In this document: piece by piece, positions 1-42,500 of the stretch
Numbering within the stretch: the first letter of the stretch is position 1
How the letters are laid out: every line of letters starts with the position of its first letter
Source: Gaiellales bacterium
GTDB taxonomy: Bacteria; Actinomycetota; Thermoleophilia; BMS3ABIN01
DNA length: 42,500 bases
Direction: 5' to 3'
Assembly (NCBI GenBank): GCA_003599855.1
Contig: QZKG01000002.1
Location: 1 to 42,500, forward strand
Position numbers and translations under genes: made by a program
The notes under the pieces: model-generated
The model's database searches: none
Told to the model about the DNA's origin: nothing
Seen by the model: only the letters and a program-made list of their open reading frames with translations

Positions 1-99
1 GGTTCTTCATGGCGTATCCTTTCTCTGGTTTTTCATCAATTCCAGTTAGGATACGCCACCTTTCATCCTTTGGTCATACACAACTTTCGAGCATAGCTC
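1..99 (-). mobile_element. Probable insertion sequence end (IS256-like?), partial
   Basis: Read on the minus strand, this edge holds an 11-base inverted repeat (TGGCGTATCCT at 10-20 and AGGATACGCCA at 48-58). It also holds an AAAGGA ribosome binding site followed six bases later by ATG AAG AAC at 10-2, so a gene appears to start here and leave the window. The outer part reads GAGCTATGCTCGAAAGTTGTGTATGAC on the minus strand (about 73-99), and the AAAGTTGTGTA element recalls termini of IS256-family transposons from memory. It abuts a nuclease gene that has lost its 5' part, as expected from an insertion. The exact outer boundary is uncertain (about 92-101), and the transposase itself is not visible. 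Confidence 0.45.
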
Positions 100-543
100 G
101 AGACCCGCTGGGGTAACCGTTACATCACCATCGTCGGTTTTTATCATGAGGAGACCGGCCTGGTGCAGCATGTCTGGCCGGAGCTGACTGGCGACACATT
201 GGCTGCGTCGCTGCCTGAAGCCCGGCGTATCTACACATACAACGGCAACTGCTTCGACCTGAAAGTCGTCAGGCAGCACCTGGGCGTCGACCTGCTGGAC
301 CACTACAAGAGCCGCGACCTCATGTATGATTGCCGCCAGAGGGGCCTGACCGGAGGACTGAAGGCGGTGGAGCGGCTGCTTGGCATCGAGCGGTCCCAGC
401 CACCCCTGAGCAATGCCGAGATCCAGCAATGCTGGACACGCTGGAAGCACCGGCAGGATGAAGGCTCGCTCCGGCGGCTGCTCAAGTACAACGAGGAGGA
501 CGTGATGAACCTGGTGCTCCTGCGGGAAAGGCTGGGCGTCTAG
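97..543 (+). pseudogene. RNase H-like (YprB/RNase_H_2 type) nuclease, 5'-truncated
   Basis: The open frame runs from 97, just after an in-frame TAG at 94, to the stop at 541. The product resembles the C-terminal part of DEDDy-type RNase H-like exonucleases (RNase_H_2, YprB). The motif YNGNCFDLKVV carries the second catalytic Asp and YNEEDVMNL the third. The first residues after the stop are L-E-T, matching the tail of the family's D-(L/I)-E-T motif, so the break falls at the first catalytic Asp. No complete start or N-terminus exists upstream because the flank looks like an insertion sequence end. A GTG at 163 could start a 126-residue product, but that would lack the first catalytic acidic pair. 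The remnant is probably non-functional. Confidence 0.65.
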
Positions 544-546
544 GGC

Positions 547-575
547 CGCGCCGCTGGCAACCGTGCCGCGGCGCG
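547..575 (+). terminator. GC-rich hairpin after the nuclease remnant, possible terminator
   Basis: CGCGCCGC at 547-554 pairs perfectly with GCGGCGCG at 568-575 across a 13-base loop, four bases after the stop of the truncated nuclease. The following TGTTATCTTATTG is only moderately T-rich, so intrinsic termination is plausible rather than clear. A second hairpin (CATGGC at 598-603 with GCCATG at 616-621) lies before the next gene. Confidence 0.4.
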
Positions 576-660
576 TGTTATCTTATTGTCTCCGGCCATG
601 GCGCCCCGGCGCCGGGCCATGATCACAGTAATCACAGCCAAAGGATACCGGAGGTAGTTG

Positions 661-1467
661 ATGGACTGGGGAATGAAAAACAGGCTCTCCCGCATTATCA
701 GGCCCGCGTCGGGCAAGACGGTGATGCTGGCCGTGGATCACGGTTACTTCATGGGCCCCACCAGCGGGCTGGAGAAGCTGGACGAGATGGTCAACCCGCT
801 GCTCCCTTACGCCGACACGCTGATGCTCACCAGGGGCGCCCTGCGCTACTACATCAGCCCGGAAGTCGACGTGCCGATCACCCTAAGGGTTTCGGGCGGC
901 ACCAGCATCCTCAACGAAGAGGAGCTGCTCCATGAGGGGGTCACCTGCTCCGTCGAGGACGCCGTCAGGCTCAACGTATCCTGCGTCGCGTTCTCGATCC
1001 TCGTGGGGGCGCCTTACGAACGCGATACCATCCTTGCCTTCGCCGAGGTCATCGACGAGGCCCGCGCTTACGGCATCCCCACTCTCTGCGTCACCGCCGT
1101 CGGCCGCGACATGGTGCGCGATGCCCGCTACATGCGGCTCGCATCGCGCCTGGGCGCCGAGCTGGGGGCTGACATCATCAAGACATATTACGTCGAAGAC
1201 GGCTTCGAGACCGTCACCGAGAGCTGCCCGGTGCCGGTCGTCATCGCCGGGGGCAAGAAGATCCCCGAAAAGGAAGCCCTGCAGATGGCACACAACGCCA
1301 TCGCCGCCGGCGCCGTCGGCGTCGACATGGGCCGCAACATCTTCCAGTCAGAAAGCCCTGTGGCCATGATCCAGGCGGTGCGCAGCGTCGTGCACGAGGG
1401 TGCTTCAGTAGACGAGGCGTTCGACCTTTACCAGAGCCTCAAGGGCGAAGTCAAGACGACGACCTGA
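661..1467 (+). CDS. LsrF-like DeoC/LacD-family class I aldolase (thiolase)
   Basis: This 268-residue TIM-barrel protein of the DeoC/FbaB/LsrF group aligns by eye over its whole length with E. coli LsrF, the 3-hydroxy-5-phosphonooxypentane-2,4-dione thiolase of autoinducer-2 breakdown. Shared landmarks are the N-terminal LDWGM/SRI segment, VMLAVDHGYF at about 21-30, the probable Schiff-base lysine in DIIKTYYVE (Lys174), VIAGGKK and the VDMGRNIFQS phosphate-binding end. I start it at ATG 661 because GGAGG lies about 8 bases upstream; the adjacent in-frame TTG at 658 is a poorer start. A zinc dehydrogenase gene follows after 17 bases, so the two probably form an operon on a phosphorylated sugar or ketone. 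No lsrK, lsrR or lsr transporter is present, so the substrate is unproven and an archaeal-type aldolase role is possible. Confidence 0.8.
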   Translation: MDWGMKNRLSRIIRPASGKTVMLAVDHGYFMGPTSGLEKLDEMVNPLLPYADTLMLTRGALRYYISPEVDVPITLRVSGGTSILNEEELLHEGVTCSVEDAVRLNVSCVAFSILVGAPYERDTILAFAEVIDEARAYGIPTLCVTAVGRDMVRDARYMRLASRLGAELGADIIKTYYVEDGFETVTESCPVPVVIAGGKKIPEKEALQMAHNAIAAGAVGVDMGRNIFQSESPVAMIQAVRSVVHEGASVDEAFDLYQSLKGEVKTTT

Positions 1468-1484
1468 AGCCAGGCCGCCAGAGC

Positions 1485-2519
1485 ATGCGCGTAGCGGTTT
1501 ATCACAGCAATACCGACCTTCGCATCGAGGAGATGGAAGTTCCCGCCATCGGCCCGGGCGAGATCCTTGTGCGCATCGAGGCGAGCGGCATCTGCGGCAG
1601 CGATGTCATGGAGTGGTACCGCGCCCACAAGGTGCCGCTGGTCCTCGGCCATGAGATCGCCGGCGAGGTAGTGGAAGTGGGGAATGGAGTCGACGGTTTC
1701 AGCAAGGGAGACAGGGTCGCCGTCACCCACCACGTCCCCTGCATGACCTGCCATTACTGCTCCAGCGGCCACCACACGGTCTGCGAGACTTTGCGCACGA
1801 CCAACTTCGACCCGGGCGGGTTCGCCGAGTTCGTGCGCGTCCCCGCGGTCAACGTCGAGCGCGGCACCTTCCTGCTCCCCGACTCGGTGTCTTATGAGGA
1901 GGGCTCTTTCATCGAGCCGCTGGCCTGCGTGCTCAGGGGTCAGAGGCAGGCCCGCTTCTTCCCGGGCTGCTCCGTCCTCGTTATCGGCAGCGGCATCTCT
2001 GGCCTTCTTCATGTGATGGCGGCCCGCGCCCTGGGGGCAGGCCGTATCATCGCCACCGACGTCATCGAATCCAGGCTGGAGCTGGCCCGGCGGCTGGGGG
2101 CGGAGGGCGTCATCTCCGCGACGGACGATGTGCCGCAACGGTTCCGGGAGATGAACGAAGGCCGTGGCGCCGACCTGGTCATCCTCTGCGCCGGGGCCAT
2201 CCAGGCAGTCGAGCAGGCGCTGGCCGCTGTATCGCGGATGGGCACGGTCCTGTTTTTCGCCACGACCAGGCCGGAAGTTAAGGTGCCGCTGGCCGTCAAC
2301 GAGTTCTTCTGGCGCAACGAGGCGACCCTGACCAGCAGTTACGCCGGCAGCCCGGCAGACTGCCGCCTGGCGCTGGAGCTCATCCGCGCCGGCCGCCTCC
2401 CGGTCGGCGAGACCATCACCCACAGGCTCCCCCTGGAGGAGATCGCCCGTGGTTTCGACCTCGTAGTGAACCCCAGGGACTCCATCAAGGTCATCATCGA
2501 ACCCCAGGCCCGCCAGTAG
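1485..2519 (+). CDS. Zinc-dependent medium-chain alcohol/polyol dehydrogenase
   Basis: This 344-residue MDR dehydrogenase of the threonine/sorbitol dehydrogenase type probably oxidises a secondary alcohol with NAD(P)+. Catalytic zinc ligands are visible as Cys37 (GICGSD) and the GHE at 55-57. A structural zinc loop follows, C-x2-C-x2-C-x7-C at Cys86, 89, 92 and 100. The Rossmann motif GSGISG lies at about 168-173. The length is normal for the family. It starts 17 bases after the LsrF-like gene and is followed by a strong terminator, which defines a two-gene unit. The pairing suggests the dehydrogenase makes or consumes the carbonyl substrate of the aldolase. The substrate cannot be read from the sequence. 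Confidence 0.85.
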   Translation: MRVAVYHSNTDLRIEEMEVPAIGPGEILVRIEASGICGSDVMEWYRAHKVPLVLGHEIAGEVVEVGNGVDGFSKGDRVAVTHHVPCMTCHYCSSGHHTVCETLRTTNFDPGGFAEFVRVPAVNVERGTFLLPDSVSYEEGSFIEPLACVLRGQRQARFFPGCSVLVIGSGISGLLHVMAARALGAGRIIATDVIESRLELARRLGAEGVISATDDVPQRFREMNEGRGADLVILCAGAIQAVEQALAAVSRMGTVLFFATTRPEVKVPLAVNEFFWRNEATLTSSYAGSPADCRLALELIRAGRLPVGETITHRLPLEEIARGFDLVVNPRDSIKVIIEPQARQ

Positions 2520-2546
2520 CGGGTCACCCCTGACATACCCGTCGTC

Positions 2547-2570
2547 ATCCCGCGCTGCGGGATTTTTTTT
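2547..2570 (+). terminator. Rho-independent terminator
   Basis: ATCCCGC (2547-2553), a GCT loop and GCGGGAT (2557-2563) are followed by a run of eight T, 27 bases after the dehydrogenase stop. It ends the aldolase-dehydrogenase unit. Confidence 0.85.
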
Positions 2571-2701
2571 GCCCTTATTACCCGGCAATAGCTCATATAA
2601 GGCAATACCGGGCCGAATCAATTATTGAGGGATCGGGAGGCCGTCCTCTATTGGACGATCACCTCGTCACGGGGAGGCGCCCGGATCCCAGGTAACCGGA
2701 T

Positions 2702-5700
2702 ATGGTCACGGGAAGAAATAACAATCGAACTCCGGGCGGTCGTTTCCGCGGGCTTGCCGCAATCTCGGCGGCATTTATCACAGGAACGCTGTTCCTGGTA
2801 TTTTTCATCACCCTGATAACCGCCGCCCCCGCGGGTGAATTCGTCTTTCCCGGCGGTGATGATGCGGGCGCGGGCGCAGCGCTGGCGTCCGATGGTCGAA
2901 GCGGCAGCGATCTTGCCGGCGACGGCAAGCAGCCGGCGCCCGGAGGCAAAGATGAACTGCCGGCTTTCTCGTCGCCCTCGCCAGGGTCAGCGGTCGCCTC
3001 CACGGTCTCCCTGGCAGACGGGCAATCCGCGGTAGTGCGCTTCGACGCCGATACCGGCGTCCCCGCGTTCCTGACCGGCGATATCGAGATTGCCGGGGGC
3101 GGCACGCCGGAAGACAAGGCCTTTGCTTTCCTTGATGCCAACACCGCCCTTTACGGCGGCATCGACCCCAAGGCCGAGCTGGTGGCAGCATCGGCAGAGA
3201 CCGACCCCCTCGGGATGACACATGTGCGGCTGGACCAGATCCACCAGGGCGTACCCGTGTACGGCGCTGATCTGGCCGTCCACTTCACGGCCGCGGGCGC
3301 GATCGCTGCGGCAAACGGCAGGTTCGTTCCCGGTATAGATGTCTCCGTTGACCCGGTGGTGGACGAGAACACGGCGGCCACAGCCGCGTTGGAGGCATTC
3401 GGCCTGGAAGAGGACGCTGCCGCCGTCGAATCGGTGGAGCTGGTGATCCTGGCGCCTGCCGGCGCAGATGAAGAGCTCGCCTGGAAGGTGGTGCTGGCAG
3501 CGGCTGACCCGCCGCTGAGGCAGGTCGTCTTCGTTGCTGCGGCTGACGGCCGCATCCTCGGCAGCTATGACGACATGCAGGACCTCAAGGACCGCAAGAC
3601 CTACACGGCCAACAACGGCACGAGCCTTCCCGGCACGCTGCTTATCAGTGAGGGCGGCTCCTCCGGCGACGCCGTGGCCCAGGCAGCACATAACAACATC
3701 GGCGCGACCTACGACTATTACTTCAACAGCTTCGGCCGCGACAGCTATAACAATGCCGGCGCTGTCCTGAAGAGCACTGTCCATTACGGCAGCAATTACA
3801 ACAACGCGTTCTGGAACGGTTCGCAGATGACCTACGGCGACGGTGACGGCTATGTCTTCGCCCCGCTGGGTAACTCCCTCGATGTGGTGGCCCATGAGCT
3901 CACGCACGGTGTCATCCAGCATTCAGCAGGGCTCATCTATTCCTACCAGTCAGGGGCTCTGAATGAATCATATGCCGATGTCTTCGGCGTCATGGTCGAC
4001 CGCGACGACTGGCTGCTTGGCGAGACCGTTTATACGCCTCAGACCCCCGGTGACGCCCTCAGGAGTCTGTCCAACCCGGCTCTCTACGGGCAGCCGGCGC
4101 ACATGGACAACTATGTCAACACCAGCAGTGACAATGGCGGGGTTCATACCAACAGTGGCATCCCCAACAAGGCCGCTTACAACGTCGCGACCGCCATCGG
4201 CAAGGACAAGATGGAGCAGGTATGGTACCGGGCCCTGACGCTTTACCTCACTTCGGGCTCGCAGTTCACGGACGCCCGCGACGCTTCGGTACAGGCCGCC
4301 ACCGATCTCTACGGCGCCGGCAGCGCCGAGGTGACCGCGGTCGTGAATGGCTTCAGCGCAGTGGGGATCGGCGGCAGCCAGCTTTCTGAGACCACCGCGC
4401 GGATCGAGATCGACCATACCTACCGTGGGGACCTGGTGGTTACCCTGGGGGTCGGCGACCCGGCGGCGCCGGCATGGTCCACGGTGGTCTCCAACCGTTC
4501 CGGCGGCTCAGCCGACAACATCTACCAGACCGTTGACCTCTCTGCTGCCATTGCCTATTTGCCGCCTGACTGGCAAAACCGCTGGTTCCTCAAGGTCTAT
4601 GACGCCGCCGGTTACGACACCGGCACCATCAGGAAGTTCACCGTCACCGATCACGGCACGGTCTACACCGCCACCGACGTGCCAATGGCGGTCAACGACT
4701 ATCAGACAGTCATGTCGTACGTGCCGACGAGCGACGCGACCCCGCCGGTCGTCGAGTCGTTCAGCCCGCAGCCAGGCGCCACTGGAGTATATGCCAGCGC
4801 CGGCGTAGTGGTGGGATTCTCCGAGAGCGTGACTCCCGCCACTGTCAACGACAGCAGCTTCACATTGACAGGCCCCGGCGGCGCGGCAGTGCCGGCCACG
4901 GTCGCCTACGACGCCGCCGCCCGGAAGGCTACCCTGAAGCCTGCGGCAGACCTGGCTTACCTGACGGTCTACGAGGCCAGGCTGACCACGGCCATCACCG
5001 ATGCCGCCGGCAATCCGCTGCAGCAGCCTTACAGCTGGAGTTTCACGACCGCCCCGGAGCCGAAGCTCTATTACTTCCCCTGGTATGACATGAACAGCCG
5101 GAGCATGAGCGACTGGGTGGTCATGGGCAATCCGGACTCACATGGCTACGATGCCGGCTTCGAGGTCCACCTGAACAGCTTCAAGGCGAGCAGCGACCCG
5201 ATCATGGTCCAGCCGGGCGATACCGAGGCGGCGACTTACCCGGGGCGGATCGGCGGCCCTGTGACCGTCGCCGCGCTGGAAGGCGAGTCGCAGATCGTCA
5301 GCAAGAGGACTCTTTACGGCGGCTCGCTCGAGGAGATAGTGGGCATCGAGGCGGACAGCCTCGACAGCCATTATTATTTCACCTGGTATGACGCTGCCAG
5401 TGCTGGCGCCCGGGACTGGGTGCTGGTCTCCAACCCCGGTCAGACAGCCGTGGAGGTAGAAGTCCGCGTCGCCGGGCAACTGATGGGCGGCTCCCCCTAC
5501 CGGGTCGAACCGGGCGCGACCATCACCCCCGAGTTCAAGTCGGTTATCGGCGGCCCGGTCGAGGTGATCGCCTATGAAGCCGGTAATCCCTCCCAGCCGC
5601 GTGATGTCATCGTCTCCCAGCGGGTCACCTGGAAGGGGGACTTCACCGAAGTCATGGGGATACCGGCCACCGGGCTCTCGTCGGAGTACCTGTTCACCTG

Positions 5701-6352
5701 GTACGACATGAGAAGCGCCGGCGCCAGGAGCTGGGTGCTGGCGGCGAATCCGCACGCCGACCGTGACCTGGTGGTGGAGATCTGGATAGCCGGACAGCGC
5801 ATGAACGACCCGCGCACCGGTGATCCTTATCTCACCGTGCCTGCCGGCGGCAGTGTGACTCCCGCCTTCCCGGGGGTGATGAACGGACCTGTGGTGGTGA
5901 AAGGCTTCGATGCAGCGACCTATGATCCCGGCAATCCGTCGTCGCCGGCGTTGAGCTTCTACTCGACCCAGCGCAGCCTTTTCGGCAATACCTTCGAGGA
6001 AGTCCTGGGGTTCGGCACCGACAGGCTGTCGGCTAATTACTTCTACTCCTGGTACGACCAGCAGTCCTCAGGCAGTCGCAACTGGGTACTGGTGGCCAAC
6101 ACTGGCCCTGAACCGGTCGTGGCCGAGGTCTGGATAGCGGGAACCCGCATGTCCACTCACACTATCGGCCCCGGGACCACCCAGACTCCTGCCTACCCAG
6201 GGGTCATGAACGGCCCGGTGGAGGTCAGGGGCTATCTGGCAGCCACATACAACCCTGCTGCCCCCGGCGCGCCCAACGCTGACGTGTTCTCCAGCCAGAG
6301 GGTCATGTGGCGAGGCAACTTCAACGAAGTCACGGGCACCGTCCTGGACTGA
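2702..6352 (+). CDS. Secreted thermolysin-family (M4) metalloprotease with P-domain, Ig-like and four C-terminal repeats
   Basis: This 1216-residue exported zinc protease has a basic N-terminus and a hydrophobic segment (about 18-42) as signal or anchor. Next comes a propeptide with an FTP-like region (about 100-300), then the M4 catalytic domain. HELTH at 398-402 and Glu422 in GALNESYAD are the zinc site, with the 24-residue spacing seen in thermolysin (His142 to Glu166). GGVHTNSGIPN supplies the catalytic His region. After about residue 560 come a proprotein-convertase-like P-domain, an SbsA/Big_5-type Ig-like domain ending WSFTT, and four repeats starting at residues 790, 891, 996 and 1113. 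It stands alone between a terminator and a convergent gene. The start at ATG 2702 has only a weak ribosome binding site, so a nearby start is possible. Confidence 0.9.
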   Translation: MVTGRNNNRTPGGRFRGLAAISAAFITGTLFLVFFITLITAAPAGEFVFPGGDDAGAGAALASDGRSGSDLAGDGKQPAPGGKDELPAFSSPSPGSAVASTVSLADGQSAVVRFDADTGVPAFLTGDIEIAGGGTPEDKAFAFLDANTALYGGIDPKAELVAASAETDPLGMTHVRLDQIHQGVPVYGADLAVHFTAAGAIAAANGRFVPGIDVSVDPVVDENTAATAALEAFGLEEDAAAVESVELVILAPAGADEELAWKVVLAAADPPLRQVVFVAAADGRILGSYDDMQDLKDRKTYTANNGTSLPGTLLISEGGSSGDAVAQAAHNNIGATYDYYFNSFGRDSYNNAGAVLKSTVHYGSNYNNAFWNGSQMTYGDGDGYVFAPLGNSLDVVAHELTHGVIQHSAGLIYSYQSGALNESYADVFGVMVDRDDWLLGETVYTPQTPGDALRSLSNPALYGQPAHMDNYVNTSSDNGGVHTNSGIPNKAAYNVATAIGKDKMEQVWYRALTLYLTSGSQFTDARDASVQAATDLYGAGSAEVTAVVNGFSAVGIGGSQLSETTARIEIDHTYRGDLVVTLGVGDPAAPAWSTVVSNRSGGSADNIYQTVDLSAAIAYLPPDWQNRWFLKVYDAAGYDTGTIRKFTVTDHGTVYTATDVPMAVNDYQTVMSYVPTSDATPPVVESFSPQPGATGVYASAGVVVGFSESVTPATVNDSSFTLTGPGGAAVPATVAYDAAARKATLKPAADLAYLTVYEARLTTAITDAAGNPLQQPYSWSFTTAPEPKLYYFPWYDMNSRSMSDWVVMGNPDSHGYDAGFEVHLNSFKASSDPIMVQPGDTEAATYPGRIGGPVTVAALEGESQIVSKRTLYGGSLEEIVGIEADSLDSHYYFTWYDAASAGARDWVLVSNPGQTAVEVEVRVAGQLMGGSPYRVEPGATITPEFKSVIGGPVEVIAYEAGNPSQPRDVIVSQRVTWKGDFTEVMGIPATGLSSEYLFTWYDMRSAGARSWVLAANPHADRDLVVEIWIAGQRMNDPRTGDPYLTVPAGGSVTPAFPGVMNGPVVVKGFDAATYDPGNPSSPALSFYSTQRSLFGNTFEEVLGFGTDRLSANYFYSWYDQQSSGSRNWVLVANTGPEPVVAEVWIAGTRMSTHTIGPGTTQTPAYPGVMNGPVEVRGYLAATYNPAAPGAPNADVFSSQRVMWRGNFNEVTGTVLD
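5069..6349 (+). repeat. Four tandem ~105-residue protein repeats at the protease C-terminus
   Basis: Four units begin at 5069, 5372, 5687 and 6038. Each opens with Y-[YLF]-F/Y-x-W-Y-D, then a short S/G/R stretch and a W-V-L-x-x-N-P/T core. Each later carries a P-G-x-T-x-x-P/T-x-[FY]-P/K-x-V/R-x-x-G-P-V motif and ends near S-Q-R followed by E-V-x-G. Lengths differ (101, 105, 117 and 104 residues) because of loop insertions. They look like beta-sandwich units for cell-surface or substrate binding; the function is inferred from position only. Confidence 0.8.
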
Positions 6353-6391
6353 GCGCCGCAGTATGCCCACGGGGATACCGCTGGGACTATC

Positions 6392-6871
6392 TCATTCTTC
6401 ACCGTGTACGGGGATGACCAGGACCGGGACATCCCCCTTGTGGATGATGTTGGTGGCGACGCTGCCCATGAGCGCCGCCGCCGCCGCGCCGCGGCCATGG
6501 GAGCCGACTACTATCACATCAGCTCCGAGGTCCGAGGCCGCGCTGACGATCTCCTCCGCCGGATTGCCGACCCTGACCACCGTGGAGGCCTCGACGCCCT
6601 GCTGCGACGCCTGCTCGGCTATCCGTCCGGCGAACTCCATTTCCGGTTTCTTGCGCTTCAGCTCCAGCGCCCCGGTGTCGACGTTGGGGCTGTCCACGAT
6701 CTCCTCATAGAAATCAGGGTCTATCTCGCCGGCGTTACGGGGCTTGTCTTCGTTCACTACACTTATGACATGGAGCGACCCACCGGTGTTGCGGGCCAGG
6801 TCGATGGCGTAAGCGGCAGCTTTCTCCGCCCGTGCCGACCCGTCCGTGGTGACCAGTACGTTCTTGAACAT
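6392..6871 (-). CDS. Universal stress protein (UspA family)
   Basis: This 159-residue single-domain cytoplasmic protein begins MFKNVLVTTDGS, the usual first strand and loop of the Usp fold. It carries the ATP-binding signature G-x2-G-x9-GS at GSHGRG (123-128) through GS (136-137), so it probably belongs to the nucleotide-binding Usp class. The minus-strand start at 6871 is preceded by a clear AAAGGAG. It ends 40 bases from the convergent protease stop and is divergent from the small gene at 7051, with which it shares an AT-richer intergenic region. It is likely involved in stress or growth-arrest physiology; the exact role is unknown. Confidence 0.9.
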   Translation of the reverse strand: MFKNVLVTTDGSARAEKAAAYAIDLARNTGGSLHVISVVNEDKPRNAGEIDPDFYEEIVDSPNVDTGALELKRKKPEMEFAGRIAEQASQQGVEASTVVRVGNPAEEIVSAASDLGADVIVVGSHGRGAAAAALMGSVATNIIHKGDVPVLVIPVHGEE

Positions 6872-6946
6872 CTGGGCTCCTTTCCGGTTGTGAAAAAATC
6901 ACTAAAGTTATTTATGCTTTCCCGAAACTTAAATCCGCCAAACAGG

Positions 6947-6975
6947 CTGACAAGGCTAAACCGGACGGTTAAAAG
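6947..6975 (+). promoter_or_regulatory. Candidate promoter for the small gene at 7051
   Basis: CTGACA (6947-6952), a 17-base spacer and TAAAAG (6970-6975) lie in the AT-richer region between the stress-protein gene and the divergent small gene. The predicted start is near 6983, giving a leader of about 68 bases. Confidence 0.4.
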
Positions 6976-7050
6976 TATCGAAGACAGTATTAGCACGCAC
7001 GCTCAACCCACGCCTGGACGTGCATGTTACATCGCGAGAGGGGAGTAGTT

Positions 7051-7275
7051 ATGTCCAAGAAAGGCGTGGCCATCGTAATCGGCCGGGCGGTAGTAGATGA
7101 CAGCTACCGGCAGTTCCTTAAAGATCACCCCAACGAAGCGCTCCAGGGATACGAGCTTTCCCATGAGGAGCGTTCCGCCATCGGGGGCATCGATCACAAG
7201 AGCCTCGAGAAGTTCTCACAGGACATCGGCAAGCGCCTGCGGTCGTGGTACGTGGTCTGGGCCAGGAGTTCCTAG
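7051..7275 (+). CDS. Small 74-residue protein resembling Os1348/NHLP-type RiPP leader peptides
   Basis: The ATG at 7051 is preceded by GAGGGGAG. The product begins MSKKGVAIVIGRAVVDDSYR, followed by a D-P/H-x-E-A-L-x-G-Y-x-L-S-x-E-E motif and an Ala/Gly-rich stretch. This pattern, [ML]-x-x-V-I-G-R-A-x-x-D-x-x-[FY]-R-x-x-L-x-x-[DN]-P-x-x-A-L, recalls small proteins annotated as Os1348-family or Franean1_4349-family NHLP/RiPP precursors. The end (LRSWYVVWARSS) is rich in Trp and Tyr, without cysteines. No modifying enzyme is adjacent; the nearest radical SAM gene is 32 kb away. It could equally be a stand-alone regulatory protein. Its stop codon overlaps the convergent DUF2769 stop in a shared CTAG. 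Confidence 0.6.
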   Translation: MSKKGVAIVIGRAVVDDSYRQFLKDHPNEALQGYELSHEERSAIGGIDHKSLEKFSQDIGKRLRSWYVVWARSS

Positions 7276-7511
7276 CCAGCAGCCCTGCCGTTGACGCAGT
7301 AATACATACCGGCCAGTCCGTGTTCCTGCTGCACGGCGCACTCGCCGCAGATGCATCCAATCTGCTCGATCTCAAGTTTTGATTTGCCGTGGGCGCAGAA
7401 AAGTCCGGGCATGTCCGCGTGGGCCATCTCCCTCCATTTACCCGGAAAGCTCGGGCACTTGCCGCAGATGCAGTTGCGGATGTTATGCAGGTTGACGTGG
7501 ACTTCTTTCAT
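7272..7511 (-). CDS. DUF2769-type Cys-rich small protein
   Basis: This 79-residue protein has its minus-strand start at 7511, preceded by a strong AGGAGG. Two similar cysteine clusters are present: CICGKC near residues 14-19 and CICGEC near the middle, plus single cysteines in GLFCAHGKS and MYYCVNG. The pattern matches my recollection of DUF2769 (C-x-C-x2-C pairs around a G-L-F-C-A-x-G-K-S core). It probably binds zinc or an iron-sulfur cluster; the function is unknown. It converges on the small gene at 7051, and both reading frames end in the same CTAG. Confidence 0.75.
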   Translation of the reverse strand: MKEVHVNLHNIRNCICGKCPSFPGKWREMAHADMPGLFCAHGKSKLEIEQIGCICGECAVQQEHGLAGMYYCVNGRAAG

Positions 7512-7738
7512 CTGGCCTCCTGGTCGTGTTTGCCGCCGGAAGCGGTGCTCCGGTAGCCGCGATCGCCTGTTGGGTGCTAGATTCCACGCGCGATAGTCCT
7601 TGAAACCTGCCGTCCCGGGACGCAGGGAGGATCGGTCAGGCTGAGAAGCATGAACTGAAAGGTGCGAATCCGTCGCGCCGGCAGGACCTGTCATCCTGCG
7701 GGGCGGATCGAAGCAGGATCTCGCCTGCGCTCCCGTGC
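7512..7738. other. Intergenic region with a hairpin, no gene seen
   Basis: No convincing reading frame is present. CCTGC-c-GTCCC (7606-7616) pairs with GGGAC-GCAGG (7617-7626) apart from one bulged C, a near-perfect palindrome. An element of the TGTCATCCTG repeat type lies at 7689-7722. I could not match the region to a known RNA family. Confidence 0.4.
7689..7722 (+). repeat. Intergenic repeat element, TGTCATCCTG...GGATCTC type (copy 1)
   Basis: It starts TGTCATCCTG and ends AGGATCTC, so its ends can pair (ATCCTG with CAGGAT). A related element lies between argB and argD at 20310-20352. Similar 'GTCATCCTGAG...GGATCT' sequences are dispersed in intergenic regions of many bacterial genomes, from general knowledge. 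Confidence 0.45.
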
Positions 7739-7767
7739 TTGCGATGCCACCTGCCGCTGGTTAAAAT
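7739..7767 (+). promoter_or_regulatory. Promoter of tRNA-Val
   Basis: TTGCGA (7739-7744), a 17-base spacer and TAAAAT (7762-7767) sit 36 bases before the mature tRNA 5' end, good agreement with a sigma-70-type promoter. Confidence 0.7.
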
Positions 7768-7803
7768 GAGATCGCTACCAGCCAGACGCAATCCTTGCGA
7801 ATG

Positions 7804-7879
7804 GGGCGATTAGCTCAGTTGGGAGAGCACCAGCTCGACAAGCTGGGGGTCACTGGTTCAAGCCCAGTATCGCCCACCA
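7804..7879 (+). tRNA. tRNA-Val (anticodon GAC)
   Basis: A full 76-base cloverleaf can be drawn. The acceptor stem GGGCGAT pairs with ATCGCCC (7869-7875), the D-stem GCTC pairs with GAGC, and the anticodon stem CCAGC pairs with GCTGG around the loop TCGACAA, with GAC at 7837-7839. The T-stem ACTGG pairs with CCAGT around TTCAAGC. The CCA end is encoded (7877-7879). It reads GUC and, by wobble, GUU valine codons. Confidence 0.97.
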
Positions 7880-8084
7880 TCACTCTTTTCGGCATGCTCC
7901 ATACCCGGTTCAGACACCCTGGTCCTCCAGCATTATGTCCAGAGTCAGCCAGGTGAGCATTGTTTGTTCGTGTTTCGCAGACCCTGTGGGTCGTTATTGC
8001 TGCTTCACGGTTGCGCCTGCAATCCGCACTCCGCACCATTATGTTAAACTGGCGTCGTATACTGACGGACATCGGATCCAAGCC

Positions 8085-9992
8085 ATGCCCAGTGTGAGAC
8101 TCCCTGACAGTAGCACCATAGAAGTGCCCGAAGGCGCCACCGCCATGGACGCCGCCGCGAAGATCGGCAGCGGCCTGGCGAAGGCGGCCGTAGCGGCGCG
8201 CCTCAACGGCGAGCTGGTCGACCTGGCAAGCCCGGTGGCTGACGGTGATGCCCTGGAGATCATCACCGGCTCTTCAGAGGAAGGCCTGGAGGTCCTCAGG
8301 CACAGCGCCTCCCACGTGCTGGCGGACGCCGTCATGGAGCTCTATCCGGGCACGCAGCTGGGCATCGGCCCGGCCATCGCCGACGGTTTCTATTATGACT
8401 TCCTGTTGCCGGGATCGATCTCTGATTCTGACCTGGAACGAATAGAAGAAAAGATGCGCGAGATAGTCAAGGCGAAGGCGCCTTTCCAGCGCACCGAGCT
8501 CTCCCGCGAAGAGGCCCGCGAGCGCTTCGCCGGGCAGCGCTTCAAGCTGGAGCTCCTCGGGGAGCTGCCGGAGGGCGAGGTGGCGAGCGCTTACACCGAC
8601 CGTTCCTTCATCGATCTCTGCCGCGGGCCGCATCTGCCGGACACCGGTGGGGTCAAGGCTTTCAGGCTCCTGTCGGTAGCCGGCGCCTACTGGCGCGGCG
8701 ACGAGCAGAACCCGATGCTTACCCGCATCTACGGCACCGCATTCCCGTCAAAGAAGGAGCTGGAGACTCACCTGGAGCGGCTCAAGGAAGCCGAGCGCCG
8801 CGACCACCGGGCGCTGGGCCGGCAGCTGGACCTCTTCCATATCGACGACGAGGTGGGTGCGGGGCTGCCGCTCTGGCACCCCAAGGGCGCCCTGTTGCGC
8901 AAGGTGATCGAGGATTTTTGGCGCGACGCCCACCTGGCCAACGGTTACGAGATGGTGATGATACCCCATATCGCCAGCGTCGACCTCTGGAAGACGTCGG
9001 GCCACTGGGATTTCTACCAGGAGAACATGTACTCGCCCATGGACATCGAGGGCCAGGAGTACATCGTCAAGCCGATGAACTGCCCGGGGCATATCAAGAT
9101 CTTCAAATCCCGCACCCGCTCCTACCGGGAGCTGCCGGTCCGCTGGGCTGAGCTGGGGACCGTTTATCGCTTCGAGCGCAGCGGCGTGCTGCACGGTCTC
9201 CTCAGGGTGCGCGGCTTCACCCAGGACGACGCCCACATCTTCTGCCGCCCGGACCAGCTACAGGATGAGATCAAGGGGGTCATCAGGTTCGTCCTCTTCA
9301 TGCTGAAGACATTCGGCTTCGACGATTACGAGGTCTACCTGTCGACGCGGCCGGAGAAGTCGGTGGGCGACGACGCCCACTGGGAGCAGGCCACCGAGGC
9401 GCTCAGGCTGGCGATGGAGGCCGAGGGGCTCGCCTACGAGCTCGACCCCGGCGAGGGCGTCTTCTACGGCCCCAAGATCGACATCAAGATACGCGACGCC
9501 CTGGGGCGCGCCTGGCAGTGCACCACCATCCAGGTGGACTTCAACCTGCCGGAGCGCTTCGACATGGCTTACGTCGGCGAGGACAACGCTGAGCACCGGC
9601 CGATCATGATCCACCGGGCCCTGCTGGGCTCGCTGGAGCGTTTCATCGGCTGCCTGGTGGAGCATTATGCCGGCGCCTTCCCCCTGTGGCTGGCCCCGGT
9701 GCAGGCGGTGATCCTGCCCATCGCCGACCGCCACCTCGACTATGCCGGGCAGCTGGCGGAGCGCCTGACCGCTGAAGGCCTCAGGGTCGAGATCGATTAC
9801 CGCAAGGAATCCATTGGCAGGAAGGTCCGGGACGCGGAAATGGACAAGGTCCCGTACATGCTGCTGGTGGGGGACAAGGAGGAGGACGCCGGCTCGGTCT
9901 CGGTGCGCTCCTATGCCGAGGGCGACCTCGGGCCCCGGCCGGTGGAGGAGCTGGCAAGCGACATGGCCCGGCAGGTGGAAGAAAAGAGATAG
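8085..9992 (+). CDS. thrS: Threonyl-tRNA synthetase
   Basis: This 635-residue class II synthetase charges tRNA-Thr. An N-terminal TGS domain (about 1-62) precedes the editing domain, which has HSASH (His73, His77) and the LCRGPHL Cys/His pair. The catalytic core carries MNCPGH (zinc Cys), the motif 2 region YRFERSGVLHGLLRVRGFTQDDAH and the motif 3 region HRALLGSLERF. An anticodon-binding domain ends the protein. I chose ATG 8085 because it gives the normal N-terminus (MPSVRLPDSS); the frame stays open 150 bases further upstream without family similarity. No T-box leader is evident between the tRNA gene and thrS. nadE follows two bases after the stop. Confidence 0.97.
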   Translation: MPSVRLPDSSTIEVPEGATAMDAAAKIGSGLAKAAVAARLNGELVDLASPVADGDALEIITGSSEEGLEVLRHSASHVLADAVMELYPGTQLGIGPAIADGFYYDFLLPGSISDSDLERIEEKMREIVKAKAPFQRTELSREEARERFAGQRFKLELLGELPEGEVASAYTDRSFIDLCRGPHLPDTGGVKAFRLLSVAGAYWRGDEQNPMLTRIYGTAFPSKKELETHLERLKEAERRDHRALGRQLDLFHIDDEVGAGLPLWHPKGALLRKVIEDFWRDAHLANGYEMVMIPHIASVDLWKTSGHWDFYQENMYSPMDIEGQEYIVKPMNCPGHIKIFKSRTRSYRELPVRWAELGTVYRFERSGVLHGLLRVRGFTQDDAHIFCRPDQLQDEIKGVIRFVLFMLKTFGFDDYEVYLSTRPEKSVGDDAHWEQATEALRLAMEAEGLAYELDPGEGVFYGPKIDIKIRDALGRAWQCTTIQVDFNLPERFDMAYVGEDNAEHRPIMIHRALLGSLERFIGCLVEHYAGAFPLWLAPVQAVILPIADRHLDYAGQLAERLTAEGLRVEIDYRKESIGRKVRDAEMDKVPYMLLVGDKEEDAGSVSVRSYAEGDLGPRPVEELASDMARQVEEKR

Positions 9993-9994
9993 GG

Positions 9995-11743
9995 ATGAAC
10001 CGCATCAGGCTGGCCCTGGCCCAGATCAACCCGACCGTCGGCGACTTCGACGGGAACGTCGCCCTGATCGTCGACGGCATCGGGCGGGCGAAGGCCGGGG
10101 GAGCGGACATCGTCGCCTTCCCTGAGCTGGCCCTGACCGGCTACCCGCCGGAGGACCTCACCTTCAATCCCGACTTCCTCGACGCTAACAGGGAGGCCCT
10201 GCAACGGCTGCTGCCCTACGCCCAGGGCATAGTCGCGGTAGTGGGTTTCATCGACGGCGACGGCGGCATCTTCAACGCGGCGGCCATCGCCGCCGGCGGG
10301 CGCCTGGCGGGTATCTGCCACAAGATGCAGCTCCCCAATTACGGCGTCTTCGACGAGTTCCGCTACTTCGTGCCGGGCTCGGCGCCGGCCGTCTTCGACT
10401 GCGGCGGGCGCCTGGTGGGCGTCAACGTCTGTGAGGACATCTGGTACCCGGACGAGCCCATCGGCTCACAGGTGGCAGCGGGCGCGGAGCTGATCCTCAA
10501 CATCTCGGCATCCCCTTACCGGGTGCGGCGCACCCGCGCCCGCGAGGAGATGCTGGAGACGAGGGCGCGGGACTACCTGACGCCGGTGGCGCTGGTGAAC
10601 ATGGTGGGCGGCCAGGATGAGCTGGTCTTCGACGGCAACAGCCTCGTCTTCGACGCCCACGGCAAGCTGCTGGCCCGCGGTGAGAGCTTCGCCGAGGACC
10701 TGGTGGTGGTGGACATCGATTTCGAGGAAGTGGCCAATGCCCGCCACCGTGACGGCATCGGCCGGCTGGAAGGGCTACAGGAGCGCCATCCCGGGCCGGT
10801 GAGCATCTTCTCCCTGGGGGACGATGCCCTCGGCGGCCAGGCGGACGGCCACGCCGCCCCGCATCTGCCCGAGCCCCTCAGCGGACCAGCCGAGGTCTAC
10901 AGCGCCCTGACCACGGGCGTGCGCGATTACGTCCGCAAGAACCGCTTCGAGAAGGCGCTCATCGCCCTGTCCGGTGGCGTCGACTCCTCGCTGGTAGCCT
11001 GCGTGGCCGTCGACGCACTCGGAGCCGGCAACGTCGTCGGCGTCTCCATGCCCTCGCGCTACACCTCCGAAGGCACCCGCAGCGACGCCGCCGAGCTGGC
11101 GCGGCGGCTCGGGATCGATTTGCACACCATCTCCATCGAGCCGCTTTTCGAGGTTTACCTGGAGACGCTGGCGCCGGAGTTCGCGGGCCGGGAGCCCGAC
11201 TCCACCGAGGAGAACATCCAGGCGCGCATCCGCGGCAACCTCATCATGGCCTTTTCCAACAAGTTCGGCTGGCTGGTGCTCACCACCGGCAACAAGAGCG
11301 AGGCCAGCGTCGGCTACGCGACACTCTACGGCGACATGGCGGGCGGTTTCGCCGTCATCAAGGATGTCCCCAAGACGATGGTTTACGAGCTCTGCCGTTA
11401 TCGCAACGCGGCTGCCGTGGCGGCGGGGGAGAAGGAGGGACCGGTGCCGCAGTCGGTCATGGCCCGCCCGCCAAGCGCGGAGCTGGCGCCGGACCAGAAG
11501 GACCAGGACACCCTGCCGCCCTACGAGGTCCTCGACCGCATCATCGAGGAGTACGTCGAGCGCGACCGCAGCCTCGAGGAGATGATCGCCGGCGGCCTCG
11601 ACGGGGAGACCGTCAGGCGCATCACCCGCATGATCGACCGCAACGAGTACAAGCGCCGCCAGGCGCCCCCCGGCATCAAGATCACGTCCCGCGCCTTCGG
11701 CAAGGACCGCCGCTTTCCCATCACTAACCGGTTCGGCTATTAA
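9995..11743 (+). CDS. nadE: Glutamine-dependent NAD+ synthetase
   Basis: This 582-residue two-domain enzyme makes NAD+ from nicotinate adenine dinucleotide, ATP and glutamine. The N-terminal nitrilase-fold glutaminase shows the full catalytic triad: Glu44 (FPELALTGYPPEDL), Lys110 (CHKMQLPNYGVFDEFRYF) and Cys146 (VNVCEDIW). The C-terminal synthetase has the PP-loop SGGVDS at about 326-331 and the conserved TTGNKSE segment. It begins two bases after the thrS stop, so the genes are probably translationally coupled. The length fits the actinobacterial/proteobacterial glutamine-dependent class. Confidence 0.97.
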   Translation: MNRIRLALAQINPTVGDFDGNVALIVDGIGRAKAGGADIVAFPELALTGYPPEDLTFNPDFLDANREALQRLLPYAQGIVAVVGFIDGDGGIFNAAAIAAGGRLAGICHKMQLPNYGVFDEFRYFVPGSAPAVFDCGGRLVGVNVCEDIWYPDEPIGSQVAAGAELILNISASPYRVRRTRAREEMLETRARDYLTPVALVNMVGGQDELVFDGNSLVFDAHGKLLARGESFAEDLVVVDIDFEEVANARHRDGIGRLEGLQERHPGPVSIFSLGDDALGGQADGHAAPHLPEPLSGPAEVYSALTTGVRDYVRKNRFEKALIALSGGVDSSLVACVAVDALGAGNVVGVSMPSRYTSEGTRSDAAELARRLGIDLHTISIEPLFEVYLETLAPEFAGREPDSTEENIQARIRGNLIMAFSNKFGWLVLTTGNKSEASVGYATLYGDMAGGFAVIKDVPKTMVYELCRYRNAAAVAAGEKEGPVPQSVMARPPSAELAPDQKDQDTLPPYEVLDRIIEEYVERDRSLEEMIAGGLDGETVRRITRMIDRNEYKRRQAPPGIKITSRAFGKDRRFPITNRFGY

Positions 11744-11764
11744 CAGGACCCGCCGGGCGGCCAT

Positions 11765-11794
11765 TTGCCACCAAATTCCTTTTTCCGCTATACT
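11765..11794 (+). promoter_or_regulatory. Promoter of the infC-rpmI-rplT operon
   Basis: TTGCCA (11765-11770), an 18-base spacer and TATACT (11789-11794) lie 22 bases after the nadE stop. The expected start near 11801 gives a leader of roughly 200 bases carrying several hairpins. Confidence 0.75.
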
Positions 11795-11800
11795 TCATTG

Positions 11801-11946
11801 CGTGAATAAAGAAGGAGCACCCGCTTCTCACCTGCCGACACCGCGCGAACGTGTTGACGCTTGACGCTGGCATGAGTCCGGCAGGTCGATCCATATGGCT
11901 TGACGAAGCTGATTGATGACGGGTGCTTTCGGGTACCCTTTTTTTT
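11801..11946 (+). promoter_or_regulatory. Attenuator-like leader upstream of infC
   Basis: AGCACCCG (11816-11823) is perfectly complementary to CGGGTGCT (11920-11927). Between them, ACCTGCCG (11830-11837) pairs with CGGCAGGT (11879-11886). The 3' strand of the long-range pair is also the 5' strand of a terminator hairpin (11921-11938) followed by eight T. The two pairings exclude each other, the hallmark of transcription attenuation. IF3/L35/L20 operons are controlled by L20-binding leaders in Firmicutes, so L20 is the obvious candidate effector here. The fold does not match a family I can name. Confidence 0.65.
11921..11946 (+). terminator. Intrinsic terminator inside the infC leader
   Basis: GGGTGCT (11921-11927), a TTCG tetraloop and GGTACCC (11932-11938) form a seven-pair stem with two G-U pairs, followed by eight T (11939-11946). 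It sits upstream of the coding region, so it must be read through for expression. Confidence 0.75.
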
Positions 11947-11949
11947 GTT

Positions 11950-11966
11950 CCGGAGACGTGCTCCGG
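11950..11966 (+). other. Second leader hairpin
   Basis: CCGGAG (11950-11955) pairs with CTCCGG (11961-11966) around ACGTG, just before the AAGGGAGG ribosome binding site at 11980-11987. It could help present or mask that site. Confidence 0.5.
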
Positions 11967-11996
11967 AAGCCGAAGCCGGAAGGGAGGTGTTAGCCA

Positions 11997-12527
11997 GTCG
12001 CACATTATAAGCCCCGGGTCAGGGACCTGACCCGGATAAACGAAGCTATCAGGGCTGAGAACGTGAGGCTCGTGGGGCCCGAGGGAGAACAGATCGGGAT
12101 CAAGAGCCGCAAGGAGGCATTGGAGTACGCCATCGGGAAGAACCTCGACCTGGTGGAGGTAGCTCCCAACGCCGACCCGCCGGTCTGCCGGGTGCTCGAT
12201 TACGGCAAGTACAAGTACGAGCAGGAGCAGAAGGCCAAGCAGGCCAGGAAGCACCAGTCGACGATCGTGGTCAAGGAGATCAAGTTCCGGCCCAAGATCG
12301 GAGAGCATGACTACAACACCAAGAAGGGCCACGTCGAGCGCTTCCTGCGCAAGAAGGACAAGGTCAAGGTGACGATCATGTTCCGCGGCCGCGAGGTGGT
12401 CCATCCGAAGAAGGGTGAGGAGCTCCTGAGGCGGCTTGCCGATGACGTCGCCGAGCTGGGCGTCATCGAGTCGGAGCCGAACCTGGATGGTCGCAACATG
12501 GTGATGGTGCTCAGCCCGACCAAATAG
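11997..12527 (+). CDS. infC: Translation initiation factor IF-3 (start codon uncertain)
   Basis: IF-3 binds the 30S subunit and checks start codons. The product reads [23 protein letters not shown], then the linker [15 protein letters not shown], then the C-terminal domain ending [12 protein letters not shown]. The first ATG/GTG-type start in frame (GTG 12063) would cut off the conserved RINEAIRA, so the true start must lie upstream, and no ATG, GTG or TTG exists there after the in-frame TAG at 11991. I place the start tentatively at GTC 11997, nine bases after AAGGGAGG. CTG 12027 and ATA 12036 are other in-frame options. ATT ATA AGC at 12004, the usual infC-style opening, is one base out of frame. 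Unusual infC start codons are known to allow self-regulation. Confidence 0.85.
12014..12035 (+). promoter_or_regulatory. Perfect inverted repeat in the infC initiation region
   Basis: CCGGGTCAGG (12014-12023) and CCTGACCCGG (12026-12035) are exact reverse complements separated by two bases. It lies between the ribosome binding site and the conserved RINE codons. It could hold the initiation region closed, or be the site of a sequencing deletion, given the uncertain reading frame here. Confidence 0.6.
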
Positions 12528-12556
12528 CGAAGTGCCACAGCACCGAAAGGAAGATC

Positions 12557-12751
12557 ATGCCTAAGATGAAGACTCATCGTGGCGCCGCCAAGCGCTTCCG
12601 CTTCACCAAGAGCGGCAAGCTCAAGAGGCGCAGCGCCTTCAAGAGCCATATACTGGAAAAGAAAAGCCCCAAGCGGAAGCGCAGCTTTCGCAAGGATAAG
12701 GACGTCAGCCCGGCCGACAGCAGGGGAGCGGCACGGATGCTGGGCAAGTAG
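12557..12751 (+). CDS. rpmI: 50S ribosomal protein L35
   Basis: This 64-residue, very basic protein begins [25 protein letters not shown], the standard L35 start. AAAGGAAG precedes the ATG. It lies 29 bases after infC and 21 bases before rplT, the classical operon order. The length is normal for bacterial L35. Confidence 0.97.
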
Positions 12752-12772
12752 CCTGTCAAGGAGTGATCAACG

Positions 12773-13132
12773 ATGCCGCGTGTAAAAAGAAGCGTCCATG
12801 CCCGCAAGAAACGGCGCAAGGTACTGGACCAGGCCAAGGGTTACCGGGGGACCAAGAAATCGAGTTACAAGAGGGCCAAGGAGCAGGTGAACCGCTCCCT
12901 GAACTACGCCTACCGCGACCGGCGTGTCCGCAAGCGTGATTTCCGCCGCCTGTGGATCACCCGCATCAACGCGGGGGCGCGCAGCAACGGCCTGTCCTAC
13001 AACCAGTTCATGCACGGTCTCAAGCAGGCCGACATCAACCTGAACCGCAAGGCGCTCGCCGACCTCGCGGTATCCGACCCGGAGATGTTCTCGGCCCTGG
13101 CGGACCAGGCCAAGGCCGCCCTCTCCGCCTGA
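12773..13132 (+). CDS. rplT: 50S ribosomal protein L20
   Basis: This 119-residue basic protein begins [26 protein letters not shown] and contains the [16 protein letters not shown] segment typical of L20. It is an early-assembly 23S rRNA binder and, in several bacteria, the autorepressor of this operon. That makes it the leading candidate to bind the infC leader. The ATG follows CAAGGAG by 11 bases. Confidence 0.97.
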
Positions 13133-13139
13133 GGGAAAG

Positions 13140-13964
13140 GTGGAATCCAGGAGGATCACCAGCACAGCGAACGCCACAGTCAGGGAAGCGGCGCGGCTCA
13201 GGCTCAAGAAGCACCGCCAGTCAGGCCGCCGCTTCCTGGTTGAAGGAGAAGACCTGCTGGAGGCCGCCCTCGCTGGCGGTTTCATACCCCGGCAGGTCTT
13301 TGTGCTTGAAGGCGCCGCCGGCAGCATGGACCGGCTGCGGCGGGCGCTCAGGCGCGAGGGTCCCGCCGGCGCGGCGGTCCACGTTTTCGAGTGCGCCCCG
13401 CCGGTGATGGACAAGCTGTCGGGGCTGGGCGGCGGCTCCCGGGTGGTGGCGGTCTTCGACTTCATCGAACGCAGGCTGCCTGCCGCCCACGGCGACCTGG
13501 GGCCCTTGCCGCTGTTGTACCTGGCCGGCATCGGCGACCCCGGGAACCTCGGGACCATCGTCCGCTCGGCGTCATCGCTGGGTTGCGAGGGTGTCCTGCT
13601 GGACCCCCGCTGCGCCGACCCCTTCAGCCACAAGGCCACGAGGGCGAGCATGGGGGCGCTCTTCAGTCTGCCGGTCTACCCCGACATCGGGACCGGGGAC
13701 CTGGTGTCGATCTCAAGGCGGTTCTCCCGCGAGATCATCTGCGCCGACGCCCGCGAGGGCACCCCGTCCTGGCAGGCGGACCTGGGTGCGCCGCTCATCC
13801 TGGCGCTGGGCTCAGAGCGGGAAGGGATACCGGGCGAAGTTACGCAAGTGGCGGCGGGGAAGGTGAGGATACCTCATCGGGACCGGAGCGCTGATTCGCT
13901 CAACGTGGCCATGGCAGCCACCGTCATCCTCTACGAGGCCGCCCGCCAGAGGACCTTCGCCTGA
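13140..13964 (+). CDS. SpoU/TrmH-family RNA 2'-O-methyltransferase
   Basis: This 274-residue protein has an N-terminal RNA-binding substrate domain (about 1-105) and a SPOUT catalytic domain. The three SpoU motifs are visible: DPGNLGTIVRSA (motif 1), LALGSEREGIP (motif 2) and IPHRDRSADSLNVAMAATVILYEA (motif 3), which form the trefoil knot that binds S-adenosylmethionine. GTG 13140 follows AGGGAAAG and sits eight bases after rplT. In actinobacteria an rRNA methyltransferase of this kind (TsnR-like) is regularly found after rplT. The target nucleotide cannot be read from the sequence. Confidence 0.9.
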   Translation: MESRRITSTANATVREAARLRLKKHRQSGRRFLVEGEDLLEAALAGGFIPRQVFVLEGAAGSMDRLRRALRREGPAGAAVHVFECAPPVMDKLSGLGGGSRVVAVFDFIERRLPAAHGDLGPLPLLYLAGIGDPGNLGTIVRSASSLGCEGVLLDPRCADPFSHKATRASMGALFSLPVYPDIGTGDLVSISRRFSREIICADAREGTPSWQADLGAPLILALGSEREGIPGEVTQVAAGKVRIPHRDRSADSLNVAMAATVILYEAARQRTFA

Positions 13965-14068
13965 AGTAGAACCTGCCTGCCTGAAGTGTTAGAGTTTCCT
14001 GTGGTCAAAAGGCCTCGGCTGCCCGCTGGAGGCGGCGCGGCGCGGGGCGATACATCCGGGATAGAGCG

Positions 14069-15115
14069 ATGGACCTGAAGAGAGAACTGAAGAAACACGC
14101 CGGTCTCAAGGCGATGCATGAAGAGGCGGTTGCGGACATATCCAGCGCCGGGACCCCGGACGAGGTGGAAGACGCCCGGGTCAGGCACCTGGGCAGGAAA
14201 AGCGGCCTCTCACAGCTCCTCAGGAGCATCCCCGAGTTGCCCGATGACGAGAAGCCCGTGGTGGGCAAGCTGGGCAACCAGGTGCGCGCGGCGCTGGAGC
14301 AGCAGCTGGCCGACCGCAGGAGGGAGCTGGAAGAAGGGGAGTTGTCTGAGCGCCTCGCGACCGAGCAGGTGGACATAACCCTGCCTGGCCAGCCGTTCCC
14401 CCGGGGGCACCTGCACATTCTGACCCAGACCATCTGGGAGATCGAGGACATCTTCGCCGGGTTGGGCTACCGCATCGCCGAGGGGCCTGACATCGAGACC
14501 GACTATTACAACTTCACTGCCCTCAATACCCCGGAAGGGCACCCCGCGCGCTCTTCCCATGACACCTTCTTCATCGAGGGGCAGCCCGACGTGCTGCTCA
14601 GGACCCACACGTCCCCGGTGCAGATCAGGGTCATGGAGAAGGAGGAGCCGCCGGTTTATGTGGTCGTGCCGGGGCGGGTCTACCGGCGCGACTCCGACGC
14701 CACCCACACGCCCATGTTCCATCAGATCGAGGGCCTGGCGGTGGACCGCAATATCACCATGGGCGATCTCAAGGGCACCCTGGAGATGTTCGTCAAGGCC
14801 GTTTTCGGCGCTGACCGCGAGATCCGCTTACGGCCCCATTTCTTCCCCTTCACCGAGCCCAGCGTGGAGATAGACGTCTCCTGCATGATCTGCGGCGGCT
14901 CGGGCTGCCGCGCCTGCAAGTTCATCGGCTGGCTGGAGATACTGGGGGCGGGAATGGTGGACCCGAAGGTCTTCGGCTTCGTCGATTACGACACCGAGGA
15001 TTTCCAGGGCTTCGCCTTCGGCATGGGGGTGGAGCGGATCGCGATGCTCAAGCACGGCATGACCGACCTGCGGATGTTCTACGACAACGACCTCCGGCTG
15101 ATCAGGCAGTTCTGA
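14069..15115 (+). CDS. pheS: Phenylalanyl-tRNA synthetase alpha subunit
   Basis: This 348-residue catalytic subunit belongs to the alpha2-beta2 enzyme. It has an N-terminal coiled coil, the signature GPDIETDYYNFTALNTPEGHPAR, motif 2 (VPGRVYRRDSDATHTPMFHQIEG) and motif 3 (FAFGMGVERIAMLKHGMTDLRMFYDNDLR). Zinc-like cysteines occur in SCMICGGSGCRACKF. The ATG at 14069 has no strong ribosome binding site, but the coil begins where expected. The 104 bases after the methyltransferase show no convincing promoter, so read-through from the infC operon is possible. pheT follows one base after the stop. Confidence 0.96.
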   Translation: MDLKRELKKHAGLKAMHEEAVADISSAGTPDEVEDARVRHLGRKSGLSQLLRSIPELPDDEKPVVGKLGNQVRAALEQQLADRRRELEEGELSERLATEQVDITLPGQPFPRGHLHILTQTIWEIEDIFAGLGYRIAEGPDIETDYYNFTALNTPEGHPARSSHDTFFIEGQPDVLLRTHTSPVQIRVMEKEEPPVYVVVPGRVYRRDSDATHTPMFHQIEGLAVDRNITMGDLKGTLEMFVKAVFGADREIRLRPHFFPFTEPSVEIDVSCMICGGSGCRACKFIGWLEILGAGMVDPKVFGFVDYDTEDFQGFAFGMGVERIAMLKHGMTDLRMFYDNDLRLIRQF

Positions 15116-15116
15116 T

Positions 15117-17537
15117 ATGAAGGTACCCTTCTCATGGCTGAAAGAGTACGTCGACGTGGACATGACGGCGGCGGAGCTGGCCGACCGCCTGGCCCTGACT
15201 GGCACCGAGGTGGAACGGGTCGCCGCGGTGGGCATCCCCTCAGGGGACGGCAACCTGGACCGTTTCGTCATCGGCCAGGTCGAGACGGTGGCGCCCCATC
15301 CGGACGCCGACAAGCTGACGCTCTGTGGTGTCGACGTGGGCGGCCGGGTGGAGAAGATCGTATGCGGCGCGAAGAATTTCCGGGAGGGAGACAGGACCGC
15401 TGTCTGCCTCCCCGGGGGCGTGCTGCCGGACGGGCGCAGGCTGGAAGCCGCCGAGATACGCGGGGTCAGGTCCAACGGCATGATGTGCTCCGAGGCAGAG
15501 CTGGGTATTTCCAGCGAGTCAGCGGGCATCATGATCCTCCCGGAGGACGCGCCGGTGGGGGAGAGGCTGGTGGACCATGTCGCGGTCCACGACGAGGTGC
15601 TCGAACTGGAGGTCACGCCTAACCGGCCCGATTGCCTCTCAGTCTACGGCGTGGCCCGCGAGGTGGCGGCCGTCACCGGCGCCGGGCTCAGTCCGGAGCC
15701 GGCGGACGACATCAAGCCGGAGGGCCACGACGACATCGGCAGCCTGGTCGAGATAAGCGTGGCGGACCCGGACCTCTGCCCGCGTTACGGCGCCCGGCTC
15801 ATCGCTGGCGTCAAGGTGGGGCCCTCGCCCGCCTGGCTCAAGGCCCGCATCGTGGCGGCCGGCATGCGGCCGGTCAACAACGTCGTCGACATCACCAACT
15901 ATGTCATGTGGACCCTGGGCGAGCCGATGCACGCTTTCGACCTGGCCAAGGTCGCCGGGAAAAAACTGGTGGTGCGCCGGGCGAGGGAGGGCGAGAAGAT
16001 ACGCACCATCGACGGGGTCGAGCGCTCCCTGACGCCTCAAATGCTTGTCATCGCCGACGGCGACGGTCCCACTGCCATCGCTGGCATCATGGGCAGCGAG
16101 GCCAGCGAGGTGAGCGACGACACCAGCGACATACTGCTGGAGGCCGCCAATTTCGACGGACCAAGTGTTATGGCCACCTCCATGGAGCTGGGCTTGAGGA
16201 GCGAGTCCAGCACCAGGTTCGAAAAGGGCATGGACGTGGAGCTGGTGCCCCGGGCCCTGGCGATGGCCTCCCGCCTCATGACAGAGATCTGCGGCGGTCG
16301 CCTGGTCCCCGGCGAGATAGATATCCACGGTGAGCTTCCCCCGGCGAACGTCGTCCATCTCCGTAGCAGCAGGATCGCCTCGCTCATCGGCGTCGAGATA
16401 GACCCGGGTGAGACGGCAGCCATCCTTGAGCGGCTGGGGTTCACGGTTGAGGTTGAAGGCGAAGGCGGTTTCCGTGTCACCGTGCCCTGCTTCCGCGCGG
16501 ACGTGGAGAGGGAGGTCGACCTCATCGAGGAGGTAGTCAGGGTCTACGGACTCGACCTGATACCGACGACCCTGCCCAGCGATGTCAGGGTCATGGGCGG
16601 CCTGTCCCCCCGGCAGGCAGCGGAGCGCGAGGTCGCGCGGGCGCTGGCAGGGAGAGGCCTGGACGAGGTGATCACCTACAGTTTCATCGCCCCGGATTAC
16701 GCCGACCGGCTCAGGCTGGCGAAGAACGATACGCGCCGCCGCGCGGTGGTCCTCGACAACCCTATCTCGGTGGAGCAGTCGGTGATGCGCACCATCATGC
16801 TACCGAGCCTGCTGATGACCGTCGCCCGCAACGCAGCCGTGCGCAACACAGGCATCAATATCTTCGAGCGAGGGGTCATCTACCTGCCGTCTGAAGGGAG
16901 GAAGCTGCCCGACGAGCGCCGGGTCATCGCCGCCTGCCTGACGGACATGGCTGGCGAGGGCTGGATCAGCGGCGGCCGGGCGGTGGATTTCTATACCGGC
17001 AAGGGTCTGGTCGAGGCGGTCTTCGCCACAGTGAACGGTTCCTGCGGGCTGTCCCGCTCCCGCGACCCGTTCCTGCATCCGGGCAAGTCGGCTGACATCA
17101 TGGTTGGTGGCGAGCGGGCAGGCTACGTGGGCGAGGTCCACCCCCTGGTCCTGTCAGCTTTCGACCTGGACATACCGGTGACAGCCTTTGAGGTCGACCT
17201 GGACGCGATCGTCGCCAGCTCGGCAGGGACGGTGCTCTTCGAGGACCTGATGACCTATCCCGCATCCTACCAGGACCTGGCGGTGGTGGTGGACGACAAG
17301 GTGGATGCGGAGAAGGTGCTCGAAACGGTCCGCTCGGCCGGGGCGCCCCTGCTTCATGGCGCCGAGGTGTTCGACATCTATTCAGGCGAGCAGGTAGCTG
17401 CGGGGAGCAAGAGCATAGCCCTCAGGCTGGAGTTCCGTTCACCCGACCATACGCTCACCGACGACGAAGTCAACGACGTGCGCGCGAAGATCGTCAGGGA
17501 ACTGGAGAAGAAGCTCAAGGCTACCCTGAGGGTGTAG
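15117..17537 (+). CDS. pheT: Phenylalanyl-tRNA synthetase beta subunit
   Basis: This 806-residue subunit has the full bacterial domain set. A tRNA-binding OB-like domain (about 40-150) comes first, then B3/B4 editing, B5 and a core-like region. A C-terminal ferredoxin-fold anticodon-binding domain ends in LTDDEVNDVRAKIVRELEKKLKATLRV. It starts one base after pheS. The last 17 bases overlap the convergent lipoprotein gene. Confidence 0.96.
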   Translation: MKVPFSWLKEYVDVDMTAAELADRLALTGTEVERVAAVGIPSGDGNLDRFVIGQVETVAPHPDADKLTLCGVDVGGRVEKIVCGAKNFREGDRTAVCLPGGVLPDGRRLEAAEIRGVRSNGMMCSEAELGISSESAGIMILPEDAPVGERLVDHVAVHDEVLELEVTPNRPDCLSVYGVAREVAAVTGAGLSPEPADDIKPEGHDDIGSLVEISVADPDLCPRYGARLIAGVKVGPSPAWLKARIVAAGMRPVNNVVDITNYVMWTLGEPMHAFDLAKVAGKKLVVRRAREGEKIRTIDGVERSLTPQMLVIADGDGPTAIAGIMGSEASEVSDDTSDILLEAANFDGPSVMATSMELGLRSESSTRFEKGMDVELVPRALAMASRLMTEICGGRLVPGEIDIHGELPPANVVHLRSSRIASLIGVEIDPGETAAILERLGFTVEVEGEGGFRVTVPCFRADVEREVDLIEEVVRVYGLDLIPTTLPSDVRVMGGLSPRQAAEREVARALAGRGLDEVITYSFIAPDYADRLRLAKNDTRRRAVVLDNPISVEQSVMRTIMLPSLLMTVARNAAVRNTGINIFERGVIYLPSEGRKLPDERRVIAACLTDMAGEGWISGGRAVDFYTGKGLVEAVFATVNGSCGLSRSRDPFLHPGKSADIMVGGERAGYVGEVHPLVLSAFDLDIPVTAFEVDLDAIVASSAGTVLFEDLMTYPASYQDLAVVVDDKVDAEKVLETVRSAGAPLLHGAEVFDIYSGEQVAAGSKSIALRLEFRSPDHTLTDDEVNDVRAKIVRELEKKLKATLRV

Positions 17538-17976
17538 GCTCACCGTCATCCTCGGGCGGCAGCCTGTAGAAATAGTCCAGCACCTTCCACTCACCGTCTA
17601 TCCTGGCAAGCGCGATGCGCCTGGTACTGAAGATCTCCTGGTGGTTCTGGAAGTGGGTCAATCTAACCTCCACCGAGGAGGTGTCCTTCTCGTCATCGAG
17701 GTCCGTGATCTCCTGCCCCACCAGCGGTCCGGTGTTCCTTTCGTAGAGGCATGCTTCCACCAGGTCCTCATGGGTCAGATCCCGCCCAGCGGCCTCCGAC
17801 GCGGATGGAGGGTCAATGTATCCGGCCGAGCGCTCGCAATCGCCTTCGACGGAAGCCTGGAGCATGGCGTCGGCGGCATTCCCGGCCGGGCTGATGCCGC
17901 AACCGGGAACCACCGTGAGGGCGGCGGACGCGAGCAGGAGCGGCAGGAGCTTCTTTCCTTGCGGCGTGTGCTTCAA
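17521..17976 (-). CDS. Putative lipoprotein of unknown function
   Basis: This 151-residue protein has a signal peptide and a lipobox-like VPGC at about 23-26 (LLLASAALTVVPGCG), so it is probably anchored outside the membrane. The mature part contains a short acidic region and ends with DGEWKVLDYFYRLPP, an ending typical of NTF2-like or DUF4878-type folds. The TTG start at 17976 follows GGAAGGG on the minus strand. It converges on pheT with a 17-base overlap and occupies the place where argC normally lies in actinobacteria, suggesting replacement or rearrangement. Confidence 0.7.
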   Translation of the reverse strand: MKHTPQGKKLLPLLLASAALTVVPGCGISPAGNAADAMLQASVEGDCERSAGYIDPPSASEAAGRDLTHEDLVEACLYERNTGPLVGQEITDLDDEKDTSSVEVRLTHFQNHQEIFSTRRIALARIDGEWKVLDYFYRLPPEDDGEPTPSG

Positions 17977-17992
17977 GACAGGCCCTTCCTTG

Positions 17993-18020
17993 CCGGTTGT
18001 TGAAAAACAAAAAACAACGG
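17993..18020. other. Inverted repeat between the lipoprotein gene and argJ
   Basis: GTTGTT (17996-18001) pairs with AACAAC (18013-18018), flanked by CC and GG, around an A-rich loop. It lies upstream of both divergent genes in the AT-rich interval 17977-18172. The role is unknown. Confidence 0.4.
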
Positions 18021-18064
18021 ATCAGCGAAAAAGCCTAATGGAATCCGGCACCCAATACAAATAC

Positions 18065-18093
18065 TTGCAATTGCTGTATAAATATTCTAGAAT
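18065..18093 (+). promoter_or_regulatory. Arginine operon promoter with ARG-box-like site
   Basis: TTGCAA (18065-18070), a 17-base spacer and TAGAAT (18088-18093) make a good promoter. The spacer carries TGTATAAATATTCT (18075-18088), which matches the ArgR half-site pattern TGnATwwwwATnCA at all but the last position. ArgR, encoded in this operon, would block polymerase by binding here. Further downstream TAATATACAA is repeated twice (18131-18140 and 18142-18151) before argJ. Confidence 0.65.
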
Positions 18094-18172
18094 CTGCCGA
18101 TATATGCGCTGTTATTTCTTATTTTATGGGTAATATACAAGTAATATACAATTAATAACGAGGTTTTCACTG

Positions 18173-19420
18173 ATGCACCTGTTCACTTCAAGATTCAACC
18201 CGAAACCGGAGGGCGTAGCCGAGATGCCGGGGTCGGTAACCACACCCGGTGGCTTCCTGGCTTCGGGGATATCCGCCGGGATCAAGAAGTCCGGCAAGCG
18301 CGACCTGGGTTTGCTCGTCTGTGAGAACCCTGCCGCCTCAGCCGTGGTGATGACCGCCAATGCAGCCGCGGCGGCGCCAGTCACGGTCTGCCGGTCGGAG
18401 GTGGCGCTCAAGGCCGTCCAGGGAGTAGTGGTCAACAGCGGTTGCGCCAACGCCTGCACGGGCGAGGACGGCGAGCAGGACGCGCGGGAGATGATCCGCC
18501 TGGCGGCGGGCTCGACGCGGATAGAGCCCTCGCGGATGGCGGTGGCATCAACCGGAGTCATCGGGCGCAGGCTCCCCATGGACCGGGTAGTCTCAGGCAT
18601 CGCCGAGGCGGTCAGCGAACTGTCCGCGAACGGCGGCAACGATTTTGCCGAGTCGATCATGACCACTGACCGCCTTGAGAAGCAGGGCGCCGTCGAAGTG
18701 GAACTATCCGGCGGCAAGGTGCGGATCGGCGCCTGCGCCAAGGGGGCCGGGATGATCGCCCCGGACATGGCAACCATGCTGGCGTTCATCACCACCGACG
18801 CCGGCGCACCCGCGGACCTGCTTAGGGACGTGCTGGCAGCGGCAGCGGCCGGTTCGTTCAACGCGGTCAGCGTGGACGGCGACATGAGCACCAACGACTG
18901 CGCCTTCCTCGTGGCCAGCGGCACGAGCGGTGTCTCGCTGGAGGCCGGCAGCGAGGACCTGGAGACCTTCTCGGTGGCGCTTGAGTCCGTCTGCCGGAGC
19001 CTGGCCCTGAAGATGGTCGCCGACGGCGAGGGCGCGACCAAGGTGATCGAACTGACCGTCACGGGGGCGCGCGACCGCGGGGAGGCAGCGCGGGTGGCCC
19101 GGGTGATATCGCTCTCACCGCTGGTGCGCACAGCGTTCTACGGAAGGGACGCCAACTGGGGTCGGCTGATCGCTTCTGCCGGGGCTGCCCTCGCGGGCGA
19201 ACCAGCTCTGGAGGCGGACATATGCTATGAGGGTATTTGCCTGGCGCGGGGCGGGGCCGCTGCGGATGAGGGCGTCGACCCCGGGCGGCTGGCGGCGGTG
19301 ATGGACGCGGCGGAGATTGCCGTGAAGATCGACCTGCATCGCGGCGGCGAGGAGTATAAGATGTACTTCTCCGACCTGACGCATGAATACGTGACAATCA
19401 ACGCGGAGTATACGACGTGA
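18173..19420 (+). CDS. argJ: Glutamate N-acetyltransferase / ornithine acetyltransferase
   Basis: This 415-residue member of the ArgJ family recycles the acetyl group from N-acetylornithine to glutamate. The self-cleavage site is visible in KGAGMIAPDMATML, with Thr201 as the nucleophile of the new beta chain. The start at ATG 18173 follows GAGG by nine bases. Many ArgJ enzymes are bifunctional and also use acetyl-CoA; this cannot be settled by eye. argJ is the first gene of the operon here, because argC is absent. It ends in GTGA, overlapping argB. Confidence 0.96.
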   Translation: MHLFTSRFNPKPEGVAEMPGSVTTPGGFLASGISAGIKKSGKRDLGLLVCENPAASAVVMTANAAAAAPVTVCRSEVALKAVQGVVVNSGCANACTGEDGEQDAREMIRLAAGSTRIEPSRMAVASTGVIGRRLPMDRVVSGIAEAVSELSANGGNDFAESIMTTDRLEKQGAVEVELSGGKVRIGACAKGAGMIAPDMATMLAFITTDAGAPADLLRDVLAAAAAGSFNAVSVDGDMSTNDCAFLVASGTSGVSLEAGSEDLETFSVALESVCRSLALKMVADGEGATKVIELTVTGARDRGEAARVARVISLSPLVRTAFYGRDANWGRLIASAGAALAGEPALEADICYEGICLARGGAAADEGVDPGRLAAVMDAAEIAVKIDLHRGGEEYKMYFSDLTHEYVTINAEYTT

Positions 19421-20289
19421 CCGACAAGCATCAGAAGCGGGTACAGATCCTCCTGGAGGCGCTGCCATATATACGGCAGTTCTCCGGCAAGACGCTGGTG
19501 ATCAAGTACGGCGGCAGCGCCATGAAGAGCGATGAGCTCAAGGAGGGGTTCGCCACCGACGTCGCCCTGCTCAAGTACGTGGGCATGAATCCGGTGATCG
19601 TCCACGGCGGCGGTCCCGACATCAGTTCTTACATGGAGAAGCTCGACCTGGAGGTGAAGTTCGTGCAGGGCCTCAGGGTCACCGACGCGGCCACCATGGA
19701 GCTGGCCAAGATGGTGCTGGTGGGCAAGGTCAACAAGGAGGTCGTCTCCCTGATAAACCGCCACGGCGTGCCGGCGGTGGGCCTGGGCGGCGACGACGGC
19801 CAGCTGGTGATGGCCAGCAAGCGCGTGGTCACCGGCGACGACGGCAAGCAGGTCGACATCGGCCAGGTCGGCATGATCAGCCAGATCAACACCGGCGTCC
19901 TGGAGAACCTCGGGCGGGACTTCATCCCGGTGGTTGCTTCCGTGGGGACCGACGAGGAGGGCTCCAGCTACAACATCAACGCCGACGAGGTGGCCGCGGA
20001 GCTGGCGGTGGCGCTCGCCGCTGAGAAGGTGGTCTTTCTCACCGACGTCGAGGGGCTCTATACCGAGATAGGCGATCCGGACTCACTGGTGAGCCAGTGC
20101 TCGCTGGACTGCGTCGAGGACATGCTGGCCGGCGAGAATGTATCACGGGGGATGATCCCCAAGCTCAATGCCGTCAAGCGCGCTCTCGATGGCGGGGTCC
20201 ACAGCGCCCATATCATCGACGGCCGCGTGCCTCACGCGGTGCTGCTGGAGATCTTCACGCGACAGGGAATCGGCACCAAAGTCGAGTAG
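19417..20289 (+). CDS. argB: Acetylglutamate kinase
   Basis: This 290-residue amino-acid kinase phosphorylates N-acetylglutamate. The motifs LVIKYGGSAM and VIVHGGGPDIS are present, as is the C-terminal NINADEVAAELAVAL region. GTG 19417 overlaps the argJ stop by four bases. An N-terminal extension of about 20 residues (TDKHQKRVQILLEALPYI) is of the kind linked to arginine-sensitive hexameric enzymes. Confidence 0.96.
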   Translation: MTDKHQKRVQILLEALPYIRQFSGKTLVIKYGGSAMKSDELKEGFATDVALLKYVGMNPVIVHGGGPDISSYMEKLDLEVKFVQGLRVTDAATMELAKMVLVGKVNKEVVSLINRHGVPAVGLGGDDGQLVMASKRVVTGDDGKQVDIGQVGMISQINTGVLENLGRDFIPVVASVGTDEEGSSYNINADEVAAELAVALAAEKVVFLTDVEGLYTEIGDPDSLVSQCSLDCVEDMLAGENVSRGMIPKLNAVKRALDGGVHSAHIIDGRVPHAVLLEIFTRQGIGTKVE

Positions 20290-20309
20290 GTAGCGGAGGA
20301 AAGAATAAC

Positions 20310-20352
20310 TGTCATCCTGAGTAGCGAGCTGGAGCGAGCGACGAGGGATCTC
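20310..20352 (+). repeat. Intergenic repeat element, TGTCATCCTG...GGATCTC type (copy 2)
   Basis: It starts TGTCATCCTGAG and ends GAGGGATCTC, with alternating GAGC-type segments between. It interrupts the otherwise tight argB-argD junction, so it is transcribed within the operon. It is related to the element at 7689-7722. Confidence 0.5.
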
Positions 20353-20365
20353 CCGGGAGGATCGA

Positions 20366-21547
20366 GTGAGTGGACTGACGGACAAATACCAGAAGTACGT
20401 GATGGGCACCTACGCCCGGCAACCGGCAGGATTCATCCGGGGCGAGGGCTGCTACCTTTATGATGCCGGCGGTGAGGCCTACCTGGATTTTGTTTCCGGC
20501 CTTTCCATCAACAACCTGGGGCATTGCCACCCGGCGGTGGTCGCCGCCATCCATGAGCAGGCTGCCGCGCTCATAAACACCTGCAACCTTTATTACACCG
20601 AACCCCAGGCTGAGCTGGCGCAGCTGATCAGCGAGAATGCCTTCGGCGGCAAGGTCTTCTTTTCCAACAGCGGCGCCGAGGCCAACGAGTGCGCCATCAA
20701 GCTGGCGCGCAAGCTGGGCCGCGAGCAGGGCGGCGACGCCAAGCACAGGATCATATCGCTTGAGAACGGATTCCACGGGCGGACGATGGCCTCGCTGTCG
20801 GCAACGGCGCAACCAGCCAAGCAGGAGCCGTTCAAGCCGTTGCTTCCCGGCTTCTCTTACGTACCGCGCAACGACATCGCCGCGCTGGAAGCGGCGATGG
20901 ACGACGATGTCTGCGCTTTGCTGCTGGAGCCCGTGCAGGGCGAGGGCGGCGTCTACCCCCTGGAGGCGTCATTCCTGGCAGCTGCGCGCGAACTGGCGGA
21001 CCGCCACCGGGCGCTCCTGGTGTTCGACGAGGTGCAGACGGGCATGGGCCGGACCGGCAGGCTGTTCGCCTACGAGCATGCCGGCATCGTGCCCGACGTG
21101 ATGACCCTGGCCAAGAGCCTGGGGGGCGCCATGCCCATCGGCGCGACGCTTGCCGCCCCCGATTACGCGGACGTGCTCGGCCCGGGGATGCACGGCTCGA
21201 CCTTCGGGGGCGGCCCGGTGCCCTGCGCCGCCGGCATGGCGGTCTTCGGCGAGCTGCTCAAGCCGGGCTTTCTGGACGGGGTGGCCGCCAGGGGTGATCA
21301 CTTCCTGTCAGCCCTGACGGGACTGGCGGAGGAAGGCCTGGTTGTGGAAGCGAGGGGTATCGGCCTGATGCTGGCGGTGGAGCTCGATGAGCCAAAAGCC
21401 GCCGGCATAGTCTCGCAGGCCCTCGACCGGAAAATCATCATAAACAACACGTCCGACACGACGCTGAGGTTCCTGCCGCCGCTCATCGCTGATGAAGGAA
21501 TGATCGACCAGGTGATAGAATTCCTGCGCAACGCTCTCAGGGGATGA
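20366..21547 (+). CDS. argD: Acetylornithine aminotransferase
   Basis: This 393-residue PLP-dependent class III aminotransferase converts N-acetylglutamate semialdehyde to N-acetylornithine. It shows the FVSGLSINNLGHCHP start, the NSGAEANECAIKLAR cofactor loop and the lysine in TLAKSLGGAMPIGA that would bind PLP. GTG 20366 follows GGGAGG. The stop overlaps the argF start (ATGA). The gap to argB holds a repeat element. Confidence 0.95.
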   Translation: MSGLTDKYQKYVMGTYARQPAGFIRGEGCYLYDAGGEAYLDFVSGLSINNLGHCHPAVVAAIHEQAAALINTCNLYYTEPQAELAQLISENAFGGKVFFSNSGAEANECAIKLARKLGREQGGDAKHRIISLENGFHGRTMASLSATAQPAKQEPFKPLLPGFSYVPRNDIAALEAAMDDDVCALLLEPVQGEGGVYPLEASFLAAARELADRHRALLVFDEVQTGMGRTGRLFAYEHAGIVPDVMTLAKSLGGAMPIGATLAAPDYADVLGPGMHGSTFGGGPVPCAAGMAVFGELLKPGFLDGVAARGDHFLSALTGLAEEGLVVEARGIGLMLAVELDEPKAAGIVSQALDRKIIINNTSDTTLRFLPPLIADEGMIDQVIEFLRNALRG

Positions 21548-22455
21548 CCATGGAAACGCGCCATTTCCTCAAAGTCGAAGACATGAGCCGCGACGAGATC
21601 GTCGCACTGATAGCTGACGCCCGCGCCAACAGGGGCGAGCGCAGCGTGGCGCTGCACGGCAAGTGCCTCGGCATGATCTTCTCCAAGCCCTCGACGCGGA
21701 CTCGGGCTTCATTCACCGCCGGCGCCTATCAGCTGGGCGGGGACGTGATGTTCGTCTCCGAGGGAGAGATGCAGCTGGGCCGAGGCGAGACGGTGGAGGA
21801 CACCGCCAGGGTGCTGTCGTCATATCTCGACGGCGTGGTCATCCGGACATATCTCCAGGAGAACCTGGAGCGTTTTGCCGCCGCCGCCAGCATACCGGTG
21901 ATCAACGGCCTGACCGACGACCACCATCCCTGCCAGGCTTTGGCCGACCTGATGACCATATCGGAGTACCATGACGATTTGGCCGGAGTGAAGGTGGTCT
22001 ACCTGGGTGACGGCAACAACGTGGCCGTGTCACTCATGGACATCTGTGCTGTGGTGGGCGCGCATGTCGTGATCTGCACCCCCGAGGAGCTGGCCCTGCC
22101 GCAGTGGGCCACCGACAACGCCGCGCGGCTGGCGGCAGCCAGCGGCGCCCGTGTGGAGGTAACCACCGATCCCGAGGCGGCCGCCTCGGGAGCCGACTTC
22201 CTTTACACCGACGTCTGGTTCAGCATGGGTCAGGCCGAGCAGCCGGCCAAGCGCGCCCGGCTCGAGCCGTACCGCATCGACGAGGAGCTGCTGGCCCTGA
22301 CGGACCCGGATTGCCGCGTGATGCACTGCCTGCCGGCTCACCGGGACGAGGAGATCTCCGCTGAGGTCATGGACGGGCCGCGGTCGATCGTCTTCAGGCA
22401 GGCGGAGAACCGGCTGCATGCCCAGAAGGAACTGCTCAAGAGGCTGATGGGATGA
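21544..22455 (+). CDS. argF: Ornithine carbamoyltransferase
   Basis: This 303-residue enzyme makes citrulline from ornithine and carbamoyl phosphate. Carbamoyl-phosphate binding residues are in SKPSTRTR (STRT at 50-53), ornithine and catalytic motifs are HHPCQALADL and MHCLPAHRDEE. The ATG at 21544 overlaps the argD stop, and an alternative ATG lies two codons later. argR overlaps its end. Confidence 0.95.
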   Translation: MTMETRHFLKVEDMSRDEIVALIADARANRGERSVALHGKCLGMIFSKPSTRTRASFTAGAYQLGGDVMFVSEGEMQLGRGETVEDTARVLSSYLDGVVIRTYLQENLERFAAAASIPVINGLTDDHHPCQALADLMTISEYHDDLAGVKVVYLGDGNNVAVSLMDICAVVGAHVVICTPEELALPQWATDNAARLAAASGARVEVTTDPEAAASGADFLYTDVWFSMGQAEQPAKRARLEPYRIDEELLALTDPDCRVMHCLPAHRDEEISAEVMDGPRSIVFRQAENRLHAQKELLKRLMG

Positions 22456-22913
22456 TGCGCAAGACGGAGCGCCAGCGACTCATCGAGACCCTCATCAAGC
22501 AGAAGAGCCTGGCGACGCAGGATGAACTGGTGGCGGCGCTGAAGAGATTCGGATGTGAAGTGACCCAGGCCACCATCTCCCGCGACATGAGGGAAATGGG
22601 GGTGCAGAAGGGGACGAGCCGGGACGGGCGGGTGCGTTACGTCGTCCCCCCGCCCCGGGTGAGGCGCGACCCCGAGGAAGTGCTGGCTCGGGTGCTGCTG
22701 GAATCGGGGGCGGAAGTCCTGCGGGCGCAGAACCTGCTGGTGTTGAAGTCCGAGCCGGGCACCGCTCCCACGGTGGGCAGGGCCGTCGATGAGCTGGGCC
22801 ACGAGGACGTGGTGGGCACAGTCGCGGGCGATGACACCGTGCTGCTGGTGGTCAGGAACGACACCAGGGCAGGCAAGGTAGAGGCGTACCTGAAAAAACT
22901 GACACAGGTGTAA
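22452..22913 (+). CDS. argR: Arginine repressor
   Basis: This 153-residue protein has an N-terminal winged helix (SLATQDELVAAL...TQATISRDMREMG) and a C-terminal arginine-binding oligomerisation domain with GTVAGDDTVLLVV. It should bind the ARG-box-like site at the argJ promoter and so control its own operon. It overlaps argF by four bases (ATGA). The next in-frame ATG directly follows, so the true start could be 22452 or 22455. Confidence 0.95.
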   Translation: MMRKTERQRLIETLIKQKSLATQDELVAALKRFGCEVTQATISRDMREMGVQKGTSRDGRVRYVVPPPRVRRDPEEVLARVLLESGAEVLRAQNLLVLKSEPGTAPTVGRAVDELGHEDVVGTVAGDDTVLLVVRNDTRAGKVEAYLKKLTQV

Positions 22914-22916
22914 AAG

Positions 22917-24125
22917 ATGAGTGACACGAATAAAAAAGTCGTTCTGGCATACTCGGGCGGTCTTGACACTTCGGTGATGATCGCCTGGCTAAAACAGAAG
23001 TATGGGCTGGAAACCGTCGCGGTGCTGGTCGACGTGGGGCGGGTATCCGGTCTTGAGGAGTTGCGGGCAAAGGCCCTCGACATCGGCGCCGTCGAGGCGC
23101 TGGTGGTCGACGCGAAAGAGGAGTTCGCCCGCGACTTCATCCTGCCGGCGCTGGCGGCCAATGCCCTCTACGAGCAGAAGTACCCGCTGGTCAGCTCCCT
23201 GTCACGGCCGCTCATCAGCAAGGTGCTGGTGGAGGCCGCCCGCGAGCACGGCGCGGTGGCCATCGCCCACGGCTGCACCGCTAAAGGCAACGACCAGGTG
23301 AGATTCGACCTCGGCATCCGCGCCCTTGCGCCGGAGCTTGAGATAATGGCGCCGGCGCGGGAATGGGGCATGACCCGCGAGCAGGCCATCGATTATGCCG
23401 CCGAGAACGGCATACCGGTGCCCCTGAAGAAGGAGAGCCCCTACAGCATCGACGAGAACATGTGGGGCCGCGCCGTGGAGTGCGGCCCGCTGGAGGACCC
23501 CTGGAGCGAACCGCCGGAGGACGCTTACGAGCATACGGTTTCCCCGGCGAAGGCGCCGGACGAGGCAGCTTACATCGAGGTGGCTTTCGAGGCCGGGGTC
23601 CCCGTCAGTTTCGATGGGGTGGCAATGGACCTCACCGCGCTGCTGGCCGGGATTGACGAGCTGGCGGGGGCGCACGGGTTCGGCCGCATCGACATGATCG
23701 AGAACCGGCTGGTGGGCATCAAGTCTCGGGAGGTCTACGAGGCGCCTGCGGCGCTGGCGCTCATCAGGGCCCACCGCGAGCTCGAGGACCTGACGCTGCC
23801 GCGGGAGCTGGCCCACTTCAAGCAGGGGCTGGAACAGAAGTTCGCCGAGCTGGCTTATTACGGCAGCTGGTACGACCCGCTCATGGACGCCCTCAGGGCC
23901 TTCATCGCCGAGACACAGAAGCGCGTCACCGGCACAGTCCGGCTCAAGCTCTACAAGGGCGGCTGCACAGTTGTCGGGCGCAAGTCGCCCAACTCGCTCT
24001 ACGAGACGGGCCTGGCCACCTACGGGGCAGCCGACAGCTTCAGCCACGACGCCGCCAGGGGTTTCTGCGAGCTTTACGGCCTGCCGCTGGAGGTCTGGGC
24101 CAGGAAGGGCGGCTTCAGGGAATGA
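22917..24125 (+). CDS. argG: Argininosuccinate synthase
   Basis: This 402-residue enzyme joins citrulline and aspartate with ATP. The PP-loop AYSGGLDTS is near residues 10-18, and the HGCTAKGNDQVRF and SPYSIDENMWGRA segments are typical. It starts three bases after the argR stop, in the operon. The length is normal. Confidence 0.96.
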   Translation: MSDTNKKVVLAYSGGLDTSVMIAWLKQKYGLETVAVLVDVGRVSGLEELRAKALDIGAVEALVVDAKEEFARDFILPALAANALYEQKYPLVSSLSRPLISKVLVEAAREHGAVAIAHGCTAKGNDQVRFDLGIRALAPELEIMAPAREWGMTREQAIDYAAENGIPVPLKKESPYSIDENMWGRAVECGPLEDPWSEPPEDAYEHTVSPAKAPDEAAYIEVAFEAGVPVSFDGVAMDLTALLAGIDELAGAHGFGRIDMIENRLVGIKSREVYEAPAALALIRAHRELEDLTLPRELAHFKQGLEQKFAELAYYGSWYDPLMDALRAFIAETQKRVTGTVRLKLYKGGCTVVGRKSPNSLYETGLATYGAADSFSHDAARGFCELYGLPLEVWARKGGFRE

Positions 24126-24174
24126 GGGCAGGCAGGAAGGTTGGCTGCATGAACCGCGACTCAAGGACAGGGAC

Positions 24175-25590
24175 ATGAACGATGACGGACATTTCTGGTC
24201 CGGCCGCTTCGAACAGCCGCCCCACGAGCTGTTCGAGCAACTGAACGCGTCGATCACTTTCGACTGGCGGCTGGCGCCCTACGACATCCAGGGGTCGGTT
24301 GCCCATGCCCGGATGCTCTCTTCTATCGGCGTGCTCACTGAAGAGGAGTTCGCCGCCATCGAGGACGGACTCCACAAGGTCATGAGCGAGATCGCCCGGG
24401 GCGAGTTCGCCTTCGACCTGGCCGACGAGGACATCCACAGCGCCGTCGAGAAAAGGCTGATAGCGCTGATCGGCGATACCGGCAAAAAGCTCCATACCGC
24501 CCGTAGCCGCAACGACCAGGTGGCCACCGACCTGGCCCTCTACATCCAGGACCAGCTCAGGCAGCACCTGGCCGACCTCGCCGGCCTGCTGGAGGCGCTG
24601 CTCAAACAGGCGCAGGCGGGCGTCGAGGCCATCATGCCCGGCTATACCCACCTGCAGCGGGCGCAACCCGTCCTGCTGGCCCATCATCTGCTGGCGTACT
24701 TCGAGATGTTCTCCCGGGATTACGTGCGGCTCTGGCGGGCGCTCGACGCCGCGCGGGTGATGCCGCTGGGGGCGGGGGCGCTGGCCGGCGTCAACTATCC
24801 GGTGGACCGCGAGGCGGTCGCCGCCGAACTCGGCTTCGAACGCCCCGGCGCCAACTCCATCGATGACGTCTCCAGCCGCGATTTCGCCCTGGACTACCTG
24901 GCCGCGGCGGCGGGGGTCAGTATGCACCTCTCGCGGCTGGCGGCGGAGCTCATCCTCTGGTCCAGCAGCGAGTTCGGCTTTGTCGAGATCTCGGACATGT
25001 TCACCTCCGGATCGAGCATCATGCCCCAGAAGAAGAATGCCGACGCCTGCGAGCTCATCCGCGCCAAGGCGGCGCGGGTAGCCGCTGACCACCAGGGTCT
25101 GTTGAGCCTGATGACGGCGTTGCCGCTGGCCTACAACAAGGATGCCCAGGAGGACAAGCTCTACGTCTTCGATGCCGCCGATGTGCTGCTGTTGACACTG
25201 CCGGTGATGGCGGAGATGGTCGGCACCCTCAGCTTCGACCCGGGACGCATGCGCGCGGCTGCTGAGGAGAGTTTCACCGTGGCTACCGAGGTGGCTGACT
25301 ACCTGGTAGGCAGGGGGGAGTCGTTCCGTGACGCCCACCGCATCGTGGGCCAGCTGGTGCGCAAGTGCATCGACGAGGGCCGCCGGCTCGACGAGCTCGG
25401 TCTCGATGAGCTCTCCGGTTTCAGCGAACGATTCGACGAAGGCTACCATGAGGCGGTCCGGCTGGAGTCGGCCATCGAGCGAAAAGCTTCTTACGGCGGC
25501 ACAGCGACCGCCAGCGTCAGGGCACAGCTGAAGGGCGCTGCCAGCCGGCTCGAAGGGATGCGGCAGACGCTCGACGAGCTGGATGGCTGA
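24175..25590 (+). CDS. argH: Argininosuccinate lyase
   Basis: This 471-residue enzyme of the fumarase/aspartase superfamily releases arginine and fumarate. The signature GSSIMPQKKN is at about 279-288, with HTARSRNDQVATD and TPGYTHLQRAQP-like segments (here MPGYTHLQRAQP). I start it at ATG 24175 after AAGGACAGGGAC; the frame remains open about 200 bases upstream inside argG but without similarity. mpg overlaps its end by eight bases. Confidence 0.96.
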   Translation: MNDDGHFWSGRFEQPPHELFEQLNASITFDWRLAPYDIQGSVAHARMLSSIGVLTEEEFAAIEDGLHKVMSEIARGEFAFDLADEDIHSAVEKRLIALIGDTGKKLHTARSRNDQVATDLALYIQDQLRQHLADLAGLLEALLKQAQAGVEAIMPGYTHLQRAQPVLLAHHLLAYFEMFSRDYVRLWRALDAARVMPLGAGALAGVNYPVDREAVAAELGFERPGANSIDDVSSRDFALDYLAAAAGVSMHLSRLAAELILWSSSEFGFVEISDMFTSGSSIMPQKKNADACELIRAKAARVAADHQGLLSLMTALPLAYNKDAQEDKLYVFDAADVLLLTLPVMAEMVGTLSFDPGRMRAAAEESFTVATEVADYLVGRGESFRDAHRIVGQLVRKCIDEGRRLDELGLDELSGFSERFDEGYHEAVRLESAIERKASYGGTATASVRAQLKGAASRLEGMRQTLDELDG

Positions 25591-26182
25591 GCCGCTGCTG
25601 CCGCTGTCCTTCTACCGGCGGGACGCCAACAGCGTCGCCCGTGAGCTCATCGGCTGCTTTCTTGACCATGAAGGGGTAGGCGGGTATATTGTCGAAACTG
25701 AAGCTTACAGGCGTGACGATCCTGCCTGTCACGCATATAACGGACGCACCGTCAGGAACGAAGTCATGTTTGGCCCGCCGGGAAGGGCCTATGTATACTT
25801 CACCTACGGTATGCACCACCTCTTCAACGTGGTATGTGAGGGAGAGGGAGAACCAGCTGCGGTACTGGTTCGCGCCCTGGAGCCCGTGACCGGTATCGAC
25901 GTCATGCGCCGGCGGCGGGCTCCGGTGAGCGATCTGCACCAACTAGCCAACGGGCCTGCAAAACTGGTTGAAGCTCTGGGCATCGGGCCGGAGCTGAACG
26001 GCGTGCCCGTCTATCGCGGCCGGTTAAAGATACGCGGCCGGACCGCCGATTGTCAAAAAACACGCATCGTGGCAACACCACGTATAGGTATAAGGGTGGG
26101 CACAAGGCGAAGATGGCGCTACTGTGCCGCTGAAAGCAGGTTCTTGTCACGCAAAGTAGGGTCGAAAGGAGCATCCAGGTGA
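25583..26182 (+). CDS. mpg: 3-methyladenine DNA glycosylase (MPG/AAG family)
   Basis: This 199-residue enzyme removes alkylated purines by base excision. It has VETEAYRRDDPACHAYNGRT, MFGPPGRAYVYFTYGMHHLFNVV, LVRALEP, GPAKL and a TPRIGI-type end, all characteristic of the AAG fold; the Glu in VETEAY should activate water. It overlaps argH by eight bases and the NIF3-like gene by four (GTGA). mpg following argH is common in actinobacteria. Confidence 0.93.
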   Translation: MAEPLLPLSFYRRDANSVARELIGCFLDHEGVGGYIVETEAYRRDDPACHAYNGRTVRNEVMFGPPGRAYVYFTYGMHHLFNVVCEGEGEPAAVLVRALEPVTGIDVMRRRRAPVSDLHQLANGPAKLVEALGIGPELNGVPVYRGRLKIRGRTADCQKTRIVATPRIGIRVGTRRRWRYCAAESRFLSRKVGSKGASR

Positions 26183-27162
26183 AGATTGGACAGATTTACG
26201 ACCTCGCGGTAGCGATGGGCATCAAGGCCGACCCGCGCCCCAAACGCGACATCGACCGGCTGCTGAAGAAGGAGAAGGAAGCCTTCGACAAGCTGGAGGA
26301 GAAGGAGCGGCAGGATTTTGACGACGAGCGACTGACGAACCCTTTTGCTGACACGCGCCTTCTTTACGGCGATCCGTCGCTGGAGGTCAAGACCATCCTC
26401 GCCGGGGTGGACATGGAGGCGCAGGAGATGCTTTTGGCCGACCGCCTGCGGGAGAAGGGCGCCGCGGTGGACCTGGTGTTGGCCCACCACCCCGAGGGCA
26501 AGAGCCTGGCGGCTCTGGCTGACGTCATGGGCGTGCAGGCGGACATCTGGCACATGGCCGGGGTGCCCATCAACATCGGCGAGGCCATCCTCGAAGCCCG
26601 TCAGAACGAGGTAATGCGCGGCGTGATGCCGCTCAACCACCAGCGCTCGGTGCAGACGGCTGAACTGCTGGACATCCCCCTGATGTGCGTCCATACCCCC
26701 TGTGACAACCTGGTCAATACCTACCTGCAGAAGCTGTTCGACCGGCAGGGTGACGGCCTGACCCTGGGTGATGTGGTCGACAGGCTCAGGGAAGTGCCCG
26801 AGTACGCCGAGGCCGCGCGACTGAATGCCGGCCCGCGCATCATCATCGGCTCGGAGAAGCGCCGCGCCGGGAAGATCCTGGTGGACATGACCGGCGGCAC
26901 CGGCGGCCCCTCGGAGTCCCTGGAGAAGCTGGCGGACGCCGGCGTCGGCACCCTGGTGGGCATGCACATGAGCGAGAAGAACCGCAAGGAAGCCGAGAAG
27001 CACAAGGTCAACGTCGTCATCGCCGGCCACGACTCCAGCGACTCGGTGGGCATGAACCTCTTCCTCGACGAGGTCGAGAAGAAAGGCGTCAAGGTCATCC
27101 CCTGCTCGGGCCTGATCCGCATCAGCCGGGTGAAGAAGCCGAAGCCGCGCAAGAAGAAATAG
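26179..27162 (+). CDS. NIF3-family metal-binding protein
   Basis: This 327-residue protein of the NIF3/DUF34 superfamily has a dinuclear metal centre. The HHPEG motif, with the preceding Asp-Leu-Val-Leu-Ala strand, and the C-terminal AGHDSSD stretch supply likely metal ligands. It has a basic tail (KKPKPRKKK). An N-terminal charged helical segment (about 20-55) is longer than in the E. coli YbgI type. GTG 26179 overlaps the mpg stop. The cellular role of the family is unsettled; GTP cyclohydrolase-like activity is a named possibility only. Confidence 0.8.
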   Translation: MKIGQIYDLAVAMGIKADPRPKRDIDRLLKKEKEAFDKLEEKERQDFDDERLTNPFADTRLLYGDPSLEVKTILAGVDMEAQEMLLADRLREKGAAVDLVLAHHPEGKSLAALADVMGVQADIWHMAGVPINIGEAILEARQNEVMRGVMPLNHQRSVQTAELLDIPLMCVHTPCDNLVNTYLQKLFDRQGDGLTLGDVVDRLREVPEYAEAARLNAGPRIIIGSEKRRAGKILVDMTGGTGGPSESLEKLADAGVGTLVGMHMSEKNRKEAEKHKVNVVIAGHDSSDSVGMNLFLDEVEKKGVKVIPCSGLIRISRVKKPKPRKKK

Positions 27163-27171
27163 CCGGCGGGC

Positions 27172-29448
27172 TCACTCCCGCGGGATGTCGATGGAGCCGG
27201 TCGCCCCGGCGACGACGAGGACGACTTTCTGCTGTCCCTGGATGATCCTCTGCCCCGCGGCGGGCTGCTGGGCGACGATGACGTCGTAAGGCTTGCTCGC
27301 ATCGGAAGCATACGCCACCTCGACCTCCAGCCCCATGGAGGTCAGCAGCTTCCAGATGTCGCCGAACTTGTGCCCCCGCACCTCGGGCATCACCACCTCT
27401 TTGGCTTCATGGAGGGCGCATCTCTCCGTCGGCACGTGCCCTGGCAGGAAGGAGCGGTTCTCCTTCGTGGGACACCAGGGGTTGGCGACCTGCCCCGTAA
27501 CGGTGCAGACCCGCACCGGCACCAGGTCGGAGTTGGGCGGCTTGTAGAAGTCGCGCGGCTGGGTGTTCGCGAGGGCCTCGGTCATGTACTGGTTCCAGAT
27601 CTGCGCCGGCCAGGAGCCCCCGGTGACCCGGACGCCGCGGACATCCTCCATCGGCACCCGCTGCTCCAGGTAGCCGATCCAGACGGTGGTCACCAGGTCG
27701 GGCGTGTAGCCTGAGTACCAGGCATCCACGTGGTTCTCGGTGGTGCCGCTCTTGCCGGCGCAGGGCCGCCCGAGGTTGCTCCAGCGCCCGGTGCCGTTCA
27801 TGGCGGTGGTCTTGAGGACGCTGTTCACGTGGTAGGCGATCACCGGGTCGATCACCTGGGTCGCTACCGGCTGGTTATGGGCGATGACGTTGCCCGACGG
27901 GTCTTCCACCCGGAAGATGGTGATGGGGTCGCCGCCGCCGCCGTCGAAGTCGACGCTGCCGGTCACCAGCTTCCCCCCGTTGGCGAAGGTCCCGTAGGCT
28001 GAAGCCAGCTCCAGGGGGGTCACGCCGGTGTCGAGGCCTCCCAGGGCGATGGCGGGCTGGACGCTGAAGGAGGTCTTGATGCCGGCCTTGTGCGCCAGGT
28101 CGGCCACGCTCTCGGGCCCCACCTTCATCATCACCTCGGCATATACCGCGTTGTCGGAGTAGACCGTTGCCTTCTCCAGGGTTACGCGGCCGAGGTAGAG
28201 GGAATCGTAATTGCCCACGCTCCAGACGGCGCCCCCGGCGCCCAGGCTGAAGGACTTGGGCTCCGAGACGAAGGAGCTGCCCGGGGAGATGCCCTTGTTC
28301 ATGGCAGACGCCAGCACGAAGGGTTTGAAAGCCGAGCCAGGCTGCCGGTGCCCCTGGACGGCGGCGTTGAACTTCTGGGTGCTGAAATCACGCCCGCCCA
28401 CCAGCGCCCGCACATAGCTGGTCTCCGGCTCCAGTGACACCAGGGCCGCGCTGGGGTCCCCCGGCTGGTTGAGGACCGAGGCCACGGCGCGCTCCGCCGC
28501 CGTCTGCTTGCCCAGGTCGATGGTGGTGAAGACCCTGAGGCCGCCGTCGAAGGCTGTCGCCGTGCCGTACTGGGCGATCAGCTGCTGCTTTACGTATTCA
28601 ACGAAATAAGGCGCGGGGACGGTCTCGGGGCCGAAGGGGTGGCGCTCTACCGGCAGCGGCGCTGCAGCGGCCTGGTCATGTTCCTCCTGGCCGATCATCC
28701 CCTTCTTCAGCATCACCGTCAGCACCAGGTTGCGACGCTGGCGCGCCGCTTCGGGGTCATTGAAGGGAGAGTAGGCGATGGGCGACTTGGGCAGGGCCGC
28801 CAGCAGGGCACACTCGGAAAGCGTCAGGCTCGACGCCGGCTTGCCGAAGTAGACGAACGATGCCACCTGCAGGCCGTAGGCGCCGTCCCCGAAGTAGATC
28901 GTGTTGAGGTACCCGGTGAGGATCTCGTCCTTGCTCCATTTCTGCTCCAGCTGGTAGGCGTAGACCGCCTCCCTGAGCTTGCGCTGGAGGGTAGGTTCGC
29001 TGGAGACATAGGTGTTCTTGATATATTGCTGGGTGATGGTGCTGCCGCCCTCCACCAGGCCCCCCTCGAAGAAGTTGGAGACCAGGGCGCGGCCGAGGCC
29101 GATGACGTCCACCCCCGAATGCTGGTAGAAGCGGTCGTCCTCCACTGCCACAATCGCCTGTTTCATGAGCAGCGGGATCTCCTCGGGCTTCAGCACCACC
29201 CGGGTCTCGCCGGTATTGAGGACCGCCAGCAGGTTTGGCGTGGGGCTGCTGTCGAAGATCAGGGTGCTGTTGCTGGCAAGGTACTCTTCTTCCTTCTCCA
29301 GCGAGGGCAGGTCATCGCTCAGGGAATCCCAGACCGACGAGAGCGCCGACGTCGAGGCCACCAGCGTCAAAGCCATTAGCGCGAGCGCCAGCATGGACCG
29401 CGGGAAGCGGGATCGGCGAGCCTTTCTCTGCCTGCGTGTGTAGCTCAT
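27172..29448 (-). CDS. Class A penicillin-binding protein (transglycosylase/transpeptidase) with PASTA domain
   Basis: This 758-residue bifunctional peptidoglycan synthase has a cytoplasmic basic tail and one membrane segment (about 18-37). The GT51 domain shows EDDRFYQH (catalytic Glu103) and EGGSTITQQ. The transpeptidase shows Ser372-x-x-Lys375 (GSAFKPF), Ser431-x-Asn433 (SDN) and KSGT at 566-569. A C-terminal PASTA-like domain (about 692-750) may sense muropeptides or beta-lactams. It is transcribed from an extended -10 promoter at 29517-29525 and converges on the NIF3-like gene with a gap of nine bases. Confidence 0.95.
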   Translation of the reverse strand: MSYTRRQRKARRSRFPRSMLALALMALTLVASTSALSSVWDSLSDDLPSLEKEEEYLASNSTLIFDSSPTPNLLAVLNTGETRVVLKPEEIPLLMKQAIVAVEDDRFYQHSGVDVIGLGRALVSNFFEGGLVEGGSTITQQYIKNTYVSSEPTLQRKLREAVYAYQLEQKWSKDEILTGYLNTIYFGDGAYGLQVASFVYFGKPASSLTLSECALLAALPKSPIAYSPFNDPEAARQRRNLVLTVMLKKGMIGQEEHDQAAAAPLPVERHPFGPETVPAPYFVEYVKQQLIAQYGTATAFDGGLRVFTTIDLGKQTAAERAVASVLNQPGDPSAALVSLEPETSYVRALVGGRDFSTQKFNAAVQGHRQPGSAFKPFVLASAMNKGISPGSSFVSEPKSFSLGAGGAVWSVGNYDSLYLGRVTLEKATVYSDNAVYAEVMMKVGPESVADLAHKAGIKTSFSVQPAIALGGLDTGVTPLELASAYGTFANGGKLVTGSVDFDGGGGDPITIFRVEDPSGNVIAHNQPVATQVIDPVIAYHVNSVLKTTAMNGTGRWSNLGRPCAGKSGTTENHVDAWYSGYTPDLVTTVWIGYLEQRVPMEDVRGVRVTGGSWPAQIWNQYMTEALANTQPRDFYKPPNSDLVPVRVCTVTGQVANPWCPTKENRSFLPGHVPTERCALHEAKEVVMPEVRGHKFGDIWKLLTSMGLEVEVAYASDASKPYDVIVAQQPAAGQRIIQGQQKVVLVVAGATGSIDIPRE

Positions 29449-29516
29449 TCTGTGGGATCCGGTGGTTTATGCGGCGGGAACGTTCTCTATTGCCATTATT
29501 GCCTGCAACAGGGGAA

Positions 29517-29525
29517 ATTATAGCA
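29517..29525 (-). promoter_or_regulatory. Extended -10 promoter for the penicillin-binding protein
   Basis: On the minus strand TGCTATAAT is present about 70 bases before the start codon. No good -35 is seen at 17 bases, and the TG of the extended -10 probably replaces it. Confidence 0.55.
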
Positions 29526-29604
29526 ATTAACACGAGGGGAGCCCATATCTGCCCCCGCGCCCTGTTCGCGCCTTTGCTGCCCGTGCAAAGGGAGGACGGC
29601 TTGC

Positions 29605-30618
29605 CTAGCGCGTCTCCAGGAAGAAGACCCCGTATGTGTTGAGCGCGTAGATTGCCGTGATTATCGCGCCCAGCCAGGTTATCCTGAGGACCCTCCTGGT
29701 CTTCGGCTGGTAGAAGAGAGTCAGGATGGCGATGGCGCTCATCAGGATCGAAGACAGCGCCGGTAGCATGTTGGTGAAGGTGACATGCGCCAGGATCGGA
29801 CCATCGAGATAGAGGATGTCGGCGATGCCGATGATGGCCAGGTTGAACAGGTTGCTGCCCAGCAGGCTGCCGATGGCGAGATCGATGGCCCCCAGCCGCA
29901 CCGAGGAGACCGATGTGGTCACCTCCGGCAGCGATGTGATCAGGGCTATGAACAGGGTGCCGACAAAGGTCTGGCCCCAGCCGGTGGTCTCGGCCAGCTC
30001 ACTGCCGATGAAGGGCAGCAGACTGGCCATGGCGATGATGATGGCGGCGTTCAGGGCAAAGCCGGCATAAGCCCGCCGGGAGCTGTAATGCTCGTAGAGC
30101 TCCACTGCCCCGGTCTCCTTGAGCTCCTTGCGCATCTTGGCCGTCTCGAAGCGGAAGATGGTGCGCATCCCCCGCAGGTAGATGTAGAGCACCACCGGGG
30201 TATAGGCGCCGATCCAGAAGACGGGCAGGTCGATGCCCTCCCGCGCCAGGAAGATGCCGCCGCCGACGATCACCAGGGCGATGAGCCCGAAGCCGGCGGC
30301 CAGGATATGGCCCTGTTCCGCTTTGGAGAGGATGACCCCCGGCCGGTAGAGCGAGTCGAGGATGGCGATGATAGCCAGGTTGAAGACGCAGCTGCCCAGC
30401 ATGCCGCCGATGGCGATGTCGGTGCCGTCGATGGTGGTGACGGCGCTGGCGCCGGTGATGAGTTCCGGCAGCGAGGTCATCGATGCCAGCAGCAGGACGC
30501 CGACCCAGGTACGGCTCATGCCTGTCTTCTCGGCGATGACGTCGGCGAAGAACGCCAGTTTGGCGCCGGAGTAGACGACGATGGCGCCGACGACGATGAA
30601 CTCGATCCAGATGCGCAA
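29605..30618 (-). CDS. CaCA-family Ca2+/cation antiporter (YrbG-like)
   Basis: This 337-residue integral membrane protein has about ten hydrophobic segments. The two inverted alpha repeats are clear: the first holds ASMTSLPELITG followed by GTDIAIGGMLGSCVFNLAII, the second ALITSLPEVTTS followed by AIDLAIGSLLGSNLFNLAII. The acidic residue in each PE motif is the likely ion-binding site. The minus-strand TTG start at 30618 follows AGGAAG. It probably exports Ca2+ in exchange for Na+ or H+; the ion pair is not readable. Confidence 0.9.
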   Translation of the reverse strand: MRIWIEFIVVGAIVVYSGAKLAFFADVIAEKTGMSRTWVGVLLLASMTSLPELITGASAVTTIDGTDIAIGGMLGSCVFNLAIIAILDSLYRPGVILSKAEQGHILAAGFGLIALVIVGGGIFLAREGIDLPVFWIGAYTPVVLYIYLRGMRTIFRFETAKMRKELKETGAVELYEHYSSRRAYAGFALNAAIIIAMASLLPFIGSELAETTGWGQTFVGTLFIALITSLPEVTTSVSSVRLGAIDLAIGSLLGSNLFNLAIIGIADILYLDGPILAHVTFTNMLPALSSILMSAIAILTLFYQPKTRRVLRITWLGAIITAIYALNTYGVFFLETR

Positions 30619-30656
30619 GCTTCCTGCCTTTCACCGGTAGCTCTCTTCAGGACTAG

Positions 30657-30665
30657 TTTATATCA
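30657..30665 (-). promoter_or_regulatory. Extended -10 promoter for the CaCA antiporter
   Basis: The minus strand reads TGATATAAA about 40 bases before the start codon. No -35 is apparent. Confidence 0.45.
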
Positions 30666-30847
30666 TCGGCCTTTGCATACCTCTCATCCCGGTAGATGCA
30701 TGCTTGCAGTGCAACAGCCAGCGGTAATGGTATCGCTGCCCGCATGGCTTGCGATGTTGCCGTTCGAGGCGCAGGCGCATGTGACGATTGACATGCTTCC
30801 GCCGTCCAGCTGGCAACTGGGCTGGAATGACCAGGGAAGAAAAACTC

Positions 30848-30856
30848 TGCTATGAT
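30848..30856 (+). promoter_or_regulatory. Extended -10 promoter of tyrS, probably leaderless
   Basis: TGCTATGAT ends nine bases before ATG 30865, so transcription should begin at or next to the start codon. This fits the absence of any ribosome binding site before tyrS. Confidence 0.55.
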
Positions 30857-30864
30857 TGCATCCG

Positions 30865-32106
30865 ATGACTGACAGTGAACAGACCAGATCGACTCTCATC
30901 CAGGGCTGCGTCGACATCCTGCCCGACGGCGGTCTCGACGCCAGGCTGGCGGTGGCCGCGAAGGAGGGCCGCCAGCTCCGGGTCAAACTCGGTGTCGACC
31001 CCACGGCCCCGGACATCCACCTGGGGCATACCGTCGTCCTCACCAAGCTCAGGCAGTTCCAGGACGCCGGGCACAAGGCGGTGCTCATCATCGGCGACTA
31101 CACCGCCCGCATCGGCGACCCCAGCGGCGTGTCGAAGACCCGGCCCCAGCTATCCCCCGAGGCCATCGAGGCCAACGCCCTGACCTACCAGGAACAGGCC
31201 TGGAAGGTGCTCGACCAGGACCCGGAAAAGCTGGAAGTCAGGCGCAACAGCGAGTGGCTCGAGCCGCTGCGCCTGCCCGACGTCTTCAAGCTGCTTTCCG
31301 CCTCGACGGTTGCCCGCATCCTGGAGCGGGATGATTTCGAGAAGCGTTTCAACGCCAGCGAGTCCATCTCCATGCTCGAGACGCTCTACCCCCTGTTGCA
31401 GGGATACGACTCGGTGGCCATCGACGCCGACATCGAGCTGGGGGGCACCGACCAGAAGTTCAACATGCTCATGGGACGGACGGTGCAGGAATATTACGGC
31501 AAGCCGCCCCAAACGGTCATGACCCTGGAGATCCTCCCCGGCACCGACGGCGTCCAGCGCATGAGCAAGTCTACCGGCAACTACATCGGCGTCACTGAGG
31601 CGCCCGACGAGATGTTCGGCAAGGTGATGAGCATCCCCGACGACGCCATGGTCCTTTACTTTCAACTGCTCACATCGCGCGCAGCCAGCGAGATCGGGGA
31701 GATGAGGGAAGCGCTGGCCGGCGGCACGCTCCACCCCCGCGACGCCAAGGCGGCGCTGGCCCGCGAGCTGGTGGCGCGCTTCCATGACGAGGAGGCCGCC
31801 GCCGCCGCCGAGCAGCACTTCAACGAGCTCTTCCGCGACAAGAAGCTCTCCGCCGACGCCGACCTCGTCGATTGTCCGCTGGAGGCGGGTGACAACGAGG
31901 ACGGCAGCGTTTACCTGCCCAAGCTGCTCGAACGCTGGTTCGGCCTCTCCCGCTCCGAGGCCCGCCGCCGCATCGAGCAGGGCGGCGTCGCCATCAATGA
32001 TGAACAGGTGAGATCACAGAACGTCCCCTTCGAAGGCCTCGCCGGGTCCACCATCAAGGCGGGCAAGTCCACGAAGTTCCACGGCAGCATCACCCTGAAA
32101 GATTGA
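30865..32106 (+). CDS. tyrS: Tyrosyl-tRNA synthetase
   Basis: This 413-residue class I synthetase shows HLGH at 52-55 (the HIGH motif) after LGVDPTAPDI, and RMSKSTGN as KMSKS. A C-terminal S4 RNA-binding domain covers about the last 70 residues (WFGLSRSEARRRIEQGGVAIN). The arrangement is that of the second bacterial TyrRS type (TyrZ-like). The in-frame TTG at 30856 is part of the -10 promoter, so ATG 30865 is preferred. Its 3' end carries an 18-base sequence repeated after the next gene. Confidence 0.95.
   Translation: MTDSEQTRSTLIQGCVDILPDGGLDARLAVAAKEGRQLRVKLGVDPTAPDIHLGHTVVLTKLRQFQDAGHKAVLIIGDYTARIGDPSGVSKTRPQLSPEAIEANALTYQEQAWKVLDQDPEKLEVRRNSEWLEPLRLPDVFKLLSASTVARILERDDFEKRFNASESISMLETLYPLLQGYDSVAIDADIELGGTDQKFNMLMGRTVQEYYGKPPQTVMTLEILPGTDGVQRMSKSTGNYIGVTEAPDEMFGKVMSIPDDAMVLYFQLLTSRAASEIGEMREALAGGTLHPRDAKAALARELVARFHDEEAAAAAEQHFNELFRDKKLSADADLVDCPLEAGDNEDGSVYLPKLLERWFGLSRSEARRRIEQGGVAINDEQVRSQNVPFEGLAGSTIKAGKSTKFHGSITLKD
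32068..32085 (+). repeat. Direct repeat, tyrS 3' end (copy 1)
   Basis: TCCACGAAGTTCCACGGC within the last codons of tyrS (STKFHG). It recurs exactly at 32793-32810. Confidence 0.85.
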
Positions 32107-32119
32107 TGCGAGTGACTCC

Positions 32120-32788
32120 ATGGGCCATTTGAGTCGCATCCTGAGCGTAGGCGTCCTTTCGGGTGCCCTGATCGTAGTTTCAGGCTGCGGCGAAGAATCG
32201 GCTGAGCAGGTTCTCGAGGCGCCGTCGTCAAAGGTCAGGGACGTGGTCGCCAGCGGTGTGCTGGAGGGCGGCACATATATCAACCCGGCCCTCGGTCTCC
32301 AGATGAGGATACCTGATGGCTGGAAGGTCCTCGACGGCGACATCCTGAACGATGCGGCAGAGTTGGGCGGTGAGATAGCGGGTGACGAGGAGGAGTTGGA
32401 AGTCGATATCGGTCAAACGATGCTGCTTGCGACGTCCAAATTTCCGATGGATGAAACGGTGGAATTCAATCCGAACCTCAATATTTCAGTAATGGATGGC
32501 ATCGCCGAAGACCCTCGTTTGAACAGCGGTATCGAGTTGGCAAGACTTGAGAAAGAGTATGTTGATGAGGGTGGTATGCCAGGATACGTTGTGGGTGAAA
32601 TCCATGCTGAGGATATTGGTGGCCGGTCGTTCGGCGTCCTGGTATTCGATAAGACAGCTTTCGCCAGCCACCAGAAGAAGTATGTCACTGTCATTGACGG
32701 CTTTGTTCTTCTTGCAGTATTGACCTATTCCACAGACAACGAGCTCGCGGAGCTGGACGCCATCGTGGCGACGATGAGTTTCGACTGA
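32120..32788 (+). CDS. Putative lipoprotein of unknown function
   Basis: This 222-residue protein has a signal peptide and a lipobox (VVSGC at about 20-24), so it is predicted to be anchored outside the membrane. The mature part begins with an acidic stretch, then GTYINPALGLQMRIPDGWKVLDG, a segment reminiscent of PsbP-like or secreted 'IPDGW' domains. Codon use in the second half looks more AT-rich than its neighbours. tyrS followed by a lipoprotein gene also occurs in mycobacteria (lprJ). It lies between two copies of a tyrS-end sequence. The function is unknown. Confidence 0.75.
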   Translation: MGHLSRILSVGVLSGALIVVSGCGEESAEQVLEAPSSKVRDVVASGVLEGGTYINPALGLQMRIPDGWKVLDGDILNDAAELGGEIAGDEEELEVDIGQTMLLATSKFPMDETVEFNPNLNISVMDGIAEDPRLNSGIELARLEKEYVDEGGMPGYVVGEIHAEDIGGRSFGVLVFDKTAFASHQKKYVTVIDGFVLLAVLTYSTDNELAELDAIVATMSFD

Positions 32789-32792
32789 CGCT

Positions 32793-32810
32793 TCCACGAA
32801 GTTCCACGGC
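32793..32810 (+). repeat. Direct repeat, tyrS 3' end (copy 2)
   Basis: An exact copy of the 18 bases at 32068-32085. In the corresponding frame it reads TKFHGYIRAD and stops, resembling an alternative tyrS terminus (TKFHGSITLKD). It is not part of a gene now. Confidence 0.8.
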
Positions 32811-32957
32811 TACATCAGAGCCGACTGAACGCATCTGCGCGCCACGCCTTTGATCTCGGTCCTCATCACGCGTGCGCGGCCTTCCCATGTTGAGGAATAA
32901 CCCCGGCCCTGCCGAATCAGTCTTTATGTGGGTTGAGCACCAGCGTATGGAGGCGTT
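32811..32957. other. Intergenic region, no gene seen
   Basis: The segment between the tyrS-end copy and the PH-domain gene shows no convincing promoter or coding frame. GGAGG at 32949-32953 is the ribosome binding site of the next gene. Confidence 0.5.
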
Positions 32958-33419
32958 ATGGGCAAGACAGCCAAGAAACTGGCAAAGCTGGCCAGAGGGG
33001 AGCTCGAGCCGGGAGAGGAGATCATCGCAGGCCTGAGGGTCAACCTCAAGGGGACGGCACTCGGGACCGGCCTGGCCGTGGGTCTGGGCGGCATCGGCGG
33101 CATCGCCCTGGGCTCGAAGCTCATGAGCCGGGGTCAGGAGAATGCCGCTGACGCAGGCATCGAGTTCTCCCAGCAGATGTCGTTCGGCCTCACCGACCGG
33201 CGCATCATCATCTGGAAGCGCTCCCCGGCCTCGGGCAAGACCAAAGAGGTGATCGGCTCGATCCCGCTGGAGGAGATCGAAGGCGTCAGCTTCCAGCCGG
33301 GCAAGCTGGGGGACCGACTGACGCTGGTGCTGTCGGGCGGCAGGGAGCTGACGCTGGAGGCGGCCAGGGTCGACAAGGGGCAGGAGTTCGCCGACCGGCT
33401 CCAGGTCATGGTCGCCTGA
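32958..33419 (+). CDS. Bacterial PH-domain-like protein
   Basis: This 153-residue protein starts with a basic segment, followed by a glycine-rich hydrophobic stretch (about 34-53, possibly membrane-inserting). The rest reads as a bPH-type domain: SFGLTDRRIIIWKR, IGSIPLEEIEGVSFQPGKLGDRLTLVLSGGRELTLEA, the usual 'T(D/E)RRI' and 'IPLxxI' landmarks. GGAGG precedes ATG 32958 by four bases. The function is unknown; such proteins often act at the envelope. Confidence 0.65.
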   Translation: MGKTAKKLAKLARGELEPGEEIIAGLRVNLKGTALGTGLAVGLGGIGGIALGSKLMSRGQENAADAGIEFSQQMSFGLTDRRIIIWKRSPASGKTKEVIGSIPLEEIEGVSFQPGKLGDRLTLVLSGGRELTLEAARVDKGQEFADRLQVMVA

Positions 33420-33440
33420 CAGGAGGACATCGATCTGGCC

Positions 33441-33665
33441 ATGTGGCGCAGCCGGGCACACCTGTTGGCGAATGTGCTGTTGGGGTTGTCGCTCTGCGGC
33501 GGCCTGGCTGCCGCTGCCTGGTCCACGGCCGCTCCTGCCTGGCTGCGTTTCCTGTCGCTGGCAGCGGCCCTGGTGGCTTTCCCGCCGGTCACACACAGGC
33601 TGGCGCCCAGGCTCACGGGCTGGCTGGTGGACAAGGTCTGCGACCTTGCTGGCCTGGAGCGGTGA
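33441..33665 (+). CDS. Small two-helix membrane protein
   Basis: This 74-residue protein has two hydrophobic segments (about 8-28 and 33-48) joined by a short turn, and a basic amphipathic end. It lies 21 bases after the PH-domain gene; an AGGAGG at 33420-33425 is rather far from the ATG. No family is recognised. The gene is accepted because of spacing, direction and a plausible composition, at moderate confidence. Confidence 0.5.
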   Translation: MWRSRAHLLANVLLGLSLCGGLAAAAWSTAAPAWLRFLSLAAALVAFPPVTHRLAPRLTGWLVDKVCDLAGLER

Positions 33666-33753
33666 GTCCTGAACCGGAACAGCGGGTAACAGGTACTGGG
33701 GCACAGCTGGTTCCCGTGCCCTGCAGGTCCGGCCGCTGCTGGAGGTGAGCGGG

Positions 33754-33984
33754 ATGGAAGATGAGATCGTGATCGCAGGAAGCTACTCCTCGAGGGGGGA
33801 AGCGGACATGCTCAAAGGCATGCTGGAGGCCGCCGGCATCAGGGCGGAGGTCCTGAGCGATGACGCCGGGGGCCTGTACCCGCAGCTGCAGGACATTCTG
33901 GGCGTGCATCTCGTGGTGCGCCGTGAGGACCTTCAACGGGCGCGTGAGCTCCTGGACGGGACCGGTGGGGAAGGGCCGGACTGA
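33754..33984 (+). CDS. DUF2007-like small protein
   Basis: This 76-residue protein carries SYSSRGEADMLKGMLEAAGIRAEVLSDD, then VHLVVRREDLQRARELL, the pattern of DUF2007 (putative signal-transducing domain). GGAGG at 33741-33745 favours ATG 33754 with eight bases spacing, although GTG 33745 is in frame. Its stop shares a base with the antiporter start, so the two genes are translationally coupled. The role is unknown. Confidence 0.75.
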   Translation: MEDEIVIAGSYSSRGEADMLKGMLEAAGIRAEVLSDDAGGLYPQLQDILGVHLVVRREDLQRARELLDGTGGEGPD

Positions 33985-35858
33985 TGGATGACACGAGCTC
34001 CTTCGTACCGCTCCTCATAATCATCGGCCTGGCCTTCATCGTGCCGCTGCTGCTCCTCAGGTTCAGGCGCCTGGGCCTTCACATCGTCGTCGGCGAGATA
34101 ATAGCCGGCATCGTCGTCGGCCGCAGCGGCTTCGACCTGGTGCAGGGGCACGACCCCGCGCTGGAGCTCCTGTCCGAGCTGGGCTTCGTCTTCCTGATGT
34201 TCCTGGCGGGGATGGAGATGGACTTCACCGGCATGAGCCTGACAGGCCTCCTGCGGCCCCGGAAGGGCAACTGGACGCCGCTGCAACTGGGCGCGGTCAA
34301 TTTCCTGCTGACGCTGACCCTGGCCGCGGCTGTGGGTCTTGCCCTGGCGCAGCTGGGGCTGGGCCAGAACGCCTGGATGATGACCCTCATCCTGTCCACC
34401 ACTTCCCTGGGCGTCGTGTTGCCCGTGCTCAAGGAGACCGGCCTGTCCACCAGCCTGTACGGCCAGACGATGCTCACCGCCGCCATGATCGCCGACTTCG
34501 CCACCATGCTGCTCATAACGGTACTGGTGGCCGGCATCTCCGGCAGCGAGTATTTCGAGGTGCTGCTCATCGGCGTGCTGTTCGTCGCTTTTTTCGCCAT
34601 CTACCGGGTATTGACGCTCTTCTTCCGGGGCATCCCCGGCTTCCGGCGGGCCATCGAGGAGCTCAGCCACGCCTCAGCCCAGATCAAGGTGCGGGCGGCC
34701 TTCGCCATGATGCTCATGTTCGTGGTCCTGTCGGAAGCCCTCGGCACGGAGCTGATCCTGGGGGCGTTCCTGGCCGGTGTCATCATGTCACTTCTCAGGA
34801 CTCCCGATGACGCCCCGCTGGACAGCAAGCTGGAAGCCATCGGCTTCGGGTTCTTCATCCCCATCTTCTTCATCATGGTGGGGGTGAATTTCAACTTCTC
34901 GGCCATCATCGGGTCGGCGCGTTCGCTGGCGCTGGTGCCGCTGTTGCTGGCGGCGGCATTCGCTGTGAAGATGCTGCCGGCGCTGGTGTTCCACCTGCGG
35001 TTTGGCTGGCGGGAAAGCATCGCCGCGGGATTGCTGCTGTCGGCGCGGCTCTCGCTGATCATTGCCGCCTCGGCCATCGGCCTCAGGCTCGGCATCATCA
35101 GCGAGTCCGTCAACGCCGCCATTATCCTCGTGGCCGCCATCACCGTCACGCTGACGCCGGTGCTTTTCTCCCGGTTGACGCCGGGGCGCTCCACGGCCCC
35201 GGCGCCCATCGTCATAGCCAGCGCCGGGGAGCTGGCGCTGGAGGTCGCCGGGCGGATGCGGTCGCACGGCGAACCGGTGGTGCTTGTCGACCGCGACAGC
35301 GGGCATGTCGACCATGCCCGGCAGAGGGGCTTCGAAGCCCACGTGGGCAGGCTCGACGAGGCGGGTAGCGCGGCCATGGAGTTCATCGAGCGGGCGCGGG
35401 CGGTGATCTGCACCTCCACCGACATGGAATACAACTTCCGGGTCTGCAAGCTCGCCAGGCTGGAATACGGCATCGAACACGTCGTGGTTCAGGTTAGCGA
35501 CCCCAGGGATCGGGAGCGTTTCGCCAGGCTGGGCGTGATGACCCTCAACCCGGCCCTTGACCGCGTCGCCATGTTCGCCCTGGTGGGACGCAACCCGGCC
35601 CTTTACCAGCTGATTACCCGTACCGATGATGACAAGGAAGTCATGGAAGTCGTTGTGCGCAACACCCGCTTCACCAACAGGCCGCTCAGCAAGATGCAGC
35701 TGCCTGGCGACATGCTGGTCCTGGCGGTCAGGCGGCGTGACGAGTTGCTGGTGCCCCAGGGGCAGACCCAGCTGAGCCTGGGGGACAAGCTGACGCTGGT
35801 GGGGTCGGTGGGGTCTATCGAGACAGCGCGGCGGCTGCTGGGGGGCAGGGACGGCTAA
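33984..35858 (+). CDS. CPA2-type monovalent cation:proton antiporter with RCK/TrkA domains
   Basis: This 624-residue protein has about 12 hydrophobic segments in residues 1-395 (Na_H_Exchanger fold; LLSELGFVFLMFLAGMEMDF is the conserved core) followed by a cytoplasmic regulatory half. An RCK/TrkA_N-like domain spans about 405-530 and a TrkA_C domain about 550-615 (VVRNTRFTNRPLSKMQLPGDMLVLAVRRRDELLVPQGQTQLSLGDKLTLVGS). The usual GxGxxG nucleotide loop is replaced by ASAGELA, so NAD binding may be lost or altered. It resembles KefB/KefC or GerN/CvrA antiporters; the ion is K+ or Na+, not resolved. The overlap with the DUF2007 gene suggests joint expression. Confidence 0.9.
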   Translation: MDDTSSFVPLLIIIGLAFIVPLLLLRFRRLGLHIVVGEIIAGIVVGRSGFDLVQGHDPALELLSELGFVFLMFLAGMEMDFTGMSLTGLLRPRKGNWTPLQLGAVNFLLTLTLAAAVGLALAQLGLGQNAWMMTLILSTTSLGVVLPVLKETGLSTSLYGQTMLTAAMIADFATMLLITVLVAGISGSEYFEVLLIGVLFVAFFAIYRVLTLFFRGIPGFRRAIEELSHASAQIKVRAAFAMMLMFVVLSEALGTELILGAFLAGVIMSLLRTPDDAPLDSKLEAIGFGFFIPIFFIMVGVNFNFSAIIGSARSLALVPLLLAAAFAVKMLPALVFHLRFGWRESIAAGLLLSARLSLIIAASAIGLRLGIISESVNAAIILVAAITVTLTPVLFSRLTPGRSTAPAPIVIASAGELALEVAGRMRSHGEPVVLVDRDSGHVDHARQRGFEAHVGRLDEAGSAAMEFIERARAVICTSTDMEYNFRVCKLARLEYGIEHVVVQVSDPRDRERFARLGVMTLNPALDRVAMFALVGRNPALYQLITRTDDDKEVMEVVVRNTRFTNRPLSKMQLPGDMLVLAVRRRDELLVPQGQTQLSLGDKLTLVGSVGSIETARRLLGGRDG

Positions 35859-35912
35859 GCGGCGCAGGAGCAGCGCCGGGTAAAAATCGTGATCGTAACG
35901 AGGGTGTGCCGG

Positions 35913-36815
35913 ATGTTGACAACCAAAGGTGTGGGCAAGCAGCTGCGGCGGTCGCGCCGCTTGTTACTGGCGGTTTTCGGCGCGGCAGTGCTGGTGCTGG
36001 CTGTCATCGGGCTGCTGCGGGTCTTCCTGGGGGTGGATATCGGCGAGCTCACCAGGGACCCGATCCACAAGACCGGCCTCCATCCCTTCGTGGGCTTCCT
36101 TTCCAACGCGGGAGTCCTGTTGTGGGCGTTCGCGGCGGCGATCTGCCTGTTCTGCGCCTTCGTACTGCGGCGCACCGACGGAGACGCTTCCGGGTTCTAC
36201 CTGGCCGCCGGCCTGATCACCGCCTGGATGATGCTCGATGACCTCTTTCTTTTTCATGACGTCATCCTGCGCGAGTATCTGGGGGTAGCCGAGCTGGTCA
36301 CCTACCCCCTTTATTTTGCCGCCGTGGCTGCATTCTTCTACGTTTTCCGGCGGCGGGTCCTTGATTCTGAGTATGTGATCCTGATCCTGACTGCCATGTT
36401 CTTCCTGGCGACGATGCTGTTGGACCTGCTGGTGGACAACCAGTTGATCCCGGGGGAATATCTTTTTGAGGATGGCTTCAAGTTCCTGGGGATCGTCGGC
36501 TGGCTGACCTACTTCGGGCGCACCGGTTTTTCAGACGTGCTGGCTGCAGCGTCGGCCGGCAGGAGGGCGCGCATGCGCGACGGGGTCTGCGCCCGCTGCG
36601 GCTCGACCGATGTCACCATCTCGAACAGCCGCGCACAGCCGGAACTTCACGCGGTCCCCCTTGCCGCGGCTTACCGTTACGAGAAGCCCGTGGTGACTCC
36701 GCTTCCCAGCGGGCAGCTTTCCGCTTCCTGCAACGAATGCGGATACAGCGAGATCTATCTTTCAGGCAGCTCCAAGCTGGTATCGGTCTCCCGTAACCTG
36801 CGCCGCGTCGACTGA
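35913..36815 (+). CDS. Multi-pass membrane protein with C-terminal zinc ribbon
   Basis: This 300-residue protein has about five to six hydrophobic segments (residues 18-210) and a C-terminal Cys4 zinc ribbon: CARCGS near 225 and CNECGY near 275, about 50 residues apart. Residues such as DDLFLFHDVILRE and LDLLVD form acidic/His stretches between helices. I choose ATG 35913 over GTG 35889 because of GAGGGTG nearby. I recognise no named family. It stands 54 bases after the antiporter. Confidence 0.6.
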   Translation: MLTTKGVGKQLRRSRRLLLAVFGAAVLVLAVIGLLRVFLGVDIGELTRDPIHKTGLHPFVGFLSNAGVLLWAFAAAICLFCAFVLRRTDGDASGFYLAAGLITAWMMLDDLFLFHDVILREYLGVAELVTYPLYFAAVAAFFYVFRRRVLDSEYVILILTAMFFLATMLLDLLVDNQLIPGEYLFEDGFKFLGIVGWLTYFGRTGFSDVLAAASAGRRARMRDGVCARCGSTDVTISNSRAQPELHAVPLAAAYRYEKPVVTPLPSGQLSASCNECGYSEIYLSGSSKLVSVSRNLRRVD

Positions 36816-36888
36816 AGGCCGCGGGCCGCTTCCACGTTTCCCTTCCCCCTCCACGGGGCACTCTAACCCATAAGACAGGGAGCAGGCG

Positions 36889-37518
36889 TTGAAGCGATCG
36901 ATACCGATAGAAGCAGCGCCGGGGAGCGGCAAGCCACGCCCGGTGGTTACCCTCCGGCCGGCCTCCACCGGGGACAAGCTGCGCGTCTACCAGTGGCTGG
37001 CCCAGTCGGATGCCACCGTGAGCATGATGGGGCCGCCGCTGTATCCGGAGCTGCCGGTGACTTCCTGGAAGGAATTCTGCGACGATTACGGCGATTTCTA
37101 CTTCGACGGGTCGAAGCCGCTCGAGGGACGCTGTTTCATAATCGAAACCGGCGGACGGGACATCGGTGTGATCTGCCACAATCGGGTGTTCCCGGAGCTC
37201 GGCTCGACGGATCTTGATATCTGGCTGCGTTCCTCCGACGACTTCGGCAGGGGTTATGGAACCGTTGCCCTGAGGACCCTGGTCGACCGGCTTTCCCGCG
37301 AGCTTTCGCTGGATCGTTTCGTCATATACACCTCGCGCCGCAACCCCCGGGCCATCGCCGCATATCTCAAGGCAGGTTTCCGCGAGATCACCCGGACCGA
37401 GGCGGCGGAGATCATCGAGTTCACCGAGGAGGACCTGGATTACCGTGACGGTGTTTTCCTCGGACTGGTGCAGGGTGGGGGCTGCGGGGCGCTGCCGGCG
37501 GAGCGTGAGCATGGGTAA
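36889..37518 (+). CDS. GNAT-family N-acetyltransferase (RimJ/RimL type)
   Basis: This 209-residue protein has the GNAT fold: VTLRPASTGD at the start, a beta-hairpin with IETGGRDIGVI, the acetyl-CoA loop in GRGYGTVALRTLVD, and the final YTSRRNPRAIAAYLKAGFRE. The TTG start follows GGGAG. The substrate, possibly a protein N-terminus or small amine, is unknown. It overlaps the next gene by eight bases. Confidence 0.85.
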   Translation: MKRSIPIEAAPGSGKPRPVVTLRPASTGDKLRVYQWLAQSDATVSMMGPPLYPELPVTSWKEFCDDYGDFYFDGSKPLEGRCFIIETGGRDIGVICHNRVFPELGSTDLDIWLRSSDDFGRGYGTVALRTLVDRLSRELSLDRFVIYTSRRNPRAIAAYLKAGFREITRTEAAEIIEFTEEDLDYRDGVFLGLVQGGGCGALPAEREHG

Positions 37519-38116
37519 AGGGACAGGCGGGCAGGATGACCCCAGGCGTTTCGGTTCCCGGTCGAGATGGCGCGAGTGGCTCAGGAGGAACCATGCCGCC
37601 TCCAGCGGCGCCTGGCTCGTGATCGCCAAGAAGCATGCTGCCGGGTTGCACTATGAAGAAGCTGTGGAGGAGGCGCTCTGCTTCGGCTGGATCGACAGCA
37701 CGGTCCGCCGGCTGGATGGGGATCATTACCGTCAATGGTACTCGCCGAGAAAGGCTGACAGCGCCTGGTCCAACAGCAACAGGAAACGCGTCGAGCGACT
37801 GACCGCCGAAGGCCGGATGGCCCGGGCCGGCCTGGAGAGTGTCAGGGTCGCCCGGGAGAACGGGTCGTGGAACGCCCTTGAAACGGTAGAGAAGCTCCAG
37901 GCTCCCGCGGACCTGGTCCGGGCGCTCGCCGCAACCCAAGTGGCCGGCAAGGCTTACGAGGCGTTGCCGCCCTCGCACAGGAAGCAGTACCTGTTCTGGA
38001 TCAACAGCGCAAAACGTCCCGGGACCAGAGAGCGGCGCATCCGTGAGACGGTCGAGCGCCTGGTTTCCTCTGCTGATCGGGGAGTAAAAAAACAGGAGAA
38101 TAAAAGCACCCCCTAG
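37511..38116 (+). CDS. YdeI/OmdA-family protein
   Basis: This 201-residue protein matches the YdeI-type 'bacteriocin-protection/OmpD-associated' family by segments WREWLRRNHA, GAWLVIAKK, YEEAVEEALCFGWIDSTVRRLD, YSPRKADSAWSNSNRKRVERL and the C-terminal KQYLFWINSAKRPGTRERRI. ATG 37511 has GGAG eight bases upstream and overlaps the GNAT stop. The family's biochemical role is poorly known. It ends 50 bases before the membrane protein of the radical SAM cluster, in the same direction. Confidence 0.85.
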   Translation: MGKGTGGQDDPRRFGSRSRWREWLRRNHAASSGAWLVIAKKHAAGLHYEEAVEEALCFGWIDSTVRRLDGDHYRQWYSPRKADSAWSNSNRKRVERLTAEGRMARAGLESVRVARENGSWNALETVEKLQAPADLVRALAATQVAGKAYEALPPSHRKQYLFWINSAKRPGTRERRIRETVERLVSSADRGVKKQENKSTP

Positions 38117-38166
38117 AAAATATCCCTGGCGGGCGCCATGTGAGATGCCTGGCGGCCCGCGACCAT

Positions 38167-39801
38167 ATGAGACGGCATGTTGCCATATCAGCCATGGTAG
38201 CGCTGGCCGCGGCGTATCTGTTCCTGTGCGCTGCGCATGTCCCTGCAGCCATGGCGGGGGCGGGCGAGATCGAGTTCGTCGAGACAGGGGTGGACCTGGC
38301 TTCCGACGGATCCGCGGTGATCGGGTATACGGTCGAGTGGCGGGTGACCTCCCCCGAGCTGCATGGCTTCTTCTTCCAGGCGAGCGAACCGGTTAATTCC
38401 TTTTCGGACCAGTCGTTTGCGGTGGATTCCGCGGGGCGATCCTACGGGCTGGACATCACCCTGGCGGGCCCGGACAGGTATGACATTGTCCTGGCGGACG
38501 GCTGGGGGGTCGCTTCCGGCAGCGTGACCTGCAGCTTCCTCTATTCGACAGACCTCGCGGCGGCCGGGTACGTCGCGCCCACGAGCGCCGACGACGGCCG
38601 TGACCTCGTGGTCTTCCACTGGTCTCCTGCCCAGTGGGACGAAGCGGGGGGCCAGGACCATTACACGCTCAGGGTGCTGACGCCCTTCGCGCTGCCCGCC
38701 GGCGCGGACCCCCGCGCATACGTTGAGGAAAATAGCCTGGTGTTGACCGAGAAGCGGGTCAACGACAAGTTCGTCATCGATTACCAGCGAGGGCCGGATG
38801 ACCGCCTGCAGGTCGTCTTCCACCGCGACGATCCCGGCAACCGCTTCCACATGGAGACGCAGTTCTACCTGCCGGCGGAATGGTTCGACCTGTCGGGGTT
38901 CAGCGCTGTCAGCCGCCCCTCGGTGGGAGACATCCAGCAGGAGCATGAATTCCTGCGCAGCGACCGCTGGCCCTGGTACCTTGCCGCCATCGCCGGGCTT
39001 TTGTCCTCGTTCCTCGCCGTGGTGATGGGCAAGCAGCGTTCCATGGCTGAGGCCCATGCCGGGCTGGATGAGGTCCGCTGGGAGAACATCGACTGGACGC
39101 CCCCCAGGCTGGAGCTGTCCAACTTCCGCGTCCCCGGCAAGGTTTGCAAGGACCTCACCCGGCTGGAGGCCGCCTTCTATCTGGAGATACCTTTCCGTGA
39201 CATAGTCAGCGCCCTGCTGCAGTCGCTCGTGAGCGACGGCTACCTGAAGGTGGTAAGCACTTCGCCCTTCATCATCAACGTGGTCCAGGTGCCGGATTAC
39301 AACAAGCTGGACGAGTACGAGCGGTACTTCGTGGAGGCGGTGGGCAACGACGGTGTTCTTGACCAGGCGGAGCTCGAGGGCATGATGGACATGGCGGTCA
39401 GGAACATACAGCAGAAGGCGTGGGATTGCGACATCGAGGCGACCCAGGCCCACTACCGTTCGCTGATCGGCGAGTTCGAGCGGGAGAAGCGCGAAAGCGC
39501 GGCCCGTGAGCGCGGCTACCGGGAGGACGAGTACGACACCTGGTACTGGTGGTACTACAACGGCTACCCCGGGCGCCATCACGCCTACGTCTATGACCGC
39601 GACCCCTGGGCCTACCGTTCACAGCTTCCGGTGGAGACCGACCATCTGACCCAGGGGCATATCGATACGGCGCTGGCCAGCGGCATCAATGCCTGCCACG
39701 ATGCCTGCCACTCCGCCTGTCATTCAGCCTGTCATTCAGCCTGCCACTCAGCCTGCCATTCAGCCTGCCATTCGGCCTGTGTCAGCGGCGGTTCCCACTA
39801 G
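38167..39801 (+). CDS. DUF2207-like membrane protein with C-terminal Cys-His tetrad tail, putative modification substrate
   Basis: This 544-residue protein has a signal peptide (basic MRRH, hydrophobic 5-28, likely cleavage after AMA). A DUF2207-like beta-rich outer domain covers about 30-270, and one membrane segment (WYLAAIAGLLSSFLAVVMG) lies near 275. The cytoplasmic half ends in a Tyr/Trp-rich stretch (TWYWWYYNGYPGRHH). The last 36 residues are seven tetrads ACH-S/D followed by AC and VSGGSH (residues 509-544), giving eight cysteines at regular four-residue spacing. Topology puts this tail in the cytoplasm, where the next gene's product would reach it. ATG 38167 suits the signal peptide; GTG 38140 is possible. 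Neither has a strong ribosome binding site. DUF2207 assignment is by eye; the tail may instead bind metal. Confidence 0.75.
   Translation: MRRHVAISAMVALAAAYLFLCAAHVPAAMAGAGEIEFVETGVDLASDGSAVIGYTVEWRVTSPELHGFFFQASEPVNSFSDQSFAVDSAGRSYGLDITLAGPDRYDIVLADGWGVASGSVTCSFLYSTDLAAAGYVAPTSADDGRDLVVFHWSPAQWDEAGGQDHYTLRVLTPFALPAGADPRAYVEENSLVLTEKRVNDKFVIDYQRGPDDRLQVVFHRDDPGNRFHMETQFYLPAEWFDLSGFSAVSRPSVGDIQQEHEFLRSDRWPWYLAAIAGLLSSFLAVVMGKQRSMAEAHAGLDEVRWENIDWTPPRLELSNFRVPGKVCKDLTRLEAAFYLEIPFRDIVSALLQSLVSDGYLKVVSTSPFIINVVQVPDYNKLDEYERYFVEAVGNDGVLDQAELEGMMDMAVRNIQQKAWDCDIEATQAHYRSLIGEFEREKRESAARERGYREDEYDTWYWWYYNGYPGRHHAYVYDRDPWAYRSQLPVETDHLTQGHIDTALASGINACHDACHSACHSACHSACHSACHSACHSACVSGGSH
39691..39780 (+). 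repeat. Tandem 12-base repeat encoding the ACH[S/D] tail
   Basis: Seven 12-base units GCC TGY CAY TCN (the first ends GAT) plus a final GCC TGT, all in frame. Codons for Cys, His and Ser vary between units (TGC/TGT, CAC/CAT, TCC/TCA/TCG), so the peptide is uniform while the DNA is not. Confidence 0.95.
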
Positions 39802-39808
39802 GAGCTCC

Positions 39809-41248
39809 ATGCCTGCGACCATGAGCAAACCAGACAGCAGAGTGATGAAAAGAGGCCGCCGGACGGAGGGCGCCGACCTAAAGTGGGTCGACGCTTTTAT
39901 CGACCGCATCAGGCCATACGTCACCGTGAGGGAGCAGGATGCAGTCCTGATCAAGATGCCCAACCAGGCGTTCCGCCTGAACAGGACGGGGGTGCAGGTT
40001 ATGAGTTTCCTGCTCGGCGGCGGCGGGGTGGATGACCTGCTGCGGCAAGCCGGCGCGGACAAGGCCGGAGAAGTCGCTCTCTTCCTCGACGCGGTGAAGC
40101 GCGGACTGGAAGGTTCCCTGCTGGAGACGGATCCATCTCCCGCCGTCGATGTCAAACCCCTGGAGCTTAATTTCTCGTCGCTGCCGGTCCTCGCGGAGAT
40201 CGCCTTGACGGACCGCTGCAACCTGCGTTGCGTCTTTTGTTACGCCGGTTGCCCTTCCATCCCGGCGGCAAGCGGCAAAGGGCGGGAATTGTCACAGACA
40301 GAAGTGCGGCGGCTGATAGACCGGGTGCGCGGTGAGGCCCAGGTGCCGTCGCTCAGCTTTACCGGCGGGGAGCCGACCCTGAGGCACGACCTGCCGGACC
40401 TCGTGGCATATGCCGCCCGCATCAAGGGGATGAGGGTGAACCTGATCACCAACGGCACACTCGTCACTCCCGGGCTGGCAGGCGCCCTCAGGAGGGCGGG
40501 CCTGGCTTCAGCACAGGTCAGTATCGAAGGCGCGACAGCCGCCACCCACGACGCCGCCACAGGGGTGGCGGGCTCGCATGAGCGCAGCATCGCAGGTCTT
40601 GAGAACCTGGCAGCCGCCGGCGTGCGCGTCCATGCCAACACCACCATCAACCGCCTCAACCTGCATGAGTGTGTCAGCATGCCCGGCCTGGCCGTGGCCC
40701 TCGGGCTCGACAGGTTCAGCATGAACCTCGTCATACCCGCCGGCGCCGCCGCAGCGAACCACAGCCAGCTCGTCCGCTACGAGGAGCTGGGGCCGGTGCT
40801 CGAGGGGGTGATGGCTGCCAGCCGTCGGCACGGGGTCGAGTTCATGTGGTATTCACCGACACCCCTGTGCCTGTTCAACCCGATCGCGAGGGGGCTGGGC
40901 AACAAGGGGTGCAGCGCCTGCGACGGCCTGCTCTCCGTGGACAGCTCCGGCGGAGTGCGGCCCTGCTCGTCCTGGGATGAGACGGTGGGGAGCCTGCTGA
41001 CAGGGGGATTCGAGGAAGTATGGGGGAGCGCCCGGGCAAGGGCGTACCGCGCCAAGTCCCTGGCTCATCCCGGCTGCCGGGAGTGCGACAGCTTCAGCGC
41101 CTGCAACGGAGCCTGCCCCCTCTACTGGGGGCACTTCGGTTTCAGCGAGCTGGAACGTCATGGCGTTGCTGCGGCACGGCGCAAGGCGGGTGGCCCCGGG
41201 CATCAGGAAGCCGTGCCAGCGGGGAGGGAGCAGGTGAGGTCGCGATGA
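39809..41248 (+). CDS. Radical SAM/SPASM peptide-modifying enzyme with N-terminal PqqD-like domain
   Basis: This 479-residue enzyme has an N-terminal region (about 27-105: YVTVREQDAVLIKMPNQAFRLNRTGVQVMSFLLGG) that looks like a PqqD/RRE peptide-recognition domain. The radical SAM core follows with C-x3-C-x2-C at Cys137, Cys141 and Cys144 (DRCNLRCVFCYAGC), plus FTGGEPTLR and the ITNGT strand. The C-terminal SPASM region is cysteine-rich: GCSACDG, VRPCSSW and GCRECDSFSACNGACPLYWG would hold auxiliary Fe-S clusters. Its AGGAG overlaps the stop of the tail-bearing gene, and ATG 39809 lies eight bases after that stop, so the pair is translationally coupled. It probably installs thioether or C-C crosslinks in a peptide; the neighbour's Cys-His tail is the natural candidate. 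Confidence 0.9.
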   Translation: MPATMSKPDSRVMKRGRRTEGADLKWVDAFIDRIRPYVTVREQDAVLIKMPNQAFRLNRTGVQVMSFLLGGGGVDDLLRQAGADKAGEVALFLDAVKRGLEGSLLETDPSPAVDVKPLELNFSSLPVLAEIALTDRCNLRCVFCYAGCPSIPAASGKGRELSQTEVRRLIDRVRGEAQVPSLSFTGGEPTLRHDLPDLVAYAARIKGMRVNLITNGTLVTPGLAGALRRAGLASAQVSIEGATAATHDAATGVAGSHERSIAGLENLAAAGVRVHANTTINRLNLHECVSMPGLAVALGLDRFSMNLVIPAGAAAANHSQLVRYEELGPVLEGVMAASRRHGVEFMWYSPTPLCLFNPIARGLGNKGCSACDGLLSVDSSGGVRPCSSWDETVGSLLTGGFEEVWGSARARAYRAKSLAHPGCRECDSFSACNGACPLYWGHFGFSELERHGVAAARRKAGGPGHQEAVPAGREQVRSR

Positions 41249-42201
41249 CGGGAGTTCGTCAGCAGGGAGTGGACCGGCACGGTCTGATAGTCTTTCTCGT
41301 CTGGCAGTCCCTGGCATATGGTGCGCGCATGACCCTCAGTATCCTGCTGGTTTTAACGGGGCTGGCGATACAGGTCTTCACCGGGTCGTTCCTGACGGGG
41401 GCGCCGCTGCTTCTGGCTGGGAACATCCTGCTACTGGTGCGCGGCTACGATAACCGTGTCGATGTGAAGGGCTTCCGGCCGGGGGTGGACTGGCAGAAGG
41501 TCGAGCGCGCAAGGCTCGACGAGATTCTCAGGCTCGACGAAGGCATCCGCCGCTGGGACCGCAGCGTCCTTGACGTGACTAATCTCCTCGGTGCGGCAGC
41601 CCTGCTCCTGACCGCCCTTGCCCTGGGCGCTGCCGCGTTGCTGCTGCCGTCTTTCGGCCGCATCATCGCCCTCGATGCCATGGTGCTGCTCTTGCCCCAC
41701 TGGTTCACGGGCATTCGCCGCATCCTGCGCCTGCCACAGGTGGTCGTTCGGGCGGAGGCCCTGGCGCAGGTCCTGGATGCCTCGGACGAGCTGGTCTCCG
41801 CAGCCGATACGATCGACATCCTGATGCTGCTCAAGGGCAGCGAGGTCCGGGTCCCGGACGATGTCAAGTTCAGGGTATCGTTCGTCGGCCAGGACCCGCG
41901 CTTCCTCGGCCTTTACGGGCAGGTAGTCATCAACACCGTGCAGGGCAAGTCCTACCCGTACTTCTACACAGTGCTGGTGGCGGAGAAGGGTTATGGTCTC
42001 AAGGAGACGGATGAGAGCTTCACGCCGCCGGGTAACATCGTCCATGAATACGGAACGGACAACGAGGTCGAGTTCATCGTCGTCAGGCAGAAGACCACCA
42101 GGAATTCCGGCTACCACACGAAAGGGGCCGACGCCATAGCCATATTCTTCAGCGGCTGCGGCCTTGCCCGCGAGGCAGCGTTCCCGCAGAAAAAGGTTTG
42201 A
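41245..42201 (+). CDS. Unknown four-helix membrane protein coupled to the radical SAM gene
   Basis: This 318-residue protein has two hydrophobic pairs (about 23-66 and 113-152), with a basic cytoplasmic loop between. A soluble C-terminal domain (about 165-318) contains FRVSFVGQDPRFLGLYGQVV and YPYFYTVLVAEKGYGLKE. ATG 41245 overlaps the radical SAM stop (ATGA) and follows GTGAGGT. I recognise no family. Its tight coupling suggests a partner of the tail-bearing protein or a transport/anchoring role in the same system. The larger open frame upstream belongs to the radical SAM gene region and is not its start. Confidence 0.75.
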   Translation: MTGVRQQGVDRHGLIVFLVWQSLAYGARMTLSILLVLTGLAIQVFTGSFLTGAPLLLAGNILLLVRGYDNRVDVKGFRPGVDWQKVERARLDEILRLDEGIRRWDRSVLDVTNLLGAAALLLTALALGAAALLLPSFGRIIALDAMVLLLPHWFTGIRRILRLPQVVVRAEALAQVLDASDELVSAADTIDILMLLKGSEVRVPDDVKFRVSFVGQDPRFLGLYGQVVINTVQGKSYPYFYTVLVAEKGYGLKETDESFTPPGNIVHEYGTDNEVEFIVVRQKTTRNSGYHTKGADAIAIFFSGCGLAREAAFPQKKV

Positions 42202-42439
42202 GATCCGGAGGATCATGATAGAAACAGACAATTGATCACACGATACCCTGAGAGGAAGAAATGGGGGATTTTCCTGATATCGGCTGGACCCCTATTCGGT
42301 TATACTTACACCTCAAATATGGATACATATCAACGATGATTACTTTAACTATTACGATAAGTATCGTCGTGTATGGTCCGACAGGGCCTGTATCGGTTGC
42401 CTGCCGGTGAACAGGCGAAAAAAGAGCCAAGGGGAGCAG
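42202..42439. other. AT-richer intergenic region, no gene seen
   Basis: The segment is visibly richer in A and T than the genes around it. A tiny frame (ATG 42215, six codons) follows GGAGG but is probably not a gene. GCCTG (42398-42402) can pair with CAGGC (42411-42415). No clear terminator is seen for the radical SAM operon. Confidence 0.5.
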
Positions 42440-42500
42440 ATGAAAAGTACTCAGACGCTTGAAGCTGGAAGCACTCCGGATGAAAAGGGAACCGTGGCGG
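42440..42500 (+). CDS. Start of an unidentified gene, cut by the window end
   Basis: ATG 42440 is preceded by AAGGGGAG with optimal spacing and opens a frame (MKSTQTLEAGSTPDEKGTVA) that continues past the edge. The 20 visible residues are not enough to name it. Confidence 0.55.
   Translation, partial: MKSTQTLEAGSTPDEKGTVA

What the first reader, a model, noticed from the sequence alone, without database searches (positions are those of the whole stretch)
38140..42201. Candidate undescribed radical SAM system acting on a membrane-anchored Cys-His tetrad tail
Seen directly: a membrane protein whose last 36 residues are seven ACH-S/D tetrads plus AC, a PqqD-like/radical SAM/SPASM enzyme whose ribosome binding site overlaps that protein's stop, and a third membrane protein overlapping the enzyme gene by four bases. 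From family knowledge: PqqD-like domains bind precursor peptides and SPASM radical SAM enzymes modify them, and systems with repeated tetrad targets (ACGX, His-Xaa-Ser) have been described. Inference: the enzyme crosslinks cysteines or histidines in the tail to make an unusual cytoplasmic, membrane-tethered structure. The target is a large membrane protein rather than a short free peptide, which is unusual.
Basis: partly seen in the sequence, partly recalled or inferred. Interest (0 to 1): 0.93.

Follow-up and report, generated by a model that had tools for sequence, protein, structure and literature searches.

The report
Membrane protein with enzyme-written cysteine tail
Bacteria of two phyla keep, letter for letter, an eight-cysteine repeat at the end of a membrane protein, and in every locus that could be read whole it sits beside a radical SAM enzyme that likely cross-links it; the papers searched here describe nothing like it, and it would be a new kind of membrane-bound chemical device.

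Summary
A 553-aa membrane protein ends ACHD(ACHS)6AC-VSGGSH; a PqqD-like/radical SAM/SPASM gene and a second membrane protein follow, with overlapping signals.

It is not chance. In the phylum of a Candidatus Stahlbacteria relative, 24 of 147 genomes hold this enzyme. The tail protein was found in 23 of these; in the 24th a contig end cuts the tail. No other of the 147 has it. In 22 of 22 complete copies from two phyla a 33-residue tail run is identical, though the proteins are only 28-57% identical to the window's. All 22 DNA versions differ, so selection on the protein keeps it. The third gene is in 26 of 26 loci.

A sister system exists: six genomes hold a related protein with the tail CACACACAGCACACAGGGR (five complete, one cut) and a related enzyme. 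Twenty ordinary DUF2207 loci have no such enzyme nearby.

Best reading: the enzyme modifies the tail, most likely through cysteine thioethers. The pairing is strong; chemistry, topology and purpose are inferred. Degenerate enzyme relatives without a visible tail exist in two genomes.

The parts
38140..39801 (+). Gene 1: DUF2207-like membrane protein carrying the tail (553 aa; a later ATG at 38167 is an alternative start)
   Evidence: homologues with the same tail
39691..39798 (+). Tail: ACHD(ACHS)6AC-VSGGSH, last 36 residues of gene 1
   Evidence: 33-residue invariant run in 22 of 22 copies
39800..39804 (+). AGGAG, likely ribosome-binding site of gene 2, overlapping the stop of gene 1
   Evidence: read
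39809..41248 (+). Gene 2: PqqD-like/radical SAM/SPASM enzyme (479 aa from ATG 39809)
39884..40111 (+). PqqD/RRE-like N-terminal domain of gene 2 (residues 26-101; three strands then three helices in the model)
   Evidence: model; SuiB match spans residues 28-452; PqqD in 9 of 13 family pieces
40217..40240 (+). CX3CX2C radical SAM motif of gene 2 (residues 137-144)
   Evidence: invariant in 50 aligned enzymes
40868..41116 (+). C-terminal region of gene 2 with seven further invariant Cys (residues 354-436), including the SPASM domain
41245..42201 (+). Gene 3: membrane protein (318 aa), N-terminal hydrophobic segments and a C-terminal alpha/beta domain (about residues 164-312)
   Evidence: (present in 26 of 26 loci)

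Best explanation
This is a conserved three-gene cassette in which a PqqD-like/radical SAM/SPASM enzyme likely installs several cysteine thioether cross-links in the invariant ACHD(ACHS)6AC tail of a DUF2207-like membrane protein, predicted to leave a stiff, histidine-presenting scaffold fixed to the inner face of the membrane. Shown: the tail's conservation and fixed repeat number, its pairing with the enzyme, and the third gene. Inferred: (1) the PqqD-like domain holds the tail protein while the radical SAM site works along the tail; (2) each link joins a Cys sulfur to a backbone carbon, Ala being a likely acceptor because Ala-Cys pairs are what this tail and the sister tail CACACACAGCACACAGGGR share; (3) the tail stays on the protein, since no further neighbour family, such as a protease or transporter, is shared by more than 7 of 26 loci apart from a small upstream gene; (4) the third protein holds or shields the tail at the membrane; (5) the finished tail binds a metal or does redox chemistry. 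Steps 4 and 5 are the weakest.
Against: No modification has been seen; thioethers are by analogy. The enzyme's best NCBIfam scores are to heme-pathway enzymes AhbD and NirJ2, far under cut-off, so sequence does not point to thioether chemistry. His and Ser are as invariant as Cys and Ala in the ACHS tail, which a Cys-Ala link alone does not explain. SuiA binds SuiB without using its RRE (PMC6231123, passages), so an RRE-like domain does not prove tail binding; I saw no conserved leader next to the tail. Two degenerate family members lacking the CX3CX2C motif occur in G313 and G314 with no tail gene in the 4.7-9 kb read. Most of the genomes are from one phylum and related to each other.
Confidence: 0.5

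Rival explanations
1. The enzyme modifies the tail, but not through Cys-to-backbone thioethers: for example Cys-His or Ser-based links, changes at His, or epimerisation.
For: His and Ser are as invariant as Cys. TvgB, found through a repeated target motif, turned out to do unexpected chemistry (PMC9062424, passages). AhbD/NirJ2 are the nearest curated families.
Against: The sister tail has no His and no Ser within its Cys block and is served by a related enzyme, so the shared chemistry should need only Cys, Ala or Gly. The best structural matches include sactisynthase SkfB, but also SuiB, which makes a C-C link.
Confidence: 0.27
2. The tail is an unmodified metal, heme or Fe-S ligand array and the enzyme makes or inserts a cofactor, or acts on another substrate.
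For: Eight Cys and seven ACH units in a row look like a metal site; C-H-S-A-C-H also fits a CX3CH spacing, a variant of c-type heme motifs (recalled, not tested). AhbD/NirJ2 are heme-pathway enzymes.
Against: The PqqD-like domain is a peptide-binding type. Heme motifs sharing every Cys would be unusual, and the predicted inner location does not suit c-type heme. The sister tail has no His, yet a related enzyme.
Confidence: 0.17
3. It is simply a member of a described repeat-target radical SAM system (Cys-Xaa-Xaa-Xaa, ACGX or His-Xaa-Ser).
For: TIGR04117 (Cys-Xaa-Xaa-Xaa repeat radical SAM target) is the one NCBIfam match to the window's tail, 10.1 bits, and is matched by 18 of 27 relatives at E<=1 (best 2.8e-5). 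ACGX and HxsC models match the enzymes as distant relatives.
Against: Scores are far under curated cut-offs: TIGR04117 10.1 of 50, TIGR04340 67.9 of 400, TIGR03977 82.3 of 267.9 for the L004 enzyme. The carrier is a 500-residue membrane protein and the third gene has no family.
Confidence: 0.04

Closest known systems
RRE-type radical SAM peptide maturases: SkfB (sactisynthase), SuiB, CteB, RumMC
   Same: Domain order RRE, radical SAM, SPASM/Twitch; best whole-model matches; a Cys-rich target encoded next door
   Different: Target is the C-terminal tail of a roughly 500-residue membrane protein with a fixed, invariant repeat, not a short leader-core peptide; no conserved protease or transporter gene seen
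Repeat-target systems Cys-Xaa-Xaa-Xaa (TIGR04117), ACGX (TIGR04340), His-Xaa-Ser (TIGR03977)
   Same: Radical SAM enzyme beside a protein with short tandem Cys or His repeats
   Different: All tested models score far under cut-off; repeat number here does not vary in 22 copies
TvgAB (repeated TVGG, poly-cyclopropylglycine; PMC9062424, passages)
   Same: Tetrad repeats modified in series by one radical SAM enzyme
   Different: TvgA is a short peptide with no Cys role; different cluster genes
QhpD acting on QhpC (PMC7876137, passages)
   Same: Radical SAM enzyme making several Cys thioethers inside a working protein
   Different: QhpC is a small subunit whose leader is cut off by a protease; no repeats, no membrane anchor
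DUF2207 membrane proteins (PF09972/PF20990)
   Same: Distant sequence match; published layout of large outer N-terminus and large inner C-terminus ending in a Gly/Ser stretch (PMC10457818, passages)
   Different: The Gly/Ser end is replaced here by a Cys-His tail tied to an enzyme; 0 of 20 ordinary DUF2207 loci have such an enzyme nearby

Membership tests
RRE-dependent radical SAM/SPASM maturases | CX3CX2C radical SAM core | tested here: met
   PF04055 94.1 bits; three core Cys invariant in 50 enzymes
RRE-dependent radical SAM/SPASM maturases | C-terminal SPASM domain | tested here: met
   PF13186 27.9 bits, cut-off 21.5; seven further invariant Cys
RRE-dependent radical SAM/SPASM maturases | N-terminal RRE (PqqD-like) domain | tested here: met
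   PF05402 in 9 of 13 family N-termini, none in the window's own piece; model strands 38-56 then helices 59-101; SuiB alignment spans 28-452
Classical RiPP (sactipeptide) pathway | Short precursor peptide with leader and core | tested here: not met
   Target is a 553-residue membrane protein; complete relatives are about 500-560 aa
Classical RiPP (sactipeptide) pathway | Export or leader-cleavage genes in the cluster | tested here: inconclusive
   No other neighbour family in more than 7 of 26 loci besides a small upstream gene, by a rough gene call; families with fewer loci were not all identified
Sactipeptides | Cys-to-alpha-carbon thioether in the product | not testable with these tools
   Needs MS/MS
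DUF2207 (PF09972) | Match to the N-terminal domain profile over its cut-off | tested here: inconclusive
   Window protein: no hit at E<=1; 15 of 27 relatives hit, best 4.4e-5; cut-off comparison not shown for relatives
Cys-Xaa-Xaa-Xaa repeat target (TIGR04117) | Score over curated cut-off (50 bits) | tested here: not met
   10.1 bits in the window's protein; best relative E 2.8e-5
ACGX system enzyme (TIGR04340) | Score over curated cut-off (400 bits) | tested here: not met
   67.9 bits
His-Xaa-Ser enzyme HxsC (TIGR03977) | Score over curated cut-off (267.9 bits) | tested here: not met
   82.3 bits for the L004 enzyme; not among the 25 families shown for the window's enzyme
Heme-pathway enzymes AhbD/NirJ2 (TIGR04545, TIGR04055) | Score over curated cut-off (500 bits each) | tested here: not met
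   149.5 and 132.7 bits
c-type heme protein | Heme bound at CXnCH sites outside the cytoplasm | not tested
   CX3CH spacing occurs in the tail; no test run

The most novel reading that the evidence does not exclude
Some DUF2207-type membrane proteins have swapped their glycine-rich inner tails for enzyme-written cysteine scaffolds. Each tail code (ACHD(ACHS)6AC, CACACACAGCACACAGGGR, perhaps more) is matched to its own clade of PqqD-fused radical SAM enzyme, and the finished, cross-linked tail stays on the membrane as a built-in metal or redox device. That would be a protein-tail maturation system in its own right, not a secreted-peptide pathway.
Probability: 0.4. Interest if true: 0.93.

Novelty: new variant of a known kind. 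Interest (0 to 1): 0.83.

Why it matters
A 33-residue stretch kept without one change across two phyla, while its carrier drifts to about 30% identity, says that the exact tail is the working part. It offers a defined, repetitive substrate for radical SAM chemistry on a permanent membrane protein. Two tail codes with two enzyme clades make substrate choice directly testable by swapping, and give a first handle on what the tails of DUF2207 proteins, whose function is unknown, are for.

Tried and rejected
Viruses and plasmids: a viral-contig scan with the single enzyme found no relative; with the alignment it returned 80 loci (of 214 relatives) at 22-37% identity over short stretches, not examined further. 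Plasmids: no match at E<=1e-40.

DNA slippage or repeat artefact: rejected, since 22 distinct nucleotide versions encode one tail with one repeat number. Dropped before counting: L168 (G416), matched only by the tail part of the profile, is a DNA tandem repeat with repetitive readings in several frames; L055 (G299:C8, enzyme hit at E 1.1e-16) has neither tail nor family enzyme; L057 (G088:C52) is a fragment without tail.

Abundance from the protein database was not used: tail relatives listed 10 and 15, all cut short of the tail or out of frame, so even the window's own tail protein is missing. Enzyme relatives: 2276 at E<=0.001 among 7995 scored candidates, 120 listed; their neighbourhoods could not be read, so spread beyond two phyla rests on names (Thermoleophilia, Thiolapillus, Bacteroidales, Gemmatimonadota, Planctomycetes, Desulfonatronum).

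Literature: DUF2207 with radical SAM, 0 papers; ACHSACHS strings, 8 papers on unrelated subjects by title and abstract; ACGX with radical SAM, 0; CACA tail strings, 330 papers of which 10 were listed, all holding only the shortest string. The single TIGR04222 match among 27 relatives (E 5.1e-7) was not traced to its member.

Full report
WHAT IS THERE. Three genes lie end to end on the + strand. Gene 1 (38140-39801) encodes 553 residues ending ACHD(ACHS)6AC-VSGGSH. Gene 2 (39809-41248) encodes a 479-residue radical SAM/SPASM protein; AGGAG at 39800-39804 overlaps gene 1's stop. Gene 3 (41245-42201) encodes a 318-residue membrane protein and overlaps gene 2 by four bases. The window is the first 42,500 bases of contig C17 in a 2.35-Mb, 77-contig draft genome in which the tail protein has no second relative at E<=1; the contig is 48,755 bases long. 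The closest named relatives are from Thermoleophilia MAGs.

RELATIVES. In the window's class the tail protein occurs in 2 of 199 genomes and the enzyme, at E<=1e-60, in 2 of 299: the same two, the window's and G088 of the same family. In a draw of 396 genomes of the phylum only the window's has the enzyme (G088 is not among its matches). One scan of named genome contigs gave one relative, a Candidatus Stahlbacteria contig (L004), with the same three genes in the same order and an almost identical tail. In the 147 genomes of that phylum the enzyme is in 24.

PAIRING. I fetched the enzyme loci of all 24 (L004 for G299) plus the two of the window's family, 26 in all, and read them. A complete tail reaching its stop lies directly upstream on the same strand in 22 of 26 (in L033, L036 and L051 a contig end removes the start of that gene). 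In two (L042, L052) the contig ends inside the tail, whose last residues are visible. In two (L044, L054) runs of N break the scaffold. Searching the 147 genomes with the tail-protein profile found it in 23, all among the 24; the 24th is G379, the contig of L052. In G387 (L044) the residues after the separate tail gene's stop repeat the start of that genome's enzyme, so the two are adjacent in truth; for G385 (L054) adjacency is open. Gene 3 follows the enzyme in 26 of 26. By a mechanical start rule the gaps are -25 to +224 bases (tail to enzyme) and -38 to +25 (enzyme to gene 3).

SELECTION ON THE TAIL. Among the 22 copies a run of 33 residues is invariant. The best other 33-residue window of the same protein has 8 invariant positions; the best of the enzyme has 17 and of gene 3 has 10. 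Overall identity of the tail proteins to the window's is 28-57%. All 22 DNA versions differ, by 10 to 31 of 99 bases (mean 20.1), and Ser is written with both TCN and AGY codons. Sequence and repeat number are therefore held at protein level. The Stahlbacteria-group copies carry one more block before the core (SDACHSACYVHT in the 17 aligned; SEACHSACYVHT in L150). Two metagenome relatives, P0002 and P0005, read another frame near their ends, yet their letters are compatible with the whole 36-residue tail in the next frame; P0134 is compatible over 14 residues; the longest run in 30 shuffles of one of these ends was 7.

A SISTER SYSTEM. The profile search also hit six genomes through the cytosolic region only. 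Their proteins of about 550 residues, related to the window's type over that region at 20-25% identity, end in CACACACAGCACACAGGGR in five of six; in the sixth (G313) a contig end cuts the tail. In five a radical SAM gene follows; in G313 it stands at the start of another contig. In all 147 genomes this tail protein is found full-length or nearly so in six (a seventh match, G299, is its ACHS protein), and an enzyme at 49% identity or more in the same six. The two enzyme clades are 29-34% identical. At E<=1e-60 the enzyme query matches 29 genomes, which are these six and 23 of the 24 ACHS genomes (the missing one, G385, has its enzyme broken by N). Against a perfect rule: G313 and G314 each hold a second, degenerate relative that has lost the CX3CX2C motif, with no Cys-tail gene in the 4.7 and 9 kb read. 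Next to this system lie a small membrane protein with paired CXXC motifs and, in L174, a Band 7/SPFH protein with zinc ribbons.

CONTROL. PF09972 (DUF2207) is in 45 of 149 genomes of the window's class, 52 matches; the window's own genome and G088 give none over the threshold. I fetched 20 of the 52; 16 were chosen because a Gly-rich tail had been seen, so the 18 of 20 with such a tail is not a rate. None of the 20 has a member of this enzyme family at E<=1e-5 within its 6.2-13.5 kb.

TAIL CARRIER AND GENE 3. A Kyte-Doolittle scan shows an N-terminal hydrophobic segment (14-32) and one at 279-297 in the window's protein, which would put the tail inside. Of seven relatives scanned, some lack the first segment and two show an extra one, so topology is a prediction. 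Published DUF2207 proteins have a large outer N-terminus and a large inner C-terminus with a Gly/Ser stretch (PMC10457818, passages). Gene 3's product (model pLDDT 77.5) has no family; its C-terminal domain weakly resembles secretion-chaperone and YbjN folds.

HOW IT PROBABLY WORKS. Shown: pairing, frozen tail, RRE-type enzyme, two tail codes with two enzyme clades. Inferred: the enzyme recognises the carrier and cross-links the tail. Ala-Cys pairs are common to both tails. RumMC2 joins Cys to Ala or Gly in engineered peptides (PMC8188230, passages), so Cys-Ala thioethers are chemically reasonable; yet His and Ser must matter in the ACHS tail, being just as invariant. QhpD is a precedent for thioethers inside a working protein (PMC7876137, passages), and TvgB for a repeat-target enzyme with unexpected chemistry (PMC9062424, passages). 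A role in metal binding, redox or stress is a guess; one DUF2207 mutant of Streptococcus mutans has stress and biofilm defects (PMC10457818, abstract passages).

LIMITS. Nearly all genomes here are drafts. The 24 Stahlbacteria-group genomes are related and not independent events; the independent contrasts are the two phyla and the two tail systems. Spread beyond two phyla rests on names in protein listings. The protein database lists no in-frame tail protein, not even the window's, for reasons I could not find.

Noticed in passing
L169-L174 (G309, G314, G315, G313, G312, G364): Sister system: DUF2207-like protein ending CACACACAGCACACAGGGR (five complete, one cut by a contig end) with a related radical SAM gene.
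   Followed up: yes
L004:1122-1532 and 15 other Stahlbacteria-group loci: A small gene (about 130 aa, MNLPYGEIK...) lies just upstream of the tail gene in 16 of 26 loci and is also seen in L150, L151 and L156; no Pfam match over cut-off. Not found beside the window's or G088's cassette.
   Followed up: partly
L265:314-1552 (G314) and L266:1629-2888 (G313): Degenerate relatives of the sister-system enzyme that keep the PqqD-like start but have lost the CX3CX2C motif; no tail gene seen nearby.
   Followed up: partly
L057:8202-8639 (G088:C52): Second, short copy of the tail protein's N-terminal region in G088, matching about 106 residues at 53% identity, with a stop codon and no tail.
   Followed up: no
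protein database: No in-frame tail protein is listed, not even the window's own, though its enzyme is (P0012); listed relatives stop before the tail or read it in another frame (P0002, P0005, P0134). Cause unknown.
   Followed up: partly
L042, L052, L044, L054, L172: Contig ends or N runs fall in or beside the repetitive tail or the enzyme start, so assembly breaks may hide this system in drafts.
   Followed up: partly
window 35889-38116: Upstream genes: a membrane protein with a sub-threshold zinc-ribbon match, a GNAT acetyltransferase and a YdeI/OmdA-type protein (PF13376); no sign that they belong to the cassette.
   Followed up: no
L168:1369-1806 (G416): DNA tandem repeat whose translation resembles the tail (ACHDAYDSACHDACDS...); it reads as repeats in several frames, taken as chance.
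   Followed up: partly
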